DNA of 64,000 bases from an uncultured Gellertiella sp. Its GTDB lineage: Bacteria; Pseudomonadota; Alphaproteobacteria; Rhizobiales; Rhizobiaceae. A model generated the notes under the pieces. The model searched no databases. It was not told the DNA's origin and worked only from the letters and a program-made list of their open reading frames with translations. Of the stretch, positions 1 to 64,000 are shown in pieces. The position numbers and the translations under genes were made by a program. Each line of letters opens with the position of its first letter. Position 1 is the first letter of the stretch. The stretch covers positions 2,386,001-2,450,000 of the forward strand of contig NZ_OY735139.1 in the NCBI RefSeq assembly GCF_963457605.1, read 5' to 3'.

Positions 1-672
1 CTGAAGGAAGGCATCGGCGAGGCCTTTACCGGCACCAGCAATGTCAAGCTGGCGATGGACAGCGATCTGGAAGCCGTCGGCACCAATGCGCATGAACTGC
101 CGATGGTGGCCGCCGCCCTGGCCGAAAACGATGCCGAGCTTGCCGATGCCCCCTACAAGGTCCTGCAGGACTGGAAGCGGCTTTACGGCGGCAATCTGCT
201 GATCGTGCTGCCGGATGCCTATGGCACCGCGCATTTTCTGCGCCATGCACCGGACTGGGTGGCGGACTGGACGGGTTTTCGCCCGGACAGCGCACCGCCG
301 ATTGAAGGCGGCGAGAAGATCATCGACTGGTGGCAGAAGACGGGCCGTGATCCGCGCGAGAAGCTGCTGATCTTTTCCGACGGGCTGGATGTCGACGCGA
401 TCATCGCCACCTACCGGCATTTCGAGGGCAGGGTGCGGATGAGCTTCGGCTGGGGCACCAATCTCACCAATGATTTTGCCGGTTGTGCGCCTGCCGAAAT
501 CGCCGGCCTGAAGCCGATCTCGATAGTCTGCAAGGTGGTCGATGCCAATGGCCGCCCGGCGGTCAAACTTTCCGACAATCCGAAAAAGGCGACGGGCGAG
601 CCCGCCGAAGTCGAGCGCTACCTGAAATTCTTCGGCAGCGAGGATCGGGTGGTGCAGGAGGTGCTGGTCTGA
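1..672 (+). CDS. pncB: Nicotinate phosphoribosyltransferase, 3' part
   Basis: C-terminal 223 residues of nicotinate phosphoribosyltransferase, the NAD-salvage enzyme that joins nicotinate to PRPP in the cytosol. The frame is open from base 1, so the 5' part lies outside the window. Visible family motifs are GTSNVKLA (residues 11-18), GTNAHELPM (27-35), whose His corresponds to the phosphorylatable active-site His of the family, FSDGLD near 124 and [11 protein letters not shown] near 150. The gene ends 3 bp before a convergent gene. Assignment is strong; only the missing start limits it. Confidence 0.93.
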
Positions 673-675
673 GGA

Positions 676-1026
676 TCAGCCAAGAAACGCCGCATAGGCC
701 TCGGGCCTGAAACCGACGATGCTTTCGCCCGAGGGCTTGACCAGAACCGGACGCTTGATCATCGAGGGTTGGGCAAGCATCAGGGCAATCGCCTTTTGCG
801 CATCCAGATCCGCCTTGCGCGTGGCGTCCAGCGCCCGGAAGGTCGTACCCTGGCGGTTCAGCACCGTATCCCAGCCATGGGTCTCCACCCAGCCGAAAAG
901 GGTCTCGCGCTCGATGCCCGCCAGCTTGTAATCGTGAAAGGTGGCGTCGTGGCCTGCCGCCGACAGCCAGGCGCGGGCCTTCTTCATCGTGTCGCAGGTC
1001 TTGATGCCATAGATGGTGAGCGGCAT
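676..1026 (-). CDS. ArsC/Spx/YffB-family thioredoxin-fold protein
   Basis: A 116-residue protein beginning MPLTIYGIKTCDTMKKA, the beta-strand and cysteine loop of the ArsC/Spx/YffB family. Cys9 is the only obvious redox residue of that loop and the partner position is not a second Cys, so it resembles YffB/Spx-like proteins more than a classical arsenate reductase. The pattern MIKRPVLV followed by VGFRPE is the conserved C-terminal half. The ATG at 1026 was chosen because family similarity begins there; the frame could extend 11 codons upstream. The actual substrate cannot be told from sequence. Confidence 0.85.
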   Translation of the reverse strand: MPLTIYGIKTCDTMKKARAWLSAAGHDATFHDYKLAGIERETLFGWVETHGWDTVLNRQGTTFRALDATRKADLDAQKAIALMLAQPSMIKRPVLVKPSGESIVGFRPEAYAAFLG

Positions 1027-1119
1027 GGGCGGGCTCTTTGCAGGCGGAAATCGTAACAAGGCAGGTAACCAGGGTCCGCCCGGGCATGGCCCGGACGGAG
1101 ATTGGCAAGATGGCCGGTA

Positions 1120-3543
1120 TCAGGCCCTGAGGCGCTCGTTCTTCGCGTCCCAGACGACGTCGGGAAGCACCCGGGCCTTGCGGCGTTCGGTGAACATCAG
1201 CACTTCAAGCTCGGTGCCGGGCTCCATCTTCGACGGATCGACATAGGCAAAGGCCAGCGACTTCTGCGTTGCATGGCCATAGCCGCCCGAGGTGGTCAGA
1301 CCGACAATCCTGTCACCGGCATAGACCGGCTCGTTGCCGAGGCAATCGGCGTCGGTTGCCTCCACTTCGAGATAGACGAGCTTCATCCGCTCGCCCGCCT
1401 GCTTGCGGCGCAGGCTGGCGTCGCGACCGATGAAGTCTTCCTTGTCGGTGCGGATGAACCGCTCCATCGAAGCTTCGAACATGTCGATTTCGGTGGTCAG
1501 TTCCGAACCCCAGCCGCGATAGGCCTTTTCCATGCGCAGCGAGTTCATCGCATAGGTGCCGAACAGCGCTATGCCATGCGGCTTGCCCGCCGCCATCAGG
1601 GCGTCGAATACCTTCGGCATCTCGGCCATCGGGCAATGCAGTTCCCAGCCAAGCTCGCCGACATAGTTGACGCGCAGCAGCCGCACGCCGGCAACACCTG
1701 CAACGGTTGCCTCCTTGCCCGTCAGCCAGCGGAAGCCGGCATTCGACAGATCCGTGTCCGTGCATGCCGAAAGCACGTCGCGGGCGCGCGGACCAGCCAG
1801 AACCAGCACGCCGAAATCATCGGTCGCATCGGTGATCGCGACATTCTCGCTGTCAAGCTTGCGCCAGGACAACTGGTCGAAATCGTGGTGCTGGGCAACC
1901 GCTGCCGACAGCACGTAGAAGTGATCGGCGGCAAGCCGGGTCACGGTGATTTCGGATTCGATGAAGCCGTTGGCATTGAGGAGATGGCCGAGAATGATGC
2001 CGCCATCCTTCGCCGGGATCTTGTTGGCGCAGATCCGTTCCAGGAAGGCGAAGGCATCAGGGCCCTTGACCTCGAATTTCGAGAAGGTCGAGAGATCCAT
2101 CAGGCCGACCCGCTCGCGCACCGCCAGCGCTTCGGCGCGAACGGCATCCCAGGAGGAGTTGCGGCGGTAGGAATAGTCTTCGCCCTTGCCGGAGCGGTCA
2201 TACCAGCGGGCGCGTTCCCAGCCAAAGATCTGGCTGAACTGGGCACCTTCGGCCTTGAGCCTGTCATGCAGCGAGGAGGTGCGCAGGTTGCGCCCGACCT
2301 GATGCTGCTCGCCCGGCTTGTAGCAATAATACATGTGATGGTAGTCGGCGACCGAGACTTCTTCGGTATAGGCCCTGGTTGCCCAGTTGCCGAAGCGGCG
2401 CGGATCGAATTCGCGCATGTTGATTTCGGCCTGGCCGTGCACCATCCACTGCGCCAGATACTTGCCTGCGCCCGCACCCTGGCAGATGCCGATAGAGGCA
2501 CCGCAATGCATCCAGTAGTTCTTCGGGCCATGGGCGGGGCCGGAGAGGTAGTTGCCGTCGGGCGTGTGGGTGATCGCACCCGAGATGACGGATTTAAGGC
2601 CCGCCTGGTTGAACAGCGGGAAGCGTTCGCCGGCCTTTTCCAGCCAGGGCATCAGCCGGTCGAGTTCGGGGGCGACGAGTTCGCTTTCGAAATCCCATGA
2701 CGGCGGCTGGCCGTCCCAGCAGACATGGGCGGTGGCGGTCTCGTAGGGGCCGATCAGGATGCCGTTGGTTTCCTCGCGCAGGTAGGAATGGCTGTAGGGA
2801 TCGCGCACCACGGGGAGTTCAGGGCCGAAATCGATCAGTTCCTGCACCGGTTCGGTGATGAGATAGTGGTGCAGCATGTTGACGATCGGCACATTGTGGC
2901 CGGACCAGCTGCCAACCACGTCGGCATAGGAGCCGGCGGAATTGACGACGTGCTCGCAGGTGATGTTGCCCTGGTCGGTGACGACGAGCCATTCGCCCGT
3001 CGGCAGCAGCTTGACATCCATGACGCGGGTGCGGCGGTAGATTTGCGCGCCGAGCTTGCGGGCACCGGCTGCCATCGCATTGGTCACGTCGGCAGGTGCC
3101 ACATGGCCATCGGAAATGGTGTGGAAGGCGGCCTTGACGCCGAACGTGTCCATGAAGGGGTGATACTGCCTGATTTCATCCGGGCCGATGATCTCGCATT
3201 CGTAACCGGCAAGCCGCGACACCCCATAGACATATTTCAGCCAGTTCAGCTCTTCGTCCGTCGTTGCCAGCCGCAGGCCGCCGCAACCGTGCCAGGAGAC
3301 CGCATGCCCGGTCAGTTCCTCCAGCTTCGGATAGAGCTTCGTGCCGTAATCGTGGACGCGGGCGAGATTGAGCGAGGTGGTAAACTGCGGGCACTGGCCT
3401 GCGGCATGCCAGGTCGAGCCGGAGGTGAGCTCGCCTTTTTCCACCAGCACGACATCGCTCCAGCCTTCAAGGGCCAGGTGATACAAAAGGCCGACGCCCA
3501 TGATGCCGCCGCCGATGACGACCACCCTTGCATTTGATTTCAT
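1120..3543 (-). CDS. FAD-dependent sarcosine/dimethylglycine dehydrogenase-type oxidoreductase with GcvT domain
   Basis: An 807-residue two-part enzyme. Residues 1-430 are a DAO-type FAD oxidoreductase: Rossmann motif VVVIGGGIMGVG at 6-17 and GSTWHAAGQ near 50, where this family attaches FAD covalently to a His. Residues 450-807 are a GcvT-like folate-binding half (YVGELGWELH, YGHATQKSLAFAYV). This organisation is that of sarcosine and dimethylglycine dehydrogenases, which oxidatively demethylate N-methylglycines and pass the one-carbon unit to tetrahydrofolate. The ATG at 3543 is preceded by GGAGG at the right spacing; a longer upstream frame exists but lacks family similarity. Which N-methyl substrate is used is not decidable here. 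Confidence 0.88.
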   Translation of the reverse strand: MKSNARVVVIGGGIMGVGLLYHLALEGWSDVVLVEKGELTSGSTWHAAGQCPQFTTSLNLARVHDYGTKLYPKLEELTGHAVSWHGCGGLRLATTDEELNWLKYVYGVSRLAGYECEIIGPDEIRQYHPFMDTFGVKAAFHTISDGHVAPADVTNAMAAGARKLGAQIYRRTRVMDVKLLPTGEWLVVTDQGNITCEHVVNSAGSYADVVGSWSGHNVPIVNMLHHYLITEPVQELIDFGPELPVVRDPYSHSYLREETNGILIGPYETATAHVCWDGQPPSWDFESELVAPELDRLMPWLEKAGERFPLFNQAGLKSVISGAITHTPDGNYLSGPAHGPKNYWMHCGASIGICQGAGAGKYLAQWMVHGQAEINMREFDPRRFGNWATRAYTEEVSVADYHHMYYCYKPGEQHQVGRNLRTSSLHDRLKAEGAQFSQIFGWERARWYDRSGKGEDYSYRRNSSWDAVRAEALAVRERVGLMDLSTFSKFEVKGPDAFAFLERICANKIPAKDGGIILGHLLNANGFIESEITVTRLAADHFYVLSAAVAQHHDFDQLSWRKLDSENVAITDATDDFGVLVLAGPRARDVLSACTDTDLSNAGFRWLTGKEATVAGVAGVRLLRVNYVGELGWELHCPMAEMPKVFDALMAAGKPHGIALFGTYAMNSLRMEKAYRGWGSELTTEIDMFEASMERFIRTDKEDFIGRDASLRRKQAGERMKLVYLEVEATDADCLGNEPVYAGDRIVGLTTSGGYGHATQKSLAFAYVDPSKMEPGTELEVLMFTERRKARVLPDVVWDAKNERLRA

Positions 3544-3969
3544 GAAATTCCTCCATCGTTTATCGTTTGGGCCCGTTGAGATCGGGCAGTCAGGCGGGTC
3601 GCGGGCCGATGCATCGGACAGGGTTGTCGGCCAGTCAGGGCGTTCCCCGCAGGTTGGTTCGAAGAGGGCTTTATCGCGGCGCAAAGGCCAGGCGGGCTTG
3701 CCATCCCGGTTAAAATGCAACGAAGTCAGCGCTTTGTCGCCCCATCCTTCGCAGGCCCCTAGGGGCCTCGACAGGGGCAGCGAAGTCAAGGGCTCCCGTG
3801 TCCGCAAGCCTCAAAAAGAAAGGGGACGATGACCAAACTCATTTTTTGGCAGGGCTTTATAATGTTTATTAAAAATAAATGTTACGAACAATCTTAGATA
3901 TACCACTAACCTGAACTCAAGCTTTTGCCGGTAGTTTCGCGCCCAAATGAGACATGTGGAGCGAATGTA
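3544..3969. other. Intergenic region between divergent genes
   Basis: 426 bp without a convincing gene. The part next to the dehydrogenase is GC-rich and holds a perfect 16 bp palindrome (AGGCCCCTAGGGGCCT, 3753-3768). The part next to the vWA gene (about 3838-3920) is markedly AT-rich and contains TATAAT at 3858-3863, a possible -10 box reading right, but no good -35 element lies 16-18 bp before it. It presumably carries both divergent promoters. Confidence 0.4.
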
Positions 3970-5121
3970 ATGCCGATCCTGATGAAAAAACTTTTGAATT
4001 GCCGCAAGGGCAATTTCTCGATCACCACGGCATTCTTGCTTCCCGTTTTGCTGATGGTCGTGGGTCTGGCGCTCGACTACACCGAAATGTCGCGCAAGCG
4101 GGAAGTGCTGCAGCAGGCTGTCGATGCGGCGGCGCTGAGTGCCGCTTCGACCATGGCGACCAATGGCACGTCAGCTGCAGGAGCCCAGGCGCTGGCGATA
4201 TCGTTCCTGAAGGGCCATATGGCGACCACATCAAGCGCTGCCCTCGACCTGCAGCCGCCGGTCATCGACATCACCCAGACCTCGGTGACCACCCATTCCA
4301 AGAGCTTCAAGGTCAAGGTGACCGACAGTTACAATGTGCAACTGTCCGGCTTCCAGACCCTGCTTGGCATCAGCCATGCCCGGGTGACGGCGGTCGGCAC
4401 CGCCGAAAGCTCGACGGAATCGCGCAATCCGCTCTCCATGTATCTGGTCCTTGACCGCTCTGGATCGATGCAATGGGTGACCTCGACCGTCGATACGAGC
4501 CAGTCCTCCTGCTATAACTACTACGAATATAACTGGCCGACAGCCACCTACCAGCACCCCTGTTATGTCAAGAAGATCGACTCGCTGAAACTTGCTGTTT
4601 CCGCTCTGGCCTCGACATTTGAGACCGCCGATCCCACCCATGAACTTGTCCGCCTTGGCGCGGTTTCCTACAGCACGGTCGCCGCCACGCCGCTTGCACC
4701 CGTGTGGGGCAGCTCCAGTGCCAAATCCTATGTCAATGCGCTGACGGCGTCGGGCGGCACAAACTCGACCCCCGGTTTCCAGATTGCCTATAATGCGCTG
4801 ATGTCGACCACAGAAGACCAGGCGCACATGGCCAAAACGGGCCTTGTTCCTTCGAAATACATCGTGCTGATGACCGATGGCTCGAATGACAATTCGGCCA
4901 ATGATGCCACCACCAAGAGCCTGTGCGATGCGGCCAAGACTGGCGGGATCAAGGTCTACACCGTCGCCTTCGACGCGCCGGACCGCGGCAAGGCATTGTT
5001 GTCCTATTGCGCCAGTGGCACCGACTATTACTTCGAGGCGGCAAGCGTTCCCCAGCTCGTCGCGGCATTTCAGGCAATTGGCGACAAGACATCCAGGCTG
5101 TCGAACCGCCTGACCCAATAG
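3970..5121 (+). CDS. TadG/TadE-like pilus-assembly protein with vWA domain
   Basis: A 383-residue membrane-anchored protein. Residues about 10-35 (KGNFSITTAFLLPVLLMVVG) form the TadE/TadG-type N-terminal signal anchor with its basic lead. Residues 35-150 are Ala/Ser/Thr-rich, as in TadG. From about 160 to the end is a von Willebrand A domain whose MIDAS motif DRSGSM (DxSxS) is intact, with a later MTDGSND loop. The ATG at 3970 is preceded by GGAGCGA. TadG proteins belong to the Flp/Tad pilus system, but this copy is over 30 kb from the main cluster at 35476-48850. It may be a paralogue with another role. Confidence 0.8.
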   Translation: MPILMKKLLNCRKGNFSITTAFLLPVLLMVVGLALDYTEMSRKREVLQQAVDAAALSAASTMATNGTSAAGAQALAISFLKGHMATTSSAALDLQPPVIDITQTSVTTHSKSFKVKVTDSYNVQLSGFQTLLGISHARVTAVGTAESSTESRNPLSMYLVLDRSGSMQWVTSTVDTSQSSCYNYYEYNWPTATYQHPCYVKKIDSLKLAVSALASTFETADPTHELVRLGAVSYSTVAATPLAPVWGSSSAKSYVNALTASGGTNSTPGFQIAYNALMSTTEDQAHMAKTGLVPSKYIVLMTDGSNDNSANDATTKSLCDAAKTGGIKVYTVAFDAPDRGKALLSYCASGTDYYFEAASVPQLVAAFQAIGDKTSRLSNRLTQ

Positions 5122-5265
5122 TTGCAAGGCGCGATGGAGGCCGCGCGTGCAATAGGGGCGCAGGCATGATATGGGCCTCTGCGACCGGGGTTTGACGAAT
5201 GCCATTGATGGCATCGGCGATGCACGAACCCCGATCGATGTTCGTCTCGCCGGAACTGGGATCTG

Positions 5266-6297
5266 ATGGTTACGCTCAAGGATGTTGCTCGCTCGGTCAA
5301 GCTTTCGGTCACACAGGTCAGCCGGGCTCTCAACGACCATTCCGACGTCAATGAGGAGACCCGCAAACGGATCAAGGATGCGGCAGCGGCGCTCGGCTAT
5401 GAGCCGAACATTTCGGCGCGCAAGCTGGTCTCGGGACGGTCGGGCATCGTGGCGCTGGTCGAATCCAAATATCCGGGCTTCACTTCGGACTTCATGTTTT
5501 TCGAGATCGTTGCCGGCCTCTCCCAGGAGTTTTCCCGGCGGGGCATGCAATTCGTGCTGCATGTGGCAGGCGAGGACGAGGACATGCCGGCGGTCTATCA
5601 GAAACTGGTCGGCAATGGGTCGCTTGACGGCTTCGTGCTGACCAAACCGATGCGCAATGATCCGCGCATCACCTTTCTGGAAACCCGCAAGGTGCCTTTC
5701 GTGGTGCATGGCCGCCTGCCGACCCAGACGAATTACCCGTATTACGATATAGACAACCACTTCGTCGCGACCGATTCCATCAGCCGGTTTCTGGCACTCG
5801 GGCATCGCCGGATTGCGCTGATCAACGGTCTCGAACATTTCACCTATGCCGTGGCACGGGCGCGCGGCTATCGCGAGACGCTTGAGGCCGCCGGCATGGC
5901 AACCGATCCCCGCCTGGTCTGGCACGGCCACATGACCGAACAATTCGGTCGTTCCTCCACATTTGCGATGTTTGACGGCCAGGTCCCGCCGCCAACCGCG
6001 ATCTTTTGCAGCAATGTCCTGATTGCAAAGGGTGTTTACGCGGCTCTGGCCTCGCTCGGGCTCGACGTTCCCGGGGATGTCTCGGTGATCGCCCATGACG
6101 ATGCGCTGCCCAATATCGATCCCGCCCGTTTCGACCCGCCGCTCAGCGTGACCTATGCGCCGCTGCGCGACAGCTGGCCACCGCTTGCCGAATATCTGAC
6201 CCGGGCCATCATGCAGGAACCACTCGCGGATCTGCAGCAGCTCGCCCGGCATGTCTTCGTGGAACGGGCATCCGTGACCCGGGCCAGGGGCCACTGA
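5266..6297 (+). CDS. thuR: LacI-family repressor of the trehalose (thu) operon
   Basis: A 343-residue LacI/GalR regulator. Residues 1-60 are the helix-turn-helix and hinge (VTLKDVARSVKLSVTQVSRAL, with the LxxAxRLxVSxxTVSR pattern), followed by a periplasmic-binding-like effector domain. It sits directly upstream of, and co-directional with, the ABC importer and thuAB, the order known for thuR-thuEFGKAB of Sinorhizobium meliloti. A perfect 16 bp palindrome with the CG centre typical of LacI operators lies between it and thuE and is its probable target. The inducer is inferred to be trehalose or a related disaccharide. Confidence 0.88.
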   Translation: MVTLKDVARSVKLSVTQVSRALNDHSDVNEETRKRIKDAAAALGYEPNISARKLVSGRSGIVALVESKYPGFTSDFMFFEIVAGLSQEFSRRGMQFVLHVAGEDEDMPAVYQKLVGNGSLDGFVLTKPMRNDPRITFLETRKVPFVVHGRLPTQTNYPYYDIDNHFVATDSISRFLALGHRRIALINGLEHFTYAVARARGYRETLEAAGMATDPRLVWHGHMTEQFGRSSTFAMFDGQVPPPTAIFCSNVLIAKGVYAALASLGLDVPGDVSVIAHDDALPNIDPARFDPPLSVTYAPLRDSWPPLAEYLTRAIMQEPLADLQQLARHVFVERASVTRARGH

Positions 6298-6331
6298 CAG
6301 GACGGAATTAACAACCCATGATTTCTTTTTG

Positions 6332-6346
6332 ACCACGAGCCGTGGT
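6332..6346. repeat. Short inverted repeat after thuR
   Basis: ACCACG-AGC-CGTGGT, a 6 bp stem with a 3-base loop, 35 bp after the thuR stop codon. No T-run follows on the plus strand, so it is at best a weak terminator or part of the thuE control region. Confidence 0.35.
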
Positions 6347-6352
6347 GACCCC

Positions 6353-6398
6353 TTGACAGGGCAGATGGATTGGCAGTAGTTTTCCGAAACGTTTCGGA
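6353..6398 (+). promoter_or_regulatory. thuE promoter with LacI-type operator
   Basis: A consensus -35 TTGACA lies at 6353-6358 and a poor -10 TAGTTT at 6377-6382 (18 bp spacing). Immediately after it is a perfect palindrome, TCCGAAACGTTTCGGA, at 6383-6398. The palindrome has the central CG and AAACGTTT core of LacI/GalR operators, and its position over the expected transcription start would let a bound ThuR block initiation. The palindrome is seen directly; the promoter boxes and ThuR as binder are inference. Confidence 0.7.
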
Positions 6399-6483
6399 TT
6401 GCGGGAGGGAGCCTGCAGCCGACCGTTTTGCTGCATATCTTTTCCAGAGAAGCAGCCGCTGCCATCAACCGGGAGGAAATTTC

Positions 6484-7767
6484 ATGACGTACAAGATCAA
6501 GAGCCTCATTCTGGGCTCGGTAGTGGGAGCTGTCCTGTCGGCTTCGGCTTTCGCGGTTCCGGCCTCTGCCGAGGATATCACCTATGTGTCCGGTGCGGTC
6601 GGCAAGGCCGTCGAAAACTTCGCGGCGCTGGTCAAGCCCTGGGAAGACAAGACCGGCAACAAGGTCACGCTGGTGCCGATGCCTGCTTCCACCACCGACC
6701 AGTTCGGCCAGTATCGCCTGTGGCTTGCCGCCGGCAATTCCGATGTCGACATCTACCAGACCGACGTGATCTGGGCGCCGCAGCTGGCCGACCATTTTGT
6801 CGATCTGACTGCTGCCGCCAAGGATCTGGCGCCAAAGCATTTTCCGTCGATCATCGAATCCCAGACTGTCAACGGCAAGCTTGTCGCGCTGCCGATCTTC
6901 ACCGATGCACCGGCCCTCTACTACCGCAAGGATCTGCTCGCCAAGTACAACAAGCCCGTGCCGAAGACCTGGGAAGAGATGGCGGCAACCGCCAAGGAAA
7001 TCCAGGACGGCGAACGCGCTGCCGGCAAGAAGGACCTCTGGGGTTTCGTCTTCCAGGGCAATGCCTATGAAGGCCTGACCTGCGATGCGCTCGAATGGGT
7101 GAAGTCGTTCGGCGGCGGCCAGATCATCGAGCCGGATGGTTCGGTATCGATCAACAACCCGAAGGCCGTGGCAGCGCTTGAAGCCGCCAAGAGCTGGGTC
7201 GGCTCGATCTCGCCCGGCGGCGTGCTCGGCTATGGCGAAGAAGATTCGCGCGGCGTCTGGCAGACCGGCAATGCGGTCTTCATGCGCAACTGGCCCTATG
7301 CCTACACGCTCGGCAATGGCGGCGACAGCGCGGTGAAGGGCCTGTTCGACGTGACAACCCTGCCGACCGGCGGCGGCAACGACAAGTCGGCGGCAACGCT
7401 CGGCGGCTGGAATGTCGCGGTTTCCAAATATTCCAAGCACCAGGAAGCCGCAATTTCGCTGGCCCTCTACCTGGCCGGCCCGGAAGCCCAGAAGCAGCGC
7501 GCCATCAACGAATCGAACCTGCCGACCATCGTCTCGCTCTATGACGATGCCGACATCGCCAAGGCGCAGCCGATCATCCCGCAGTGGAAGAACGTCTTCC
7601 TGCAGGCGGTTCCCCGTCCCTCCGCGCCCACCAAGGGCAAGTACAACGAGGTCTCGTCGAAGTTCTGGTCGGCCGTGCATGACACGCTGTCCGGCAAGGG
7701 CACGGCTGCCGACAATCTTGAAGTGCTGCAGTCCGACCTTGAAGAGCTGAAGGGCTCGGCCTGGTAA
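6484..7767 (+). CDS. thuE: Trehalose/disaccharide ABC transporter, periplasmic binding protein
   Basis: A 427-residue family 1 extracellular solute-binding protein. It has a Sec signal peptide (MTYKIKSLILGS, hydrophobic core, cleavage around ASAEDI near residue 30). The mature part shows family landmarks such as ALPIFTDAPALYYRKDLL and PVPKTWEEM and ends in a helical region. The ATG at 6484 follows GGGAGGAAATTTC, a strong ribosome site; the open frame extends further up but crosses the operator. It captures trehalose, with maltose and sucrose as known extra ligands of the Sinorhizobium orthologue, and passes it to ThuF/ThuG. Confidence 0.9.
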   Translation: MTYKIKSLILGSVVGAVLSASAFAVPASAEDITYVSGAVGKAVENFAALVKPWEDKTGNKVTLVPMPASTTDQFGQYRLWLAAGNSDVDIYQTDVIWAPQLADHFVDLTAAAKDLAPKHFPSIIESQTVNGKLVALPIFTDAPALYYRKDLLAKYNKPVPKTWEEMAATAKEIQDGERAAGKKDLWGFVFQGNAYEGLTCDALEWVKSFGGGQIIEPDGSVSINNPKAVAALEAAKSWVGSISPGGVLGYGEEDSRGVWQTGNAVFMRNWPYAYTLGNGGDSAVKGLFDVTTLPTGGGNDKSAATLGGWNVAVSKYSKHQEAAISLALYLAGPEAQKQRAINESNLPTIVSLYDDADIAKAQPIIPQWKNVFLQAVPRPSAPTKGKYNEVSSKFWSAVHDTLSGKGTAADNLEVLQSDLEELKGSAW

Positions 7768-7795
7768 TTCCGAAGGACAAACCCCGCATCCCCGT

Positions 7796-7826
7796 GATCC
7801 CGGCAGGCCTTGCGCCCTCCGGGATC
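7796..7826 (+). repeat. Stem-loop between thuE and thuF
   Basis: GATCCCGG at 7796-7803 pairs with CCGGGATC at 7819-7826 across a 15-base loop. There is no following T-run. It lies between the binding-protein gene and the permeases, where such structures commonly protect the upstream message from 3' decay and keep binding protein in excess; that role is inferred. Confidence 0.5.
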
Positions 7827-7882
7827 CGGAAAATGACAGCCCGGCATCAAGGCCGGGTGCGCGGAAGCCTCGGGAGATCAGC

Positions 7883-8860
7883 ATGACGCAAGCCTCGTCC
7901 GGTCGCGCGGTCACCATCGACCGCAGCGGCGAAAGGAGCCTCCAGCAGCAGCGCGCCCGCGCCGCCTTCTGGTTCCTCGCACCCATGGTGGTGGCCCTTC
8001 TGGCCGCTGCCGCCTGGCCACTGTTTCGCACCATCTATTTTTCGCTGACCAACACCACGCTGAACTCGCTCTACGAGGGCAAGTGGATCGGCTTCGACAA
8101 TTACCTCACCTGGAAAACCCTGTCTTCGGGCCGGACCCTCTACCGGGGAACGCTGGTCGATCCCGCCTGGTGGAATGCGGTCTGGAACACGGTGCGCTTT
8201 GCCTTCGTCTCGGTCACGCTCGAAACCGTGCTCGGCCTGCTGGTGGCGCTGGTGCTCAATGCCGAATTCAGGGGCCGCGGCCTGGTGCGCGCCGCGATCC
8301 TCATTCCCTGGGCCATTCCGACCATCGTCTCGGCCAAGATGTGGGCCTGGATGCTGAACGACCAGTTCGGCATCATCAACGATCTGTTCCTGAAAATCGG
8401 GCTGATCGACCACAAGATCGCCTGGACGGCGACCGATTCCACCTCGATGTATGCGGTGCTGGCCGTCGATATCTGGAAGACCACGCCCTTCATGGCGCTG
8501 CTCTGTCTCGCCGGCCTGCAGATGATCCCGCGCGACATCTATGAGGCGGCGAAGATCGACGGCATCAACCCGGTCAAGGTGTTCTTCCGCATCACCCTGC
8601 CGCTGATCCGCCCGGCGCTGATGGTGGCGGTGATTTTCCGCACCCTCGACGCGCTGCGCATCTTCGATCTCGTCTATGTCCTGACGCCGAATTCCGCCGC
8701 CACCAAGACCATGTCGGTGATCTCGCGGGAAAACCTGATCGACTTCGACAAGTTCGCCTATGGCTCGGCCCAGTCGACGCTGCTGTTTGCCATCATCGCC
8801 GTCTTCGTGTCGCTCTATATCTGGCTGGGCAAGGTCAATCTTACCGGGGAGGGCCGCTGA
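7883..8860 (+). CDS. thuF: Trehalose ABC transporter permease, first subunit
   Basis: A 325-residue inner-membrane permease of the MalF/UgpA type. About six hydrophobic segments are visible, the first at residues 33-55 (FWFLAPMVVALLAAAAWPLF). The EAA loop that docks on the ATPase is seen as YEAAKIDGINPVKVFFRITLPL near residue 225. The ATG at 7883 starts 115 bp after thuE. Its stop codon shares one base with the start of thuG, showing translational coupling. Confidence 0.9.
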   Translation: MTQASSGRAVTIDRSGERSLQQQRARAAFWFLAPMVVALLAAAAWPLFRTIYFSLTNTTLNSLYEGKWIGFDNYLTWKTLSSGRTLYRGTLVDPAWWNAVWNTVRFAFVSVTLETVLGLLVALVLNAEFRGRGLVRAAILIPWAIPTIVSAKMWAWMLNDQFGIINDLFLKIGLIDHKIAWTATDSTSMYAVLAVDIWKTTPFMALLCLAGLQMIPRDIYEAAKIDGINPVKVFFRITLPLIRPALMVAVIFRTLDALRIFDLVYVLTPNSAATKTMSVISRENLIDFDKFAYGSAQSTLLFAIIAVFVSLYIWLGKVNLTGEGR

Positions 8861-9693
8861 TGAGCCCGACAGTTCTGCTGGGACGTATCGGCTTCTATTT
8901 CGCCGTGGTGCTGATCGTCGTCATCTCGGTCTTCCCCTTCTATTATGCGATCCTGACCTCGTTCAAGACTGGTACGGCGATCTTCGAGGTCACCTACTGG
9001 CCGACCGGTTTCGACCTTGCCAATTACAACAAGGTACTGACCCAGGCGACCTTTCCGCGCAATCTGCTGAATTCGCTGTTTGTCGCCACCACCACCGTTG
9101 CGCTGTCGCTGTTTCTGGCGGTGACCGCCTCCTATGCGCTGGCGCGTGTCCGGTTTCGCGGACGCGGCCTGTTGCTGATCACCATACTGGCGGTCTCGAT
9201 GTTTCCGCAGATCGCGGTGCTTGCAGGCCTCTTCGAACTGGTGCGCTTCCTCGGCCTGTTCAACACGCCCTTTGCGCTCATCCTCTCCTACACGATCTTC
9301 ACGCTGCCCTTTACCGTCTGGCTGCTCACCACTTTCATGCGGGATCTGCCTGTCGAGATCGAGGAAGCGGCGATTGTCGATGGCGCAACGCCCTGGGTGA
9401 TCATCACCCAGGTCTTCATGCCGCTGCTCTGGCCAGCACTCGTCACCACCGGGCTCCTCGCCTTCATCGGTGCGTGGAACGAATATCTCTTCGCGCTGAC
9501 CTTCACCTCGTCGGAAACGACGCGGACCGTGCCGGTTGCCATTGCGCTGCTCAGCGGGGCCTCGGACAAGGAAATTCCCTGGGGACCGATCATGGCCGCC
9601 TCCGTCATCGTGACGGTGCCGCTGGTCGTGCTGGTTCTGGTCTTCCAACGAAAAATTGTGGCTGGCCTGACGGCTGGCGGCGTCAAGGGCTGA
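8860..9693 (+). CDS. thuG: Trehalose ABC transporter permease, second subunit
   Basis: A 277-residue MalG-type permease. Its EAA loop reads [22 protein letters not shown] near residues 168-190, and the first transmembrane segment is at about 11-33. The ATG overlaps the thuF TGA by one base. It forms the membrane channel with ThuF, driven by two ThuK subunits. The next gene starts 10 bp after its stop. Confidence 0.9.
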
Positions 9694-9703
9694 GGGGCTC
9701 ACC

Positions 9704-10708
<1,005 letters not shown>

Positions 10709-10785
10709 CTGGCTCCCACAACACGTCACCCCCGGCGGGGTGCTCCCAGGCCAATCCCGCCCAAAAACCCTGAAGGAGAATGCCC

Positions 10786-11571
10786 ATGGTCGTCAGAACG
10801 GTCGTATGGGGAGAGAATGTCCACGAGCAGAAAAGTGCGGTGGTGCGCAGCATCTATCCCGACGGCATGCACACTTGCATTGCCGGGGCGCTTGCCGCAG
10901 ACAGCACCATCGAGGTCACGACCGCCACGCTGCAGGAGCCCGAACATGGCCTGAGCGCCGAACGCCTGGCCCGGACGGATGTGCTGATCTGGTGGGGCCA
11001 CGCGGCGCACGGGGACGTTTCCGATGCGGTGGTGGAACGGGTCTGCGACGCCGTCTGGGGCGGCATGGGCCTGATTTTCCTGCACTCCGCGCATTTTTCC
11101 AAGCCATTCAAGCGGCTGATGGGCGCGCCCTGCAATCTTACCTGGCGCGAGGCCGGCGAACGCGAACGCCTCTGGGTGACCTCCCGTCACCATCCCATCA
11201 CCCGTGGCCTGCCCGACAGTTTCGAACTGGAAAACGAGGAAATGTATGGCGAACCCTTCGGCGTGCCCGAGCCGCTCGAAACGGTGTTTGTCAGCTGGTT
11301 CCAGGGCGGCGAAGTGTTCCGCTCCGGCCTGACCTATCGCCGCGGGGCCGGAAACGTCTTCTATTTCCGCCCGGGCCACGAAACCTATCCGACCTATCAC
11401 GACAGGAATGTCCAGCGGGTGATCTCCAACGCCGTTCACTGGGCCCATAACCCCGAACCGCGGCTGGCCGACCCGAATGCGGCACCCAACGTGCCGGTCG
11501 ACAAGGCACCGGAAAAGATCGAGGAACGCGGACCAAAACTGCATCAGGCGGGCGAACAGGGCCTGCGGTAG
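10786..11571 (+). CDS. thuA: ThuA-like trehalose utilisation protein
   Basis: A 261-residue ThuA-like protein with a class I glutamine-amidotransferase-like fold. Visible features are [10 protein letters not shown] at the N terminus, [12 protein letters not shown] near residue 66, [16 protein letters not shown] and [14 protein letters not shown]. In Sinorhizobium ThuA acts with ThuB to oxidise trehalose to 3-keto-trehalose on the way to degradation. AAGGAG is 7 bases before the second of two in-frame ATGs (10780, 10786), so 10786 was chosen. It sits between thuK and thuB in the expected order. Confidence 0.88.
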
Positions 11572-11622
11572 AACCAGGGTCGGGTCGGTGGATCACCGGC
11601 AGACCGCGCAAAGGAGCGCAGC

Positions 11623-12678
11623 ATGACCACCCATATCCGCAAGGAAGAGAATTCCAGAGTCCGCGTGCTGGTCGTCGGCACGGGCGGCATGGCGCGGGTC
11701 CATGTCGAGGCCTATCAGGCCATGGACGGGGTGGAGGTCGTGGGTGGTGTTGACCCGCGCGAGGGCCCCCGGACCGAATTTCTCGCCCGCCATGCCATCC
11801 CCCATGGCTTTTCCACCGTCGAGGAGGCGCTGGCCTGGGGGGAATTCGACGCCGTTTCCAACGTGACGCCGGATCAGGTCCACTATGCCACCACCTTGCC
11901 CTTGCTGGCGGCGGGCAAGCATGTGCTCTGCGAAAAGCCGCTGGCAACCAGCCATGGTCAGGCGCAGGAGATGGCTGATCTGGCGAAGGCGGCAGGCGTC
12001 ATCAACATGGTCAATCTCACCTATCGCAACGTCCCCGCCCTGCAAAAAGCGGCGCAGTTGGTGGCAAATGGAGAGATCGGCACGATCCGCCATTTCGAGG
12101 CTTCCTATCTCCAGAGCTGGCTGACCCAGCCCGCCTGGGGTGACTGGCACACGGAAAGCCAGTGGCTGTGGCGGCTGTCGAAGGCGCACGGGTCCAAGGG
12201 CGTTCTCGGCGATGTCGGCATCCACATCATCGATTTCGCCACCTTCATCATTGGCAGCGGTGTCCGCGATCTCTCCAGCCGGCTGGTGACCTTTGACAAG
12301 GCGCCCGGCGGGGTGATCGGCGACTACCGGCTCGATGCCAATGACAGTTTCGTCATGCATCTTGCTCTTGACAATGGCTCGGTCGGCACGATCAGTGCCA
12401 CGCGCTTTGCCTCCGGCCACTTGAACGACCTCCGGCTGCGGCTGTTCGGCGACAAAGGCGGGCTGGACGTGTCGTTTGAAAACCAGATCAGCCGGTTGCG
12501 GGCCTGCCTGGAACCGAACCTGATGACGGCGACCTGGGAAGATATCCCGACCGATGCGGTAGCCACCGTCTATCAGCGCTTCATCGGCGCGATCCGTGGC
12601 GAAAATCCCGCCGAGCCGGATTTCCAGCGGGGTGCAGACCTGCAAAGGGTTCTCGATCAGGCGGAGAGGTCGCAATAG
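11623..12678 (+). CDS. thuB: Gfo/Idh/MocA-family dehydrogenase ThuB
   Basis: A 351-residue NAD(P)-dependent oxidoreductase. The N-terminal Rossmann motif is VLVVGTGGMARVH (residues 15-27), EKPLA (about 105-109) is the conserved lysine motif of the Gfo/Idh/MocA family, and GDVGIHIID with its His near 205 lies in the catalytic C-terminal domain. With ThuA it converts imported trehalose to its 3-keto derivative. Its TAG stop codon falls inside a tandem repeat that resembles an IS630 end (12676-12695). Confidence 0.88.
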   Translation: MTTHIRKEENSRVRVLVVGTGGMARVHVEAYQAMDGVEVVGGVDPREGPRTEFLARHAIPHGFSTVEEALAWGEFDAVSNVTPDQVHYATTLPLLAAGKHVLCEKPLATSHGQAQEMADLAKAAGVINMVNLTYRNVPALQKAAQLVANGEIGTIRHFEASYLQSWLTQPAWGDWHTESQWLWRLSKAHGSKGVLGDVGIHIIDFATFIIGSGVRDLSSRLVTFDKAPGGVIGDYRLDANDSFVMHLALDNGSVGTISATRFASGHLNDLRLRLFGDKGGLDVSFENQISRLRACLEPNLMTATWEDIPTDAVATVYQRFIGAIRGENPAEPDFQRGADLQRVLDQAERSQ

Positions 12679-12695
12679 AGTCTGTAGAGTCTGTA
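12676..12695. repeat. Tandem TAGAGTCTG repeat at the thuB stop codon
   Basis: TAGAGTCTG occurs twice head to tail (12676-12684, 12685-12693), followed by TA. The first TAG is the thuB stop. The unit equals the outer end of the IS630 element found 650 bp downstream (TA + GAGTCTGTCAGT). It may be a footprint of past transposition. Confidence 0.5.
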
Positions 12696-12763
12696 TGGTT
12701 GAACGGGACCCCCTGAGCCTGCAGGACTTCGCGATTGCTGGCGGAGGGCGAAGCTGCTCTCCG

Positions 12764-13165
12764 TCAGGCCTCGCCGGAATACTGGCTGTCCGACACCGGC
12801 TCCAGCCAGTCGGCAGACCTGCCGTCTTCAGCCTCGTGAATGGCAATATGGGTCATGGCGGTGGTGGCGGTCGCGCCATGCCAGTGCTTTTCGCCTGCCG
12901 GAATCCACACCACGTCGCCCGCCGCAATCTGCTGCACCGCTCCGCCCCAGGTCTGCGTCCAGCCTGCGCCGGCGGTAACGACAAGCGTCTGGCCGAGCGG
13001 ATGGGTGTGCCAGGCGGTGCGGGCACCGGGCTCGAAGGTGACGCTGAAGATCTTGACCCTGCCGGGCGCTGCCGCCTCGTTCAGCGGGTCCTGGCGGACC
13101 TGTCCGGTAAAATAGGCCGAAGACACCGCAACGGATGGCTGCGAACCGCATTTCCTGATTTCCAT
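12764..13165 (-). CDS. Cupin-domain protein
   Basis: A 133-residue single-domain cupin. The metal-binding motif 1 is seen as GARTAWHTHPLGQTLVV (residues 47-63) with two His, and motif 2 as WIPAGEKHWHGAT (about 88-100) with further His, so a bound metal is likely. Such short cupins (carboxymuconolactone-decarboxylase-associated or mandelonitrile-lyase-like) catalyse diverse reactions, and none can be assigned here. It is convergent with thuB, with 85 bp between them. Confidence 0.8.
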   Translation of the reverse strand: MEIRKCGSQPSVAVSSAYFTGQVRQDPLNEAAAPGRVKIFSVTFEPGARTAWHTHPLGQTLVVTAGAGWTQTWGGAVQQIAAGDVVWIPAGEKHWHGATATTAMTHIAIHEAEDGRSADWLEPVSDSQYSGEA

Positions 13166-13345
13166 CTTGTGTCTCCCTGAAACAACAAGGGGAAGCTACC
13201 CCTCCCGGCGCGCGAATGCCAGGCTTTTGACCCGATGTCGGCGCCTCAAGGCCTTGCACCGACCATCCTCCTGCACGTTTCCCGTATTATTCCTTCAAGG
13301 GGCAGTCGGCGCCAGGCGCAAGCTTCGTGCAATTTCGGCACCCTA

Positions 13346-14394
13346 GAGTCTGTCAGTGACAAATTGAATCTGGAGGGATTCCAATTTTGTGTTTTTTCTG
13401 ATTCAAGCATCTTGCTGGAAGGGAGGCCAGCAAGGATGGTGAAGCCTCTTTCTCTTGATTTGCGGGCCCGGGTGGCGGATGCGTTGACGGGTGGCATGAC
13501 TGTTCGCGCGGCGGCGGAACGGTTTGGAATATCGGTCGCCTCGGCGGTTCGGATCGGTCAGCTTTCGCGCTCGGGCAAAGGGCTGCTGCCATCGAAAATT
13601 GGCGGCCATGTCAAGCCCATTCTGAGCGGTGACCTGGCAGAGAAGGTGCGCCAGCGGCTGGCCGCAAAGTCTGACTGGACGGTCAGAGCCCTTGCCGCCG
13701 ATCTTCAGTCGTTTGGCATCCATGTATCACACGATACGGTGTGGCGGTTCCTGCGCAGCCAGGGAAATACCTTTAAAAAAAACGCTGGTAGCCAGTGAGC
13801 AGGACAGGCCGAAAGTGGCAAGGTTCAGAGCGCGTTGGAAGGCCCATCAGCACCGGATTGATCCGGAACGGCTTGTTTTCATTGATGAGACCTGGGTCAA
13901 GACCAACATGACGCGGACCTGCGGCTGGTGCCCGCGCGGTCAGCCCCTGATCGCGAAGGTGCCGCATGGCCACTGGAAAACACTGACCTTTTTGGCCGGG
14001 CTGCGGCGCAACGGCATCGTTGCGCCTTTCGTGCTCGACGGCCCCATCAACAGTATCGCCTTTACAGCATGGGTTCAGCAATGTCTTGTCCCCGTGCTGA
14101 AAGCCGGTGACATTGTCGTCCTCGACAACCTGGGCAGCCACAAATGCAAGGCCGCCAGCGAGGCGGTGCGGGCACAAGGGGCTCGCATGTTCTTTCTGCC
14201 GCCCTATTCACCAGACCTCAATCCAATCGAAATGATGTTCTCAAAGCTGAAAACGCTCGTCCGCAAAGCCGAGGAGCGAACCATTGAAACGACTTGGCGT
14301 CGCATCGGAGAACTCCTCAAAGAATTTACCCCTGAAGAATGCTCGCGATACATCACGCATGCAGGATATGCTTCTATCTAAAACTGACAGACTC
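13346..14394 (+). mobile_element. Complete IS630-family insertion sequence
   Basis: The 1049 bp element is bounded by 12 bp perfect inverted repeats, GAGTCTGTCAGT (13346-13357) and ACTGACAGACTC (14383-14394). It is flanked on both sides by TA (13344-13345, 14395-14396), the target duplication typical of IS630/Tc1-mariner elements. It carries a DDE transposase in two overlapping frames. It is inserted between the cupin gene and a small gene at 14444, probably in the latter's promoter region. Confidence 0.9.
13436..14381 (+). CDS. IS630-family transposase, two frames joined by frameshift
   Basis: Frame A (13436-13798) holds the DNA-binding helix-turn-helix part (SLDLRARVADALTGGMTVRA). Frame B, open to 14381, holds the catalytic part with the DDE triad: Asp in FIDETW, Asp in IVVLDNLGSHK and Glu in YSPDLNPIEMMF. 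The frames join at an A8 run (13775-13782) within TTTAAAAAAAACG. Moving from A to B needs a +1 (or -2) shift, by ribosomal slippage or by transcriptional slippage on the A run, as is common in this family. Both halves and both ends are intact, so the element may be active. Confidence 0.85.
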
Positions 14395-14443
14395 TAGTCT
14401 GGAACCGCAGCCGACATGACGACGGCATCGAAAGGACCATGAC

Positions 14444-14605
14444 ATGTCTAACCAGGCAGACCATTTCTTTGAACAGCAGGATATCGCGACCCGGATCGCG
14501 CTTGCTGAAATGACCGGCGACGAACTGACGGAAATTGCGGTCGAAGCCCTCTACCGGGCATTTGAACTGCTCCGCGACGAGATTGCGACCGACACGCTGC
14601 ATTGA
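14444..14605 (+). CDS. Small protein of unknown function, 53 residues
   Basis: A 53-codon frame starting MSNQADHFFEQQDIATRIAL, acidic and predicted helical throughout, with no membrane segment or motif I recognise. AAAGGA precedes the ATG at good spacing. It ends 11 bp before the convergent gene at 14617. The IS630 element lies just upstream and may have separated it from its promoter. Function unknown. Confidence 0.55.
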   Translation: MSNQADHFFEQQDIATRIALAEMTGDELTEIAVEALYRAFELLRDEIATDTLH

Positions 14606-14616
14606 ACAGGGTGGTG

Positions 14617-14967
14617 TCAGGGCAATGCCAGTCCGGCATGGTCCCGCAGCCAGTTTTCCAGCGCGGCAATCACCACCAGCCGCAGGCTCGCCCGCCGCGC
14701 CATCGCCCGCAGCAGGCAGGGGTCCCGCCGGTCGAAGCCCAGCTCCGCCATCACCTCGGCAATCCCGATTCTCCTGATGGCGAGGATCTGTTCGATCCGG
14801 GCAATCACCTCCGGTGTCAGATAGCGCCCGGTGGCAATCGGTGCCGGGGTCGGCTGTGGACCGTCCAGCCCGAGCCAGCCGATAAACTGCCGGCGCTCGT
14901 CGATGCTCGCCTTTCCCCAGGAATGCATGAGCTTTTCAAGCCGGGTCCGTTCGCGTTTCTTCGCCAT
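14617..14967 (-). CDS. Hypothetical protein, 116 residues
   Basis: The protein starts at MAKKRERTRLEKLMHSWGKA and is basic at the N terminus, with a central stretch LTPEVIARIEQILAIRRIGIAEV and a C-terminal ARRASLRLVVIAALENWLRDH helix. I recognise no family. The open frame continues 29 codons upstream, but the ATG at 14967 is where charged, gene-like composition begins. It is divergent from recQ, separated by about 140 bp. Confidence 0.6.
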   Translation of the reverse strand: MAKKRERTRLEKLMHSWGKASIDERRQFIGWLGLDGPQPTPAPIATGRYLTPEVIARIEQILAIRRIGIAEVMAELGFDRRDPCLLRAMARRASLRLVVIAALENWLRDHAGLALP

Positions 14968-15106
14968 GGCTAATGTTTCCGGCTGCGGGTCTGCCCGGGT
15001 GCTAGATGTGTTTGCGGGTTCGGTCAATGCGGTCTCCAACGGTTGGGGTCGCATGGGCGGCTAAAACTGTGGCATAGAGGCGGGACCACCTGCCGAAAGC
15101 GATTCC

Positions 15107-16984
15107 ATGCCGCACGCCCCAAGCCACACCGATGCGCTGTTTGCCCGCAATGGAGAACCTTCCCCGCCCGGCGGAAGCGGGATGCCGCTCGATATCCTGA
15201 AACGGGTCTATGGCTATCCGGCCTTTCGCGGCAAGCAACAGGCCGTCATCGAACGGGTGACTGCTGGAGGCGATGCGGTCGTGCTCTTCCCGACCGGGGC
15301 GGGGAAATCCCTGTGCTTCCAGATCCCGGCGCTTTGCCGCAGCGGCCTCGGCATCGTCGTGTCACCGCTGATTGCGCTGATGCGCGACCAGGTGGAAGCG
15401 CTGAAGCAACTCGGCGTCCGGGCGGCAGCGCTGAATTCATCCCTGAGCCAGGAGGAATTCGTCGCGGTCCGAAGGGCAATTGCCGATCAAAGCCTGGACC
15501 TGCTCTATGTCACCCCGGAGCGCATCCTGACGCCGGGTTTTCGCGAACTGATCGGCAGGGCCGAAATCGCGCTGTTTGCCATCGACGAGGCCCATTGCGT
15601 CTCGCAATGGGGGCATGACTTCCGTCCGGAATACCGCGAACTCGGCCAGCTCGGCGCGCTTTATCCCGGGGTGCCGCGCATCGCCCTGACCGCCACCGCC
15701 GATCCCCATACCCGCGACGACATCATCGAGAGGCTGGGGCTGCAGGCGGCAGAGGTCTTCACCACCTCCTTCGACCGGCCCAACATTGCCTATGAGATCG
15801 TCGAGCGCGACCAGCCGCGCCAGCAGTTGCTGCGGTTTCTCACCCGCCATCAAGGTTCGAGCGGCATCGTCTATTGCCTGTCGCGTGCCAAGGTCGAGGA
15901 GACTGCGGAATGGCTGAACGCGCAAGGGGTGCGGGCGCTGGCCTATCACGCCGGCATGGACCGTGCGCTGCGCGATGCCAATCAGGACGCCTTCCTCAAG
16001 GAGGAAGATCTCTGCCTTGTTGCCACCGTCGCCTTCGGCATGGGCATCGACAAGCCGAATGTGCGCTATGTAGCCCATCTCGATCTGCCGGGCTCGGTCG
16101 AGGCCTATTATCAGGAAACCGGTCGGGCCGGGCGTGATGGCCTGCCCTCCGATGTCTGGATGGCCTATGGCATGGCCGATGTGATCCAGCGCGGACGGAT
16201 GATCGACGGCGGCACCTCCGGCGATGACATCAAGCGGGTGGAACGGGCCAAGCTCAATGCGCTGCTGGCGATCTGCGAAACGCCCGGCTGCCGCAGGCAG
16301 GCGATCCTCGCCCATTTCGGCGAGGCGCATCCGGGCATTTGCGGCAATTGCGATACATGCCTGAAGCCGGTCGACACCTGGGACGGCACGGAAGCCGCGA
16401 TCAAGGCTTTGGCGGCAATCTACCGGACCGGCGAACGTTTCGGCACCGGCCACCTGGTCGATGTGCTGCTCGGGCAGGAAAATGACAAGACCCTGCGTTT
16501 CGGCCATACGGAGATGCCGGTGTTCGGGGCGGGCAAGGATCTCGCAGCCAAGACGTGGCAATCGGTCTATCGCCAGCTTCTGGCCGCGGGCCTGGTCCGC
16601 GTCGACCACGAGGCGTTTGGTGCCCTGAAACTCGAGCCCGAGGCACGGGCCGTCTTCAGGCGCGAGCGGGAGGTCCGTTTCCGCAAGGACCGGCCCACGT
16701 CGGCAAAAGCGTCACGCACCGGCTCTCCAGGTCCGAAAAAGGCCAACGCGGCGCTTGAAGGGGCTGATCTCGACCTGTTCCTGGCGCTGCGGGCAAGGCG
16801 GCTCGCCATCGCCAAATCGCTCTCCGTCCCGCCCTATGTGGTCTTCCCCGACACGACCCTCATCGCCTTTGCCACCGACCGCCCGAAAACCCGCGACGCC
16901 CTCCTCGCCATCTCCGGCGTCGGCCAGTCGAAGCTGGAGCGCTATGGCGACGATTTCCTGGAGGTTATCCGGGCGCAGGGATGA
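15107..16984 (+). CDS. recQ: ATP-dependent DNA helicase RecQ
   Basis: A 625-residue RecQ helicase acting in recombination and replication repair. The helicase core shows the Q-motif region [10 protein letters not shown], Walker [20 protein letters not shown] box [19 protein letters not shown], motif [19 protein letters not shown] and motif [16 protein letters not shown] zinc-binding RQC segment has four Cys ([10 protein letters not shown] and CGNCDTCL). An HRDC-like C terminus follows ([29 protein letters not shown]). An alternative start is the ATG at 15182, nearer to where similarity begins. Length fits the family. Confidence 0.92.
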
Positions 16985-17051
16985 GGGGGGCAGCCGATGC
17001 GAAGCTCCGCATCACGGAAAGGTACCCATGCAAGCTGCTGGAAAAAATGAA

Positions 17052-17067
17052 AATGGCGGACAGGGAG
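17052..17067. repeat. Island left attachment site
   Basis: AATGGCGGACAGGGAG, identical to the 3' end of the tRNA-Ser(GGA) gene at 21810-21825 (read as its complement). It is a 3'-terminal tRNA fragment displaced by integration and marks the left junction of the island, 68 bp after the recQ stop. Confidence 0.85.
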
Positions 17068-17187
17068 ACCGCCAAACCTATGTTCGGTCGCGTCTGCTGG
17101 CGTTCTAAAAAATCAAAGGTAATCAAAGAACTGATGGTCTTTCCAACTGTTAATGTCCACTAAAGTCCGCTACTATCCGGCAAATGG

Positions 17188-17207
17188 GTTAGGGATAAAG
17201 TTAGGGA
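17188..17207. promoter_or_regulatory. Left arm-type integrase repeats
   Basis: GTTAGGGA occurs at 17188-17195 and 17200-17207, 12 bp apart. The same pair with the same 12 bp spacing occurs near the right end (21737-21756). Paired repeats inside both junctions are typical of arm sites bound by the N-terminal domain of tyrosine integrases. The second repeat also supplies the GGGA ribosome site of the integrase gene, which could give autoregulation. Confidence 0.6.
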
Positions 17208-17213
17208 CATTCG

Positions 17214-18407
17214 ATGGCGCGGGCATTAAACAAGCTGACAGATGCAACTTGCAAAGCGGCTTCAATCGCGGGTCGCCTTGGCGACGGCGGCGGGCTTTAC
17301 CTGCATGTGAAGCCTTCCGGCTCGAAATCCTGGGCCTTCATCTGGAAACAGGAGGGAAACCGCTTCGAAATGGGGCTTGGTGCCTATCCAACGGTCAAGC
17401 TTGCCAAGGCTCGCGAACTGGCGACCTCGCACCGGCAGGCGATTTCCGAGGGCAGAAACCCCATTGCCGAAAAGCAGAAAACTGAAATCCCTTCCTTCCT
17501 CGATTGTGCCGATACCTTCCTGAAGTCGATGGAAGGGCAATGGCGCAATGAGAAGCACCGGGCGCAATGGCGCATGACGGTGACGGAATACACGAAAGCG
17601 ATGCATCATAAGTCGGTTGCCGAGATTGGCACCGATGATGTTTTGAAAGTGCTATCGCCGATGTGGCAAGAGAAGCCGGAAACCGCCTCTCGGCTTCGCG
17701 GACGGCTCGAGCGGATACTGGATTTCGCCAAGGTGCGCGGCTGGCGAACGGGAGAAAATCCGGCTTTATGGCGCGGCCATCTGAAATCCATTCTTCCTGC
17801 CCGGCAAAAGCTGACACGCGGCCACCACGCGGCCATGCCGTACTCTGCCGTTCCTGCGTTCATGCGGGAGCTTTCCAGTCGTGAGGCGATGGCAGCACGC
17901 GGGCTCGAGTTTCTCATTCTCACGGCTGCGCGGTCCGGCGAAGTGCTTGGCGCAACGTGGTCTGAAATCGATCTGGATAACGCGATATGGACGGTTCCTG
18001 CCAATCGGATGAAGGCAGGCAAAGAACATCGTGTGCCACTGACACCTCGCGCGCTTGCTATTGCCAAAGCGCTGCACGAAACCCGGTTTTCTGATTGGGT
18101 CTTTCCCGGTCAAAGGCTAAATCGGCCTCTTTCCGGCATGTCCTTTGACAAGCTCATGGAACGCGTTGGCGTTGATCAATATACCGTGCACGGCTTCCGC
18201 TCCGCTTTCCGCGACTGGGTTGGCGATGAAACCCATTTCCCGCGCGAGGTTGCTGAACAAGCCTTGGCGCATCGCGTCGGCGATGCCACCGAGCGCGCTT
18301 ACCGTCGGGCTGACGCGCTGGAAAAGAGACGTAAGCTAATGGAAGCTTGGGAGACATTTATTGGGGGATTAAGGCCGGGAAACGTAGTGAGGTTGGCTTC
18401 CAATTAG
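17214..18407 (+). CDS. Tyrosine-type site-specific integrase of the island
   Basis: A 397-residue phage/P4-type integrase. Residues 1-90 are the arm-binding DUF4102-like domain (GGGLYLHVKPSGSKSWAF, GLGAYPTVKLAKARE). The middle is the core-binding SAM-like domain. The catalytic domain shows Arg in LTAARSGEVLGATW, the Lys region NRMKAGKEHRVPL, HGFRSAFRDW (HxxR) and LAHRVGDATERAYRR carrying the final Tyr nucleophile. It integrates the island at the tRNA-Ser 3' end. Unusually, the gene lies at the junction far from the intact tRNA. Confidence 0.92.
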   Translation: MARALNKLTDATCKAASIAGRLGDGGGLYLHVKPSGSKSWAFIWKQEGNRFEMGLGAYPTVKLAKARELATSHRQAISEGRNPIAEKQKTEIPSFLDCADTFLKSMEGQWRNEKHRAQWRMTVTEYTKAMHHKSVAEIGTDDVLKVLSPMWQEKPETASRLRGRLERILDFAKVRGWRTGENPALWRGHLKSILPARQKLTRGHHAAMPYSAVPAFMRELSSREAMAARGLEFLILTAARSGEVLGATWSEIDLDNAIWTVPANRMKAGKEHRVPLTPRALAIAKALHETRFSDWVFPGQRLNRPLSGMSFDKLMERVGVDQYTVHGFRSAFRDWVGDETHFPREVAEQALAHRVGDATERAYRRADALEKRRKLMEAWETFIGGLRPGNVVRLASN

Positions 18408-18532
18408 ATTTCAGCATTTGAGGGCTCAGTCGAAATCAACTACGGTAGCCATAGGGATAGGACGGCCATCCGATAAGCCGGAATAGCACCCCCGGTTTCC
18501 CTGACTTTCCTCGCGGTGCCATCGGGTGCACG

Positions 18533-19315
18533 ATGCCGAACTTCGAACACGCAATCAGTTGGGCCTCGCATAGTGGCGACGTTGAATTTGAACTTTCAGC
18601 AACCGATTGGGAGGGCCTTGAAAGTGCGTACGAGCGAGTGATTAGTCATGAGCAAAGGGAAGAATTTCTCAACATCTGCCAAGTTTACTTGAATGCCCGG
18701 CATTCCGAATTAAACGCGGCGAAACCGAGTGAAATCCGAGAAATTGCTGAAAAAATTTATGGTTCGATTAAGCCGTTTATCAACTTCGCTCAAACCGGTT
18801 CAATTAGCGGCGGTAGCGTGGATCGAACGGATGCTCGTATGCTATTCACTAATCTGCTTGAGAGAGAGCTTTCACAGAGGCCTCTCAACATCACATGTGA
18901 GAACCCATGTGCCCGCACGGAAGATGGCGGTGACAATATGCCATCTCTTGAGATGGAGGCCACACTAACCACTTTTCTGCTTGGCATGGTTGCCAAGCGC
19001 TTGCAATCTTCATTTGATGCAATATTGGGCCAACAAGCGCTCTCGGCTCTTTCGCAGAATGGGTTCAGGAACGGCGATGCTATTTCTAATTTCCTTGCAG
19101 CAGCAAAGGAGTGGGCGACAAAGCACAGATTGCCCAAAGCGTCGCATAGTTCGAAAGCTCGAAAATGCGACAATGCGGGTGAGCTTGCACATTTCTTAAA
19201 GTTGGCCCTAGGCCAATTTCCTACTCCCTACAATTATAAACTTAACGCTACCGCAATAGCAGATCGGCTCAAAAAAGTGACGACTGCCCTAAACAGGCGA
19301 AATCGGGGTTCATAG
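18533..19315 (+). CDS. Island cargo protein of unknown function
   Basis: A 260-residue soluble, largely helical protein starting MPNFEHAISWASHSG, with no signal peptide or membrane segment. It contains two Cys (CENPCARTED) and a basic C-terminal tail. I recognise no domain. Base composition is clearly more AT-rich than the surrounding chromosome, indicating recent acquisition. It lies alone between the integrase and the small regulatory genes, the usual cargo slot (defence or accessory function) in such islands, but nothing in the sequence proves a role. Confidence 0.65.
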   Translation: MPNFEHAISWASHSGDVEFELSATDWEGLESAYERVISHEQREEFLNICQVYLNARHSELNAAKPSEIREIAEKIYGSIKPFINFAQTGSISGGSVDRTDARMLFTNLLERELSQRPLNITCENPCARTEDGGDNMPSLEMEATLTTFLLGMVAKRLQSSFDAILGQQALSALSQNGFRNGDAISNFLAAAKEWATKHRLPKASHSSKARKCDNAGELAHFLKLALGQFPTPYNYKLNATAIADRLKKVTTALNRRNRGS

Positions 19316-19383
19316 CCTCTGATGGCGGGGCTTGCATTTGCCCTCATTATTCTCGTTTCCGGATGTGATTGATAGACAGACCC

Positions 19384-19632
19384 ATGACGAACTCGCAAGG
19401 GTACGCGCCGGACGTTGAACTCTCCGGCTGGAATGACTTTATGCAAAAAGTCGCAGTCACCATTCCCGAAGCCACGGCAATGTCCGGCCTCGGTAGAACT
19501 TTCCTCTACAAGCTTTTCAATGAGGGCAAGCTCACGCCGCGCAAGGCGGGGAAGCGAACGCTCATCCTTGTGAGCGAGCTTGAGGCATATCTGAACAATC
19601 TCCCCAAGGGAGGTGCGTTCAATGCAGCTTGA
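19384..19632 (+). CDS. Helix-turn-helix excisionase/AlpA-type protein
   Basis: An 82-residue DNA-binding protein. VTIPEATAMSGLGRTFLYKLFNEGKLTPRKAGKRTLILVSELEAY is the MerR/excisionase-like winged helix that begins with a recognition helix and ends with the RTLI..SEL strand-helix of the HTH_17 family. In islands such proteins act as excision directionality factors or activators of the integrase. The start is uncertain: TTG at 19369, ATG at 19384 or ATG at 19441. The downstream gene overlaps its 3' end by 11 bp. Confidence 0.75.
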   Translation: MTNSQGYAPDVELSGWNDFMQKVAVTIPEATAMSGLGRTFLYKLFNEGKLTPRKAGKRTLILVSELEAYLNNLPKGGAFNAA

Positions 19633-19831
19633 AAATGAAAACCCGGCAGCGCTTGCAGGCGCTAGCCGGGTCGAGGATACCACGTCCCTCCACGGAACCG
19701 GTCTCATAACCTACAGTATCGCTGACGCTATGAGCTTTCAAGCGACATATGTGTCAACTCGCTACCGGCTTTCGCCATGTATGGCCCGGCTTGTCTGCCA
19801 ACTGGCAGAAATCGGCGGGAGGCTCGCATGA
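19622..19831 (+). CDS. Small island protein, 69 residues
   Basis: Starts MQLENENPAALAGASRVED and ends with the helical stretch YRLSPCMARLVCQLAEIGGRLA. It overlaps the excisionase-like gene by 11 bp and shares an ATGA overlap with the next gene (start 19828), so it is part of a compact operon. The sequence AAGGGAGGTG just before it gives a strong ribosome site. Function unknown. Confidence 0.6.
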   Translation: MQLENENPAALAGASRVEDTTSLHGTGLITYSIADAMSFQATYVSTRYRLSPCMARLVCQLAEIGGRLA

Positions 19832-20169
19832 TGGCTTTCCAGCTAGATAGTTCCGAACCGATCATGAATGCGTCTCTACCGTGGGTCTCTGCCGATTTCT
19901 CGCTACGGGAAGAAGCCGACGCCTATCGGGCAGTTGTCGCGGTCCTTAATCCATCGTGGCGGGTCATAGTGTGCCGCGATGCAATCCAATGGATCGTGCA
20001 GCGGCGGGCCGGTCAAAGGCACGGCAGGGCGCGATGGGAAGCCAAGTCCTTCCATCGTCTGAAGACCGGACTATTGCGCCGGGTCCGGCAGCGGGCAGGC
20101 GAATGTGATGCAACTGCGCTCAATATCCTGATGGCGCTACCGGCAGTGATGGGGGGCGCTCATGAGTAA
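19828..20169 (+). CDS. Small island protein, 113 residues
   Basis: Starts MMAFQLDSSEPIMNASLP. The central part AYRAVVAVLNPSWRVIVCRDAIQWIVQRR is followed by a basic region RHGRARWEAKSFHRLKTGLLRRVRQ. I recall similar short proteins on other small rhizobial islands, but none with a known activity. Its start overlaps the preceding stop by 4 bp and the next gene starts 8 bp before its end, indicating translational coupling. Confidence 0.65.
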   Translation: MMAFQLDSSEPIMNASLPWVSADFSLREEADAYRAVVAVLNPSWRVIVCRDAIQWIVQRRAGQRHGRARWEAKSFHRLKTGLLRRVRQRAGECDATALNILMALPAVMGGAHE

Positions 20170-20455
20170 ACGCTTCTCGATTGTCTACCGCGTAGAGCCG
20201 GACGGATCAGCAACGCGGCTCATAGGTCGCAATGCGTGGGCCTTGCTGGAGCTGCATCGGATGGGGAGATGCGGTTGCACGCCGATCACCACGCCGGGGC
20301 CGCGCTGGAGTGCATATGTGCTTAATCTGCGCAATCTTGGCCTTAGTATCAGCACTATATATGAAAACCACGAGGGCAAGTTTCCCGGCTCTCATGCGCG
20401 CTATGTGCTGAATTCCAGCGTCTCCATCCTGGAGGTAGTGGATGGCAAGGCATAA
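20162..20455 (+). CDS. Winged-helix-like island protein, 97 residues
   Basis: Starts MSKRFSIVYRVEPDG. The segment RNAWALLELHRMGRCGCTPITTPGPRWSAYVLNLRNLGLSI has the helix, cysteine loop and wing-like pattern of short winged-helix domains seen in mobile elements, followed by a strand-rich end (HARYVLNSSVSILEV). A DNA-binding role is plausible but inferred. It overlaps both neighbours by a few bases. Confidence 0.6.
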   Translation: MSKRFSIVYRVEPDGSATRLIGRNAWALLELHRMGRCGCTPITTPGPRWSAYVLNLRNLGLSISTIYENHEGKFPGSHARYVLNSSVSILEVVDGKA

Positions 20456-20888
20456 TGCCAAGGGCCGGTCAAAGGTGGAGGCGCGCCATGTGCGCCTCTA
20501 CCATTCCATGCTGGTCTGCCCTGCATGGCTTGCACTCTCACCGAACGAGCGATGCGTATACATTGAAATCGCGCAGAGATACAACGGGGCGAACAATGGG
20601 TTTATCGCCTATGCGGTCCGGGAAGGTGCGGATGCCCTGAGGCTATCTAAAAACACGGTTGCGCGATGCATTGAGCAGCTAATTACGCTGGGGTTTCTAG
20701 AAATCGTGGTGAAAGGCAGCTTCAATATGAAGAAAGGCCACGCAACTGAATACCGCCTCACGGATTTTGCGTGCAACCGAACCAATCAACTGCCGTCCAA
20801 AGCGTTCATGAGATGGGGCCGCGAACGGCGAAAAGAAAAAAACACGGTGTCACCCGGGACCGCAACAGTACCTGACATGACACCGTGA
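20442..20888 (+). CDS. HTH protein, possible replication initiator of the island
   Basis: A 148-residue protein with a winged helix region PAWLALSPNERCVYIEIAQRYNG, then ADALRLSKNTVARCIEQLITLGFLEIVVKG, the arrangement found in plasmid and phage replication or regulatory proteins, where the recognition helix is followed by GFLE. The gene's 3' end contains, and is followed by, four copies of a CACGGTGTCA motif (20843-20970), which could be its binding sites. Replication function is inference from this pairing. Confidence 0.65.
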   Translation: MARHNAKGRSKVEARHVRLYHSMLVCPAWLALSPNERCVYIEIAQRYNGANNGFIAYAVREGADALRLSKNTVARCIEQLITLGFLEIVVKGSFNMKKGHATEYRLTDFACNRTNQLPSKAFMRWGRERRKEKNTVSPGTATVPDMTP

Positions 20889-20970
20889 CCATGAAACAAG
20901 CATGAAATTTGGGCTTCACAGTCTCTCTGATGACACTGTGAAGCCTCTTTGCGACGGTCGCACGGTGTCA
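20843..20970. repeat. Four-copy CACGGTGTCA repeat array
   Basis: CACGGTGTCA occurs at 20843-20852 and 20961-20970, its complement TGACACCGTG at 20878-20887, and a one-mismatch complement TGACACTGTG at 20931-20940. A 9 bp inverted repeat GCTTCACAG...CTGTGAAGC spans part of the centre. Symmetric, repeated sites next to a DNA-binding protein gene suggest an origin or operator cluster. Confidence 0.6.
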
Positions 20971-21089
20971 CCACAGGTACACTTATAGTTACCATGGGAG
21001 GGGCCACCCAACAGTGAGACAACACGACAGAAGCAGCTTTGCACGATCAGCACCTTCCACATGATTTCGGTTAAATGGAGAAGCGCAAA

Positions 21090-21689
21090 ATGGGTGGACC
21101 GGGTTCCGGAAATCCTTGGAGAGCATCGCGCGACAATTGCGAAGCCTATACCCGCGTCGATATTCGGTATCTGCGAAAGCGTGGGATGCTCGCGCCGGGA
21201 TGTTCCGGCTCGCTGTCATGGAACCGAGGTGGTGAGCCTGCCGGTTATATCCGCTTCAAGACCCACTTCCACGAAATCGAGCTGATCTATCGGTATCGTC
21301 AATCCGGCGATGAAGACTGGCAGGACGTGAACGAGCGCATTCCGCTGGTGACTACCGATCAGTATCTTGGCGGGCGTCGCCGCTGGCTTGTGTGTCTGTC
21401 ATGCCGACGGCGTTGCGCCGTCCTTTACGGCGGCACGCATTACCGTTGCCGCAAGTGCTGGAACCTTGCTTACAAATCCCAACACGAGCCGCCGCACGAG
21501 CGGGCATACAGCCAAGCGCAAAAACTTCGGCAGCGCCTTGGCGGGTCTCAATGCCTTGACGATCCATTTCCGGAAAAGCCCAAAGGGATGCATCGCCGAA
21601 CCTATGACCGCCTATGGCAGAAGGGGGAGGCGCTGGAGGACGCGGCAGATGCGCAATTTGCAATGATGGTCGCGGCGTATCTTCGGTGA
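21090..21689 (+). CDS. Zinc-ribbon protein of small integrative islands
   Basis: A 199-residue protein starting MGGPGSGNPWRASRDNCEAY. GGAG at 9 bases upstream supports the ATG at 21090 over 21075. A zinc ribbon is visible as LVCLSCRRRCAVLYGG followed by YRCRKCWNLAYKSQ, with four CxxC-type cysteines. The C terminus is helical and charged (GMHRRTYDRLWQKGEALEDA). Such proteins recur next to island ends in alphaproteobacteria; their role is unknown. Confidence 0.65.
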   Translation: MGGPGSGNPWRASRDNCEAYTRVDIRYLRKRGMLAPGCSGSLSWNRGGEPAGYIRFKTHFHEIELIYRYRQSGDEDWQDVNERIPLVTTDQYLGGRRRWLVCLSCRRRCAVLYGGTHYRCRKCWNLAYKSQHEPPHERAYSQAQKLRQRLGGSQCLDDPFPEKPKGMHRRTYDRLWQKGEALEDAADAQFAMMVAAYLR

Positions 21690-21736
21690 CGCCAAAGGGC
21701 TTTTGCCGCCCCAAAGCGCTATCAACAACGAGCCAA

Positions 21737-21756
21737 GTTAGGGATTAGGTTAGGGA
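21737..21756. promoter_or_regulatory. Right arm-type integrase repeats
   Basis: GTTAGGGA at 21737-21744 and 21749-21756, 12 bp apart, in the same orientation and spacing as the left pair (17188, 17200). It lies 54 bp inside the right junction. Together the pairs frame the island and are the expected arm sites for its integrase. Confidence 0.6.
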
Positions 21757-21809
21757 CAGAAAACTTCCCAATTAGAAAACCCATTAAATTCAAATATTTA
21801 GAGGAATTT

Positions 21810-21825
21810 AATGGCGGACAGGGAG
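21810..21825. repeat. Island right attachment site within tRNA-Ser
   Basis: Second copy of AATGGCGGACAGGGAG. Here it forms the 3' end (acceptor strand, discriminator and CCA) of the intact tRNA-Ser gene, so integration restores the tRNA. Confidence 0.85.
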
Positions 21826-21901
21826 GGATTCGAACCCTCGGTACGCTTTCACGTACACACGCGTTCCAGGCGTGCGCCTTAAACCACTCGGCCACCTGTC
21901 C
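21812..21901 (-). tRNA. tRNA-Ser (anticodon GGA)
   Basis: The 90-base complement starts GGACAGGTGGCCGAGTGG and ends with CCTGTCCGCCA, so the CCA is encoded. The anticodon arm is CACGC-CTGGAAC-GCGTG, giving anticodon GGA for UCC/UCU codons. The long variable arm (GTACG TGAAAG CGTAC) and discriminator G73 are those of serine tRNAs. Its 3' end is the attachment site of the 17052-21825 island. Confidence 0.95.
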
Positions 21902-22127
21902 ACTTGTCAGCGCTTGCGTCAGGGAAAACCGAACGGGCTGGACGGGCGGGATATATACTGAGGTTTCAAGCGTGATCAACCGAAATCTGACGGTTTGTTG
22001 AGATCTTGTGACGAATATGCGGATCGCTCCGCCTTGCGTGGCGGGAGGGCTCGCCCTATCTTTTCCTTCACTCGAGGGCAACAGCAGGCAAGGTCGCGGT
22101 TTTGGCGCGCGCGGGAGGCTATGGGGG

Positions 22128-22445
22128 ATGCGGGGTTTGCTGCGCTTTGCAAGTGTCCTGCTGCTGGCGCTGGCGGTTGGGGTCGGGGTATTCGATTCCA
22201 TCCGGTCTGTTGCGCGGTCCGCACTGGACCTGACATCCCTGGCTCTTGCGTGGGCCACTCTCAGTGCGCAATCGCTCATCGCTGCCGAGACGGCCATTGC
22301 GGGGAGCCGTTATGGCAAAACCTTCGAACAGGGGTTCGGCTGGTTGCTGGTGCAGCCTGCCGGAGCAATCCTGCTGTTTCTGGCCCTGCTGCTGTGGATT
22401 GCCGCCTATAGCAAGGGGCCCGCCGCCGGACGTTTTGCGGCCTGA
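22128..22445 (+). CDS. Small two-segment membrane protein
   Basis: A 105-residue protein with two clear hydrophobic segments, residues about 4-22 (LLRFASVLLLALAVGVGVF) and about 75-95 (AGAILLFLALLLWIAAY). The charged GSRYGKTFEQGFGW loop lies between them. It resembles the small membrane proteins often found just upstream of msrA in rhizobia; function unknown. The open frame runs 40 codons further up, but the ATG at 22128 is where membrane-protein-like sequence begins, with a purine-rich GGGAGG upstream. Confidence 0.65.
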   Translation: MRGLLRFASVLLLALAVGVGVFDSIRSVARSALDLTSLALAWATLSAQSLIAAETAIAGSRYGKTFEQGFGWLLVQPAGAILLFLALLLWIAAYSKGPAAGRFAA

Positions 22446-22502
22446 AATCCCGGGAAGGCCGGGATCGGGCCAAGCCATCACCATTATACCCGCAAGGAGG
22501 CC

Positions 22503-23156
22503 ATGATGTTTGGAATGGACATGTTCAACAAGAAGACCACGATGCCCTCGCCGGCATCGGCGCTGCCGGGTCGCCCCCAGCCGATCCCCACCGCCGAGCG
22601 GCATTTCGTCAATGGCAATCCGCTGAAAGGCCCGTATCCTGAAGGTTTTGAAACCGTCTATCTCGGCATGGGCTGTTTCTGGGGTGCCGAGCGGCTGCTG
22701 TGGAAGATCCCCGGCGTCTGGGTTACCTCCGCCGGCTATTCCGGTGGGGTGACACCCAATCCGACCTATCAGGAAACCACCACGGGGCTGACCGGCCACA
22801 CGGAAGTGGTCAAGCTCGTCTATGATCCCGCCGTCGTCACGCTCGAACAGTTGCTGAAGGTGTTTTTCGAAGAGCATGATCCGACCCAGGGCATGCGGCA
22901 GGGCAATGATATCGGCACCACCTACCGTTCGGCGATCTACACGACGACACCCGGGCATTTGCAGCGCGCCGAGCGGGTCCGCGACCTTTTCCAGCAGGCC
23001 CTGCGCGACAGGAGCGTCAAGGCGGTGATCACCACCGAGATTGCCGGGGTCGGCCCCTATTATTATGCCGAAGACTACCACCAGCAATATCTCGCCAAGA
23101 ATCCCGGCGGCTATTGCGGCCTGCGCGGCACCGGCGTCAGTTGTCCGACAGGCTGA
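22503..23156 (+). CDS. msrA: Peptide-methionine (S)-S-oxide reductase
   Basis: A 217-residue MsrA that reduces methionine-S-sulfoxide in proteins and is part of oxidative-damage repair. The catalytic motif GCFWGAERL is at about residues 56-64, with Cys57 as nucleophile. [28 protein letters not shown] and [20 protein letters not shown] are all present. Resolving cysteines are candidates in the C-terminal [13 protein letters not shown] strong AAGGAGG site lies before the paired ATGs at 22503 and 22506. Confidence 0.95.
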
Positions 23157-23460
23157 GGCCCAAGGCGCAATTCGGTGCCACCGATCCTGCAAATCGACCT
23201 CTTCCGGGCGGCCCGGGCGTATCGGGCCTCCCGTTCAGGTGGGAAGTTTATTTATGTATTATCAGTAACTTGGGCCTGTTCCCATGGCGCACTGCGTGTT
23301 TCTTGACCAGATGAAAAATTTCTGATGAATTTTTTCTGAAGCCATGCAAGGATGCCCGAAGTCAGGCTCCCGGATAAGGGGCCGGCTCAACCGCAGACAT
23401 GTCCGGCAACGGATTTGCGGGAGGACCCAACACGATCAATAGAGAGAATAGGGCTGCACA
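23157..23460 (+). promoter_or_regulatory. Upstream region of the nucleoside-uptake operon
   Basis: 304 bp without a gene between msrA and the BMP-type binding protein. The right half is AT-rich. A candidate sigma70 promoter has TTGACC at 23303-23308 and TGAATT at 23326-23331 with 17 bp spacing, in a segment with repeated ATTTCTGA and ATTTTTTCTGA stretches. No clear repressor palindrome was found. The promoter is a weak prediction. Confidence 0.3.
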
Positions 23461-24453
23461 ATGAAAAAAACCCTTTTGAGCCTCTTCGCACTGGCCGCCA
23501 TGTCGGCGACGGCGCTTGCGGCAGACATCAAGCCCGCGCTGGTTTACGGCACCGGGGGCAAGTTCGACAAGTCTTTCAACGAAGCAGCTTTCAACGGCGC
23601 CCAGAAGTTCAAGGCCGAAACCGGCATTGATTTCCGCGACTTCGAGCCGACCGGCGATACCCAGGGCGAGCAGGCGATCCGCAATTTCGCCAGCAAGGGC
23701 TATAACCCCGTCGTGGCCGTTTCCTTCGCCTGGACCTCGGCCATCGAGAAGGTTGCCGCCGAATTCCCGGACACGAAATTCGTTCTGGTCGATTCCGTTG
23801 TCGACAAGCCGAATGTCCGTTCGGTGGTCTATAACGAGCACGAAGGCTCCTATCTCGTCGGCCTGCTCGCCGGCATGGCGTCGAAGACCGGCAAGGTCGG
23901 CTTCATCGGCGGCATGGACATTCCGCTGATTCGCAAGTTCGAATGCGGCTACGAGCAGGGTGCCCGCGCCGCCAACCCGAAAATCGAAGTGTTCCAGAAC
24001 ATGACCGGCACCACCGGTGCGGCCTGGAATGACCCGGTTCGCGGCGGCGAGCTGACCAAGAACCAGATCGACCAGGGCGCGGACGTCGTCTACGCGGCAG
24101 CAGGGGCAACGGGCCTCGGCGTGCTGCAGACCGCAGCCGACAATGGCAAGCTGTCGATCGGCGTCGATTCCAACCAGAACTACCTGCATCCGGGTTCGGT
24201 TCTGACCTCGATGGTCAAGCGCGTCGACCTCGCCGTCTACAATGCCTACAGCGATGCCAAGAACGACAAGTTCACCGCCGGCATCCAGGCTCTCGGCGTG
24301 GCGCAGGACGGTGTGGGCTGGGCTTCCGACGACAACAACAAGCCGCTGATCACCGCTGAAATGCAGGCTGCCGTCGACAAGGCCAAGGCTGACATCGTGG
24401 CCGGCACCGTCAAGGTGCATGACTACATGAGCGACAACGCCTGCCCGAAGTGA
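23461..24453 (+). CDS. BMP-family nucleoside ABC transporter, periplasmic binding protein
   Basis: A 330-residue binding protein with a signal peptide (MKKTLLSLFALAAMSATALA, cleavage before ADIKPALVYG). GGKFDKSFNEAAFNG is the diagnostic N-terminal motif of the BMP/PnrA family. It lacks a lipobox, as usual for the Gram-negative periplasmic forms. The two-domain ATPase, two permeases and five nucleoside enzymes downstream indicate nucleosides as ligand. A strong hairpin after the stop (24464-24499) probably lets this subunit be made in excess. Confidence 0.9.
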   Translation: MKKTLLSLFALAAMSATALAADIKPALVYGTGGKFDKSFNEAAFNGAQKFKAETGIDFRDFEPTGDTQGEQAIRNFASKGYNPVVAVSFAWTSAIEKVAAEFPDTKFVLVDSVVDKPNVRSVVYNEHEGSYLVGLLAGMASKTGKVGFIGGMDIPLIRKFECGYEQGARAANPKIEVFQNMTGTTGAAWNDPVRGGELTKNQIDQGADVVYAAAGATGLGVLQTAADNGKLSIGVDSNQNYLHPGSVLTSMVKRVDLAVYNAYSDAKNDKFTAGIQALGVAQDGVGWASDDNNKPLITAEMQAAVDKAKADIVAGTVKVHDYMSDNACPK

Positions 24454-24463
24454 TGTGAAACCG

Positions 24464-24509
24464 GACGGACGCAAGGGTCGGGATATCTTTGCGTCCGTCA
24501 TTTTCTCTC
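24464..24509 (+). terminator. Hairpin terminator or attenuator after the BMP gene
   Basis: GACGGACGCAA (24464-24474) pairs perfectly with TTGCGTCCGTC (24489-24499), followed by ATTTTCTCT. It is a good intrinsic terminator between the binding-protein gene and the rest of the operon; partial read-through would set the subunit ratio. The remaining 290 bp up to the ATPase start hold nothing I can identify. Confidence 0.7.
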
Positions 24510-24799
24510 AGGAATTTATTCCGGCATGCCGCGAGGCAGCGGGTTCGGCAGTTTGGAACGGGCACCAAGACCCGAAAGCTTCAGGGGGACGGAACTGACC
24601 GGCGCATCCGGCAGTCCGGGAAGTGGGGGCAGTGCAACGGGACGGAGATCCACGGGGATCATCTCCGGTATCCCCTCGCATGTGCAGTCGACGTCTCACC
24701 CTCAAGGACCAATTTGCTTTCCTCCTGTCCGGATCGGGAAGGGCGCGCGCCTGTTTCCATCCCTGCTCTGATGGCCATGCCCTTCTCAGGAGCCCAAGC

Positions 24800-26311
24800 G
24801 TGACAGATCATCCAGCGATTGAACTCATCGGCATCGACAAGAAATTCGGCGCCGTTCATGCCAACAAGAATATCAACCTGACCGTGGCCAGGGGCTCGAT
24901 CCACGGCATCATCGGCGAGAACGGTGCGGGAAAATCGACACTGATGTCGATCCTCTACGGCTTCTACCAGGCCGACAGCGGCGAAATCCGCATCGCTGGC
25001 ACGCCGGTGACGATCCGCGACAGCCAGGCGGCGATCAATCACGGCATCGGCATGGTCCACCAGCATTTCATGCTGGTCGAAAATTTCACCGTGCTTGAAA
25101 ATGTCATGCTCGGGGCCGAAGGCGGTGCGCTTCTCGCCAAGGGCGTCTCTGCCGCCCGTGTCGAGCTGAAGCGGCTCGAGACCGATTACGGCCTTGAGGT
25201 CGATCCGGATGCGGTCATCGAGGAACTGGCGGTCGGCCTGCAGCAGCGCGTGGAAATACTGAAAGCCATGTATCGCGGCGCGGAGATCCTGATCCTCGAC
25301 GAACCGACCGGCGTGCTGACCCCTTCGGAAGCCGATCATCTGTTCCGCATTCTCGGCGTGCTGCGCGATCAGGGCAAGACCGTCATTCTCATCACCCACA
25401 AGCTGCGCGAGATCATGGCGATCACCGATACCGTCTCGGTGATGCGCCGCGGCGAGATGGTCGCGACCCGCAAGACATCGGAAACCTCGGTCGAGGAACT
25501 GGCCGAACTGATGGTCGGCCGCCGCGTGCTGCTGCAGGTGGAAAAGGGCCATTCCAACCCCGGCGGCGTGGTGCTGTCGGTGCGCAATCTCACCGTCAAG
25601 GATGGCCGTGGCGTCACCATGGTCGACAATGTCTCCTTCGATGTCCGGGCGGGCGAGATCGTCGGGATTGCCGGCGTTGCGGGCAACGGCCAGTCGGAAC
25701 TTCTCGAAGCGCTGGCGGGTATTCGGCCACCGACCTCGGGCGAAATCCTCATCGACGGCCAGCCGATTGCAAGGGCCAATCCGGCGCGGCTGCGCGAGCT
25801 TGGCCTCGCCCATATCCCGGAAGACCGGCATCACATGGGGCTGGTGCTGAAATTCGAGGAATACGAGAATTCCGTGCTCGGCTATCACCGCGATCCGAAA
25901 TACGGCAGGGGCATGCTGCTCGACCTCGAGGCGATCCGCAGGGATGCCGCCGAGAAGATCGAGAAATACGATATCCGCCCGCCCAATTGCCGTCTGAAGA
26001 CCGCGAATTTTTCCGGCGGCAACCAGCAGAAGATCGTGGTTGCCCGCGAAATCGAACGGGACCCGCGCATCCTGCTGATCGGCCAGCCGACCCGTGGCGT
26101 CGATATCGGTGCCATCGAATTCATTCACAAGCGGATCATCGACATGCGCGACCAGGGCAAGGCACTGCTGCTCGTCTCGGTCGAACTCGACGAAATTCGC
26201 GCCCTTTCCGACCGGATCCTCGTGATGTTTGCAGGCCATGTGGTCGGCGAAAAGACCGCTGACGCCGGTGAACAGACCCTCGGCCTGATGATGGCCGGCA
26301 TTGCCGCATGA
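24800..26311 (+). CDS. Nucleoside ABC transporter ATPase with two ATP-binding domains
   Basis: A 503-residue tandem ATPase of the RbsA/NupA type. In domain 1, Walker A is GENGAGKST and Walker B is [14 protein letters not shown]. In domain 2, [16 protein letters not shown] is the degenerate second P-loop and [15 protein letters not shown] is the signature. The GTG at 24800 has AGGAG upstream, and protein similarity begins right there. It energises the two permeases encoded next. Confidence 0.9.
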
Positions 26312-26321
26312 TGAGGCCCCA

Positions 26322-27425
26322 ATGAGCACCGCATCCGTACCCCTGCCGAACTGGATCAATTACGGGCTTATCCCGCTGTTGAACCTCACCCTTGCCTTCC
26401 TCATTTCCGGCTTCGTGGTCTGGCTGATCGGGGAAAATCCGTTCGAAGCGGTCAAGCTGCTGGTCGTCGGCGCGCTCGGGCGCGGCGAAGGCATCGGCTT
26501 CACCCTGTTCTTCGCCACCAATTTCATCTTCACCGGCCTGTCGGTGGCGGTCGCCATCCATGCCGGCCTGTTCAATATCGGCTCGGAAGGCCAGGCCTAT
26601 CTCGGCGGCCTCGGCGCGGCCCTGGTGGCGCTGGCGCTCGACAAATACCTGCCGTGGTATCTGACCATGCCCTTTGCGGTGGTCGGAGCCGCCGTCTTCG
26701 GTGCGGCCTGGGCCTTCATTCCCGCCTGGCTTCAGGCCAAGCGCGGCAGCCATATCGTCATCACCACCATCATGTTCAATTTCATCGGTGCGGCACTGAT
26801 GGTCTACCTGCTGGTGAATGTGCTGATCGTGCCGGGCAAGATGGCACCGGAAACCCGCACCTTCCTTGCGGGCGGGCAATTGCCGAAGCTCGACTGGCTG
26901 ATGAACCTCTTCGGTCTCAGCCTCGGGGCAGCGCCCTTCAACTTCTCCTTCATCATCGCGCTGGTGATGTGCTTCCTCGTCTGGGTGCTGGTCTGGCGCA
27001 CCAAGCTTGGCTATGAAATGCGCACCCTCGGCATCAGCCCCTCGGCGGCGATCTATGCCGGCGTGCCCTATGCCCGCACTGTGATCATCGCCATGCTGAT
27101 CTCGGGCGGTCTTGCAGGCATGATGGCGCTGAACCCGGTGCTCGGCGCTTCGGCCCGCCTGCAGGTGGAATTCGTCGGCGGCGCAGGCTTCGTCGGCATC
27201 GCCGTGTCGCTGATGGGGCGCAACCATCCCGTCGGCATCCTGCTTGCCGCCCTTCTGTTCGGTGTCCTCTATCAGGGCGGCAGCGAATTGTCCTTCGACA
27301 TGCCCAACATCACCCGCGACATGATCGTCGTCATCCAGGGTCTGGTGATCCTGTTTGCCGGCGCGCTTGAATATATGTTCCGGCCCGCGCTGGTGCGGCT
27401 CTATCAATCATTCGCCAAGGCGTGA
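26322..27425 (+). CDS. Nucleoside ABC transporter permease 1
   Basis: A 367-residue BPD-type membrane subunit of the branched-chain/ribose/nucleoside class. About 8-10 hydrophobic segments are visible, with the conserved GLFNIGSEGQAYLGG near residue 80 and MALNPVLGA near 275. It begins 11 bp after the ATPase stop and is followed within 12 bp by the second permease. Confidence 0.9.
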   Translation: MSTASVPLPNWINYGLIPLLNLTLAFLISGFVVWLIGENPFEAVKLLVVGALGRGEGIGFTLFFATNFIFTGLSVAVAIHAGLFNIGSEGQAYLGGLGAALVALALDKYLPWYLTMPFAVVGAAVFGAAWAFIPAWLQAKRGSHIVITTIMFNFIGAALMVYLLVNVLIVPGKMAPETRTFLAGGQLPKLDWLMNLFGLSLGAAPFNFSFIIALVMCFLVWVLVWRTKLGYEMRTLGISPSAAIYAGVPYARTVIIAMLISGGLAGMMALNPVLGASARLQVEFVGGAGFVGIAVSLMGRNHPVGILLAALLFGVLYQGGSELSFDMPNITRDMIVVIQGLVILFAGALEYMFRPALVRLYQSFAKA

Positions 27426-27436
27426 GGGAGGGTTCG

Positions 27437-28408
27437 ATGGACTATATCGATATTCTGATTTCCATTCTGGGCTCGACCATCCGGCTGTCGATCCCGCTGA
27501 TCTTCACGGCGCTGGCGGGCCTGTTTTCCGAACGCTCCGGCATTTTCGACATCGGCCTTGAAGGCAAGATGCTGTCGTCGGCCTTTGCCTCCGCCTGTGT
27601 CGCCTATGTCACCGGCGATGCCTGGCTGGGGCTCGGGGCGGGTATTCTTGTCTCGGTCGCCCTGTCGCTGCTGCATGGCTTTGCCTCGATCACCAATCGC
27701 GGCAACCAGATTGTCTCGGGCGTGGCGATCAATTTCATCGCGGCGGGGCTGACCATCGTGCTCGGACAGGCCTGGTTCGGCCAGGGCGGCCGCACGCCGC
27801 AGCTCGACAAGACGGCCCGGTTCGGCGAAATCAAGCTGCCGGGTGCCGAAGCGCTGCGCGACAGCGGTTACCTCGGCAAGTTCTATGCCGACGTGATTTC
27901 CGGCCACAATATCCTCACCTATCTGGCCTTTGCCGCCGTGCCGATTTCCTGGTGGATTCTCTACCGGACCCGCTTCGGCCTCCGGCTCAGGGCTGTCGGT
28001 GAAAATCCGGGTGCGGTGGATACGGCGGGCATTTCGGTGACCTTCCTGCGCTATCGCGCCGTGGTCTGTGCCGGCATCCTCTGTGGCTTTGCCGGTTCCT
28101 ATCTGGCGATTGCCCAGTCGGCGGCCTTCATCAAGGACATGTCGGCAGGCAAGGGCTATATCGCGCTTGCAGCCCTGATCTTTGCCAAGTGGAAGCCGGT
28201 GCCGGTGATGTTTGCCTGCCTGCTGTTCGGTTTCCTCGATGCCTTTGCCAATTTCATGCAGGGCAAGTCCGTGCCGGGAATCGGCGAGGTGCCGGTACAA
28301 ATCTTCCAGTCACTGCCCTATGCTTTGACCTGTATCCTGCTTGCAGGCTTCATTGGTGTTGCCCATCCGCCCAAGGCCGGTGGCGTACCCTATACGAAGG
28401 AACGCTAG
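27437..28408 (+). CDS. Nucleoside ABC transporter permease 2
   Basis: A 323-residue membrane permease, partner of the preceding one. ALAGLFSERSGIFDIGLEGKM is the conserved first cytoplasmic motif of nucleoside permeases, and GENPGAVDTAGISV follows the middle segments. The ATG at 27437 follows GAGGGAGGG. The cytidine deaminase gene starts 2 bp after its stop, so uptake and catabolism are co-transcribed. Confidence 0.9.
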   Translation: MDYIDILISILGSTIRLSIPLIFTALAGLFSERSGIFDIGLEGKMLSSAFASACVAYVTGDAWLGLGAGILVSVALSLLHGFASITNRGNQIVSGVAINFIAAGLTIVLGQAWFGQGGRTPQLDKTARFGEIKLPGAEALRDSGYLGKFYADVISGHNILTYLAFAAVPISWWILYRTRFGLRLRAVGENPGAVDTAGISVTFLRYRAVVCAGILCGFAGSYLAIAQSAAFIKDMSAGKGYIALAALIFAKWKPVPVMFACLLFGFLDAFANFMQGKSVPGIGEVPVQIFQSLPYALTCILLAGFIGVAHPPKAGGVPYTKER

Positions 28409-28409
28409 A

Positions 28410-28802
28410 ATGTCGCATGACCTGTTCGAAGCGGCGCGCGCTGCCATGGCGCACGCCCATGCGCCCTATTCGAAATTTCCCGTCGGTGCCGCCATCCGCG
28501 CCGACGATGGCAAGATCTATGCGGGAGCCAATATCGAGAATCTCTCCTTCCCGCAGGGCTGGTGCGCCGAACCGACGGCGATCAGCTGCATGATCATGGG
28601 TGGAGGCCGGAAGATCATCGAAATGGCGGTGATTGCCGAAAAGCTGCCGCTCTGCCCGCCCTGTGGCGGTTGCCGCCAGAAGATTTCCGAATTTGCGGAC
28701 CGCCGCACGCCGATCTATCTCTGCGATGAGACGGGCGTGAAGAAAACCATGACCATGGAAGACATGCTCCCCGCAAGCTTTGAAACAGAGATCCTGGGAT
28801 GA
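28410..28802 (+). CDS. cdd: Cytidine deaminase
   Basis: A 130-residue homotetramer-type cytidine deaminase converting (deoxy)cytidine to (deoxy)uridine. It has substrate motif APYSKFPVGAAI, the catalytic CAEPTAI (Cys-Ala-Glu) and zinc ligands PCGGCRQ. Length matches the short tetrameric class. It overlaps the next gene by ATGA. Confidence 0.93.
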   Translation: MSHDLFEAARAAMAHAHAPYSKFPVGAAIRADDGKIYAGANIENLSFPQGWCAEPTAISCMIMGGGRKIIEMAVIAEKLPLCPPCGGCRQKISEFADRRTPIYLCDETGVKKTMTMEDMLPASFETEILG

Positions 28803-29602
28803 AGGCAATCCTCGACATCATCCAGCAACGCCTCGGCGGCCTGAAGCCACGCCATGCCCTCGTGCTCGGCTCCGGCCTTGGCAGCCTCGTGGACGCGCTC
28901 GAACAGACCGTTGCCATTCCCTATGGTGATCTGCCCGGCTTCCCGCAAAGTGCGGTCTCCGGTCATGCCGGCCAGATCGTCGTTGGCCGCATCGCGGGCG
29001 TGCCGGTGCTGGTGCTCTCGGGCCGCATCCATTATTACGAGAAGGGTGATGCGGCGGCCATGCGGGTGCCGCTCGAGGTGCTGAAGGCGCTCGGCATCGA
29101 GGTGCTGCTGCTCACCAATGCGGCGGGCTCGGTGCGCGATGACATGCCGCCGGGCTCGGTGATGCAGATCACCGACCACATCAATTTCTCCGGCGAGAAT
29201 CCTTTGATCGGCGAGGCGAGCGACGGTCGTTTCACCGGCATGACCTCGGCCTATGATGATGATCTCGCCAGTGCCATGCGCGCCGCCGCCCGCAAGACCG
29301 GCACGCCGCTGCATCAGGGCGTCTATATGTGGTTTTCCGGTCCGAGCTTCGAGACGCCTGCGGAAATCCGGATGGCCCGCATTCTCGGTGCCGATGCTGT
29401 CGGCATGTCGACCGTGCCGGAAGTCATTCTCGCCCGCTTTCTCGGGCTCCGGGTCGCCGCCGCATCGGTGATCACCAATTTCGGCGCGGGCATGACGGGT
29501 GGCGAACTCAGCCATGCCGAAACCAAGGAAATGGCTCCGATCGGCGGCAGGCGGCTGGCGACCATCCTGACCGCGCTCATTGCCAGCCAAGGACAAGAAT
29601 GA
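28799..29602 (+). CDS. punA: Purine nucleoside phosphorylase
   Basis: A 267-residue trimeric (class II) purine nucleoside phosphorylase that splits purine nucleosides with phosphate. It carries LGSGLGSL (phosphate loop), GHAGQIVVGRIAGVPVLVLSGR, TNAAGSV, the GPSFETPAEIR loop and ITNFGAGM. Specificity (inosine/guanosine or xanthosine) cannot be set from sequence. Its 3' end overlaps deoC by four bases. Confidence 0.9.
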   Translation: MKAILDIIQQRLGGLKPRHALVLGSGLGSLVDALEQTVAIPYGDLPGFPQSAVSGHAGQIVVGRIAGVPVLVLSGRIHYYEKGDAAAMRVPLEVLKALGIEVLLLTNAAGSVRDDMPPGSVMQITDHINFSGENPLIGEASDGRFTGMTSAYDDDLASAMRAAARKTGTPLHQGVYMWFSGPSFETPAEIRMARILGADAVGMSTVPEVILARFLGLRVAAASVITNFGAGMTGGELSHAETKEMAPIGGRRLATILTALIASQGQE

Positions 29603-30366
29603 TGAATGACACGACCATTGCCCGCCGGGCCCTGTCGGTACTCGACCTCACCAATCTGAAGGATGATTGCACGCCAGACCAGATCGATGCGCTGTGCACC
29701 AGGGCCCGGACGCCCCACGGTTGCGTTGCGGCCATCTGCATCTGGCCGCGCTTCATCGCGCAGGCGCGTGGCCTGCTTGGCAAGGAAAGTCCGGTCAGGA
29801 TTGCGACCGTGGTCAATTTCCCCTCCGGCAATGGCACCATCGCAGAAACCGTGGCCGAGACCACGCAGGCGATTGCCGACGGGGCGGATGAAATCGATCT
29901 TGTGATCCCCTACAAGGGGCTGATGGATGGCGATGAACGGTCGGTCACCGCAATGGTTGCCGCCGTGCGGGCCGCGATCCTGCCGCCGGTGCGGCTGAAG
30001 GGCATTCTGGAGACGGGCGAGATCCGCGATCCCGCGCTGATCCGCAAGGCCGCCGATCTGGCGATTGCCGCCGGGGCGGATTTCATCAAGACCTCGACCG
30101 GCAAGACACCGGGCAACGCGACGGAAGAAGCGGCCGAAATCATGCTGAATGCGATCAAGGCGAGCGGCAGGCCCGTTGGCCTGAAGCCCTCCGGCGGCAT
30201 CGGTTCGGTGCCGGTTGCCGGACGTTACCTGACGCTTGCCGACAGCATCATGGGCGAGGGCTGGGCGGTGCCGCAATGGTTCCGCTTTGGTGCGTCCGGC
30301 CTGCTCGACGATATCCTGCGCGTTCTGGCGGGCGAAGCGTCCAGCAGTTCCGGCCCCGGATACTGA
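29599..30366 (+). CDS. deoC: Deoxyribose-phosphate aldolase
   Basis: A 255-residue class I aldolase that cleaves 2-deoxyribose-5-phosphate to acetaldehyde and glyceraldehyde-3-phosphate. Key motifs are TVVNFPSGN, DGADEIDLVIPY, VRLKGILETG (Lys near the active site) and FIKTSTGK (Schiff-base Lys). A second in-frame ATG follows directly (29602). It lies between the phosphorylases that produce its substrate. Confidence 0.93.
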   Translation: MMNDTTIARRALSVLDLTNLKDDCTPDQIDALCTRARTPHGCVAAICIWPRFIAQARGLLGKESPVRIATVVNFPSGNGTIAETVAETTQAIADGADEIDLVIPYKGLMDGDERSVTAMVAAVRAAILPPVRLKGILETGEIRDPALIRKAADLAIAAGADFIKTSTGKTPGNATEEAAEIMLNAIKASGRPVGLKPSGGIGSVPVAGRYLTLADSIMGEGWAVPQWFRFGASGLLDDILRVLAGEASSSSGPGY

Positions 30367-30370
30367 GCCG

Positions 30371-31678
30371 ATGCTGCCGCAGGACATCATTCTGAAGAAG
30401 CGCAATGGCGAGGTCCTGTCGGTCGAGGACATCCGTTTCTTCGTCGACGGACTGTCCCGCGCGACGATGTCCGAGGGGCAGGTGGCGGCCTTTGCCATGG
30501 CGGTGTGGTTTTCCGGCATGAGCCGCGACGAGACCGTGGCGCTCACCTTGGCGATGCGCGATTCCGGCCAGGTTCTCTCCTGGCAGGGGATCGGCAAGCC
30601 GGTCGGCGACAAGCATTCGACCGGTGGGGTCGGTGACAATGTCTCGCTGATGCTGGCCCCCGTCGCTGCTGCCTGCGGGCTGGCGGTGCCGATGATATCG
30701 GGCCGTGGCCTTGGCCATACCGGCGGCACGCTCGACAAGCTGGAATCTATCCCCGGCTACAGGATCATGCCCGATGAAGCGCTGTTTCGCAAGACGGTGG
30801 CGGAGGCTGGATGCGCGATCATCGGCCAGACCGCAGCGCTTGCCCCCGCCGACAAGCGGCTTTATGCGGTGCGCGATGTCACGGCAACGGTCGATTCCAT
30901 ACCGCTGATCGTGGCCTCCATCCTGTCGAAGAAGCTTGCCGCCGGGCTTGAAAGCCTGGTGCTCGACGTCAAGGTCGGCAATGGCTCCTTCATGGAAGAT
31001 CTCGGCAAGGCGGACGTGCTTGCGCGCTCGCTGGTCGAGGTGGCCAATGGCGCAGGGGTCAAGACCTCCGCATTGCTCACCGACATGAACCAGCCGCTGG
31101 CCGATGCGGCGGGCAATGGGGTGGAAATCGAAAACTGCATCGCCTTCCTGCGCGGCGAAAAAACGGGCACAAGGCTGGAGACCGCAGTGCTTGCCTTTGC
31201 TGCCGAGATGCTGCGCTCCTCCGGCATCGCCGCAACCCTTGAAGCAGGCGAGGAAATGGCGCGCCGCGCGCTGTCCTCCGGAAGGGCCGCCGAGCATTTT
31301 GCCAGGATGGTGCACCTGCTGGGCGGGCCCGCCGATCTTCTGGAGCGCCCGGATCACTATCTGGCCAGGGCACCGGTGATCGTGCCGGTGGTGGCTGAAC
31401 GGGACGGTTATCTTGCGGGCGTCGACACGCGCGGCCTCGGCATGGCGGTGATCGAACTTGGCGGCGGACGACGCAAGCCTGAGGACGAGATTGATCACCG
31501 GACCGGCTTTTCCGCCATCCGCCCCCTCGGTTCGAAAGTGGCAAAGGGCGAGCCGATTGCCTTCCTGCACGCGGCAGATGAAAATGCTGCGGACCGCGTC
31601 GCGGCGACAGCGGCCAGGCTTTACCGTATCGGGGAGAAAAGTCCGGCGGAAAGCCCGGTCCTTCTGGGCCGGATATAG
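30371..31678 (+). CDS. deoA: Thymidine phosphorylase
   Basis: A 435-residue pyrimidine-nucleoside phosphorylase. The family signature SGRGLGHTGGTLDKLE is at residues 115-130; GDKHSTGGVGD and DVKVGNGSFM are also present. It frees thymine or uracil and deoxyribose-1-phosphate, which DeoB isomerises for DeoC. It is the last gene of the rightward nucleoside operon and is convergent with the protease gene. Confidence 0.93.
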   Translation: MLPQDIILKKRNGEVLSVEDIRFFVDGLSRATMSEGQVAAFAMAVWFSGMSRDETVALTLAMRDSGQVLSWQGIGKPVGDKHSTGGVGDNVSLMLAPVAAACGLAVPMISGRGLGHTGGTLDKLESIPGYRIMPDEALFRKTVAEAGCAIIGQTAALAPADKRLYAVRDVTATVDSIPLIVASILSKKLAAGLESLVLDVKVGNGSFMEDLGKADVLARSLVEVANGAGVKTSALLTDMNQPLADAAGNGVEIENCIAFLRGEKTGTRLETAVLAFAAEMLRSSGIAATLEAGEEMARRALSSGRAAEHFARMVHLLGGPADLLERPDHYLARAPVIVPVVAERDGYLAGVDTRGLGMAVIELGGGRRKPEDEIDHRTGFSAIRPLGSKVAKGEPIAFLHAADENAADRVAATAARLYRIGEKSPAESPVLLGRI

Positions 31679-31698
31679 CGGTCCGGTTCAGCCGCCGG

Positions 31699-32211
31699 CT
31701 ACTGTTTCAGCACCATCTTGCCGTTTTCGACGCTGAAGGATTTCAGCTTTTTCAGGAAGCTCATGCCGATCAGGGTTCCGTCAAGTGCCTCGTCCTTCAG
31801 CACGAAAGCTTCCACATCCTCGGCCCGGAGGCCGCCGATCTCGATCCGGTCGAGAACCACATGGGCGGCCTGGGCCGGGCCGTTGGCGGTGTTGACCGCA
31901 TAGCGGAAATCCAGCGTATTGCCGTTGAAGCCGAGCTGACGCGCGGTCTTCTCGTTCATCGCGACGAAGGTTGCGCCTGTGTCGACCAGACCCGAGACCG
32001 ATTTGCCGTTGAGGGTAAAGGTGCCGTTGAAGTGTCCGGCCCTGTTGGCGTCGAGTGTGTAGGACCCGTTGGAGACCGGTGCCTTGCCATGGGTGGATAC
32101 CTTTTCCACCACCGCTGCGGGCTTGCCTGCATCCATTGGCGGCAACAGTTTCGGCACCTGCGATGCCGCCACAAGTCCAATTGTCAGCAGAACCAGATCG
32201 CGCATGATCAT
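31699..32211 (-). CDS. Clan AA retropepsin-like aspartic protease
   Basis: A 170-residue protein with an N-terminal hydrophobic anchor (DLVLLTIGLVAASQVP) and a single aspartic-protease domain. The active-site triplet is DTGATFVAMN (Asp near residue 77), the flap-like region follows, and LIGMSFLKKLKSF is the family's conserved C-terminal stretch. This matches the TIGR02281-type clan AA proteases of alphaproteobacteria, thought to act as dimers at the membrane. The substrate is unknown. It stands inside the nucleoside cluster with no obvious functional link. Confidence 0.85.
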   Translation of the reverse strand: MIMRDLVLLTIGLVAASQVPKLLPPMDAGKPAAVVEKVSTHGKAPVSNGSYTLDANRAGHFNGTFTLNGKSVSGLVDTGATFVAMNEKTARQLGFNGNTLDFRYAVNTANGPAQAAHVVLDRIEIGGLRAEDVEAFVLKDEALDGTLIGMSFLKKLKSFSVENGKMVLKQ

Positions 32212-32333
32212 GGAAGGTCGTCCTTCTTCTTATACAAGAAATCACGAGGTTTCCCGTTCGTGATCTTTGGTATCATCTTGAGAAGGACGATAGACTTGGC
32301 TCCGGCAAAATCCTGCTAAGACCTAAGGTAAAG

Positions 32334-32368
32334 AACCCGGAAACGGCGGTTTCCGGGTTGTCTTTTCA
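32334..32368. terminator. Bidirectional terminator hairpin
   Basis: AACCCGGAAA (32334-32343) pairs with TTTCCGGGTT (32350-32359) over a 6-base loop, with GTCTTTTC on the right. It lies just downstream of upp (minus strand) and upstream of the protease gene, so it most likely ends the upp/add/deoB message. The better T-run is on the plus strand. Confidence 0.6.
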
Positions 32369-32402
32369 GTCTGTGGTTAAAGTTCAGTATTCTGAATAAC
32401 GG

Positions 32403-33032
32403 TTATTTCGTACCGTACATTCTGTCCCCCGCATCGCCGAGGCCGGGCACGATATAGCCCTTTTCATTGAGGTGGCTGTCGATCGCTGCGGTGAAGACCG
32501 GCACATCGGGATGGGCGGCGCGGAAATTGCGGATGCCTTCGGGGGCGGCGAGAAGGCAGAGGAAGCGGATGTTGCGGGCTCCGCGTTCCTTCAGCTTGTC
32601 GATGGCGGCAATCGAGGAATTGCCGGTTGCGAGCATCGGATCGACGACGATCACCAGACGTTCGACGATGTTTTCCGGGGCCTTGAAGTAATATTCGACC
32701 GGCTGCAAGGTCTCGTGATCGCGGTAGACACCGATATGGGAGACGCGGGCCGAGGGCACCAGTTCCAGCATGCCCTCAAGCAGGCCATTGCCCGCCCGCA
32801 GGATCGAGGCGAAAACCAGCTTCTTGCCTTCCAGCACCGGTGCCTGCATCTCCTGGATCGGCGTTTCGATGGTTTCCATCGTCAGTTCGAGATCGCGGGT
32901 CACCTCATAGCAGAGCAGGGTCGAGATTTCCCGCAGCAAGCGGCGAAAGCTTGCCGTCGAGGTTTCCTTGCGGCGCATGATGGTCAGCTTGTGCTGCACA
33001 AGCGGGTGATGGATTACGGTTACGCCGTCCAT
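32403..33032 (-). CDS. upp: Uracil phosphoribosyltransferase
   Basis: A 209-residue enzyme making UMP from uracil and PRPP. It shows [18 protein letters not shown] (N terminus), [16 protein letters not shown], the PRPP-binding loop [14 protein letters not shown] and the uracil-binding C terminus [17 protein letters not shown]. The ATG at 33032 has GAAGAGAGA upstream; seven extra codons are open before it but are not family-like. It salvages uracil released by DeoA. Confidence 0.95.
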
Positions 33033-33103
33033 TTGTGTCTCTCTTCCGGTCAATGGTTCTCTTGATGATTTTCTTTCACGGAAAAGGCTGGCATCGCAAG
33101 AGT

Positions 33104-33135
33104 TGACTGGGGTTTTGGCACTTGATCCCCAGTCA
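33104..33135 (-). terminator. Stem-loop after add
   Basis: TGACTGGGG (33104-33112) pairs with CCCCAGTCA (33127-33135), a perfect 9 bp stem 18 bp beyond the add stop codon. No U-run follows, so it may process or partly terminate the add-deoB message before upp. Confidence 0.5.
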
Positions 33136-33152
33136 GATGCGGTATGCTGTGC

Positions 33153-34121
33153 TCAAAGCAGCGCCAGCAGGCGCTGGCGGGTCGCTTCGTCGACGAAGGC
33201 TGCTTCAATCGAGGTGCGGGTCATGGCGTCGATTTCGGCGGTGGAAAAGCCCATCTCCTGGTCAGCGATCTCGTATTCGCGCTTCAGCGAGGTATGGAAG
33301 AATGGCGGGTCGTCGGAACTGATGGTGACGCGGACGCCGGCGTCCTTCAGGGCCCGCAGCGGATGCGACCTGAAATCCGCAAAGACCTTGAGCGCGACAT
33401 TGGATCCGGGGCAGACTTCGAGCACCGTGCCGAGATCGGCAAGACGCCTGACGAGATCCGCATCCTCGATGGCGCGCACGCCATGGCCGATGCGCGACGG
33501 TTTGACGAGATCGAGCGCGTCCCTGACGCTGAAGGCACCGCATACTTCGCCCGCATGGATGGTGAGGCCGAGGCCCGCGTCGCGCGCGATGTCGAAGGCC
33601 CTTGCATAGTCCGCAACCCTGCCCATGCGCTCTTCGCCAGCCATGTTGAAGCCGGTGATCAGCGGGTTGTCGGAAGCCGCGGCATATTTTGCGGCGGCGA
33701 TCACACGGTCAGGGCCAAAATGCCGCTCCCCGACCACGACCATCCGGCATTCGATACCGGATGCAGCCCTGGCCCGGCGAATGCCTTCGCTGATCCCGGC
33801 AATATAGGGATCGGCCCCGAGACCGATCCGGTCGCCGTGATCGGGCGAGACGAACAGTTCGCTGTAGATGGTGTTGATGCCGGCAAGCTCGGCGAGATAG
33901 GTCTCGGTCAGGAGTGCATAGTCCTCCTCCGTCTTGAAGACTGCGGCGACCTTGTCATAGCAGGTGATGAATTCGGCGAAATCCTTCCAGATATAGGTGC
34001 CGTCCTTCAGGAAGCCGTCCGTCGACAGGCCATATTTGGCGGCCTGGAGCAGCACAAGAGCAGGGGGGGCTGCCCCTTCGAGGTGGCAATGCAGTTCGGC
34101 TTTCTTCAATTGGGCCGTCAC
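33153..34121 (-). CDS. add: Adenosine deaminase
   Basis: A 322-residue zinc enzyme converting (deoxy)adenosine to (deoxy)inosine. It shows [11 protein letters not shown] (two His ligands), [20 protein letters not shown] (His ligand and catalytic Glu region), RIGHGVRA (catalytic His) and [10 protein letters not shown] (Asp ligands). It overlaps deoB by 4 bases and is translationally coupled to it. Confidence 0.94.
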
Positions 34122-35338
34122 AGGAAACTCCTTCCATGGTTCCCTGCCGGGATACCGAGATGATGGGCTATGGTTTCGCCAATATCGGCGAAGGTCGGGC
34201 GAATGCCGATCAGCCGGGCCCGGATACCGGGACCAAAGGCCATGACCGGCACCCGCTCGCGGGTATGGTCGCTGCCGCGCCAGGTCGGATCGCAGCCGTG
34301 ATCGGCGGTCAGAAGCGTGATATCGCCGGGCCGCATGCGGCGATGCACGTCGGGCAGCCGCCGGTCGAAGGCTTCCAGCGCTGCCGCATAGCCGGGCACG
34401 TCGCGGCGATGGCCGTAATACATGTCGAAATCGACGAAATTGGAGAACACCAGGTCGCCCGGTGCCGACTCTTCGATTGCCTGCAGCGATTCTTCCATGA
34501 TGGCATGGTTGCCGGAGGCCTTGATGACACGGGAGACGCCCTGATGGGCGAAAATGTCGCCGATCTTGCCGACCGCATGCACCCTGTGACCCGATTGCAC
34601 CACCCGGTCGAGCAGCGTCGGTTCAGGCGGAAGCACGGAAAAATCGCGCCGGTTGCCTGTGCGCTCGAAGGAGGAACGGGTCTCGCCGACGAAGGGACGC
34701 GCAATGACCCGCCCGATATTGAGGGGATCGACGATCCCCCGCACCGTCTCACACAGCGCAATCAGCCGGTCGAGGCCGAAATGGGTTTCATGCGCGGCTA
34801 TCTGGAAGACGCTGTCGGAGGACGTATAGCAGATCGGCTTGCCGGTCCTTTTATGCTCTTCGCCATACTGCGCGATGATCTCGGTGCCGGACGCGTGGCA
34901 ATTGCCGAGAATGCCGGGCAGGGCACCTGCGGCACAGATGGCCTCGACCAGATCCGGGCTGAAGGCATCGCCCTGCTGGGGAAAATAACCCCAGTCGAAA
35001 TTGACCGGGGAGCCCGCAATTTCCCAATGGCCGGAGGGCGTATCCTTGCCGCGCGAGGTTTCGGTGGCCGTGCCATGCAGGCCGAAGACGCGTGGCGGGA
35101 TCGGCATGCCGGCGGGATATTTGCCACTCGCAAGCCTTGCTGCCTCCAGCAGGCCGAGAGCCGACATGTTGGGGAGTTTCAACGGACCGCTGCGCAGATC
35201 GGCCCGGTCGCCCGCCCCGGCGGCACAGAATTCGGCGATATGGCCGAGCGTGTCGGCCCCGCGATCACCGTAACTATCGGCATCCGGTGCGCCACCAACG
35301 CCAAAGGAATCCAGTACGAAGAGAAATGCACGCGCCAT
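34118..35338 (-). CDS. deoB: Phosphopentomutase
   Basis: A 406-residue manganese enzyme of the alkaline-phosphatase superfamily that interconverts (deoxy)ribose-1- and -5-phosphate, linking the phosphorylases to DeoC. Motifs: [14 protein letters not shown] (metal site), [10 protein letters not shown] (phosphorylated Thr) and [19 protein letters not shown] (metal ligands). A TTG lies one codon earlier (35341), but the ATG at 35338 is preferred. It is first in the leftward deoB-add-upp group. Confidence 0.94.
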
Positions 35339-35475
35339 CAAGCACCCGTTGCAAGGACCGAGGCGGAACGGCCACCGTCGGTCAGACCTGCAAATGCTTT
35401 AGCGTGAAGCAGAATGCTTTGCAAATCCCGGGTATTAAAGAGGATGCGAATGGATGGGGCAGGGTTCGGCAGGGC

Positions 35476-36117
35476 TCAGCAGTCGCCGCAGCCGACCGTG
35501 TCGCCGACGCGCTGGCGGAAATAGAAGTCCCGCTTGATGGTCACGGTCCGCGACGTATAGGACATGGTGTTGGACAGGAACATGCCGAGCTGATGGTCGA
35601 GCTGCAGTTCCGAATGGATCAGGAACGAGTTCGGATTCTTGAGATCGGTGGGCACGCTCACCGTGGTGCCGACCACATAGGGGCGCGAGCCATCCTGTTG
35701 CCAGGACCAGACGATTTTCGGCACGCTGGTGGCGTCGATGCTGATGGCAGAGACCTTCAGCTTCAGATTGGTGGGAGTGTAGGGGGCAAAAATGCTCTGC
35801 GCGACGCCCACCATCGAGGCGAGTGTCGTCTTTGTCACCGAGGTTTGCTGGGTCACCAGGTCGGCAATGGTCCCTGCCGCCCGGCTGGCCCGCTTGGCAA
35901 CGCTCATGCCCACCGTGATTTCGAAAGCCGAAATGTATAGCATCAGCAGGATCGGCGCGAGAATGGCAAATTCGACCGCGCCTGCGCCGGAAATTTCCGC
36001 GCGGAACGTGTCGATCGCCAGGCGGATGTTCAAGAGGCCGCGCCGCAAGCCTGCAACCATCGACGCGGTCGCGAGCCGGACAGAGGTGGACAGGCCGACT
36101 TTCCCGTTTCGCATCAT
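35476..36117 (-). CDS. TadE-like pilus assembly protein
   Basis: A 213-residue protein with the TadE signature: a basic lead, then GAGAVEFAILAPILLMLYISAFEITVGM at residues about 44-72, a prepilin-like hydrophobic anchor with the conserved Glu. The rest is extracytoplasmic, with two C-terminal Cys (VGCGDC). TadE/TadF proteins are minor pseudopilins of the Flp pilus. It overlaps the gene upstream by 4 bases. Confidence 0.85.
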   Translation of the reverse strand: MMRNGKVGLSTSVRLATASMVAGLRRGLLNIRLAIDTFRAEISGAGAVEFAILAPILLMLYISAFEITVGMSVAKRASRAAGTIADLVTQQTSVTKTTLASMVGVAQSIFAPYTPTNLKLKVSAISIDATSVPKIVWSWQQDGSRPYVVGTTVSVPTDLKNPNSFLIHSELQLDHQLGMFLSNTMSYTSRTVTIKRDFYFRQRVGDTVGCGDC

Positions 36118-36755
36118 GGATACCGCTCGTTCTGGAAGGCTGCGGTGGAAACGATGAGAAAATCCTTGGGCATGCCGCCGCCGGCAGGCCGGATCGTGGT
36201 GAGATAGGGCCGTACCAGATCGGTCATGATCTGCCAGCGATAGTAGGCGCGCAGCATGTTGACCGTCCCGGGGCCGCCGGGTGAAAATTGAAACTGGCTG
36301 GTGTCGAGATCCGCATATTTTGCCGTCGAGACGCGGGGAATGGTTTTCGGAATGGCGCTGAAGGTCGCGAAGCTGCGCACGTCAAGGTAAAGCTTGGCCG
36401 GGGTTGCCACTTCGGTATTCGAGCAGCGGATGAGGATGGCAATTTCCGTGCAGAAGGCCTGGCGGAACTGTACCTTGGTCATGTCGGTTGCCCGGCCGAG
36501 ATTGTAGGTGATGCGACCGGTGCGCAATTTGCGGCCGAATGTGTCGGTCGCATTGGCAATCACCTGTTCACCGGTAAAGGCAAGGAAGGTTTCCAGAATG
36601 GCAATGACGATGAGAAAGTAAGGCAGTGAGAGAAAGGCAAATTCAATTGCCGCTGCGCCATCGCGTGAACCGAAAAATCGCCTCACACTGGACCGCCATC
36701 CCGTGTCTGGCACGGCTTCGGGGCGTGTTTCGTCCGCTACCATGTGCATATGCAT
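36114..36755 (-). CDS. TadE/TadF-like pilus assembly protein
   Basis: A 213-residue minor pseudopilin candidate. SRDGAAAIEFAFLSLPYFLIVIAILETFLAF at about residues 30-60 is the TadE-type hydrophobic N terminus with the Glu after the processing site. Two Cys occur in the periplasmic part (AFCTEIAILIRCSN). It is the first gene of a two-gene unit with the preceding TadE paralogue. Confidence 0.85.
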   Translation of the reverse strand: MHMHMVADETRPEAVPDTGWRSSVRRFFGSRDGAAAIEFAFLSLPYFLIVIAILETFLAFTGEQVIANATDTFGRKLRTGRITYNLGRATDMTKVQFRQAFCTEIAILIRCSNTEVATPAKLYLDVRSFATFSAIPKTIPRVSTAKYADLDTSQFQFSPGGPGTVNMLRAYYRWQIMTDLVRPYLTTIRPAGGGMPKDFLIVSTAAFQNERYP

Positions 36756-36876
36756 ATAAGTGGTCCGCCAGCTTCAGTCAGGTCTCAGGCTAATGATATT
36801 CCGTTTAAAAAAGGTTTCTTAACATAAGTATATTCGAGCTAAACTGGAGCACTGTCCTTCACGAAATCGTTATGAT

Positions 36877-37326
36877 TCATCCGCCTGGCGTTGCTGACGC
36901 GGTGGGCGTTGCCGATGTCCCGGCGCTGCTGCCGCCAATCTTCTTGACTTCGCAATTGGGCGCGCAGGACAGGACATCGCGGTCCGTCTGCCGGTAAACC
37001 CGGATGGTCTTGGCTTCGTCCAGCGTGACCAGCACGTTTTCGTCCACAATCGCATTGCCGTCGGCATCGAGAAGCACAAGATTGGTGGTGCCAAAGCTCT
37101 TTCCGGTGAGAATGATCGTCTTTGCATCCGCCACAGTCGCATCGGCAATCTGGTCGTTTCCAACGATGACTTTCGACACCGAACGGTCGAGTTTCAGCAC
37201 GCGGGCGTGATCCAGCGAGATTTTCAGAAAGTCCTGACCATCTTCCGCCCATGCAAACGTTCCCATGAATGCTGTCGCGGTCATGGCGATGCATGCAATC
37301 AGATCAAGGGGTCTACGTGACGACAT
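36877..37326 (-). CDS. Secreted CpaC N-domain (pilus formation) protein
   Basis: A 149-residue protein with a signal peptide (MSSRRPLDLIACIAMTATAFMGTFAWA). It has one domain of the type found at the N terminus of CpaC/RcpA secretins: SLDHARVLKLDRSVSKVIVGNDQIADATVADAKTIILTGKSFGTTNLVLLDADG. It lacks any secretin channel, so it may bind or cap the CpaC ring. The C-terminal tail is Ser/Thr/Ala-rich. It is divergent from the pilin gene. Confidence 0.85.
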   Translation of the reverse strand: MSSRRPLDLIACIAMTATAFMGTFAWAEDGQDFLKISLDHARVLKLDRSVSKVIVGNDQIADATVADAKTIILTGKSFGTTNLVLLDADGNAIVDENVLVTLDEAKTIRVYRQTDRDVLSCAPNCEVKKIGGSSAGTSATPTASATPGG

Positions 37327-37757
37327 TGCGGGCCACTTTCGTTCAGGGTAACGTCTGGAAGGACACTTCAGGGCACCAGAATGGCCCAGAATGGTAAATG
37401 AAGACTTAAACCGGGCCTGGTTCCCTCGGCCGGTCGGTCGCCATGTCGGCCTATGGCCCGTGCCGTCTTTTGGAAAGTGCTTTGATAATGCAACAAATTC
37501 AATTATTTGAAAAGACACAGCACGGTTTCGATATTGTTTTGTCTTAATACTGTCGAGTCTCTGTGACCCAAAGCGGTGCATGGCTATTGGGTGGGAAATT
37601 ACGCGATAATTTACCATCATTCATTCAAACATCTGTTTACCACTCAATAACCTACTTCCTTAAGTCGATGGAAATAAGCCTTCGCTAAGTTGCAGTCATC
37701 CGATCAACGGAAACAGTTGGCGGAAGTGCTGAACAACACGTAGAGTAGGAGAGACCC
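37327..37757. promoter_or_regulatory. Divergent control region of the pilin gene
   Basis: 431 bp without a gene between the CpaC N-domain gene (left) and pilA (right), AT-rich between about 37480 and 37700. Both promoters must lie here, and a long untranslated leader for the abundant pilin is likely. I could not pick a convincing -35/-10 pair or a regulator palindrome. Confidence 0.5.
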
Positions 37758-37934
37758 ATGACCAAGTTTTTTGCCCGTTTCCTGAAGGATGAATCTGGTG
37801 CGACCGCTATCGAATACGGCCTGATCGCGGCCCTGGTTTCGGTGGCCCTCATCGCTGGCGCCACGGCACTCGGTGGCCAGATCGGCACCACCTTCAACCA
37901 CCTCAACACCAGCCTTGACAATGCGAACGGCTAA
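37758..37934 (+). CDS. pilA: Flp/Fap-type major pilin
   Basis: A 58-residue prepilin: MTKFFARFLKDESGATAIEYGLIAAL. Cleavage by CpaA is expected after the Gly in ESG-ATAIEYG, giving the short hydrophobic pilin with the Flp motif AIEYGLIA. It ends LNTSLDNANG. AGGAGAGA precedes the ATG. It is the structural subunit of the bundle-forming Flp pilus, is followed by a strong terminator, and is expected to be far more abundant than the assembly proteins. Confidence 0.93.
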   Translation: MTKFFARFLKDESGATAIEYGLIAALVSVALIAGATALGGQIGTTFNHLNTSLDNANG

Positions 37935-37972
37935 TCGCCACGCGCTCAGGTCTGAAGCTTGAAGACAACAGG

Positions 37973-38000
37973 GGCCGCTTCCTCGGGAAGCGGCCTTTTG
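37973..38000 (+). terminator. Intrinsic terminator of the pilin gene
   Basis: GGCCGCTTCC (37973-37982), loop TCG, GGAAGCGGCC (37986-37995), then TTTTGC. A perfect 10 bp stem 38 bp after the pilin stop isolates the pilin message from cpaA. Confidence 0.85.
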
Positions 38001-38182
38001 CTGTTTGTCGACCGGAGGGGCGGAATGCACGTGATGTCGCTCGGGCGCCCGAACGGATAATTGACCGGTTCCGAAAAATCGGCCGGGCTTTTGGAGAATC
38101 TTTAAAGTTCGGCTGTAATCTCCCGGAGCCTGTCAGGGAAAGCAAGTTTGAGCGAAAAGACAAACGAAAATAACAGGGCCGC

Positions 38183-38219
38183 GAGTCTGTCTGGCTCAGT
38201 ATGAACCTGACAGACTCTA
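38183..38219. repeat. IS630-end-like inverted repeat upstream of cpaA
   Basis: GAGTCTGTC (38183-38191) and GACAGACTC (38209-38217) face each other over 17 bases and are followed by TA. The right half, CTGACAGACTCTA (38207-38219), is identical to 13 bases of the right end of the IS630 element at 14394. It looks like two IS ends with almost nothing between them, 30 bp before the cpaA start. Confidence 0.55.
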
Positions 38220-38248
38220 TGTCTAACAGCATGAGGAGCCTACCCCCC

Positions 38249-38764
38249 GTGGTTACAGCTGTGATATTCGCCATATTTCCGTTTTGCCTGGCAATGGCGG
38301 CCTTCAATGATTTGTTCACGATGACCATCCCGAACAGGATCCCGGTCATTATACTGGCAGCTTTCGTTCTGACCATTCCGTTTACCGGCATGGGATTTGC
38401 GGACGTGGCCGGGCATGTGGGGGCCAGCCTCGTCACACTTGCCCTGTGTCTTGCACTCTTCAGCTGCAACCAGATGGGAGGGGGCGACGCAAAATTGCTG
38501 ACCGCCTGCGCGATATGGTTCGGTTTCAACATGTCGTTGCTGGAATTTGCCGTCTACGTTTCTTTCCTGGGCGGCTTGCTGACGGTTCTGATCGTCATAT
38601 TACGCTCGCAGGCACAGGCCATCATGGCGATGGGCATACATTTGCCCGGCTCGTTGCTTGTTGCCAAGAAGATCCCCTATGGCATTGCAATTGCCGCTGC
38701 CGGTTTCATGGCATTTCCCTCGTCGCCGATGATGGTTGGACTTCTCGGGCAGGCGATCCGTTAA
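38249..38764 (+). CDS. cpaA: Prepilin peptidase CpaA (A24 family)
   Basis: A 171-residue inner-membrane aspartic protease that cleaves and matures the Flp pilin. MAAFNDLFTMTIPNRI carries the first catalytic Asp, and GGGDAKLLTACAIWFG the second (GxGD motif). The rest is hydrophobic. The GTG at 38249 is chosen because AGGAG lies 10 bases upstream and the protein then begins as in orthologues; ATGs at 38201, 38219 and 38231 are in frame, but the first two lie in the IS-like repeat. Confidence 0.88.
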   Translation: MVTAVIFAIFPFCLAMAAFNDLFTMTIPNRIPVIILAAFVLTIPFTGMGFADVAGHVGASLVTLALCLALFSCNQMGGGDAKLLTACAIWFGFNMSLLEFAVYVSFLGGLLTVLIVILRSQAQAIMAMGIHLPGSLLVAKKIPYGIAIAAAGFMAFPSSPMMVGLLGQAIR

Positions 38765-38799
38765 GTAAGGGTTGATTAACCAAATTCATAAGAAGGTTG

Positions 38800-38813
38800 T
38801 TAACCATTATTAA
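38800..38813 (+). promoter_or_regulatory. CtrA-like site upstream of cpaB
   Basis: TTAACCATTATTAA has the TTAACCAT half-site and second TTAA of CtrA boxes but a 6 bp rather than 7 bp spacer. It lies 54 bp before cpaB. In Caulobacter CtrA controls Tad pilus genes; binding here is inference. Confidence 0.35.
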
Positions 38814-38866
38814 AGGCTTTTCCTATCTACTTTGGGTGAGAAAATCGCTTTGCCCAAGGAACAATC

Positions 38867-39670
38867 ATGAAGCCCGCTCGCATCATCATACTCGGAGTTG
38901 CCGTGGCGACCGCGGGTCTGGCAGGTTTTCTGGCCATGCAGATGGCGGGGAAGCCGGTACAGACCCAGCAAACCGTGATCACCCAGAAGGATCCCACGGT
39001 TAACATCCTGGTGGCGGCCGACAGCCTGCCGCTCGGCACCCGGCTGACCCCGCAATCCCTGACCTGGGCCGCGTGGCCGGAAGGCAGCGTGGTGCCTGGC
39101 ACCATCACCGATACCCAGCGCCCGAATGCCATCGACGAACTGAAAGGCACGGTCGTGCGTCTGCCGATCTTTGCCGGCGAACCCATTCGTCCCGAAAAGA
39201 TCGTTGATGGTGCCGGCCCGACCATGTCGTCGATGCTGCCGTCGGGCAAGCGCGCGGTGGCAACCGAAATCAGCGTCGCCACCGGAGCCGGCGGCTTCAT
39301 CCTGCCGAATGACCGCGTCGACGTGATCATGGTGCGCAAGGGCGATGATGGCGGTTTCATCACCGAGACCATTCTGTCCAATATTCGTGTCCTCGCCATC
39401 GACCAGCAGATCGAGGAAAAGAAGGACGAAACCCGGTCCGTCGTCGGGGCAACCGCCACGCTGGAGCTGACGCCCGACCAGGGCCGCGTCATCGCCGTCG
39501 CCCAGCAGATGGCGCAACGCCTGTCCTTGCAACTGCGCTCGGTCGCCGATGCCCAGGACGCCGATACGGCGGCACCCGGCTACCTGCTCACCGGTGCCGG
39601 TTCGTCCGCCGTGCAGGTCATCAAGGCCGGCAATATCGTCAAGACAACCAACCTGCCTGCAGCGGAATAA
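38867..39670 (+). CDS. cpaB: Flp pilus assembly protein CpaB
   Basis: A 267-residue periplasmic protein with an N-terminal membrane anchor (RIIILGVAVATAGLAGFLAMQMAG) and an SAF domain (NILVAADSLPLGTRLTPQSLTWAAWPEG, then LPIFAGEPIRPEKIV). The RcpC/CpaB region ends near VQVIKAGNIVK. It associates with the CpaC secretin. It is the first gene of the run cpaB-C-D-E-F-tadB-tadC. Confidence 0.9.
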   Translation: MKPARIIILGVAVATAGLAGFLAMQMAGKPVQTQQTVITQKDPTVNILVAADSLPLGTRLTPQSLTWAAWPEGSVVPGTITDTQRPNAIDELKGTVVRLPIFAGEPIRPEKIVDGAGPTMSSMLPSGKRAVATEISVATGAGGFILPNDRVDVIMVRKGDDGGFITETILSNIRVLAIDQQIEEKKDETRSVVGATATLELTPDQGRVIAVAQQMAQRLSLQLRSVADAQDADTAAPGYLLTGAGSSAVQVIKAGNIVKTTNLPAAE

Positions 39671-39684
39671 GGGGAGAGGACAGG

Positions 39685-41253
39685 ATGATGTCGTTCAAGA
39701 AAATGGTAAGGTCTTCCCTCGCGGGCAGTCTTTCGCTGTGCCTCGCCGTATCCGGCCTGCCGGGCACGATCCTGCCCTTCTCCGGCCTGCTGAAACAGGC
39801 AAGGGCCCAGACCGCCGTTGCCGATGCCGTCGTGCGCATCTCGCAGGTCGGCCCCGGCGCCCACAAGCGCCTGAAGCTCGGCCTCAACAAGGCCATCGTG
39901 GTGGACCTGCCTGCCGATGCCCATGACATTCTGGTGTCCGACCCTGAAATGGCGGATGCCGTGACCCGCACCTCGCGGCGCATCTATCTGTTCGGCAAGA
40001 CGGTTGGTCAGACCAATATCTTCATCTTCGGCGCAAATGGCGAGGAAATCGTCAGCCTCGATCTGGAAGTCGAACGGGATATTGCCGGCCTGCAGGACAA
40101 TCTGCGCCGCTTCATTCCCGATTCCAACATCAAGGTCGAGATCGTCTCGGACAATATCGTGCTGACGGGAACGGTGCGCACCCCGCAGGATGCAGCCCAG
40201 GCCGAACGCCTGACCAGCGCCTTCCTCAAGGGCGGTGAAGCGACCACCCGCAACCAGACCGCATCGGGTGGCAGCGCCACCGGCGGGGTTGCGATTTTCG
40301 CCGAAGATCGCCAGCAGTCGCAGATCGTCAACCTTCTCACCATCGAAGGCGAGGACCAGGTCACCCTGAAGGTTACGGTCGCCGAAGTTTCCCGCACAGT
40401 GCTGAAGCAGCTGGGTTTCAGCGGCAGCGTCTCCGGTTCGAGCGGCGGCATCGCCTTCCAGAACCCGACCAACCTCGGGCAGTCGCCGACCTGGGTCAGC
40501 GGCAATTCCCTGGGCGGCACCGTGGCAGGGCTTGATATTGCCTCCTACATGAATGCGATGGAACAGGCAGGCGTCATGCGCACGCTGGCCGAACCGAGCC
40601 TGACGGCGATCTCAGGCGAGCCTGCGACCTTCAAGGTCGGTGGCCAGTTCCGTCTCGCCAACAGCCAGACCATCGACAGCGGCACCGGGGGCGGCGTCAC
40701 CCGCCAGAGCGAAACCACGGAATACGGGATCGAACTCAACTTCACGCCCGTCGTCCTGTCGCCGGGCCGTATCAGCCTGAAGGTGGAAACCAATGTTTCC
40801 GAACCGACCTTCGAAGGCTCCTTCGTCTCGGATGGTGCGACTGCGGGCAAGAAGAGTGTGCCGGGTCTCACCTATCTCGGCATCCGCACCCGTGCGGCAA
40901 AGACCAGCGTCGAACTGCCCTCCGGCGGCTCGATCGTGATTGCCGGTCTGGTGCGCGATGACGTGAAGCAGGCAATGTCCGGATTCCCCGGCCTGTCACA
41001 ATTGCCGATTGTCGGCACCCTGTTCCGCAGCAAGGACTTCGTGCGCAACCAGAGCGAACTGGTCATCATCGCCACGCCTTACCTGGTCCGCCCGGTGGCG
41101 CGTAACGAGCTGTCGCGTCCGGATGACAATTTCAACCCGGAAAACGATGCCGCCACCTTCTTCATGGATCGCGTCAACAAGGTCTATGGCCGCCGACAGG
41201 ATACCGCAGTTGCGGGCCAGTATAACGGCGCCATCGGCTACATCTACAAGTGA
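39685..41253 (+). CDS. cpaC: Outer-membrane secretin CpaC/RcpA
   Basis: A 522-residue secretin. A long signal peptide (about 1-37) is followed by the pilus N domain (KRLKLGLNKAIVVDLPADAHDILVSDPEMADAV), a BON-like region (NIKVEIVSDNIVLTGTVRTPQDAAQAERL) and the secretin channel domain (VMRTLAEPSLTAISGEPATFKVG, VELPSGGSIVIAGLVRDD). It forms the pore through which the pilus leaves the cell. Its N domain is paralogous to the protein encoded at 36877-37326. Confidence 0.92.
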   Translation: MMSFKKMVRSSLAGSLSLCLAVSGLPGTILPFSGLLKQARAQTAVADAVVRISQVGPGAHKRLKLGLNKAIVVDLPADAHDILVSDPEMADAVTRTSRRIYLFGKTVGQTNIFIFGANGEEIVSLDLEVERDIAGLQDNLRRFIPDSNIKVEIVSDNIVLTGTVRTPQDAAQAERLTSAFLKGGEATTRNQTASGGSATGGVAIFAEDRQQSQIVNLLTIEGEDQVTLKVTVAEVSRTVLKQLGFSGSVSGSSGGIAFQNPTNLGQSPTWVSGNSLGGTVAGLDIASYMNAMEQAGVMRTLAEPSLTAISGEPATFKVGGQFRLANSQTIDSGTGGGVTRQSETTEYGIELNFTPVVLSPGRISLKVETNVSEPTFEGSFVSDGATAGKKSVPGLTYLGIRTRAAKTSVELPSGGSIVIAGLVRDDVKQAMSGFPGLSQLPIVGTLFRSKDFVRNQSELVIIATPYLVRPVARNELSRPDDNFNPENDAATFFMDRVNKVYGRRQDTAVAGQYNGAIGYIYK

Positions 41254-41324
41254 GGTCGGGACCCATGCGCCGTTTTCCCAAGACATCGACCAATGCCATC
41301 AACCGCACTCGCAAGGGGAACTCC

Positions 41325-41984
41325 ATGTCCACCCGGTCGCTTCCGCAACTCGCGGTCCTCGGTCTTGCTGCCTTCCTGCTGCAGGCCTGCGGTCACCAGC
41401 AGGACCAGCTGACAACCGGCGGCATTCCCGATGACTACCGGACCCGCCACCCGATCGTTCTGGCCGAAGTCGAGCAGACGATCGATGTTCCCATCGGGTC
41501 CACCGACCGCATGCTGTCGATTGGTTCGCAGGACGTGATCAACGGCTTCCTGGCCGATTATCACGCCCATGCCTCCGGCACGCTGGCAATGCATTTCCCC
41601 TCCGGTTCGGTCAATGCCGCCGCCGCCCAGGGCATGCGCAAACTGTTCCGGCAGATGGCAATCCAGGCAGGCATCCCCTCCAGCCGCATTACCGAGCAGA
41701 CCTACCAGGCCTCTGCCGATGGTGGTCTTGCCCCGATACGGCTGAGCTTCCGTGCCGTCAGGGCAACGACAGACCAGTGTGGCCAGTGGCCGCAGGATAT
41801 CCTGCACGATACGGAAAACAGAAGCTGGGACAATTACGGCTGTGCCACCCAGAGCAATCTGGCTGCCCAGATCGCTAATCCCATGGATCTTGTCGCGCCA
41901 CGCCAGATGTCGCCGATTGACGCCCAGCGGCGCACGACGGTGATCGGGCTCTATCGCAACGGCAAGGCGACAGGCAGCAATTGA
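41325..41984 (+). CDS. cpaD: Pilus assembly lipoprotein CpaD
   Basis: A 219-residue lipoprotein. The signal is MSTRSLPQLAVLGLAAFLLQAC, with lipobox LQAC. Typical CpaD stretches follow: DDYRTRHPIVLAEVEQTIDVPIG and NYGCATQSNLAAQIANPMDLVAPR. The ATG at 41325 has AAGGGGA upstream; the frame is also open from 41265. It probably pilots or stabilises the CpaC secretin. Confidence 0.9.
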   Translation: MSTRSLPQLAVLGLAAFLLQACGHQQDQLTTGGIPDDYRTRHPIVLAEVEQTIDVPIGSTDRMLSIGSQDVINGFLADYHAHASGTLAMHFPSGSVNAAAAQGMRKLFRQMAIQAGIPSSRITEQTYQASADGGLAPIRLSFRAVRATTDQCGQWPQDILHDTENRSWDNYGCATQSNLAAQIANPMDLVAPRQMSPIDAQRRTTVIGLYRNGKATGSN

Positions 41985-42020
41985 TCTGCGGTTCAGAGAT
42001 GAAGAAGACAGGACGAGAAC

Positions 42021-43310
42021 ATGAGTGCGATTGATTACGAGATCAAGACTGGCAACATGGACGACATGCGCGTGGCCGAGACCGGCTCGTCCGGCGACCT
42101 CGAAAGCATGCGGCCCTTGCCCCGCATTTCGATCCATACCTTCTTCGAGACCGAACAGACCCAGATCCTGATGGAGCGGCTGCTTCAGGACCGGCGTCTG
42201 GCCAAGGTCAATCTGAGGATTACGGCGGGCGGCGTCCAGGCGGCGGCCAACATGTTTTCCTCAACCTCGACGCCGAACCTGCTGGTGCTCGAGACGTCGG
42301 CAGAGCCTGCCAATCTGCTGCGCGAACTTGCCCCGCTTGCCGAGGTCTGCGATCCCTCCACCAAGGTGATCATCATCGGCCGCTACAATGACATCACGCT
42401 CTATCGCGAACTGATGCGCAACGGCATTTCCGAATATATGGTCGCGCCGGTATCGATGGCCGATCTGATGACGGCGGTCTCGTCGATCTTCGTCGATCCG
42501 GATGCCGAGCCGATCGGCCGCAGCATCGCTTTCATCGGCTCGAAGGGCGGTTCGGGGTCATCGACCATTGCGCATAATTGCGCCTTTGGCATTTCCAGCC
42601 TGTTTTCCACCGAAGTCATCCTCGCCGATCTCGACCTTGCCTATGGCACGGCAAATATCGATTTCGACCAGGACCCGGCCCAGGGGATTGCCGAGGCGGT
42701 GTTTTCGCCGGAACGGCTGGACGAAGTCTTTCTCGACCGGTTGCTGACCAAATGTTCCGAGCGGTTGTCGCTGCTGGCGGCTCCCTCCCTGCTGGACCGC
42801 GCCTATGATTTTGAACGTTCCGCCTTCCAGCCGGTGATCGAGGTGTTGCAGCGCAGCGTGCCGGTGACGGTTCTGGATCTGCCGCATCAGTGGTCGGAAT
42901 GGACGCGGGTGGTTCTGGCGGAAGCCGACGAGGTGGTGATCACGGCGGTTCCCGATCTTGCCAATCTGCGCAATGCGAAAAACCTGATCGACCAGCTGAA
43001 GAAGCTGCGCCCGAACGACAAGCCGCCGCATCTGGTGCTGAACCAGGTCGGCATGCCGAAGCGGCCGGAAATCACCCCTGCCGATTTCTGCGAGCCGCTG
43101 GAAATGGAAGCAACCGCGATCATTCCCTTTGATGCGCCGCTGTTCGGCGGTGCGGCCAACAGTGGCCGGATGATTTCCGAACTGGATGCAAAATCACCGA
43201 CATCGGAAACCTTTTCCCAGTTGTCCCATATCCTGACCGGCCGCGCGTCGATCAAAAAGGGCAAGAAGGGTGGCCTCGGCCGGATGATGTCGATGCTGAA
43301 GCGCAAGTAA
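42021..43310 (+). CDS. cpaE: Pilus assembly ATPase CpaE (MinD-like)
   Basis: A 429-residue protein. Residues 30-165 are a receiver-like domain (RISIHTFFETEQTQILMERL...VIIIGRYNDITLYRELMRNGISEYMVAPV). From about 170 is a ParA/MinD ATPase with the deviant Walker A GSKGGSGSSTIAHN and ILADLDLAYGTANIDF. It localises the pilus machine, at the pole in Caulobacter. The C terminus is basic (KKGKKGGLGRMMSMLKRK). Confidence 0.92.
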   Translation: MSAIDYEIKTGNMDDMRVAETGSSGDLESMRPLPRISIHTFFETEQTQILMERLLQDRRLAKVNLRITAGGVQAAANMFSSTSTPNLLVLETSAEPANLLRELAPLAEVCDPSTKVIIIGRYNDITLYRELMRNGISEYMVAPVSMADLMTAVSSIFVDPDAEPIGRSIAFIGSKGGSGSSTIAHNCAFGISSLFSTEVILADLDLAYGTANIDFDQDPAQGIAEAVFSPERLDEVFLDRLLTKCSERLSLLAAPSLLDRAYDFERSAFQPVIEVLQRSVPVTVLDLPHQWSEWTRVVLAEADEVVITAVPDLANLRNAKNLIDQLKKLRPNDKPPHLVLNQVGMPKRPEITPADFCEPLEMEATAIIPFDAPLFGGAANSGRMISELDAKSPTSETFSQLSHILTGRASIKKGKKGGLGRMMSMLKRK

Positions 43311-43343
43311 TTTTGATCATCATCTGAATTTAGGAACACGGGT

Positions 43344-44834
43344 ATGTTTGGCAAGCGTGGAAACGAAGGTACAGGGAAAGCGGGCAATATATCCATTGCG
43401 CCGCCCGTGGCTGCGCCTGCCTCTGGCATGGCATCACCCGTGGCCACCGCAGCGCCGGTCTACAAGGAGCCGGTGCGCGAAGACGCCGGTCGCCAGCAGG
43501 TCACGCCGCCGCCATTGCAGCCCGCGGCGGCCCGCAAGCGTCCTGCCCGCACCGAAACCTACTATGATACCAAGGCCCAGGTATTCTCGGCGCTGATCGA
43601 TACCATCGACCTCTCGCAGCTCTCCAAGCTCGACGGCGAGAGCGCGCGCGAGGAAATTCGCGATATCGTCAATGATATCATCACGATCAAGAATTTCGCC
43701 ATGTCGATCTCCGAGCAGGAAGAGCTGCTGGAGGATATCTGCAACGACGTGCTCGGTTTCGGACCGCTGGAGCCGCTTCTGGCCCGCGACGACATTGCCG
43801 ACATCATGGTCAACGGGGCCGGGCAAACCTTCATCGAAGTCGCCGGCAAGACGCTGGAATCGGAAATCCGCTTTCGCGACAATGCCCAGCTTCTGTCCAT
43901 CTGCCAGCGCATCGTCAGCCAGGTCGGCCGTCGTGTCGATGAATCGAGCCCGATCTGCGACGCCCGCCTTCCCGACGGCTCGCGTGTCAACGTCATCGCC
44001 CCGCCGCTCGCCATCGACGGTCCGGCGCTCACCATCCGCAAATTCAAGAAGGACAAGCTGACGCTCGACCAGTTGGTCAAGTTCGGTGCCATCACCCCCG
44101 AAGGGGCAACCATCCTGCAGATCATTGGCCGCGTGCGCTGCAATGTCGTGATCTCGGGCGGCACCGGTTCGGGCAAGACGACGCTGCTCAACTGCATGAC
44201 CGGCTATATCGATCTCGATGAGCGCGTCATCACCTGCGAAGACACCGCCGAACTTCAGTTGCAGCAGCCGCATGTGGTGCGACTGGAAACGCGCCCGCCG
44301 AATATCGAAGGCGAGGGCGAGATCACCATGCGTGACCTGATCAAGAACTGCCTGCGCATGCGGCCTGAACGCATCATCGTCGGCGAAGTCCGTGGCTCCG
44401 AGGTCTTCGATCTCCTTCAGGCGATGAACACCGGCCACGATGGCTCGATGGGCACCATCCATGCCAACACGCCGCGCGAATGCCTGAGCCGCATGGAATC
44501 GATGATTGCCATGGGCGGCTTCACCCTCCCGGCCAAGACCGTGCGCGAAATCATTTCCAATTCCGTCGACATCGTCATTCAGGCCGCCCGCCTGCGCGAC
44601 GGCTCGCGCCGCATCACCCACATCACCGAGGTGATGGGCATGGAAGGCGACGTGATCATCACCCAGGATCTGCTGCGCTACGAGATCGAAGGCGAAGACG
44701 AGCGTGGCAAGCTGATCGGCCGCCACGTCTCCACCGGGATTGGCAAGCCGCATTTCTGGGATCGCGCCCGGTATTACAACGAAGACCGCCGTCTGGCACA
44801 GGCGCTGGAAGATCTGGAAAAGAAATCGAAGTAA
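43344..44834 (+). CDS. cpaF: Pilus assembly/secretion ATPase CpaF
   Basis: A 496-residue VirB11/PulE-superfamily ATPase that powers pilus assembly. The N terminus is Ala/Pro-rich and disordered (1-75). Walker A is [16 protein letters not shown], the Asp box [26 protein letters not shown], Walker [19 protein letters not shown] and the His box [17 protein letters not shown]. It is followed by tadB. Confidence 0.94.
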
Positions 44835-44844
44835 GGCAAAGCCC

Positions 44845-45852
44845 ATGTTCGGCATCGACATCAATGTTCTGGCGATTGTTCTCCTCGCAGCGATTTCTGC
44901 GGGTGCCGTTTCCTATGGGGTGCTGTTTTCGCGGATTGAAACCGAGCGCAAGACGCAAGGCCGGGTGGCCCGCGTCAAGTCGGCCGAGACCGACCGCGGC
45001 AAGATCAAGGCAGCCCGGGACCGGGTGCAGGATACGGCCAAGAAGCGCAAGTCCATTCAGGATGACCTGAAGGCGCTGGAAAAACGCCAGCAGGAAAGTT
45101 CCAAGAAGAACCTGACGATCAAGGCCCGCATCGCGCAGGCCGGCCTGAAGATCACGCCAACGCAATTCTACCTGATGAGCGCCGGTCTTGGCATCGTGGC
45201 CCTGCTGGTCGCCCTTGTGGCGGGGGGTGGCCTGTTCGTGTCGCCCGGGCTTTCCTTTGTGGTCGGGATCGGGCTGCCGCGCTGGATTCTCAACTTCATC
45301 GTCAAGCGCCGCAAGAACAAGTTCCTGGACGAATTGCCGAATTCTCTCGATGTGATGGTGCGCTCGATCAAGTCTGGCCTGCCGCTGAACGATGCGATGC
45401 GGCTGATCGCGACGGAAGGCCAGGAGCCGGTCAAGGGCGAGTTCCGCAAGGTCATCGAAGCCCAGGCCGTCGGTCTCAGCATTCCCGAAGCCTGTGCCCG
45501 CATGTATCAGGCCTTCCCGATGCAGGAACTGAACTTCTTCTCCATCGTGATCGCCATCCAGTCGCAGGCTGGGGGCAACCTGTCGGAAGCGCTTGGCAAC
45601 CTGTCCAAGGTGCTGCGCGAGCGGCGCAAGATGAAGCAGAAGATTGCCGCTGTTTCCATGGAGGCAAAGGCCTCGGCAGCCATCATCGGCTCGCTGCCCT
45701 TCATTGTCGCCACGCTCGTCTATCTGACCTCGCCCGCCTATATCAGCGTGCTGTTTACCGATTCCCGCGGCCACCTCATCCTCGGTTTTTCCGGTGTCTG
45801 GATGTCGATCGGAATCATCGTGATGCGCAACATGATCAATTTCGATATCTGA
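44845..45852 (+). CDS. tadB: Flp pilus inner-membrane platform protein TadB
   Basis: A 335-residue GspF-like platform protein. An N-terminal membrane segment (5-30) precedes a charged, coiled linker (about 35-90), then paired membrane segments around 105-150 and a T2SSF domain LPNSLDVMVRSIKSGLPLNDAMRLI. Two C-terminal membrane segments follow. It pairs with TadC under the CpaF ATPase. The ATG at 44845 follows the cpaF stop by 10 bases. Confidence 0.92.
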   Translation: MFGIDINVLAIVLLAAISAGAVSYGVLFSRIETERKTQGRVARVKSAETDRGKIKAARDRVQDTAKKRKSIQDDLKALEKRQQESSKKNLTIKARIAQAGLKITPTQFYLMSAGLGIVALLVALVAGGGLFVSPGLSFVVGIGLPRWILNFIVKRRKNKFLDELPNSLDVMVRSIKSGLPLNDAMRLIATEGQEPVKGEFRKVIEAQAVGLSIPEACARMYQAFPMQELNFFSIVIAIQSQAGGNLSEALGNLSKVLRERRKMKQKIAAVSMEAKASAAIIGSLPFIVATLVYLTSPAYISVLFTDSRGHLILGFSGVWMSIGIIVMRNMINFDI

Positions 45853-45865
45853 AGGATCATCGCCC

Positions 45866-46855
45866 TTGTCAAAGGAACTCGCTGCCCATCTGACAGATCC
45901 GACCATGATCCTCGCGGTGCTTGTGGCGATCTCGGTCTTTGCGACACTCTACACCCTTGCGGTACCCTATTTTGCCAAGGGTGATCTCGACAAGCGCATG
46001 AAGGCGGTCTCCTCGGAACGTGAACAGATCCGCGCCCGCGAACGGGCCAAGGCAAGTGCGGAGGCCAGCAATACCAAGGCGTCGCTGCGCGGCCAGAACA
46101 ACAAGTCCGTGCGCAACATCGTGGAAAAGTTCAATCTGCGTCAGGCACTGGTCGACGAAAACACCGTCAACAAGCTGAAGGCTGCCGGTTTCCGGTCGCA
46201 GAATGCCTTGAACATCTTCCTTGTGGCCCGCTTCTTTCTGCCCTTCATGCTTCTCGCTGCCGCAGCCCTGATGATCTTCGTGCTGGGCTATATGGCGACC
46301 AGGCCCTTCATGGTGCGCATTCTGGTCGTGGCGGTTTCGGGCTATGCCGGCTTCTATCTGCCGAATGTCTACGTGTCCAATGCCACGTCGAAGCGGCAAT
46401 TGTCGATCAAGCGCGCCTGGCCCGACGCTCTCGACCTTATCCTGATCTGCGTGGAATCCGGTATCTCCATTGAAGCCGCCATGCGGCGTGTTTCGGAGGA
46501 AATGGTCGAGCAATCGCCCGAGCTTGCCGAGGAAATGGTACTGACCACCGCCGAGCTGTCATTCCTTCAGGAACGCCGGATGGCCTACGAAAATCTTGGT
46601 GTCCGTACCCAGCTCGACATGGTGAAAAGCGTCACCCAGGCCCTGATCCAGGCCGAGCGCTACGGCACGCCGATTGCCCAGGCCCTGCGGGTGCTTGCCC
46701 AGGAAAGTCGTGATGACCGGATGGCGGAAGCCGAAAAGAAGGCCGCCGCCCTGCCGCCAAAACTCACTGTGCCGATGATCCTGTTCTTTCTGCCGGTGCT
46801 GATGGCCGTCATCCTCGGACCGGCGGGCATCCAGATCGCCGAGACCTTCAAGTAA
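45866..46855 (+). CDS. tadC: Flp pilus inner-membrane platform protein TadC
   Basis: A 329-residue GspF-like protein. It has hydrophobic segments near residues 12-32 and 115-165, then the T2SSF domain AWPDALDLILICVESGISIEAAMRRVSEEM, and ends in a membrane helix (MILFFLPVLMAVILGPAGIQIAETFK). The start is TTG at 45866 with AAGGA well placed upstream. An IS30 element begins about 20 bp after its stop, cutting it off from the terminator at 47947. Confidence 0.91.
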   Translation: MSKELAAHLTDPTMILAVLVAISVFATLYTLAVPYFAKGDLDKRMKAVSSEREQIRARERAKASAEASNTKASLRGQNNKSVRNIVEKFNLRQALVDENTVNKLKAAGFRSQNALNIFLVARFFLPFMLLAAAALMIFVLGYMATRPFMVRILVVAVSGYAGFYLPNVYVSNATSKRQLSIKRAWPDALDLILICVESGISIEAAMRRVSEEMVEQSPELAEEMVLTTAELSFLQERRMAYENLGVRTQLDMVKSVTQALIQAERYGTPIAQALRVLAQESRDDRMAEAEKKAAALPPKLTVPMILFFLPVLMAVILGPAGIQIAETFK

Positions 46856-46867
46856 AGCCGGGCGGTC

Positions 46868-47878
46868 TCATTTCTGAAGTGCAACAGGCTGGTTTGAGAT
46901 TTCGGTTTGATAGGCTTCGAGGGGTGTTCTGAATCCGAGTGTTTGTCTTGGTCGATTATTGAGGCTGTCGGCGATTTTGTCGAGGTCCTTCTGGGAGTAG
47001 ATGCTGAGATCGATGCCTTTTGGCAGATACTGGCGGATCAGGCCATTGGTATTTTCGTTGGTGGGTCGCTGCCACGGGCTATGCGGATCGCAGAAATATA
47101 CTTTTATATTCAGCCGCTTAGCCAGCTCGGTGTGCTGAGCCATTTCTTTTCCCTGGTCGTAGGTCATGCTGGTGCGCATCGCTTGAGGGACACGCGACAG
47201 GCCGCGCGAGAACCCGGCAAGTGCTGCATCCGCGCTGGCATCCTTCATCTTCGTCAGAATGACATAGCGGGTTTTGCGTTCGGCCAGCGTGCCGATGCAA
47301 CTGGCATTTCCGGCGCCCTTGATCAGGTCACCCTCCCAGTCGCCGGGCAGTTCACGGGTCAGCACGGACGCCGGACGCGCATGCACCGACACCATGCCAG
47401 GCAGGCTGCCGCGCCGGTCCTTGCCTTGAGCGCGGGGGCGGCGCAATTTATGCCCCTGTCGAAGCAAGCCTATGAGTTGCTTGCGCAATTCGCCTTTCGG
47501 CAGGATGTAGATCGCCCGGTAAATCGTCTCGTGCGCCACTGTCTCGGGCTCGTCCATGTGCTTTAACCTGCCGGAAATCTGCTGCGGGGACCAGCCCAGA
47601 CGTATCTGCCTGAAAACAGTCTCCCGCAAGGCCGTCCCTTCCGCAAGCCTGACCAGTCCGCGACGGCGGCGCGACAAAGAGGCTCTGGAAGCAATGCCCG
47701 CGTCATAGCATGAGTGAGAAGGCGACGCTGGCGGCGCGTTGCGGCGAACCTCCCGAGACACAGTCGATCGCGACCGGCCAAGAGCCAGAGCGATCCACGC
47801 CTGCGTGTTGCCCATATTCAAACGGCTCTGGAGAAAGTTGCGCTCAAAAGCGCTAAAATGCTGATAATGCTGACCCAT
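46868..47878 (-). CDS. IS30-family transposase
   Basis: A 336-residue DDE transposase. The N-terminal helix-turn-helix is FSAFERNFLQSRLNMGNTQAWIALALGRSRSTVSREVRRN. The catalytic core shows PGDWEGDLI (Asp), MTYDQGKEMA (Asp) and PWQRPTNENTNGLIRQYLPKG (Glu), the IS30 signature, ending RQTLGFRTPLEAY. It is full-length and without frameshift, so probably active. Its 3' end runs over the left inverted repeat. Confidence 0.93.
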   Translation of the reverse strand: MGQHYQHFSAFERNFLQSRLNMGNTQAWIALALGRSRSTVSREVRRNAPPASPSHSCYDAGIASRASLSRRRRGLVRLAEGTALRETVFRQIRLGWSPQQISGRLKHMDEPETVAHETIYRAIYILPKGELRKQLIGLLRQGHKLRRPRAQGKDRRGSLPGMVSVHARPASVLTRELPGDWEGDLIKGAGNASCIGTLAERKTRYVILTKMKDASADAALAGFSRGLSRVPQAMRTSMTYDQGKEMAQHTELAKRLNIKVYFCDPHSPWQRPTNENTNGLIRQYLPKGIDLSIYSQKDLDKIADSLNNRPRQTLGFRTPLEAYQTEISNQPVALQK

Positions 47879-47914
47879 AACGGCATCCTTTAAACGGATG
47901 CCTGTTGCACTTCA
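46875..47914 (-). mobile_element. IS30-family insertion sequence
   Basis: Bounded by 15 bp perfect inverted repeats TGAAGTGCAACAGGC (46875-46889) and GCCTGTTGCACTTCA (47900-47914); outer bases TTTC/GATT extend the ends imperfectly. It encodes a full-length IS30-type transposase on the minus strand. No clear short target duplication could be fixed. It lies between tadC and the convergent-gene terminator, with no gene broken. Confidence 0.88.
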
Positions 47915-47946
47915 AATCAGAGAACGCCCCGGGAAAGCCAAATCGA

Positions 47947-47981
47947 ACGACCAAAGCCGGGAGGATCCCGGCTTTGGTCGT
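47947..47981. terminator. Long hairpin between tadC and tadD
   Basis: A perfect 16 bp stem (47947-47962 with 47966-47981, core CCAAAGCCGGGA/TCCCGGCTTTGG) with a 3-base loop lies between convergent genes. It lacks strong T-runs but is stable enough to block transcription both ways. It now serves tadD and IS30 read-through, since the IS separates it from tadC. Confidence 0.7.
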
Positions 47982-48019
47982 TGACGCAGATGAAGGGTCA
48001 GACCGGCAAGGGGCTGCGG

Positions 48020-48850
48020 TCAGTTTGTGCCGTTGACCGGTTTCCCGTCCTTGGCGGCCAGTTGCTGCCAGGCATTTTTCTGCGACAGCATCGAGCGCAG
48101 ATAGGTGACATTCGCGTTGGCCTGCTGCGGATCCAGTTCATGTCGGGCAATCTGCTCGGCCTCGTCGAACCGGCCCTGGAGACCCACGACCAGCGCCAGG
48201 TTCTGGCGCACGCGACTGTCTGCGAGGGGTTGCCCGGAGGCGCTGCGCAGGTAGGTTTCGGCGGTCTTCAGGTCACCGGACAGCAGGTAGGACATGCCGA
48301 GGTTGGAAAGCACGGTCGGCTCGTTGGGCCGGATGCCGAGGGCACTGCGATAGGCAAGGCGGGCTTCTTCCGTCCGGCCAAGCTGGTCCAGAACCGCGCC
48401 ACGGGCCGATTCGAGTTTCCAGTCCGGGCGGTCGGGGGTCTGGGCACGGTTGATCGTGTCGAGCGCCTGCTGCAGCTGTCCGGCACCTGCCTGCGCCTTG
48501 CCATAGGCAGCCAGTACTTCGCGGTCTGTCGGGAAATTGATGGCGACCTGCTGCATGACGGCCAGAGCCTGGGCGTTTTTGCCGGTCATGCGCAAAAGAT
48601 TGGCATAGTTTAGCCCGGCATTGCGATCCTTTGGACTTTTTTCATAAGCTTTGCCGATACTTTCCTCGGCCTGTGCGAGTTCTGCCGCGTTCATCTCCTC
48701 CACCGGTCTGGAGAAGGAACGGGAAATGGATCCGGTCGTCAAATTGCTTGTGGCGGTGGTGCAGCTCGCCAGCGAAAGGGAAATCAACGCCAGACATACA
48801 CCCTGAAGAAGACGGCTTTTGTGGAGAGTGCTGCGCGCCGAAGCTGTCAT
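48020..48850 (-). CDS. tadD: TPR lipoprotein TadD
   Basis: A 276-residue lipoprotein of the Tad system. The signal is LLQGVCLALISLSLASC with lipobox LASC, then a Ser/Thr-rich linker. Tetratricopeptide repeats follow from about residue 60 (NAGLNYANLLRMTGKNAQALAV, REVLAAYGKAQAGAGQLQQAL, PTVLSNLGMSYLLSGDLKTAETYLR). The ATG at 48850 has AGGGG upstream. TadD is thought to help place the secretin. It is convergent with tadC. Confidence 0.9.
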   Translation of the reverse strand: MTASARSTLHKSRLLQGVCLALISLSLASCTTATSNLTTGSISRSFSRPVEEMNAAELAQAEESIGKAYEKSPKDRNAGLNYANLLRMTGKNAQALAVMQQVAINFPTDREVLAAYGKAQAGAGQLQQALDTINRAQTPDRPDWKLESARGAVLDQLGRTEEARLAYRSALGIRPNEPTVLSNLGMSYLLSGDLKTAETYLRSASGQPLADSRVRQNLALVVGLQGRFDEAEQIARHELDPQQANANVTYLRSMLSQKNAWQQLAAKDGKPVNGTN

Positions 48851-48935
48851 CGAGTTGCCCCTGAAGTGATTGACCTGGGCCGTTCTTCGCGAATCCGGCC
48901 ACATTGACATGGGGTATAGAAATAATCTGTTAACC

Positions 48936-48950
48936 TTAACGGACGGTTAA
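48936..48950. promoter_or_regulatory. CtrA-type TTAA-N7-TTAA site
   Basis: TTAACGGACGGTTAA matches TTAA-N7-TTAA exactly, with a further TTAACC 6 bp to the left. It lies in the divergent region between tadD (86 bp away) and the aminopeptidase gene (34 bp away). The motif is seen; binding of CtrA is inferred. Confidence 0.4.
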
Positions 48951-48983
48951 AACACCGCTGTTGTGCGCGAGCTGAAAGTCATC

Positions 48984-50372
48984 ATGGCCCCTTTCCAATA
49001 TATCGAGCGATCCTCCCCCTTCACCAGCAAGGGTGGTCACACCCTGCCGATTTTCGCCGTCACGCCCGCTCATATCGAGACGGGGACCATTGATCCGGTC
49101 GCGCTTGACTGGGCCAGAAAGGCGGGTTTCAAGGCGGACACCGGCTCCGTGCTGCTCATTCCGTCGAACGATGGCCATCTTGGTGGTGCGTTGTTCGGGC
49201 TCGGCAGGAATCCGTCCGAGCAGCCCTTTCTCGCCGGCAAGCTCGCCAAGACCCTGCCGGTTGGCGAATGGCATGTGGAAACCGCGCCGCTGACCGCAAA
49301 CCGGCTGGCGCTGGGCTTCGGCCTCGGCAGCTATCGCTTCGACCGTTACCGGTCGGAAAAGGAGCCCGGCCCGACCCTGATGATCCCGCAGGATGCCGAT
49401 GCCGCCGATATCAAGCGCCAGCTGGCCGGCGTCTTCCTGGCGCGCGACCTCATCAACACCCCCACCAACGACATGGGGCCGGTCCAGCTCGAATCGGCGT
49501 TCCGGGCGCTTGCGGCCCATTATCATGCTGAAGTGTCGGTGATCACGGGCGAAGCCCTGCTGCAGGCAAATTTCCCCCTGATCCATACCGTCGGGCGGGC
49601 CAGCGCCGATGCGCCAAGGCTGCTTGAAATGCGCTGGGGCAAGAAGGGTCACCGCAAGGTCACGCTGGTCGGCAAGGGTGTGTGCTTCGATACGGGCGGC
49701 CTCGACATCAAGCCGTCCTCCTCAATGCTGCTGATGAAGAAGGATATGGGCGGTGCGGCCAATGTCCTCGGCCTGGCGCTGATGATCATGGATGCCAGGC
49801 TGAAGGTGGATCTCAGGGTGCTTGTGCCGGCGGTCGAAAACTCGATCTCCGCCAATGCCTTCCGTCCGGGCGACATCTATCGCAGCCGCAAGGGCCTGAC
49901 GGTGCAGATCGACAATACCGATGCCGAAGGCCGTCTGGTGCTGGCGGATGCGCTCGCCTATGCCGACGAGGACGAGCCCGACCTTCTGATCGACATGGCG
50001 ACGCTGACCGGGGCAGCACGCGTGGCGCTCGGCCCTGATCTGCCGCCCTATTTTACCGACCACGAGGATCTCTCGGATTCGATTGCCGATTCCAGCATCG
50101 AGACGGACGATCCGCTGTGGCGGCTGCCGCTCTACAAGGGCTACGAGAAGGATGTGACCGCGCGGATTGCCGATCTCACCAACGCGCCGTCGGGCGGCAT
50201 GGCGGGTGCGATCACCGCGGCCCTGTTCCTGAAGCGCTTCGTGTCTAAAACCCGCAAATGGGCGCATTTCGACATCTATGGCTGGGCTCCGAGCGAACGG
50301 CCGCATACCAGCATCGGCGGCGAAGCCCAGGCGATCCGCGCCCTCTATCATCATATCCGCCATAATCCCTGA
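48984..50372 (+). CDS. Leucyl aminopeptidase family (M17) peptidase
   Basis: A 462-residue M17 metallopeptidase removing N-terminal amino acids in the cytosol. Metal and active-site motifs are GKGVCFDTGGLDIKPSSSMLLMKKDMGGAA and the family signature NTDAEGRLVLADAL. The C terminus has GWAPSERPHTSIGGEAQAIRALY. The ATG at 48984 was chosen; a GTG at 48963 is in frame without a ribosome site. Length is close to the shorter PepA-like subgroup of alphaproteobacteria. Confidence 0.92.
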   Translation: MAPFQYIERSSPFTSKGGHTLPIFAVTPAHIETGTIDPVALDWARKAGFKADTGSVLLIPSNDGHLGGALFGLGRNPSEQPFLAGKLAKTLPVGEWHVETAPLTANRLALGFGLGSYRFDRYRSEKEPGPTLMIPQDADAADIKRQLAGVFLARDLINTPTNDMGPVQLESAFRALAAHYHAEVSVITGEALLQANFPLIHTVGRASADAPRLLEMRWGKKGHRKVTLVGKGVCFDTGGLDIKPSSSMLLMKKDMGGAANVLGLALMIMDARLKVDLRVLVPAVENSISANAFRPGDIYRSRKGLTVQIDNTDAEGRLVLADALAYADEDEPDLLIDMATLTGAARVALGPDLPPYFTDHEDLSDSIADSSIETDDPLWRLPLYKGYEKDVTARIADLTNAPSGGMAGAITAALFLKRFVSKTRKWAHFDIYGWAPSERPHTSIGGEAQAIRALYHHIRHNP

Positions 50373-50473
50373 CGGACAGCCTGCGGCCTTTTCGGCCGGT
50401 CACGATTATCCTTGCCACAGCGTCCATTCCCCGGGATATTGGAACGGCTTCGAAACGATAGGGCGGAACGGGA

Positions 50474-50821
50474 ATGGGTGTCGAACTGACGGCGTCGCAG
50501 GCGCTGGGTCTGTGGCATCGCGTCCTTCACCGGCAGGTGAGGGACGAGGCTGCCGACCTGACGGTGCGGCAGATGGCAATCCTGCTGCAGATCTATCTCG
50601 TTCCTCCGCCCCACACGGTGCGCGGCCTTGCAGCGCTGCTGGAGGTCACCAAGCCTGTGATCACCCGGGCGCTTGACCGGATGGGAGAGTTCGAACTGGT
50701 CGACCGCGAGCGTGACCCCCGCGACCGCCGCAATGTCATCATCAAGCGCACCGTCAAGGGCGCTCTCTTTCTCGAGCGGTTCGGCGACCAGATCATCGCC
50801 AGTGCCCGGACTCTCGACTGA
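50474..50821 (+). CDS. MarR-family transcriptional regulator
   Basis: A 115-residue winged-helix regulator. TVRQMAILLQIYLVPPPHTVRGLAALLEVTKPVITRALDRMGEFELVDRERDPRDRRNVIIKRTVKG is the complete MarR helix-turn-helix and wing. It is shorter than most MarR proteins at both ends, so the dimerisation helices are reduced. GGAACGGG precedes the ATG. Its ligand and targets are unknown. The NlpC/P60 gene starts 10 bp downstream, so co-transcription is likely. Confidence 0.85.
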   Translation: MGVELTASQALGLWHRVLHRQVRDEAADLTVRQMAILLQIYLVPPPHTVRGLAALLEVTKPVITRALDRMGEFELVDRERDPRDRRNVIIKRTVKGALFLERFGDQIIASARTLD

Positions 50822-50831
50822 GGACAAGCCC

Positions 50832-51686
50832 ATGCTGCCAGACCGAAGGCTGAATGCCTGCCGCCCCGACCTCGCCGACATCAGCCTGAAGGGCGAGGTC
50901 GCGGCGGACCGATTTGTCACCGGAAAGGCGGGACACGTGACCGCAGCTGTCGCGGCGCTCCGGCCTGTGCCCGACCCTGCGTCGGGCATCGACACGCAAC
51001 TGCTGCTGGGCGAAGATCTGACGATCTTCGAGACCACCGGCGGGTGGGCCTGGGTGAAGGCGGCCAGCGATGGCTATGTCGGGTATCTGCCAGAGGAGGC
51101 CATCGCGCCTGGCCGGTCGCCCGCAACCCATGTCGTCGCGGTGCCCCGCACCTTCCTCTATCCGGCTGCCGATCTGCGGACGCCGCATTGTCTGGTCCTG
51201 TCGATGGGCAGCCGGATCACGGTGACCGGCGAGGCGGAGACCCGGGGCACGCGCTATCTGCTGCTGGCGGGCGGCGCGGCCATCATGGCCAGCCATTGCC
51301 TGCCGCTTGGCCAATGGCCGTCTGACGACCCGGTCCTGGTGGCAAGCCGTTTCCTCGAAACGCCCTATCTCTGGGGCGGGCGCTCCGGCTTCGGCATTGA
51401 TTGTTCCGGTCTGGTGCAGCTTTCCCACCAGATGACCGGCAGGCAGGCCCCGCGCGATTCCGACATGCAGCGCGACGGGTTCGGTGCCGAAATATCTCGG
51501 GACAGTCTGCGCCGCGGCGATCTGGTGTTCTGGAAGGGCCATGTCGGGATGATGGAGGATCAGGACACCCTGCTGCATGCCAGCGGCCACAGCATGTCCG
51601 TCACACGGGAAGATTTCAGGCAGGCGCTGGCCCGCATCGGCTATCTCTACGGACCGCCCACACTTTGCCGCAGACCGATTTCATAA
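50832..51686 (+). CDS. NlpC/P60-family cell-wall peptidase with SH3 domains
   Basis: A 284-residue protein of the C40 family. Residues 30-150 carry bacterial SH3-like repeats (LLLGEDLTIFETTGGWAWVKAASDGYVGYLPEEAI). The C-terminal half is the peptidase: PYLWGGRSGFGIDCSGLVQ holds the catalytic Cys, LRRGDLVFWKGHVGMM the His, and LLHASGH the third polar residue. No signal peptide is obvious, which is common in this alphaproteobacterial subgroup. It probably cleaves muropeptides. Confidence 0.88.
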   Translation: MLPDRRLNACRPDLADISLKGEVAADRFVTGKAGHVTAAVAALRPVPDPASGIDTQLLLGEDLTIFETTGGWAWVKAASDGYVGYLPEEAIAPGRSPATHVVAVPRTFLYPAADLRTPHCLVLSMGSRITVTGEAETRGTRYLLLAGGAAIMASHCLPLGQWPSDDPVLVASRFLETPYLWGGRSGFGIDCSGLVQLSHQMTGRQAPRDSDMQRDGFGAEISRDSLRRGDLVFWKGHVGMMEDQDTLLHASGHSMSVTREDFRQALARIGYLYGPPTLCRRPIS

Positions 51687-51710
51687 GGTGTTTTTACAAG
51701 GATTTCAGCC

Positions 51711-52079
51711 ATGACCCTTGCCAGATTTGCGCACATGTCCCGCCCGGGAAGCGGGCTGCGCCTGATCGCGAGCCTTGTCCTTCTCGCCGGCCTCCCGGGG
51801 GCTGCGGTCCTCGCGCAGGATTTTTCCGCGGGCAATGTGTCCAGGGCCTTTCCGTACAAGGATCTCCCGGGCGTTCAGGATCCGGCAAAGGCGAGGTCTA
51901 AGCCGGATGTCCAGCCGGACTGCACGCAGGAAGTCCACCTGCGTCACCTGTCCCGGCACGACAATCTCCTCGATGACGAGGAAACCGGCATCTTTTACCG
52001 GTGCGTGCAAGACGGCCTGATCATCGAAAGCAGCCGCCCGCCGAGAAGCAGTCAGTGGAACCCGCTCGATATCAAATAG
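51711..52079 (+). CDS. Secreted protein of unknown function
   Basis: A 122-residue protein with a signal peptide (RLIASLVLLAGLPGAAVLAQ, cleavage near residue 35). The mature part is about 87 residues and has two Cys (QPDCTQEV, FYRCVQDG) that could form a disulfide. I recognise no domain. It lies 24 bp after the NlpC/P60 gene. Probably periplasmic. Confidence 0.6.
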   Translation: MTLARFAHMSRPGSGLRLIASLVLLAGLPGAAVLAQDFSAGNVSRAFPYKDLPGVQDPAKARSKPDVQPDCTQEVHLRHLSRHDNLLDDEETGIFYRCVQDGLIIESSRPPRSSQWNPLDIK

Positions 52080-52158
52080 TACGATCCCGCCTGACATGAT
52101 TTCTTAAATCAATATCCGCATTCTCGATCCCCGGCTGCCTTTTGATCGGAGAAGATGC

Positions 52159-53532
52159 ATGCGCATGGTGGAATGGCCACAGGCGGACAAGATCGGCCTT
52201 GCGGAACTGATGGCGGCGCTCAGCCACGCGCTCGACATGACCGAGGGCCAGCCGCAGGGCCATTGTGCCCGGTGCTGCTGGATCGGCACGCAGATCGGCA
52301 TCGCCATGGGGCTCGGCGAGGCGGAACTCCATGACCTGTTCTTCATGCTGTTGCTGAAGGATCTCGGCTGCAGCAGCAATGCGGCCCGGATCTGCGAGCT
52401 CTATCTGACCAACGACCTGAGCTTCAAGGGCGACTTCAAGACCGTCGGCGACAGCCTGCCGCAGGTCTTGCGCTTCGTGCTCAGCCATACCGGCCTCAAG
52501 GCACCCATGGCAGACCGGTTTCGCGCCATCATCAACATCCTGCAGAATGGCGGTGAAATCGCCCGCGAACTGATCGAGACCCGTTGCCAGCGTGGCGCGG
52601 AGATTGCGCGCAAACTGCGCTTTTCCAGCGATGTGACAGCGGGCATCCAGAGCCTCGACGAACACTGGAACGGTCATGGCAAGCCGGTCGGCCTTGCCGG
52701 TCACGCCATTCCGCTCTTTTCAAGGATCGCACTGCTGGCACAGGTCATCGACGTCTTCCACCAGACATCGGGGAGGGCGGCGGCACTTGCCGAAGCGCGC
52801 GCCCGCTCGGGAAGCTGGTTTGATCCCGCTCTGGTCTCGGCCTTCGGGATTCTGTCGCGGGCGGATGATTTCTGGTCGACGCTGGAGCGCCCGGATCTGC
52901 CCCGTTATATCCTGTCCTTTGCCCCCGCCGCGCGCGCCTCAGAGGTTCTCGACGATGATTATCTCGACGATATCGCGGCGGCCTTCGGCGAGGTGGTGGA
53001 TTCCAAGAGTCCCTATACCAGCGGCCATTGCGACCGCGTCAGCCTGTTTGCCGATCTGATCGCCGAGGAACTTGGCCTCAGTGATGCCGACCGCCGCTGG
53101 ATCCGGCGCGCCGCCCTGCTGCACGATATCGGCAAGCTCGGCGTCAGCAATTCCATCCTCGACAAGCCCGGCAGGCTCGAAGGCGAGGAATGGGAGGCGA
53201 TGAAACGGCATGCGACCTTCAGCGAGGACATCCTGAACCGCATCGCAGCCTTCAGCGAGATCGCCCGGATCGGCGGCGCGCATCACGAAAGGCTGGATGG
53301 CAAGGGCTATCCCCGGGGTCTTGCCGGCGACGAGATCAGTTTCGAGACACGGATCATCACCGCTGCCGACCATTTCGACGCCCTGACCGCCGACCGGCCC
53401 TACCGCGCCGCCATGCCGGTCAGCAAGGCGCTGGCCATCATGGACGACGTGTCCGGCACCGCCATCGATCCCCTGTGTCTTAAGGCCCTCAAGCGGGCGC
53501 TTGCCAGGGCAGACCGTTCAATGGCCGCCTGA
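52159..53532 (+). CDS. HD-GYP domain phosphohydrolase
   Basis: A 457-residue protein. The C-terminal HD-GYP domain (about 275-440) has HCDRVSLFADLIAEELGLSD, HDIGKLGVSNSILDKPGRL (HD pair), HHERLDGKGYPRGL (GYP motif) and DHFDALTADRPYRAAM, so c-di-GMP phosphodiesterase activity is plausible. The N-terminal half contains a second HD-like region (HCARCCWIGTQIGIAMGLGE...LLKDLGCSSN) in which the His-Asp pair is replaced. No sensor or membrane segment is seen. The ATG at 52159 follows a GGAGAAG. Confidence 0.85.
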   Translation: MRMVEWPQADKIGLAELMAALSHALDMTEGQPQGHCARCCWIGTQIGIAMGLGEAELHDLFFMLLLKDLGCSSNAARICELYLTNDLSFKGDFKTVGDSLPQVLRFVLSHTGLKAPMADRFRAIINILQNGGEIARELIETRCQRGAEIARKLRFSSDVTAGIQSLDEHWNGHGKPVGLAGHAIPLFSRIALLAQVIDVFHQTSGRAAALAEARARSGSWFDPALVSAFGILSRADDFWSTLERPDLPRYILSFAPAARASEVLDDDYLDDIAAAFGEVVDSKSPYTSGHCDRVSLFADLIAEELGLSDADRRWIRRAALLHDIGKLGVSNSILDKPGRLEGEEWEAMKRHATFSEDILNRIAAFSEIARIGGAHHERLDGKGYPRGLAGDEISFETRIITAADHFDALTADRPYRAAMPVSKALAIMDDVSGTAIDPLCLKALKRALARADRSMAA

Positions 53533-53627
53533 CGGTTTGCGGCATTGCACTTGCGCCAGATCAAGGCTGCCGGGCCGTGGCAGGCGCAGATTTCCCCATC
53601 GGGCAACAGCAGGTGGAGGAAAATGCC

Positions 53628-54923
53628 ATGCCGGACACATCCAGACTGACGGACATCGAAGCGGACCCATCCGCTGCGGCGCAGGAGCCGCAGGCCTTGC
53701 AGGACACCGGCGCCCCGGTCCTGCCGCCCGGGATGCCGCCATCCTCCTTCCATCTCGATCTCAGATCGCTGCGCCGCGATCCGGAGGCGATCCGCCACAC
53801 ATTTGAAACCGGGGCCTATCCCTACAAGACCCGGCTTTCCAACCGGCTCTACATGCAGCAGATCGCAGAATTGCAGGTGGAACTGCTGAAGGCTGATACC
53901 AAGGATCACTGATGGGAACCCATTCGATGGCGTGGAAACGGATACCGGGTAGGAGAATACCGCAGGTCGATGCTTTGAGCATCGACCGAGGATTTCGACG
54001 CCCTCCGGTGGCCGAATTCCACGCCACCCGGAGGGCCGGTCGCTTTTGACTTGCGGACGGCGTCGAAAATCCTCGCCGGACCAGTAGGTCCGACTGCGGT
54101 TTTCTCCTGGCCGCAAGCCAAAATCGATCCGGTCGAATGGGTTCCCATCAGTGATCCTTGGTATAAGACCTGGATCAAGGAGACCGGCCAGAAGGTGGTG
54201 GTGCTGTTCGAGGGCCGGGATGCGGCGGGCAAGGGCGGCACGATCAAGCGTTTCATGGAACACCTGAACCCGCGCGGCGCCAAGGTGGTGGCGCTGGAAA
54301 AGCCGACCGACAGGGAGAGAAGCCAGTGGTATTTCCAGCGCTATCTCGAACATCTCCCGGCGGCGGGCGAAATCGTCTTCTTCGACCGCTCCTGGTATAA
54401 CCGCGCGGGCGTCGAACGGGTGATGGGCTTCTGCACGCCCGGCGATTATCTCGAATTCATGCGCGAATGCCCGGATCTCGAGAGGATGATGGTGCGCTCC
54501 GGCATCCGGCTGTTCAAGTACTGGTTCTCCGTCACCCGAGAAGAGCAGGCCGCCCGCTTTGCGGCGCGCGAGACCGATCCGTTGAAACAGTGGAAGCTCT
54601 CGCCGATCGACAAGGCCTCGCTCGGCAAATGGGACGATTATACCGAGGCAAAGGAGGCGATGTTCTTCTTTACCGATACGGCGGATTCGCCCTGGACCAT
54701 CATCAAGTCCGATGACAAGAAGCGGGCGCGGCTGAACTGCATGCGGCATTTCCTGTCATCGCTGCCCTATTCGCAGACCGTGCCGAAACATGTCTGCGAG
54801 CCCGATCCGCTGATCGTCGGCTCAAGCGCCCATGTCATCGGCCGCGACGACGGCATCCTCGGCAAGACGCTGCATCCGAAAAGCCGGCGCAACAGGCTGA
54901 TGCCCGGAGCCCCTGAAAATTAA
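53628..54923 (+). pseudogene. ppk2: Polyphosphate kinase 2 gene split by a MITE-like insertion
   Basis: The 5' fragment (53628-53896) encodes the N-terminal tail and the start of the PPK2 domain (YMQQIAELQVELLKA). The 3' fragment (from 54166) resumes in the same frame with TWIKETGQKVVVLFEGRDAAGKGG (Walker A) and continues through FFDRSWYNRAGVERVMG (Walker B) to the end. Between them 270 bp are inserted, bringing an in-frame TGA at 53910-53912. Removing the 267 bp element and one TNA copy restores an uninterrupted frame reading A-E-T-W. PPK2 uses polyphosphate to phosphorylate nucleotides. The 3' frame is open back to a TTG at 54051, so a shortened enzyme might still be made. Confidence 0.85.
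53897..54163. mobile_element. 267 bp MITE-like element in ppk2
   Basis: Perfect 31 bp terminal inverted repeats, left 53897-53927 (begins TACCAAGGATCACTGATGGG) and right 54133-54163. The flanking triplets TGA (53894-53896) and TAA (54164-54166) fit a 3 bp TNA-type target duplication with one changed base. Internally it has GTCGATGCT-TTG-AGCATCGAC, a CCCTCCGG/CCGGAGGG pair and a longer GAGGATTTCGACGCC inverted repeat, so it folds on itself extensively. No gene is encoded. It is probably mobilised in trans by an IS with matching ends. Confidence 0.8.
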
Positions 54924-55106
54924 CGGGAAAAGCAGGAGCGGCAGGGATGTATCCATCTCTGCTCCTCCACCGGCCAGATGGCGGAAGCAATTTCTACGGA
55001 TTTAGTAGAATTTAAACAACCCACCCTTTCCGGCCAGAAGGTCTGGAGAGACAATGGGCACGCACTTCCGTTTTCAAGCCACGACCCGCGCCTGAGGAGC
55101 CCCGCC

Positions 55107-55715
55107 ATGCCGCTCTGCGATCCGACACCAACCCTGCTTGTCCCCGGCTTTGCCGGTTCGCCGGAAGGCCACTGGCAGCATATCTGGGCGGAAGAACGCC
55201 CGCATGCCCGGATGATCGCGCAGCAGGACTGGTTCCGCCCGCGCCTCGACGCCTGGCGCGCGACGCTGGAAGCGGCATTGCTGGAGACCGATGGTGCCTA
55301 TCTGGTCGCCCACAGTCTCGGCAGCGTGCTGACCGCGCGGATGGCGGAAAGCCCGGCGGCATCAAGAATCCGCGGCGCGCTGCTGGTCGCCCCCTGCGAT
55401 CTGGACGTAACCGGCCTGCTTCATCCGGACCTCATCCATTTCGGCGACATGCCGGTGGAACGGCTGCCCTTTCCCGCCGTGGTGCTCGGCAGCCGCAACG
55501 ATACCTACATGCAGGAAGACCGCGCCCGCAGCTTTGCCGGCCTCTGGGGTGCAGACTATCTCGACATGGGCAACGCCGGCCACATCAACCTCGCCAGCGG
55601 CTTCGGCCGCTTCAAGCGCGGCTACCAGGCCCTGGACGCACTGGCAGCAAGAACCGAAGCCAGAAACGACCATCCGCGCGCACCAGAGGTTCAACCTGGC
55701 CTGATGGCAGGGTGA
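55107..55715 (+). CDS. RBBP9/YdeN-type alpha/beta hydrolase
   Basis: A 202-residue serine hydrolase. TLLVPGFAGSPEGHWQHIW is the family N terminus, LVAHSLGSVL the nucleophile elbow (Ser near residue 73), SRNDTYM holds the Asp and GNAGHINLASGFG the His. The ATG at 55107 follows GAGGAG; the frame extends 43 codons further up without similarity. It is followed by a strong terminator and is the last chromosomal gene before the prophage. Confidence 0.88.
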   Translation: MPLCDPTPTLLVPGFAGSPEGHWQHIWAEERPHARMIAQQDWFRPRLDAWRATLEAALLETDGAYLVAHSLGSVLTARMAESPAASRIRGALLVAPCDLDVTGLLHPDLIHFGDMPVERLPFPAVVLGSRNDTYMQEDRARSFAGLWGADYLDMGNAGHINLASGFGRFKRGYQALDALAARTEARNDHPRAPEVQPGLMAG

Positions 55716-55747
55716 CGGGAGCTTTGACCCACCAGCCTCCCAAACGC

Positions 55748-55776
55748 AAAAGAGCCCGGACGAACCGGGCTCTTTT
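55748..55776 (+). terminator. Intrinsic terminator after the hydrolase gene
   Basis: AAAAGAGCCCGG (55748-55759), loop ACGAA, CCGGGCTCTTTT (55765-55776): a 12 bp perfect stem with A-run and T-run, able to work in both directions. Confidence 0.88.
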
Positions 55777-55818
55777 ACAAATGTTTCCGGACTGCAAAAA
55801 CAGTCTGAAACGGGAATT

Positions 55819-55836
55819 TGGTGCCCAGAAGAGGAC
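55819..55836. repeat. Prophage left attachment site (tRNA 3' end fragment)
   Basis: TGGTGCCCAGAAGAGGAC is the complement of a tRNA 3' end: two bases of T-loop, T-stem CCTCT, acceptor strand TCTGGGC, discriminator A and CCA. The form fits tRNA-Leu. The rest of the tRNA does not follow; instead phage DNA begins at once. It therefore marks the left junction of the prophage, and the intact tRNA is expected at the right junction outside the window. Confidence 0.75.
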
Positions 55837-56012
55837 ACCAACCCGTGGTCCCTATGATGTTGTTTTTATTGCAAATCAAGCGGGCAGTGTAAAGTTTTCA
55901 CCGTACACAAACTGCGTAGGTCTCAAGGGGACATTTCTGCCTCTAGATTAATGCTCCAAGCTCGTTAAGCTTAGAGTGAATAGCTTGATGAACACCACCA
56001 TAGACACCTAAG

Positions 56013-56191
56013 TGTTGACATTTCGGAGACAGGAAGTGTTGACACATGTCTGACAGAAATGTTGACACACACGGGGGATAGGTAATGTTGACATTAAGCA
56101 GACAGGTGAATCGTAGGATGGATAGAAATGTTGACATTTCGCTGGTTATAATCGGTGTCAACAATTAGGTAGGCAGAATCAAATGTTGACA
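56013..56191. repeat. Seven-copy TGTTGACA motif array at the prophage left end
   Basis: TGTTGACA occurs at 56013, 56037, 56060, 56086, 56129 and 56184, and inverted (TGTCAACA) at 56156. The first four are 23-26 bp apart, and several are preceded by GA(C/T)AG and AAT. The first gene's ATG lies in the last copy. The spacing of about two helical turns suggests a repressor operator or origin iteron array. A TATAAT (56147-56152) sits between copies. Confidence 0.65.
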
Positions 56192-56374
56192 CGACTGGGT
56201 ATCACTAAAAAATATACGATACGAAACAGCAACTTCGATAGCATGGAGCTGCTGAAGGTGTTTGTGAGCGTTGACGTAGAAGCCGGGTGCGTGGTACGCC
56301 ATGAGGTAAGGAGAGATCGTACTACAGGTCTAACCTTGGTGAAGAAGACACCCATCACCTCAGAACAGCACTAG
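56183..56374 (+). CDS. Small phage protein, 63 residues
   Basis: Starts MLTRLGITKKYTIRNSN. The later part, MELLKVFVSVDVEAGCVVRHEVRRDRTTG, could be the true protein with a start at 56243. There is no recognisable domain. The upstream start lies within the TGTTGACA array, so its expression may be controlled by whatever binds there. Function unknown; it occupies the position of the earliest phage gene. Confidence 0.45.
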   Translation: MLTRLGITKKYTIRNSNFDSMELLKVFVSVDVEAGCVVRHEVRRDRTTGLTLVKKTPITSEQH

Positions 56375-56385
56375 GAAAGAGCTTC

Positions 56386-56790
56386 ATGGCCAAAACAGAC
56401 AGCAAGCAGACTGCATGGGAGTTTACGGAAGACTTCGATGTCAGTGTTGCACCACCGGAAGGCCCCACTCGGGCACCCCGCCGCTTCGAAATGCCCTTTG
56501 CACCCAAGCTCTTCACGCCAGCCTTGCCACTCGCGCTTGAGGGGAAGAAGCCCCACAAGTTTGTCCCGAAGTCCTTCTTTGTGGGACGCTCGGAGAAGCC
56601 CGAGCAGGTTGACGTGAAGTACATGCGCCAGAAGATCAGAGCGCAGTGGAACAAGTGGCTGAAGCTTCAGTCCAAGGAAGCCCAGGAGCAGCTAACCCTC
56701 CTGATAATCCCTAGGGACGGCAAGCAGACTGACTTTCCAGAGGAGGGGGTCTCCATCTGGATCATGAAGGCGGAAAAGACCAACAAGTAG
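56386..56790 (+). CDS. Early phage protein of unknown function
   Basis: A 134-residue protein starting MAKTDSKQTAWEFTEDFD, Pro-rich in the first half and basic in the middle (KYMRQKIRAQWNKWLKLQSKEAQEQ), with a strand-rich end. GGAAAGAG precedes the ATG. It lies between the repeat array and the RNA polymerase gene, where T7-like phages keep host-takeover genes. No family recognised. Confidence 0.6.
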   Translation: MAKTDSKQTAWEFTEDFDVSVAPPEGPTRAPRRFEMPFAPKLFTPALPLALEGKKPHKFVPKSFFVGRSEKPEQVDVKYMRQKIRAQWNKWLKLQSKEAQEQLTLLIIPRDGKQTDFPEEGVSIWIMKAEKTNK

Positions 56791-56958
56791 GGCACCGAGC
56801 CCACTGGGTGCCAGATACGGGGAGCGGCGCGGCTAGCGCCTTTCCCCAACCGCATGCAGTTCTCTGTGGAAAAGTGGAACATAAAGAGAACAAGTAAGAT
56901 TGCTTTCCTATAAAAATGTAGGACTATATCCCTACTGAGTTCGGGACGAGGAATGGTA

Positions 56959-59706
56959 ATGACAAGCAGGGACGAACGGACAGCCATATTGGAACGCCAC
57001 AACGACGACTACGAGACGATTGGAATCAATGAGAACTGGCAGCATGGCGATAATCCGCAAAGCCACCCCATGTGGGAGGAACAGCTCCGCTTGGAAGAGG
57101 GCATGATGCGCCGGGGTGCGGACAGACTACGTGATCAGGTTGTTGTGGCATCGGCACGTGGCACGATGACAGACATAGCGCCTGTCCGTGGCTTGATGAC
57201 CGACTGGGTGCCGGGCATTGCGGAAAACATTAAGGAATGGTGCAAGGTGTGGGACCGGAAGCGTGGAGTGAAGCCCGCCATCCTCCCACTAATGAGGACC
57301 ATTGACCCCTACATGGCCGCTCTGGTGGGCATCCGGCAAATTCTTAATTGGATTGGCCACTATCAGAGCGACGTGCCAAAAAACACGGTGCAAAACATCG
57401 CCGTGGAGATAGGCCGGACAATTGAGTATGAGCTAAGGGTGCGGGCTTGGGCGAACGGCTCAAAGGACGACAAAGCGCTATGGAAGGCTCAACAGGCCCA
57501 ATTCCGCCGCGAGAAGAGCACAGGTGTCCACCAGCGCCGCACCAACGTGAACCGCTTCAACCACCACCTTACGGATGGCACCTTTGAACAGGTCTCGTGG
57601 GATGACTGGACGCAGGACCAGATTTTCCGTGTAGGATGGGAAGTGATGGACGCCGTTGTGCGCCAGACGGGATGGTTTGAGCTAATCCCTGATCCCAACC
57701 ACGTCTACCGGAAGGGCAGCAAAAAGGGTCCTCGGCTTCTGCTGGTTCCAAAAGCGGGCCTTACCGATTGGCTCACGAAGGCCTTAGATCACGCTGAGGT
57801 AAGCATGCCCGACTACCACCCATGCGTCATGCCACCCCGCCCCTGGACCGACAACAAGAATGGCGGGTACTGGACGCCCTACGTGAAGCCGCGCTACCTA
57901 ATCCGCTTTAAGGCCTCCACGGGCTCACAGAAGGTCTTGGCGTCTGATGAGTATGACGCTATCGACATGCCACGTGTATACGCCGCTGTGAATGCCCTGC
58001 AAGACACCGCTTACCGCATCAACAGGCCCGTGCTCGACGTGTTCTCAAAGGTATGGACTGAGCTTCGCTGGGCGAGAGATGAGGCTTACCTCCCGGAGCT
58101 TGACGAAAGGCCCCTGCCACCCCGTACGCCCCGCATGATGCAGCATCGCGAGACAAACCGGGGGAAAGGCAGGAACGATAGGTCTGCCCCTGATGAAGAG
58201 ACCGCGCAAGAAATCTTTGAGTGGAAGCGAAAGGCTAGCCCAGTGCATGCCTTCAACGCGAAGCGGGCAGCGAGGGCGATTGGGGCCTCGGCCACCTTGC
58301 GGCTGGCAACAGCGTTTGCTGACTATGAGGCTATCTACTTCCCTCACACCGTTGATTTTCGGGGGCGGTACTACCCGATGCCTTCCTACTTACAGCCTCA
58401 GGGCACAGACCTTGCGCGGGGCCTGCTGACATACGCTACCGAAGCTGAGCTTACAGAGCGGGGTGTGTGGTGGCTTGCGGTGTGCCTTGCATCCAACTGG
58501 GGCAACGACAAGTGGAGCTTTGAGGAGCGGGTGAAGTGGGTCTATGAGAATGACGCCATGCTGCGTCAGATTGCAAAGGACCCTTATACCAATAAAGAGT
58601 GGTTCACAGCCGACAAGCCATGGCAGGTACTCGCATGCATTTTCGAGTGGAACGCCTACCGAGAAGCCAACGAGCGGGGCGAGAAGTTCTATAGCTCTTT
58701 GCCGGGCATGGTGGATGGAACGTGCAACGGCATCCAGCACCTCTCCGCGATTATCCGCGATGAAGTGGCCGGTGAGTACGTTAACCTGACCCCCGGCGAA
58801 AAGCCGCGTGACATCTACAAGTTCATCGCTGATGCCCTACAAGTCGAGCTTGAGGCTATTGAGCAGGCAGGCGGAGAACACGCACAGGTGGCCGCATGGT
58901 GGCTTGAGTTCTGTGGGCGAGATATGCCCCGGTCCCTGACAAAGAGGCAGGTGATGGTATTGCCATACGGCGGCACGCGGCAGAGCTTCTTCGACTACAC
59001 ACGTGCGTGGCTTAACAAGCACGATCCGGCTGGAGATAATCTGTCTGATGCTGAGCGGGAGGCCCGTTCGAGCAGAGTCAGCTTGGTGGTCAACCTGTTG
59101 TGGGACATCGTTAAGGAGAAGATCAAGGCCGCGTCCACCGTCATGACGTGGCTACAGGACTCGGCTCGAATAGCGTGCGAATCGAACCAACCGATTTTCT
59201 GGACAACCCCCTGTGGCTTTGTCGTCCGCCACTTCTACGGCACTATGGTGAGCAAACGGGTAGACCTGTTTCTGGATGGTCAACGCTGCGACGTGTCGCT
59301 GGGCGAGCGCACGGCAGACCTAAGCGTGCAAGATCAGCTAAGGGGCATCGCTCCTAACTTCACGCACTCCTTGGATGCCTCCGCATTTACAGACTGCGTA
59401 AACCTCTGTCTGGAGGATGGCATACGTGCAATCTCTGGGGTTCATGATGCGTATGGGACGCACATGGCTAACATGGACGTGCTTGCCCGGAATGCCCGCC
59501 TTGCATTTGTGATGACCCATGAAGTTGACGTGCTGGCTAACTTTCGTGAAGCAGTGCATGAGGTGATGATCCCCTACTTAATGCACTCCAAAGGCACTGA
59601 TGTGCACGAGGCTTATGAGCGGCTGGAGCGAGCCCTACCGCCTGCACTCTCGATAGGGAGCCTAGATTTGCGAGGTGTGCTGGACTCCCCCTACTTCTTC
59701 CACTAA
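56959..59706 (+). CDS. Single-subunit T7-like phage RNA polymerase
   Basis: A 915-residue DNA-directed RNA polymerase, close to T7 (883). Seen in order: the motif VDFRGRYYPMPSY, palm motif A VDGTCNGIQHLSA (catalytic Asp, T7 D537), motif B KRQVMVLPYGG (Lys and Tyr of T7 K631/Y639), PNFTHSLDASAF, and motif C GVHDAYGTH (catalytic Asp, T7 D812). It ends SPYFFH, matching the aromatic C terminus of T7 polymerase. GAGGA is 6 bases before the second ATG (56959) and too near the first (56953). It transcribes the middle and late phage genes from its own promoters. Confidence 0.95.
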   Translation: MTSRDERTAILERHNDDYETIGINENWQHGDNPQSHPMWEEQLRLEEGMMRRGADRLRDQVVVASARGTMTDIAPVRGLMTDWVPGIAENIKEWCKVWDRKRGVKPAILPLMRTIDPYMAALVGIRQILNWIGHYQSDVPKNTVQNIAVEIGRTIEYELRVRAWANGSKDDKALWKAQQAQFRREKSTGVHQRRTNVNRFNHHLTDGTFEQVSWDDWTQDQIFRVGWEVMDAVVRQTGWFELIPDPNHVYRKGSKKGPRLLLVPKAGLTDWLTKALDHAEVSMPDYHPCVMPPRPWTDNKNGGYWTPYVKPRYLIRFKASTGSQKVLASDEYDAIDMPRVYAAVNALQDTAYRINRPVLDVFSKVWTELRWARDEAYLPELDERPLPPRTPRMMQHRETNRGKGRNDRSAPDEETAQEIFEWKRKASPVHAFNAKRAARAIGASATLRLATAFADYEAIYFPHTVDFRGRYYPMPSYLQPQGTDLARGLLTYATEAELTERGVWWLAVCLASNWGNDKWSFEERVKWVYENDAMLRQIAKDPYTNKEWFTADKPWQVLACIFEWNAYREANERGEKFYSSLPGMVDGTCNGIQHLSAIIRDEVAGEYVNLTPGEKPRDIYKFIADALQVELEAIEQAGGEHAQVAAWWLEFCGRDMPRSLTKRQVMVLPYGGTRQSFFDYTRAWLNKHDPAGDNLSDAEREARSSRVSLVVNLLWDIVKEKIKAASTVMTWLQDSARIACESNQPIFWTTPCGFVVRHFYGTMVSKRVDLFLDGQRCDVSLGERTADLSVQDQLRGIAPNFTHSLDASAFTDCVNLCLEDGIRAISGVHDAYGTHMANMDVLARNARLAFVMTHEVDVLANFREAVHEVMIPYLMHSKGTDVHEAYERLERALPPALSIGSLDLRGVLDSPYFFH

Positions 59707-59717
59707 GCGCCCCAACC

Positions 59718-59745
59718 CTAATTCCCGCCGTCACGATAAAGGAGC
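59718..59745 (+). promoter_or_regulatory. Probable phage RNA polymerase promoter 1
   Basis: A 28 bp sequence (CTAATTCCCGC, C, GTCACGATAAAGGAGC) 12 bp after the polymerase gene. It recurs at 59844-59871 with one change. The TCAC..TAAAGG core resembles T3/T7-class promoters, and the position just after gene 1 is where T7 has its first own promoters. Initiation is expected near GGAG. Confidence 0.65.
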
Positions 59746-59768
59746 TCGCCCCACAAGGCGGGCTTCTT
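59744..59768 (+). terminator. Terminator after the phage RNA polymerase gene
   Basis: GCTCGCC (59744-59750) pairs with GGCGGGC (59757-59763), including one G-T pair, followed by TTCTT. It would stop host-polymerase transcripts from the early region. For transcripts from the overlapping phage promoter it would form a hairpin right at the 5' end. Confidence 0.55.
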
Positions 59769-59843
59769 GCTTTCCAGGCCCCAAACCCCGGAGGTGCTCC
59801 CATGCTCAAGGTTCTCTAAAACCCAGCATTTCTAGGCTTTCGG

Positions 59844-59871
59844 CTAATTCCCGCTGTCACGATAAAGGAGC
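59844..59871 (+). promoter_or_regulatory. Probable phage RNA polymerase promoter 2
   Basis: Second copy of the 28 bp element, differing from the first by a single C-to-T change (CTAATTCCCGC, T, GTCACGATAAAGGAGC). It lies 57 bp before the next gene and reads towards the SSB and endonuclease genes. A weaker relative, CCGCTATGACGAAAGGA, lies at 60932-60948 before the SSB gene. Confidence 0.65.
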
Positions 59872-59927
59872 GCCCCTCGGCCCTCCTTCATGTTTCCCCA
59901 CCATGCCACAGCAAGGAGCTTCAGCCC

Positions 59928-60284
59928 ATGAGCCAACCCCTTAAGACGATCATACGAATGGGCGCTGCCCACTGTGACCTCCACATGGTGGGCATCCCCG
60001 GTGGTGCTCCGCCCCTTACGCTTGACCTTTCGAAGGCAAGCCGCCGCGACAAGAGCCAGATCGGCCACCACCTGTGTGCCGCCTACGGCATCGCCACCGA
60101 GACCACTCCCTCCAAGAAGGACAAACCGCGCCATGGCAAGCACAAGCCACGAAACCGGCCTGCCGGACAGCTACCTCACGCCGCACCCGCTGGACAAACT
60201 CCGGCTGACAATGGTGCCCCGAAGCGAAGCCGCCGACGCCGCGCACCTCGCCCTGTTTCAGCTTCAGGACCTTCCCCGCACTGA
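59928..60284 (+). CDS. Small phage protein overlapping the next gene
   Basis: A 118-residue frame starting MSQPLKTIIRMGAAHCDLHMVG, with AAGGAG 10 bases upstream. The first 60 residues look like a genuine small basic protein (LTLDLSKASRRDKSQIGHHLCAAYGI). The last 50 are Arg/Pro-rich and overlap the following gene out of frame by 152 bp, so that part may be an extension past a lost stop codon. Function unknown. Confidence 0.5.
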   Translation: MSQPLKTIIRMGAAHCDLHMVGIPGGAPPLTLDLSKASRRDKSQIGHHLCAAYGIATETTPSKKDKPRHGKHKPRNRPAGQLPHAAPAGQTPADNGAPKRSRRRRAPRPVSASGPSPH

Positions 60285-60483
60285 GACCCAGGTCCTCGGG
60301 GTGGCCGTCCTGTTTTCCGCCATGGCCAAGCGCTGTGGTCTGGACCCCGAGGAGCTCTACCGGATGGGCATGATGGTCCTCCGTGAGCGAACGGACGGTG
60401 ACGTGCGTACAGGCAACAACCTTCAGGCTCTCCGTGACTATTGCGGCATCCGCATCATGGGCGAGCAGACAACCTTCTACTGA
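60133..60483 (+). CDS. Phage protein of unknown function, 116 residues
   Basis: Starts MASTSHETGLPDSYLTPHPL; AAGGAC lies about 10 bases upstream. The helical core TETQVLGVAVLFSAMAKRCGLDPEELYRMGMMVLRERTDGD and the end NNLQALRDYCGIRIMGEQ look like the small conserved proteins found between the polymerase and SSB genes of T7-like phages. No function is known. Confidence 0.65.
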   Translation: MASTSHETGLPDSYLTPHPLDKLRLTMVPRSEAADAAHLALFQLQDLPRTETQVLGVAVLFSAMAKRCGLDPEELYRMGMMVLRERTDGDVRTGNNLQALRDYCGIRIMGEQTTFY

Positions 60484-60498
60484 TCGGAGCACAATCTC

Positions 60499-60792
60499 AT
60501 GAAGTACAATCGTCTCGGCCTTGGTGCCGTCCTCGCTACGTCTGCTGCCCTCCTCTCTGGCTTCATCGGGCAGGTGGGGTCTCTGTCTGACACTCTCGCC
60601 TCCATGCCCATCCTCAAGCGGGGCTACCGGGCAAAGCTGGATGCAGGCATGAAGGCCTCTTCCCGCCGCAAGAAGACTGGCGTGGAGTACCCCTTCAGCA
60701 GCAAGGGCCAGCAGGAACGCAATGCCCGGCAACTCGCCGCTGGCAAGCTGGACTTCTCGGCCTCTCGGTTCCACCGGCTGGGCGCTGCGTGA
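60499..60792 (+). CDS. Phage protein of unknown function, 97 residues
   Basis: Starts MKYNRLGLGAVLATSAALLSGFIG, a hydrophobic stretch of about 20 residues that could be a membrane anchor, followed by a basic, Ser/Lys/Arg-rich part (KASSRRKKTGVEYPFSSKGQQERNARQ). GGAGC precedes it. Its stop shares a base with the next small gene. Confidence 0.55.
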   Translation: MKYNRLGLGAVLATSAALLSGFIGQVGSLSDTLASMPILKRGYRAKLDAGMKASSRRKKTGVEYPFSSKGQQERNARQLAAGKLDFSASRFHRLGAA

Positions 60793-60884
60793 TGGAGTTT
60801 CTCCGCATTCTCGTGGGGTCTTTCGTGGGAGGCTTCCTCGTGGGGGCCGTACTGACAGCCCTCGTGCAGCACTTCATCCACTGA
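60792..60884 (+). CDS. 30-residue single-span membrane peptide
   Basis: The peptide MEFLRILVGSFVGGFLVGAV continues to a total of 30 residues and is almost wholly hydrophobic, with GxxxG-type glycines, ending HFIH. Its ATG overlaps the TGA of the preceding gene by one base, which argues for translational coupling. Such peptides occur among the small genes of T7-like phages; role unknown. Confidence 0.5.
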   Translation: MEFLRILVGSFVGGFLVGAVLTALVQHFIH

Positions 60885-60894
60885 CTGCTTACCG

Positions 60895-60921
60895 TACCCA
60901 GTGCCAACCGCTGGGTATTTC
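60895..60921 (+). terminator. Stem-loop before the SSB gene
   Basis: TACCCAG (60895-60901) pairs with CTGGGTA (60911-60917), followed by TTTCT. It separates the small early genes from the SSB operon, just ahead of a weakly promoter-like sequence. Confidence 0.5.
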
Positions 60922-60960
60922 TAAACAGCCACCGCTATGACGAAAGGATTTCACAGCACA

Positions 60961-61613
60961 TGGCAAATCAATATCAGGATAGCCCGTTTGGCGTCGGCAA
61001 GTACCTGCACGTCAACAAGGCTGACCGGGGCGTTCCCGGCAAGTTTGAGTCCGCGCCTACCTTCAAGGTGGACCTCTCGCTCTTCGGTGAGGAAGCCCTT
61101 GAGCTGAAGGGTCTGGTGGACGAACGGGCGGAAGCTGCCCATGAGGCCTTCAAGGAAACCGATCAGTTCGCCAAGATGAAGCCGAAGGACCAGCGTGAGC
61201 TTGGCGTCTACTACCCCTACGAGGAGGTTGAGGACGACAACGGTGACAAGACCGGCGAAATCATCTTCCACTTCCGGCAGAACGAGAAGATCAAGCTGAA
61301 GGACGGCACCTTCAAGACGATCAAGATGGGCATCTACGACGCGGCAGGCAAGGAGTTCAACAAGCTGGTAACCTCCGGCTCTGAGCTGCGTGTCCGTTTC
61401 TCCACCCGCCCCATCATGGCACCGTCCACCCCCAAGAAGTACGGCGTTCGGCTGGACTTCATGGGCATCCAGGTCCGCAAGCTGCGTGAGCGTGGTGGTT
61501 CCGGTGGTGGCTTCGGCGCTGTGGACGGCTACGTGGATGACGGTGTGGCAGGCTACGAGGACAACTCTGAGGCCCGCGACAACACGCCCTCCAGCGATGA
61601 TGCGGACTACTAA
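60961..61613 (+). CDS. T7 gp2.5-like single-stranded DNA-binding protein
   Basis: A 217-residue SSB. FGVGKYLHVNKADRGVPGKFESAPTFKVDLSL at the N terminus and the OB-fold core are typical of the gp2.5 group. The C terminus is strongly acidic and ends SSDDADY, the acidic tail with terminal aromatic residue through which gp2.5 contacts the phage polymerase and helicase. It lies between the RNA polymerase and endonuclease I, as in T7. Confidence 0.88.
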
Positions 61614-61615
61614 GC

Positions 61616-61918
61616 ATGCGGACCCTCCCAGTCCAGGCGCACGCAGCGCCCTACACTGAGAAAGCCGCAAGCGCCAGCGCCATCCAGCTCTTCCCCGATG
61701 CCCCACCCATGAGCCCGATCCTTGGCCGGACCATCTGGAACGACTCCGCGGCAGTCCTTGCGATCCGCTTTGGGCCACCCAGCGAGCTCACAGCCGGGAA
61801 CGTCAACGCCATGATTGCGGCAGGGGGCTACTATGAGCTGCCCTTCGGCTACGTCGGGGAGGTCTCCGGCAAGTGGGCATCGGCCAACGGCTACGCCCGC
61901 CTCTCGGATATCGTCTGA
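61616..61918 (+). CDS. Phage protein of unknown function, 100 residues
   Basis: Starts MRTLPVQAHAAPYTEK two bases after the SSB stop. The core RTIWNDSAAVLAIRFGPPSELTAGNVNAMIAAGGYYELPFGYVGEVSGKWASANGYARLS looks like a small beta-rich fold, perhaps a virion decoration or tail component. A later start at 61709 is possible. It is coupled to the next gene by a one-base overlap. Confidence 0.55.
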   Translation: MRTLPVQAHAAPYTEKAASASAIQLFPDAPPMSPILGRTIWNDSAAVLAIRFGPPSELTAGNVNAMIAAGGYYELPFGYVGEVSGKWASANGYARLSDIV

Positions 61919-62079
61919 TGGCGAACTACGATCCGCTGACAGGAGGGGGCATCTCCATGGCCCCCATCCGGCTCACCGAGCAGTCCAGCGTGCGGCACGA
62001 TGAGCCTGTAGCCGCGCCTGAAGTGAAGACCCCCAAGGCTCCGGCCAAGCGCAAGGCCACCAAGGAGGTGTCGGAATGA
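61918..62079 (+). CDS. Small phage protein, 53 residues
   Basis: Starts MANYDPLTGGGISMAPIRLT and ends in a Lys/Pro-rich tail (VKTPKAPAKRKATKEVSE). Its start overlaps the preceding stop by one base and its own TGA overlaps the next ATG by 4 bases (62076-62079). The low-complexity basic tail suggests nucleic-acid or protein contact. Function unknown. Confidence 0.5.
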   Translation: MANYDPLTGGGISMAPIRLTEQSSVRHDEPVAAPEVKTPKAPAKRKATKEVSE

Positions 62080-62822
62080 TGCCTCTCTGGGACGGCCCAT
62101 TCGGCTGGAAGGGTAATATCGTGGGGGCAGGGCATACGGTTTTCCCCGGTGGTGGCCAAGCCTCGTCTAACCTCGGGCCGGGCTCGGGTGGTGGAGGCCC
62201 AACGCCTGTAAGCATCGCGGGCTCACCAAGCTCTGGCGTTGTTGGCGTTCCGTATAGCTGGGCTCCCACGGTGTCTGGCGGCTCCGGCACAAAGAGCTTC
62301 TCGCTCTCGGGGTCTCTCCCCTCCGGCCTCTCCTTCAGCTCCACCACAGGGGCCATCAACGACCCAGACGCGGGCTCTTTCACCCTCACGCAGGCTTGGT
62401 GGGAGCAGACCACCACGACATCCTACAAGCTGGATGCTCCGGTGGTCCGGCCTGTGGCTGAGAACACCAGCGCGATCTACCGCCATGACTGCCTCCTGCT
62501 GCACCAAGTCAACTTCCAGGCACCGGCAGGCTACAACTCGGCGGATGGCTACGCGGTCAACAAGCCGAAGCGCCTCCAAGGGAAGAATACGTCCTACATC
62601 TCGACTGGCCCCGGTCCACTCGCCCACTTTGATGGGTCTGTGGCAGCGAACAACAATGCAGGCGTAGCGGATGGCAATGCGGACGACCGCTTGCAGTCCT
62701 TCAGCTTCGGCACCTACGGCTTCAAGGGGACCCGTGTGGCCTTCGCCTCCAAGGCAAACGGTAACCTCACGCAGACCCAGATGGAGGAAGTAGCTATCAA
62801 CATGTACAAGCTGGTGGCTTAA
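62076..62822 (+). CDS. Phage protein with putative Ig-like (He_PIG) domain
   Basis: A 248-residue protein. After a Gly-rich N terminus, VSIAGSPSSGVVGVPYSWAPTVSGGSGTKSFSLSGSLPSGLSFSSTTGAI matches the He_PIG-type Ig-like repeat of phage and surface proteins (GVPYS, LPSGL, TTG). The second half is strand-rich (YGFKGTRVAFASKANG). It could be a virion decoration or adhesin, an odd position among replication genes. It overlaps both neighbours by 1-4 bases. Confidence 0.65.
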   Translation: MMPLWDGPFGWKGNIVGAGHTVFPGGGQASSNLGPGSGGGGPTPVSIAGSPSSGVVGVPYSWAPTVSGGSGTKSFSLSGSLPSGLSFSSTTGAINDPDAGSFTLTQAWWEQTTTTSYKLDAPVVRPVAENTSAIYRHDCLLLHQVNFQAPAGYNSADGYAVNKPKRLQGKNTSYISTGPGPLAHFDGSVAANNNAGVADGNADDRLQSFSFGTYGFKGTRVAFASKANGNLTQTQMEEVAINMYKLVA

Positions 62823-63325
62823 TGCCAGCACCCTCACGCACACCTCCAAGCAGAGCAGCAAGGGCGGAGGCGCGGGGTCTTCAGTATGGCTATAGGTCCG
62901 GCCTTGAAGGAAAACTTGGAGAGCAGATCAAGGCCCACGGCCAGCCGATCCTCTTCGAAACCTTCAAGGTCCCCTATGTCATCCCGGAGAGCCTGCACAA
63001 GTACACGCCTGACTTCCTGCTGGACAACGGCATCATCATTGAGGGCAAGGGGATATTCGATGCGCAAGACCGCGCCAAGCATCTCCTCATCAAGGGCCAG
63101 CACCCGGAGCTAGACATTCGGTTCGTCTTCTCGCGGAGCGCAGCGCCTATCACCAAGGGAAGCAAGACCACCCTGGCTGACTGGTGCCGCAAGTACGGCT
63201 TCAAGTTTGCCGACAAGCTCATCCCTGAAGGGTGGTTTCACGAGGAGGGTCCAGCCCGAGACCCCCGAGAAGTCATCCAGTTTGCCCCGTCCCTCGGGCC
63301 TCTGAAGCGGAAGGCCAAGGCATGA
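62822..63325 (+). CDS. T7 endonuclease I homologue (gp3-like)
   Basis: A 167-residue Holliday-junction and branched-DNA resolvase. All catalytic residues of T7 endonuclease I are present: Glu in YRSGLEGKL (T7 E20), Asp in YTPDFLL (D55), and Glu and Lys in IIEGKG (E65, K67). HLLIKGQHPELDIRFVFS and KFADKLIPEGW also match closely. In T7 it breaks down host DNA and resolves replication intermediates. It is 18 residues longer than T7 gp3 (149), by extensions at both ends. Its TGA overlaps the next ATG. Confidence 0.93.
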   Translation: MPAPSRTPPSRAARAEARGLQYGYRSGLEGKLGEQIKAHGQPILFETFKVPYVIPESLHKYTPDFLLDNGIIIEGKGIFDAQDRAKHLLIKGQHPELDIRFVFSRSAAPITKGSKTTLADWCRKYGFKFADKLIPEGWFHEEGPARDPREVIQFAPSLGPLKRKAKA

Positions 63326-63459
63326 AGACCGGCTTGCTGTTCCGCATCGGGAGCTTCTGGGTGGGGGCTCATTGGTCCCCCTACAACAAACGACTGTGTG
63401 TCAATTTCCTGCCATGCATCACATGGTGGGTCACACTCCCCGGAGGCAAATGCCCCTAA
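63322..63459 (+). CDS. Small phage protein, 45 residues
   Basis: Starts MKTGLLFRIGSFWVGAHWSP. It is aromatic-rich with a central hydrophobic segment (RLCVNFLPCITWWVTLPGG) and two Cys. Short proteins with the pattern GSFWVG.H.SPYN...W.TLPGG occur next to endonuclease or lysis genes in related podoviruses, as I recall. It overlaps the preceding gene by 4 bases and the next by 10. Function unknown. Confidence 0.6.
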   Translation: MKTGLLFRIGSFWVGAHWSPYNKRLCVNFLPCITWWVTLPGGKCP

Positions 63460-63671
63460 AGCTCAAGCACGACGCTTTTGAAATCTTCAAGAAGGCTTGG
63501 AGCGTCCGCTTCATGGTGCTCGCCTTCATCTTCATCGTCCTGGAAACCGCAATGCCCTTCCTTCAGGGCGTGCTCCCGGTGTCGGCCCCAGTGTTTGGGG
63601 TCTTGTCGGGCTTGATGGTAGCCGCCTCGTTCGTGGCTCGCTTCATCGCCCAGGAGAACCTACAAGGATAG
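63450..63671 (+). CDS. Candidate holin
   Basis: A 73-residue protein starting MPLKLKHDAFEIFKKAWSVR. It has two hydrophobic segments, about residues 21-39 (FMVLAFIFIVLETAMPFL) and 43-64 (VLPVSAPVFGVLSGLMVAASFV), a basic N terminus and a polar tail. Two membrane spans and its place just before a lysozyme gene fit a class II holin. A strong GGAGG site lies just before the ATG at 63450. Confidence 0.65.
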   Translation: MPLKLKHDAFEIFKKAWSVRFMVLAFIFIVLETAMPFLQGVLPVSAPVFGVLSGLMVAASFVARFIAQENLQG

Positions 63672-63681
63672 CCACAACAGA

Positions 63682-64000
63682 ATGTTCGGCTTCTTCAAAA
63701 AGGCTTCCGCCCCGGTGACCATCTCGGCTGCCGTGGCGCTAGCTATCACATCACTCATCATGCCAAGCGAGGGGTTATCCCTCCGCACGTATCGAGACCC
63801 CATCGGCATCCTCACATACTGCTTCGGCGAGACCGCTGGAGCTGTAGCCGGACGCACCTACACGATTGACGATTGCCGATCGATCCTTGATGCCCGCGTT
63901 AATTCGTTTGAGAAGAGCGTCCTTAGCTGCCTCCCGAATTACGCCAATCTTCCTGTCCCCGTTCAAGCTAGTGTCCTCTCTGTCTCCTACAATGTGGGCA
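63682..64000 (+). CDS. GH24 phage lysozyme (endolysin), 5' part
   Basis: The first 106 residues of a T4/lambdoid-type lysozyme that cleaves peptidoglycan glycan strands; the gene continues past the window edge. The N terminus MFGFFKKASAPVTISAAVALAITSLIM is a weakly hydrophobic signal-anchor, as in SAR endolysins. The catalytic set Glu-x8-Asp-x5-Thr is seen in SEGLSLRTYRDPIGILT. T7 itself has an amidase (gp3.5) at this place, so the lytic enzyme differs. Confidence 0.85.
   Translation, partial: MFGFFKKASAPVTISAAVALAITSLIMPSEGLSLRTYRDPIGILTYCFGETAGAVAGRTYTIDDCRSILDARVNSFEKSVLSCLPNYANLPVPVQASVLSVSYNVG

Follow-up and report, generated by a model that had tools for sequence, protein, structure and literature searches.

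How does a relative of T7 keep its aggressive RNA polymerase silent while it resides in a host chromosome? Textbooks present T7 as the model of a lytic phage, and its best-known relatives only kill their hosts; silencing of the polymerase in temperate relatives is the question on which the prophage described here bears. The window that was analysed is a stretch of 64,000 nucleotides (C2:2386001-2450000) from an uncultured Gellertiella sp.; its right end falls within the prophage, the remainder of which was taken from the same contig. We interpret the element, with high confidence, as a T7-like prophage of the Autographiviridae type, 45.1 kb long, temperate, complete and probably functional, integrated at tRNA-Leu(CAG). 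It spans C2:2441819-2486962, from window position 55819 to approximately 37 kb beyond the window end. Judged by its sequence, it is a distant member of an already known kind, the temperate T7-like phages.

The borders of the element are marked by the core TGGTGCCCAGAAGAGGAC. An exact search of the whole genome returned two copies, both on the + strand, and none on the other strand; the reversed core, searched as a control, gave no copies. The attL core (55819..55836, 18 bp, - strand) is the chromosomal tRNA-Leu 3' end left after integration, and the earlier note had already recognized it as the end of a tRNA. The one further exact copy lies 45 kb to the right (attR core, C2:2486945-2486962), as that note had anticipated; there ARAGORN detected a complete tRNA-Leu(CAG) at C2:2486945-2487031 (- strand), which has this copy as its 3' end. 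In the 55-kb region scanned with ARAGORN this host gene is the only tRNA-Leu, and no phage-borne tRNA-Leu was found. We propose that the phage carried an 18-bp site identical to the 3' end of tRNA-Leu(CAG) and that site-specific recombination between the two inserted it, the tRNA being kept whole because the phage would supply a new 3' end. Taken by itself the window holds one junction only, and the join at 55836 could be read as a misassembly of a free T7-like phage with the chromosome. We consider this extremely improbable. A second junction is found at the intact tRNA, both junctions lie within one 3.95-Mb contig, and exact 18-bp repeats at both ends are not expected of a chimera. Furthermore, the same-genus genome G153 contains an empty site, in which the matches to the left flank and to the tRNA overlap by exactly 18 bp and a single alignment crosses the core; in G153 a separate contig carries the gene that lies left of attL here, and of the left flank just the final 90 bp adjoin the tRNA. 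As the sequences of this empty site meet exactly at the core, the junction is no chimera and that reading was set aside. The element joins an integrase gene, insertion in a host tRNA gene and a known empty site, the marks of a temperate T7-like prophage.

Between the cores the T7 order is kept from the RNA polymerase to the terminase. The replication and structural gene sets lie on one strand in T7 order and the element encodes its own T7-type single-subunit RNA polymerase, both of which are features of Autographiviridae. In an alignment with T7 RNA polymerase 1aro (E 2.2e-89), the polymerase of the element (917 aa, 56953..59706, + strand; PHROG 414, E 3.8e-209; Pfam RNA_pol, 7.8e-82) retains the motif blocks DGxCxGIQH, RSxTKRxVMxLxYG and HDxxGT. 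The gp2.5-like SSB (60960..61613, + strand; PHROG 112, E 3.3e-16; Pfam SBB_T7, 2e-7) and endonuclease I, the T7 gene 3 product (62822..63325, + strand; Pfam Phage_endo_I, 2.5e-56), follow; the profile matches bear out the T7 order in which the earlier note had placed these three genes. Next come a holin-like protein, whose ORF start is uncertain (63372..63671, + strand; PHROG 1356, E 1e-5; DUF7940, 8.4e-12), and a GH24-type phage lysozyme that begins at 63682, reaches the window end at 64000 and continues to C2:2450170 (+ strand; Pfam Phage_lysozyme, 5.3e-30, for the whole 162-aa protein). Further right lie capsid and terminase genes and a gene for a DNA polymerase of T7 type, all of which the earlier note had proposed to look for. 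Is the prophage still intact? Of 19 core genes checked, 17 have a best relative that they match along 75% or more of their length; the tail fiber (150/390 aa) and one internal virion protein (521/805 aa) fall short of this, and that none of the 19 has an internal stop is a consequence of ORF picking. The att cores are identical and both recombinases keep their catalytic residues. A degraded, non-inducible prophage is hence improbable, although the full-length check is silent on the tail fiber, on that internal virion protein and on the small early genes, and the match of 17 of the 19 core genes to relatives over most of their length led us to set the remnant reading aside. With its genes intact, the element may be an inducible lysogen. 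The claim of a T7-type phage integrated at a tRNA gene stands on both cores, the gene order and the empty site in G153.

Which enzyme inserted the phage? The tyrosine integrase that had been looked for was found; in fact the element carries two different tyrosine recombinases, of 572 and 297 aa, which is unusual, and the catalytic residues, read by eye, are present in both. A gap of 72 bp separates the right core from the start of the gene for the 572-aa enzyme (C2:2485154-2486872, - strand). A gene of this type also starts near the att core in G143, in a tentative placement, and the G143 prophage is flanked by phaC-like and aatA-like genes instead of lying in a tRNA. Since the 572-aa enzyme adjoins the att site here and seemingly in G143, which is integrated elsewhere, its position makes it most likely the integrase of the element, and the integrase module has apparently been exchanged. 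The smaller enzyme, a relative of the integrases of G010, G136, G232, L018 and Pasto, occupies the place where T7-type phages usually carry their integrase, from which it might be argued that the 297-aa recombinase integrates the phage and that the 572-aa enzyme has another job. We regard this as unlikely, for not only is it the 572-aa gene that has its 5' end beside the core, but the longer forms in G010 and G136 use the anticodon part of tRNA-Leu, not its 3' end. The 297-aa protein is also missing an N-terminal stretch that the enzymes of G010, G136 and Pasto possess, an argument that is weakened because the 297-type enzyme of L018 lacks the stretch as well; no 572-type gene was seen in the 19 kb read there.

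What might hold the polymerase gene off? It lies 1.1 kb inside attL, with the early genes at the opposite end of the element. The intervening DNA contains seven TGTTGACA boxes, six direct and one inverted (56156-56163), clustered at 56013..56191 without strand assignment, which are candidate operators or integrase arm-type sites. This array holds seven of the nine copies in the 45-kb element; 2000 shuffles of the 280-bp stretch holding it gave a mean of 0.0085 and a maximum of 1, for a box picked after the sequence had been read. Two sigma-70-like promoter candidates, each scoring 10/12, overlap the array: TAGAAA-18-TATAAT (56123..56152, + strand) points toward the RNA polymerase gene with its -10 between two boxes, and TTGACA-16-AAAAAT (56186..56213, + strand) has its -35 within a box. 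A small ORF of 63 aa (56183..56374, + strand) has matches in G143, L017 and L019, ahead of the polymerase gene, and belongs to no Pfam family. The conserved 134-aa protein encoded between attL and the RNA polymerase (56386..56790, + strand; 54% in L017, 36% in G143 and L019) has no Pfam or PHROG family and its predicted fold is uninformative. We propose that in the lysogen a protein bound to the array over the promoters would keep the polymerase gene off; alternatively or additionally, integration would do so by removing upstream promoters. Excision would make the early region and the polymerase gene adjacent again, host RNA polymerase would transcribe the phage polymerase gene, and the phage polymerase would then, on the T7 pattern, transcribe the middle and late genes. 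Candidate phage promoters are CTAATTCCCGCCGTCACGATAAAGGAG (59718..59744, + strand), a perfect match to a consensus built from this site and the next themselves, and CTAATTCCCGCTGTCACGATAAAGGAG (59844..59870, + strand), the other site of that two-site consensus; a further site right after the terminase (C2:2480334) has 9 mismatches, which is the shuffle level.

A recognisable repressor was not found beside the integrase; the 208-aa protein encoded there has no Pfam or PHROG match, and its L017 relative yielded a poor model (mean pLDDT 41), too poor for searching. No HTH family was detected in the two ORFs ahead of the polymerase or in the six small ORFs scanned from the terminase to the integrase, a region that holds at least one more, L005:5546-5851. 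A 99-aa winged-helix protein is encoded elsewhere, at C2:2451215-2451514 (HTH_39; MarR_2 at E 0.036 only). The boxes could instead be arm-type binding sites of the 572-aa integrase, a possibility that we keep in view while not favouring it. Boxes chosen after viewing the sequences of two other phages with this integrase type point that way: TGYWACACA in L017, with 3/3 copies of its 16 kb in the likely attachment zone, and TGTCRTACA in G143, with 3/4 copies near the attachment site. TTGACA also occurs on the integrase side of the core (C2:2486901). However, the array lies 177 to 355 bp from the core, which is far for integrase arm sites, and each of the two candidate promoters preceding the polymerase gene overlaps with it; moreover, G010 has a 16-bp sequence that precedes the polymerase gene and recurs before the 208-aa homologue, as operators might. 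The array was not found in the relatives examined. No TGTTGACA was found upstream of the longest ORF, presumed to be the integrase gene, at 19 other loci with related integrases, three of these stretches being short; this counts against the arm-site reading and led us to reject the array as a general trait of 572-type integrases.

Could integration itself be the off-switch, so that dormancy needs no classical repressor and the integrase module sets the switch? The early region and the polymerase gene lie on either side of attP, and insertion therefore places the two 45 kb apart. Integration also separates the polymerase gene from the promoter candidate TTGACA-17-TAGCAT (C2:2486901-2486929), which faces it across attP, and excision rejoins the two. 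An attP between the early region with its integrase and the RNA polymerase gene is a further mark of temperate T7-like prophages, and attP likewise splits early genes from polymerase in G000, G010, G136, G232, tentatively G143, and the circular record of TRX32-1; borders were readable in these five of the six family-search genomes, all but G177. The exact attP place and the integrase type vary among those genomes and TRX32-1. Nevertheless, the two promoter candidates of the array remain on the polymerase side of attL and the G143 recombinase genes remain linked to the polymerase gene, and we hold an integration switch of this kind to be doubtful.

How does the prophage relate to described phages? 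The earlier note was right that temperate members of the T7 supergroup exist; its estimate that they are few was too low (PMC10134795, PMC8631192, PMC10142737). The best RNA polymerase match among the 30 phage records listed, that of LUZ100, has 32.5% identity. Inducible T7-like prophages in tRNA-Leu have been published for Rhizobium (PMC8631192), and this vB_RleA_TRX32-1 family (Paadamvirus, Autographiviridae; MW023914) shares the layout, with the RNA polymerase just inside one end and attP between the ends. The TRX32-1 record has no gene annotated as integrase; a 337-aa gene, annotated hypothetical, lies at the end opposite the RNA polymerase. As described in PMC8631192, the 12-bp core of the family lies within the tRNA, and a tRNA-Leu carried by the phage stands in for the host gene that is interrupted. 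In the present prophage, by contrast, the core coincides with the 3' end of the tRNA, integration restores that tRNA, and the scan detected no phage tRNA. Paadamvirus membership, for which PMC8631192 applies a genus cut-off of >70% average nucleotide identity, is very unlikely because the RNA polymerase protein is 31.5% identical to that of TRX32-1. Rhizobium phage Pasto (MT708545), called temperate T7-like in PMC10134795, shares the T7 gene order, an integrase and tRNA-Leu upstream of the RNA polymerase and many common genes, but differs in its RNA polymerase (31-32% identity), its helix-turn-helix gene directly before the integrase and its one annotated integrase. Pseudomonas phage LUZ100 (OP329100; PMC10134795) is likewise T7-like with an integrase and a proposed lysogeny control of the polymerase gene; it differs in having a MarR-like regulator and the integrase in one operon, and its authors report that stable lysogens were not obtained (PMC10134795). 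The MarR-like helix-turn-helix gene directly before the integrase, a trait of Pasto and LUZ100, is absent here, and the 208-aa gene takes its place. The closest relative found is L017 (IMG/VR contig IMGVR_UViG_3300046507_000176; RNA polymerase 64%), in which the 208-aa protein, the 297-type and inverted 572-type recombinases and then the RNA polymerase follow in the same order. L017 differs in being known from a metagenomic contig, and its 16 kb contain a single TGTTGACA, which does not precede the polymerase gene. The TGGTGCCCAGAAGAGGAC core is absent from the L017, L018, L019 and Pasto sequences.

With both borders resolved, the prophage offers a complete case that is remote from the phages described so far. 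Its integrase module has apparently been exchanged, a compact array of boxes covers the candidate promoters of the polymerase, and its att site splits the early genes from the polymerase. With these three features in one prophage, both silencing models, repressor operators and integration switch, are testable in one strain. A T7-like gene order is no guarantee of a strictly lytic life, a warning that this prophage strengthens. The T7-like cyanophages S-TIP37 and P-SSP7 carry an integrase and an attP matching host tRNA-Leu genes (PMC8776855); S-TIP37 integrates transiently, without stable lysogens (PMC8776855), whereas the prophage described here resides within a sequenced genome.

The window covers C2:2386001-2450000 of a two-contig genome of 4.17 Mb. 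In this genome the 18 bp at 55819-55836 (TGGTGCCCAGAAGAGGAC) occur twice as an exact match, each time on the + strand; a backwards control of the same sequence has 0 copies in the whole genome. At C2:2486945-2486962, the second copy forms the 3' end of an intact tRNA-Leu(CAG) encoded on the minus strand; a repeat of the core and a complete tRNA further right are what the earlier note proposed to look for. The repeats are identical over exactly these 18 bases and diverge immediately to either side, and the core-to-core length is 45,144 bp (59.7% G+C). What does the locus look like without a phage? Relatives of both flanks are present in 4/4 other same-genus genomes searched, and a T7-type polymerase was found in 0/4. 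In one of them, G153, C1:161077-161164 matches, with 77% identity, the final 90 bases of the left-flank query, a stretch that contains the core, and the match to the tRNA and right flank starts at C1:161147, so that the overlap is exactly 18 bp; a single alignment crosses the core. Judged by these alignments, the G153 locus is an unoccupied integration site, and the proposed joining of phage to chromosome through an 18 bp tRNA 3' end is borne out, as flank and tRNA meet there at the same 18 bp. The empty-site evidence comes from G153 only, the other three genomes being uninformative on it; since the gene left of attL lies on a separate contig in G153, as it does in the other three, the left-side argument consists of its 90 bp only.

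Inside attL, a 1.1 kb leader with 63-aa and 134-aa ORFs is followed on the + strand by genes for RNA polymerase, gp2.5, an Ig-domain protein, endonuclease I, a holin-like protein and a GH24 lysozyme. The Ig-like protein (62076-62822; He_PIG, below the Pfam cut-off) occupies an unusual site for a structural-type domain, between gp2.5 and endonuclease I. Next come an amidase related to the gene 3.5-like amidase of the temperate T7-like phage Pasto, a winged-helix protein, primase-helicase, HNH endonuclease, DNA polymerase, DNA methyltransferase, 5'-3' exonuclease and a DUF3310 protein, and then portal, scaffold-like protein, major capsid protein, tail proteins, internal virion proteins, tail fiber and large terminase. 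The HNH gene (L003:12771-13256, immediately 3' of primase-helicase) perhaps encodes a homing endonuclease. Small early-type ORFs, a conserved 208-aa gene and two tyrosine recombinases complete the element, the first of 297 aa (C2:2483907-2484800, + strand, Pfam 1.2e-14) and the second of 572 aa (C2:2485154-2486872, minus strand, Pfam 5.8e-5, below the family cut-off). The tyrosine integrase, T7-like DNA polymerase, capsid and terminase that the earlier note suggested seeking to the right are thus all present, with two recombinases. Alignment to the best relative covers 75% or more of the gene in 17 of the 19 core genes compared, but less in the tail fiber gene and in one of those for internal virion proteins; that the 19 lack internal stops follows from the picking of open frames. 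The RNA polymerase aligns to that of T7 (1aro; E 2.2e-89), with the blocks bearing the catalytic residues preserved. At L005:3430-4200, 3' of the terminase, many short CATAGCATACAGC-like repeats, together with an inverted repeat of 36 nt (78% complementary), may mark a packaging end region.

Own genome counted, the RNA polymerase occurs in 6/297 family genomes and 8/397 order genomes (E 1e-20). It matches 2,576 of 50,697 phage records, all below 60% identity, with the Pseudomonas phage LUZ100 (32.5%) the best of the 30 listed; the nearest relative found, at 64%, is on a metagenomic contig, L017. One family genome, G010, is apparently the same contig as locus L008, derived from a MAG and placed in the host's family. 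In another, G177 (C1), a T7-type polymerase gene directly follows an intact tRNA-Leu and the terminase is only 13 kb off; this element is perhaps shortened. Temperate T7-like prophages as a kind are known: published work describes five induced from R. leguminosarum (PMC8631192), one induced from Pseudomonas (PMC10142737) and integration without lysogeny in T7-like cyanophages (PMC8776855). Within this kind, the present prophage stands out by what looks like an exchange of its integrase, by having two recombinases and by an att site at a tRNA 3' end. A limited literature search found no report of two integrases in one T7-like phage, which lends weak support to their newness.

The 297-type recombinase is related to the integrases of Pasto and of the polymerase-bearing family genomes G010, G136 and G232, and is also present in L017, G143 and a further locus, L018. 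The 572-type recurs in L017, G143 and another locus, L019. By eye, the aligned catalytic residues are R-K-HxxR-H-Y in the 572-type and R-K-KxxR-H-Y in the 297-type. Because many genomes of the order have the 572-type (69/397, own counted) and the present genome is the only one shared with the order-level polymerase list, it looks like a widespread integrase picked up by these phages. Weak matches among phage records number six for the 572-type (24-35% identity) and one for the 297-type; the six include vB_PaeM-G11, an inducible Autographiviridae phage according to PMC10142737. The G143 prophage lies on two contigs (C21, C22), which break within the polymerase gene, perhaps because of the limits of assembly or because the population was mixed. 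It is flanked by genes that, from their sequences and neighbourhood, we assume to be phaC-like and aatA-like, and is not inserted in a tRNA. A 10-bp repeat, TATTGACATA, lies in gaps between genes at both borders, 55 bp from the start of the 572-type ORF. Chosen by its place, it is a tentative att core, since the same border stretches share chance matches of up to 13 bp. In G143 and L019 the 572-type gene is on the opposite strand and the other side of the 208-aa gene compared with its position here. If the G143 placement is right, the att site would tentatively go with the 572-type gene rather than the 297-type, in two prophages.

In G010 (C10) and G136 (C3) the host tRNA-Leu is split in the anticodon part, its halves flanking prophages that carry a complete phage tRNA-Leu on the opposite strand; this arrangement is already known, as PMC8631192 reports it for the family of the Rhizobium phage TRX32-1. 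In G232 the 5' half of a tRNA-Cys is duplicated. In G000, G010, G136, G232 and, tentatively, G143, polymerase and early genes lie at opposite ends of the prophage, the polymerase close to its border, and in TRX32-1 the 12-bp core sits between the last gene and the polymerase. These cases are not independent, as common descent accounts for the shared integrase position in most of them. The LUZ100 authors propose that the polymerase is initially expressed from transcripts that continue past the integrase operon, with a MarR-like protein as its repressor (PMC10134795); the section concerned does not discuss how integration would affect such read-through. Two observations speak against integration being the only switch for the polymerase: two promoter candidates remain with the gene in the prophage, and the G143 recombinase and 208-aa genes stay linked to it.

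Seven of the nine copies of TGTTGACA in the element form an array at 56013-56191; of the other two, about the number expected by chance, one precedes the first early ORF and one sits where the 208-aa gene begins. The + strand has five sigma-70-like sites scoring at least 10/12, the minus strand has none (raw count). Three flank attP and are aimed at the polymerase; of these, two lie within the array and the third beyond attP (C2:2486901-2486929, + strand). Since, at the 9/12 level, shuffles give 0.7 sites against two in the leader and 2.7 against three at the right end, single sites, including the one beyond attP, are weak evidence. The array may consist of operators or of integrase arm sites: in favour of operators, a 16-bp sequence ending TTTGACA precedes both the polymerase gene and the 208-aa homologue in G010, with one copy at each, and in favour of arm sites, L017 and G143 carry other boxes, chosen post hoc, in the surroundings of their att sites or of the zone likely to hold one. 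The regions preceding the polymerase genes in L017, L018, L019, G143, G010 and G136 showed no such array (pattern TGTTGACA or TTGACA in most, TTTGACA in G010), and 8-base words in triplicate were found there only in L018 and L019, where the words differ. A 27-base candidate phage promoter has two copies 3' of the polymerase gene. Just left of attL, a hairpin with a T run (55749-55775), noticed by eye and absent from the terminator scan, may keep host transcription out of the prophage; it lies within the stretch matching the G153 empty site and has a similar copy at C2:1210808.
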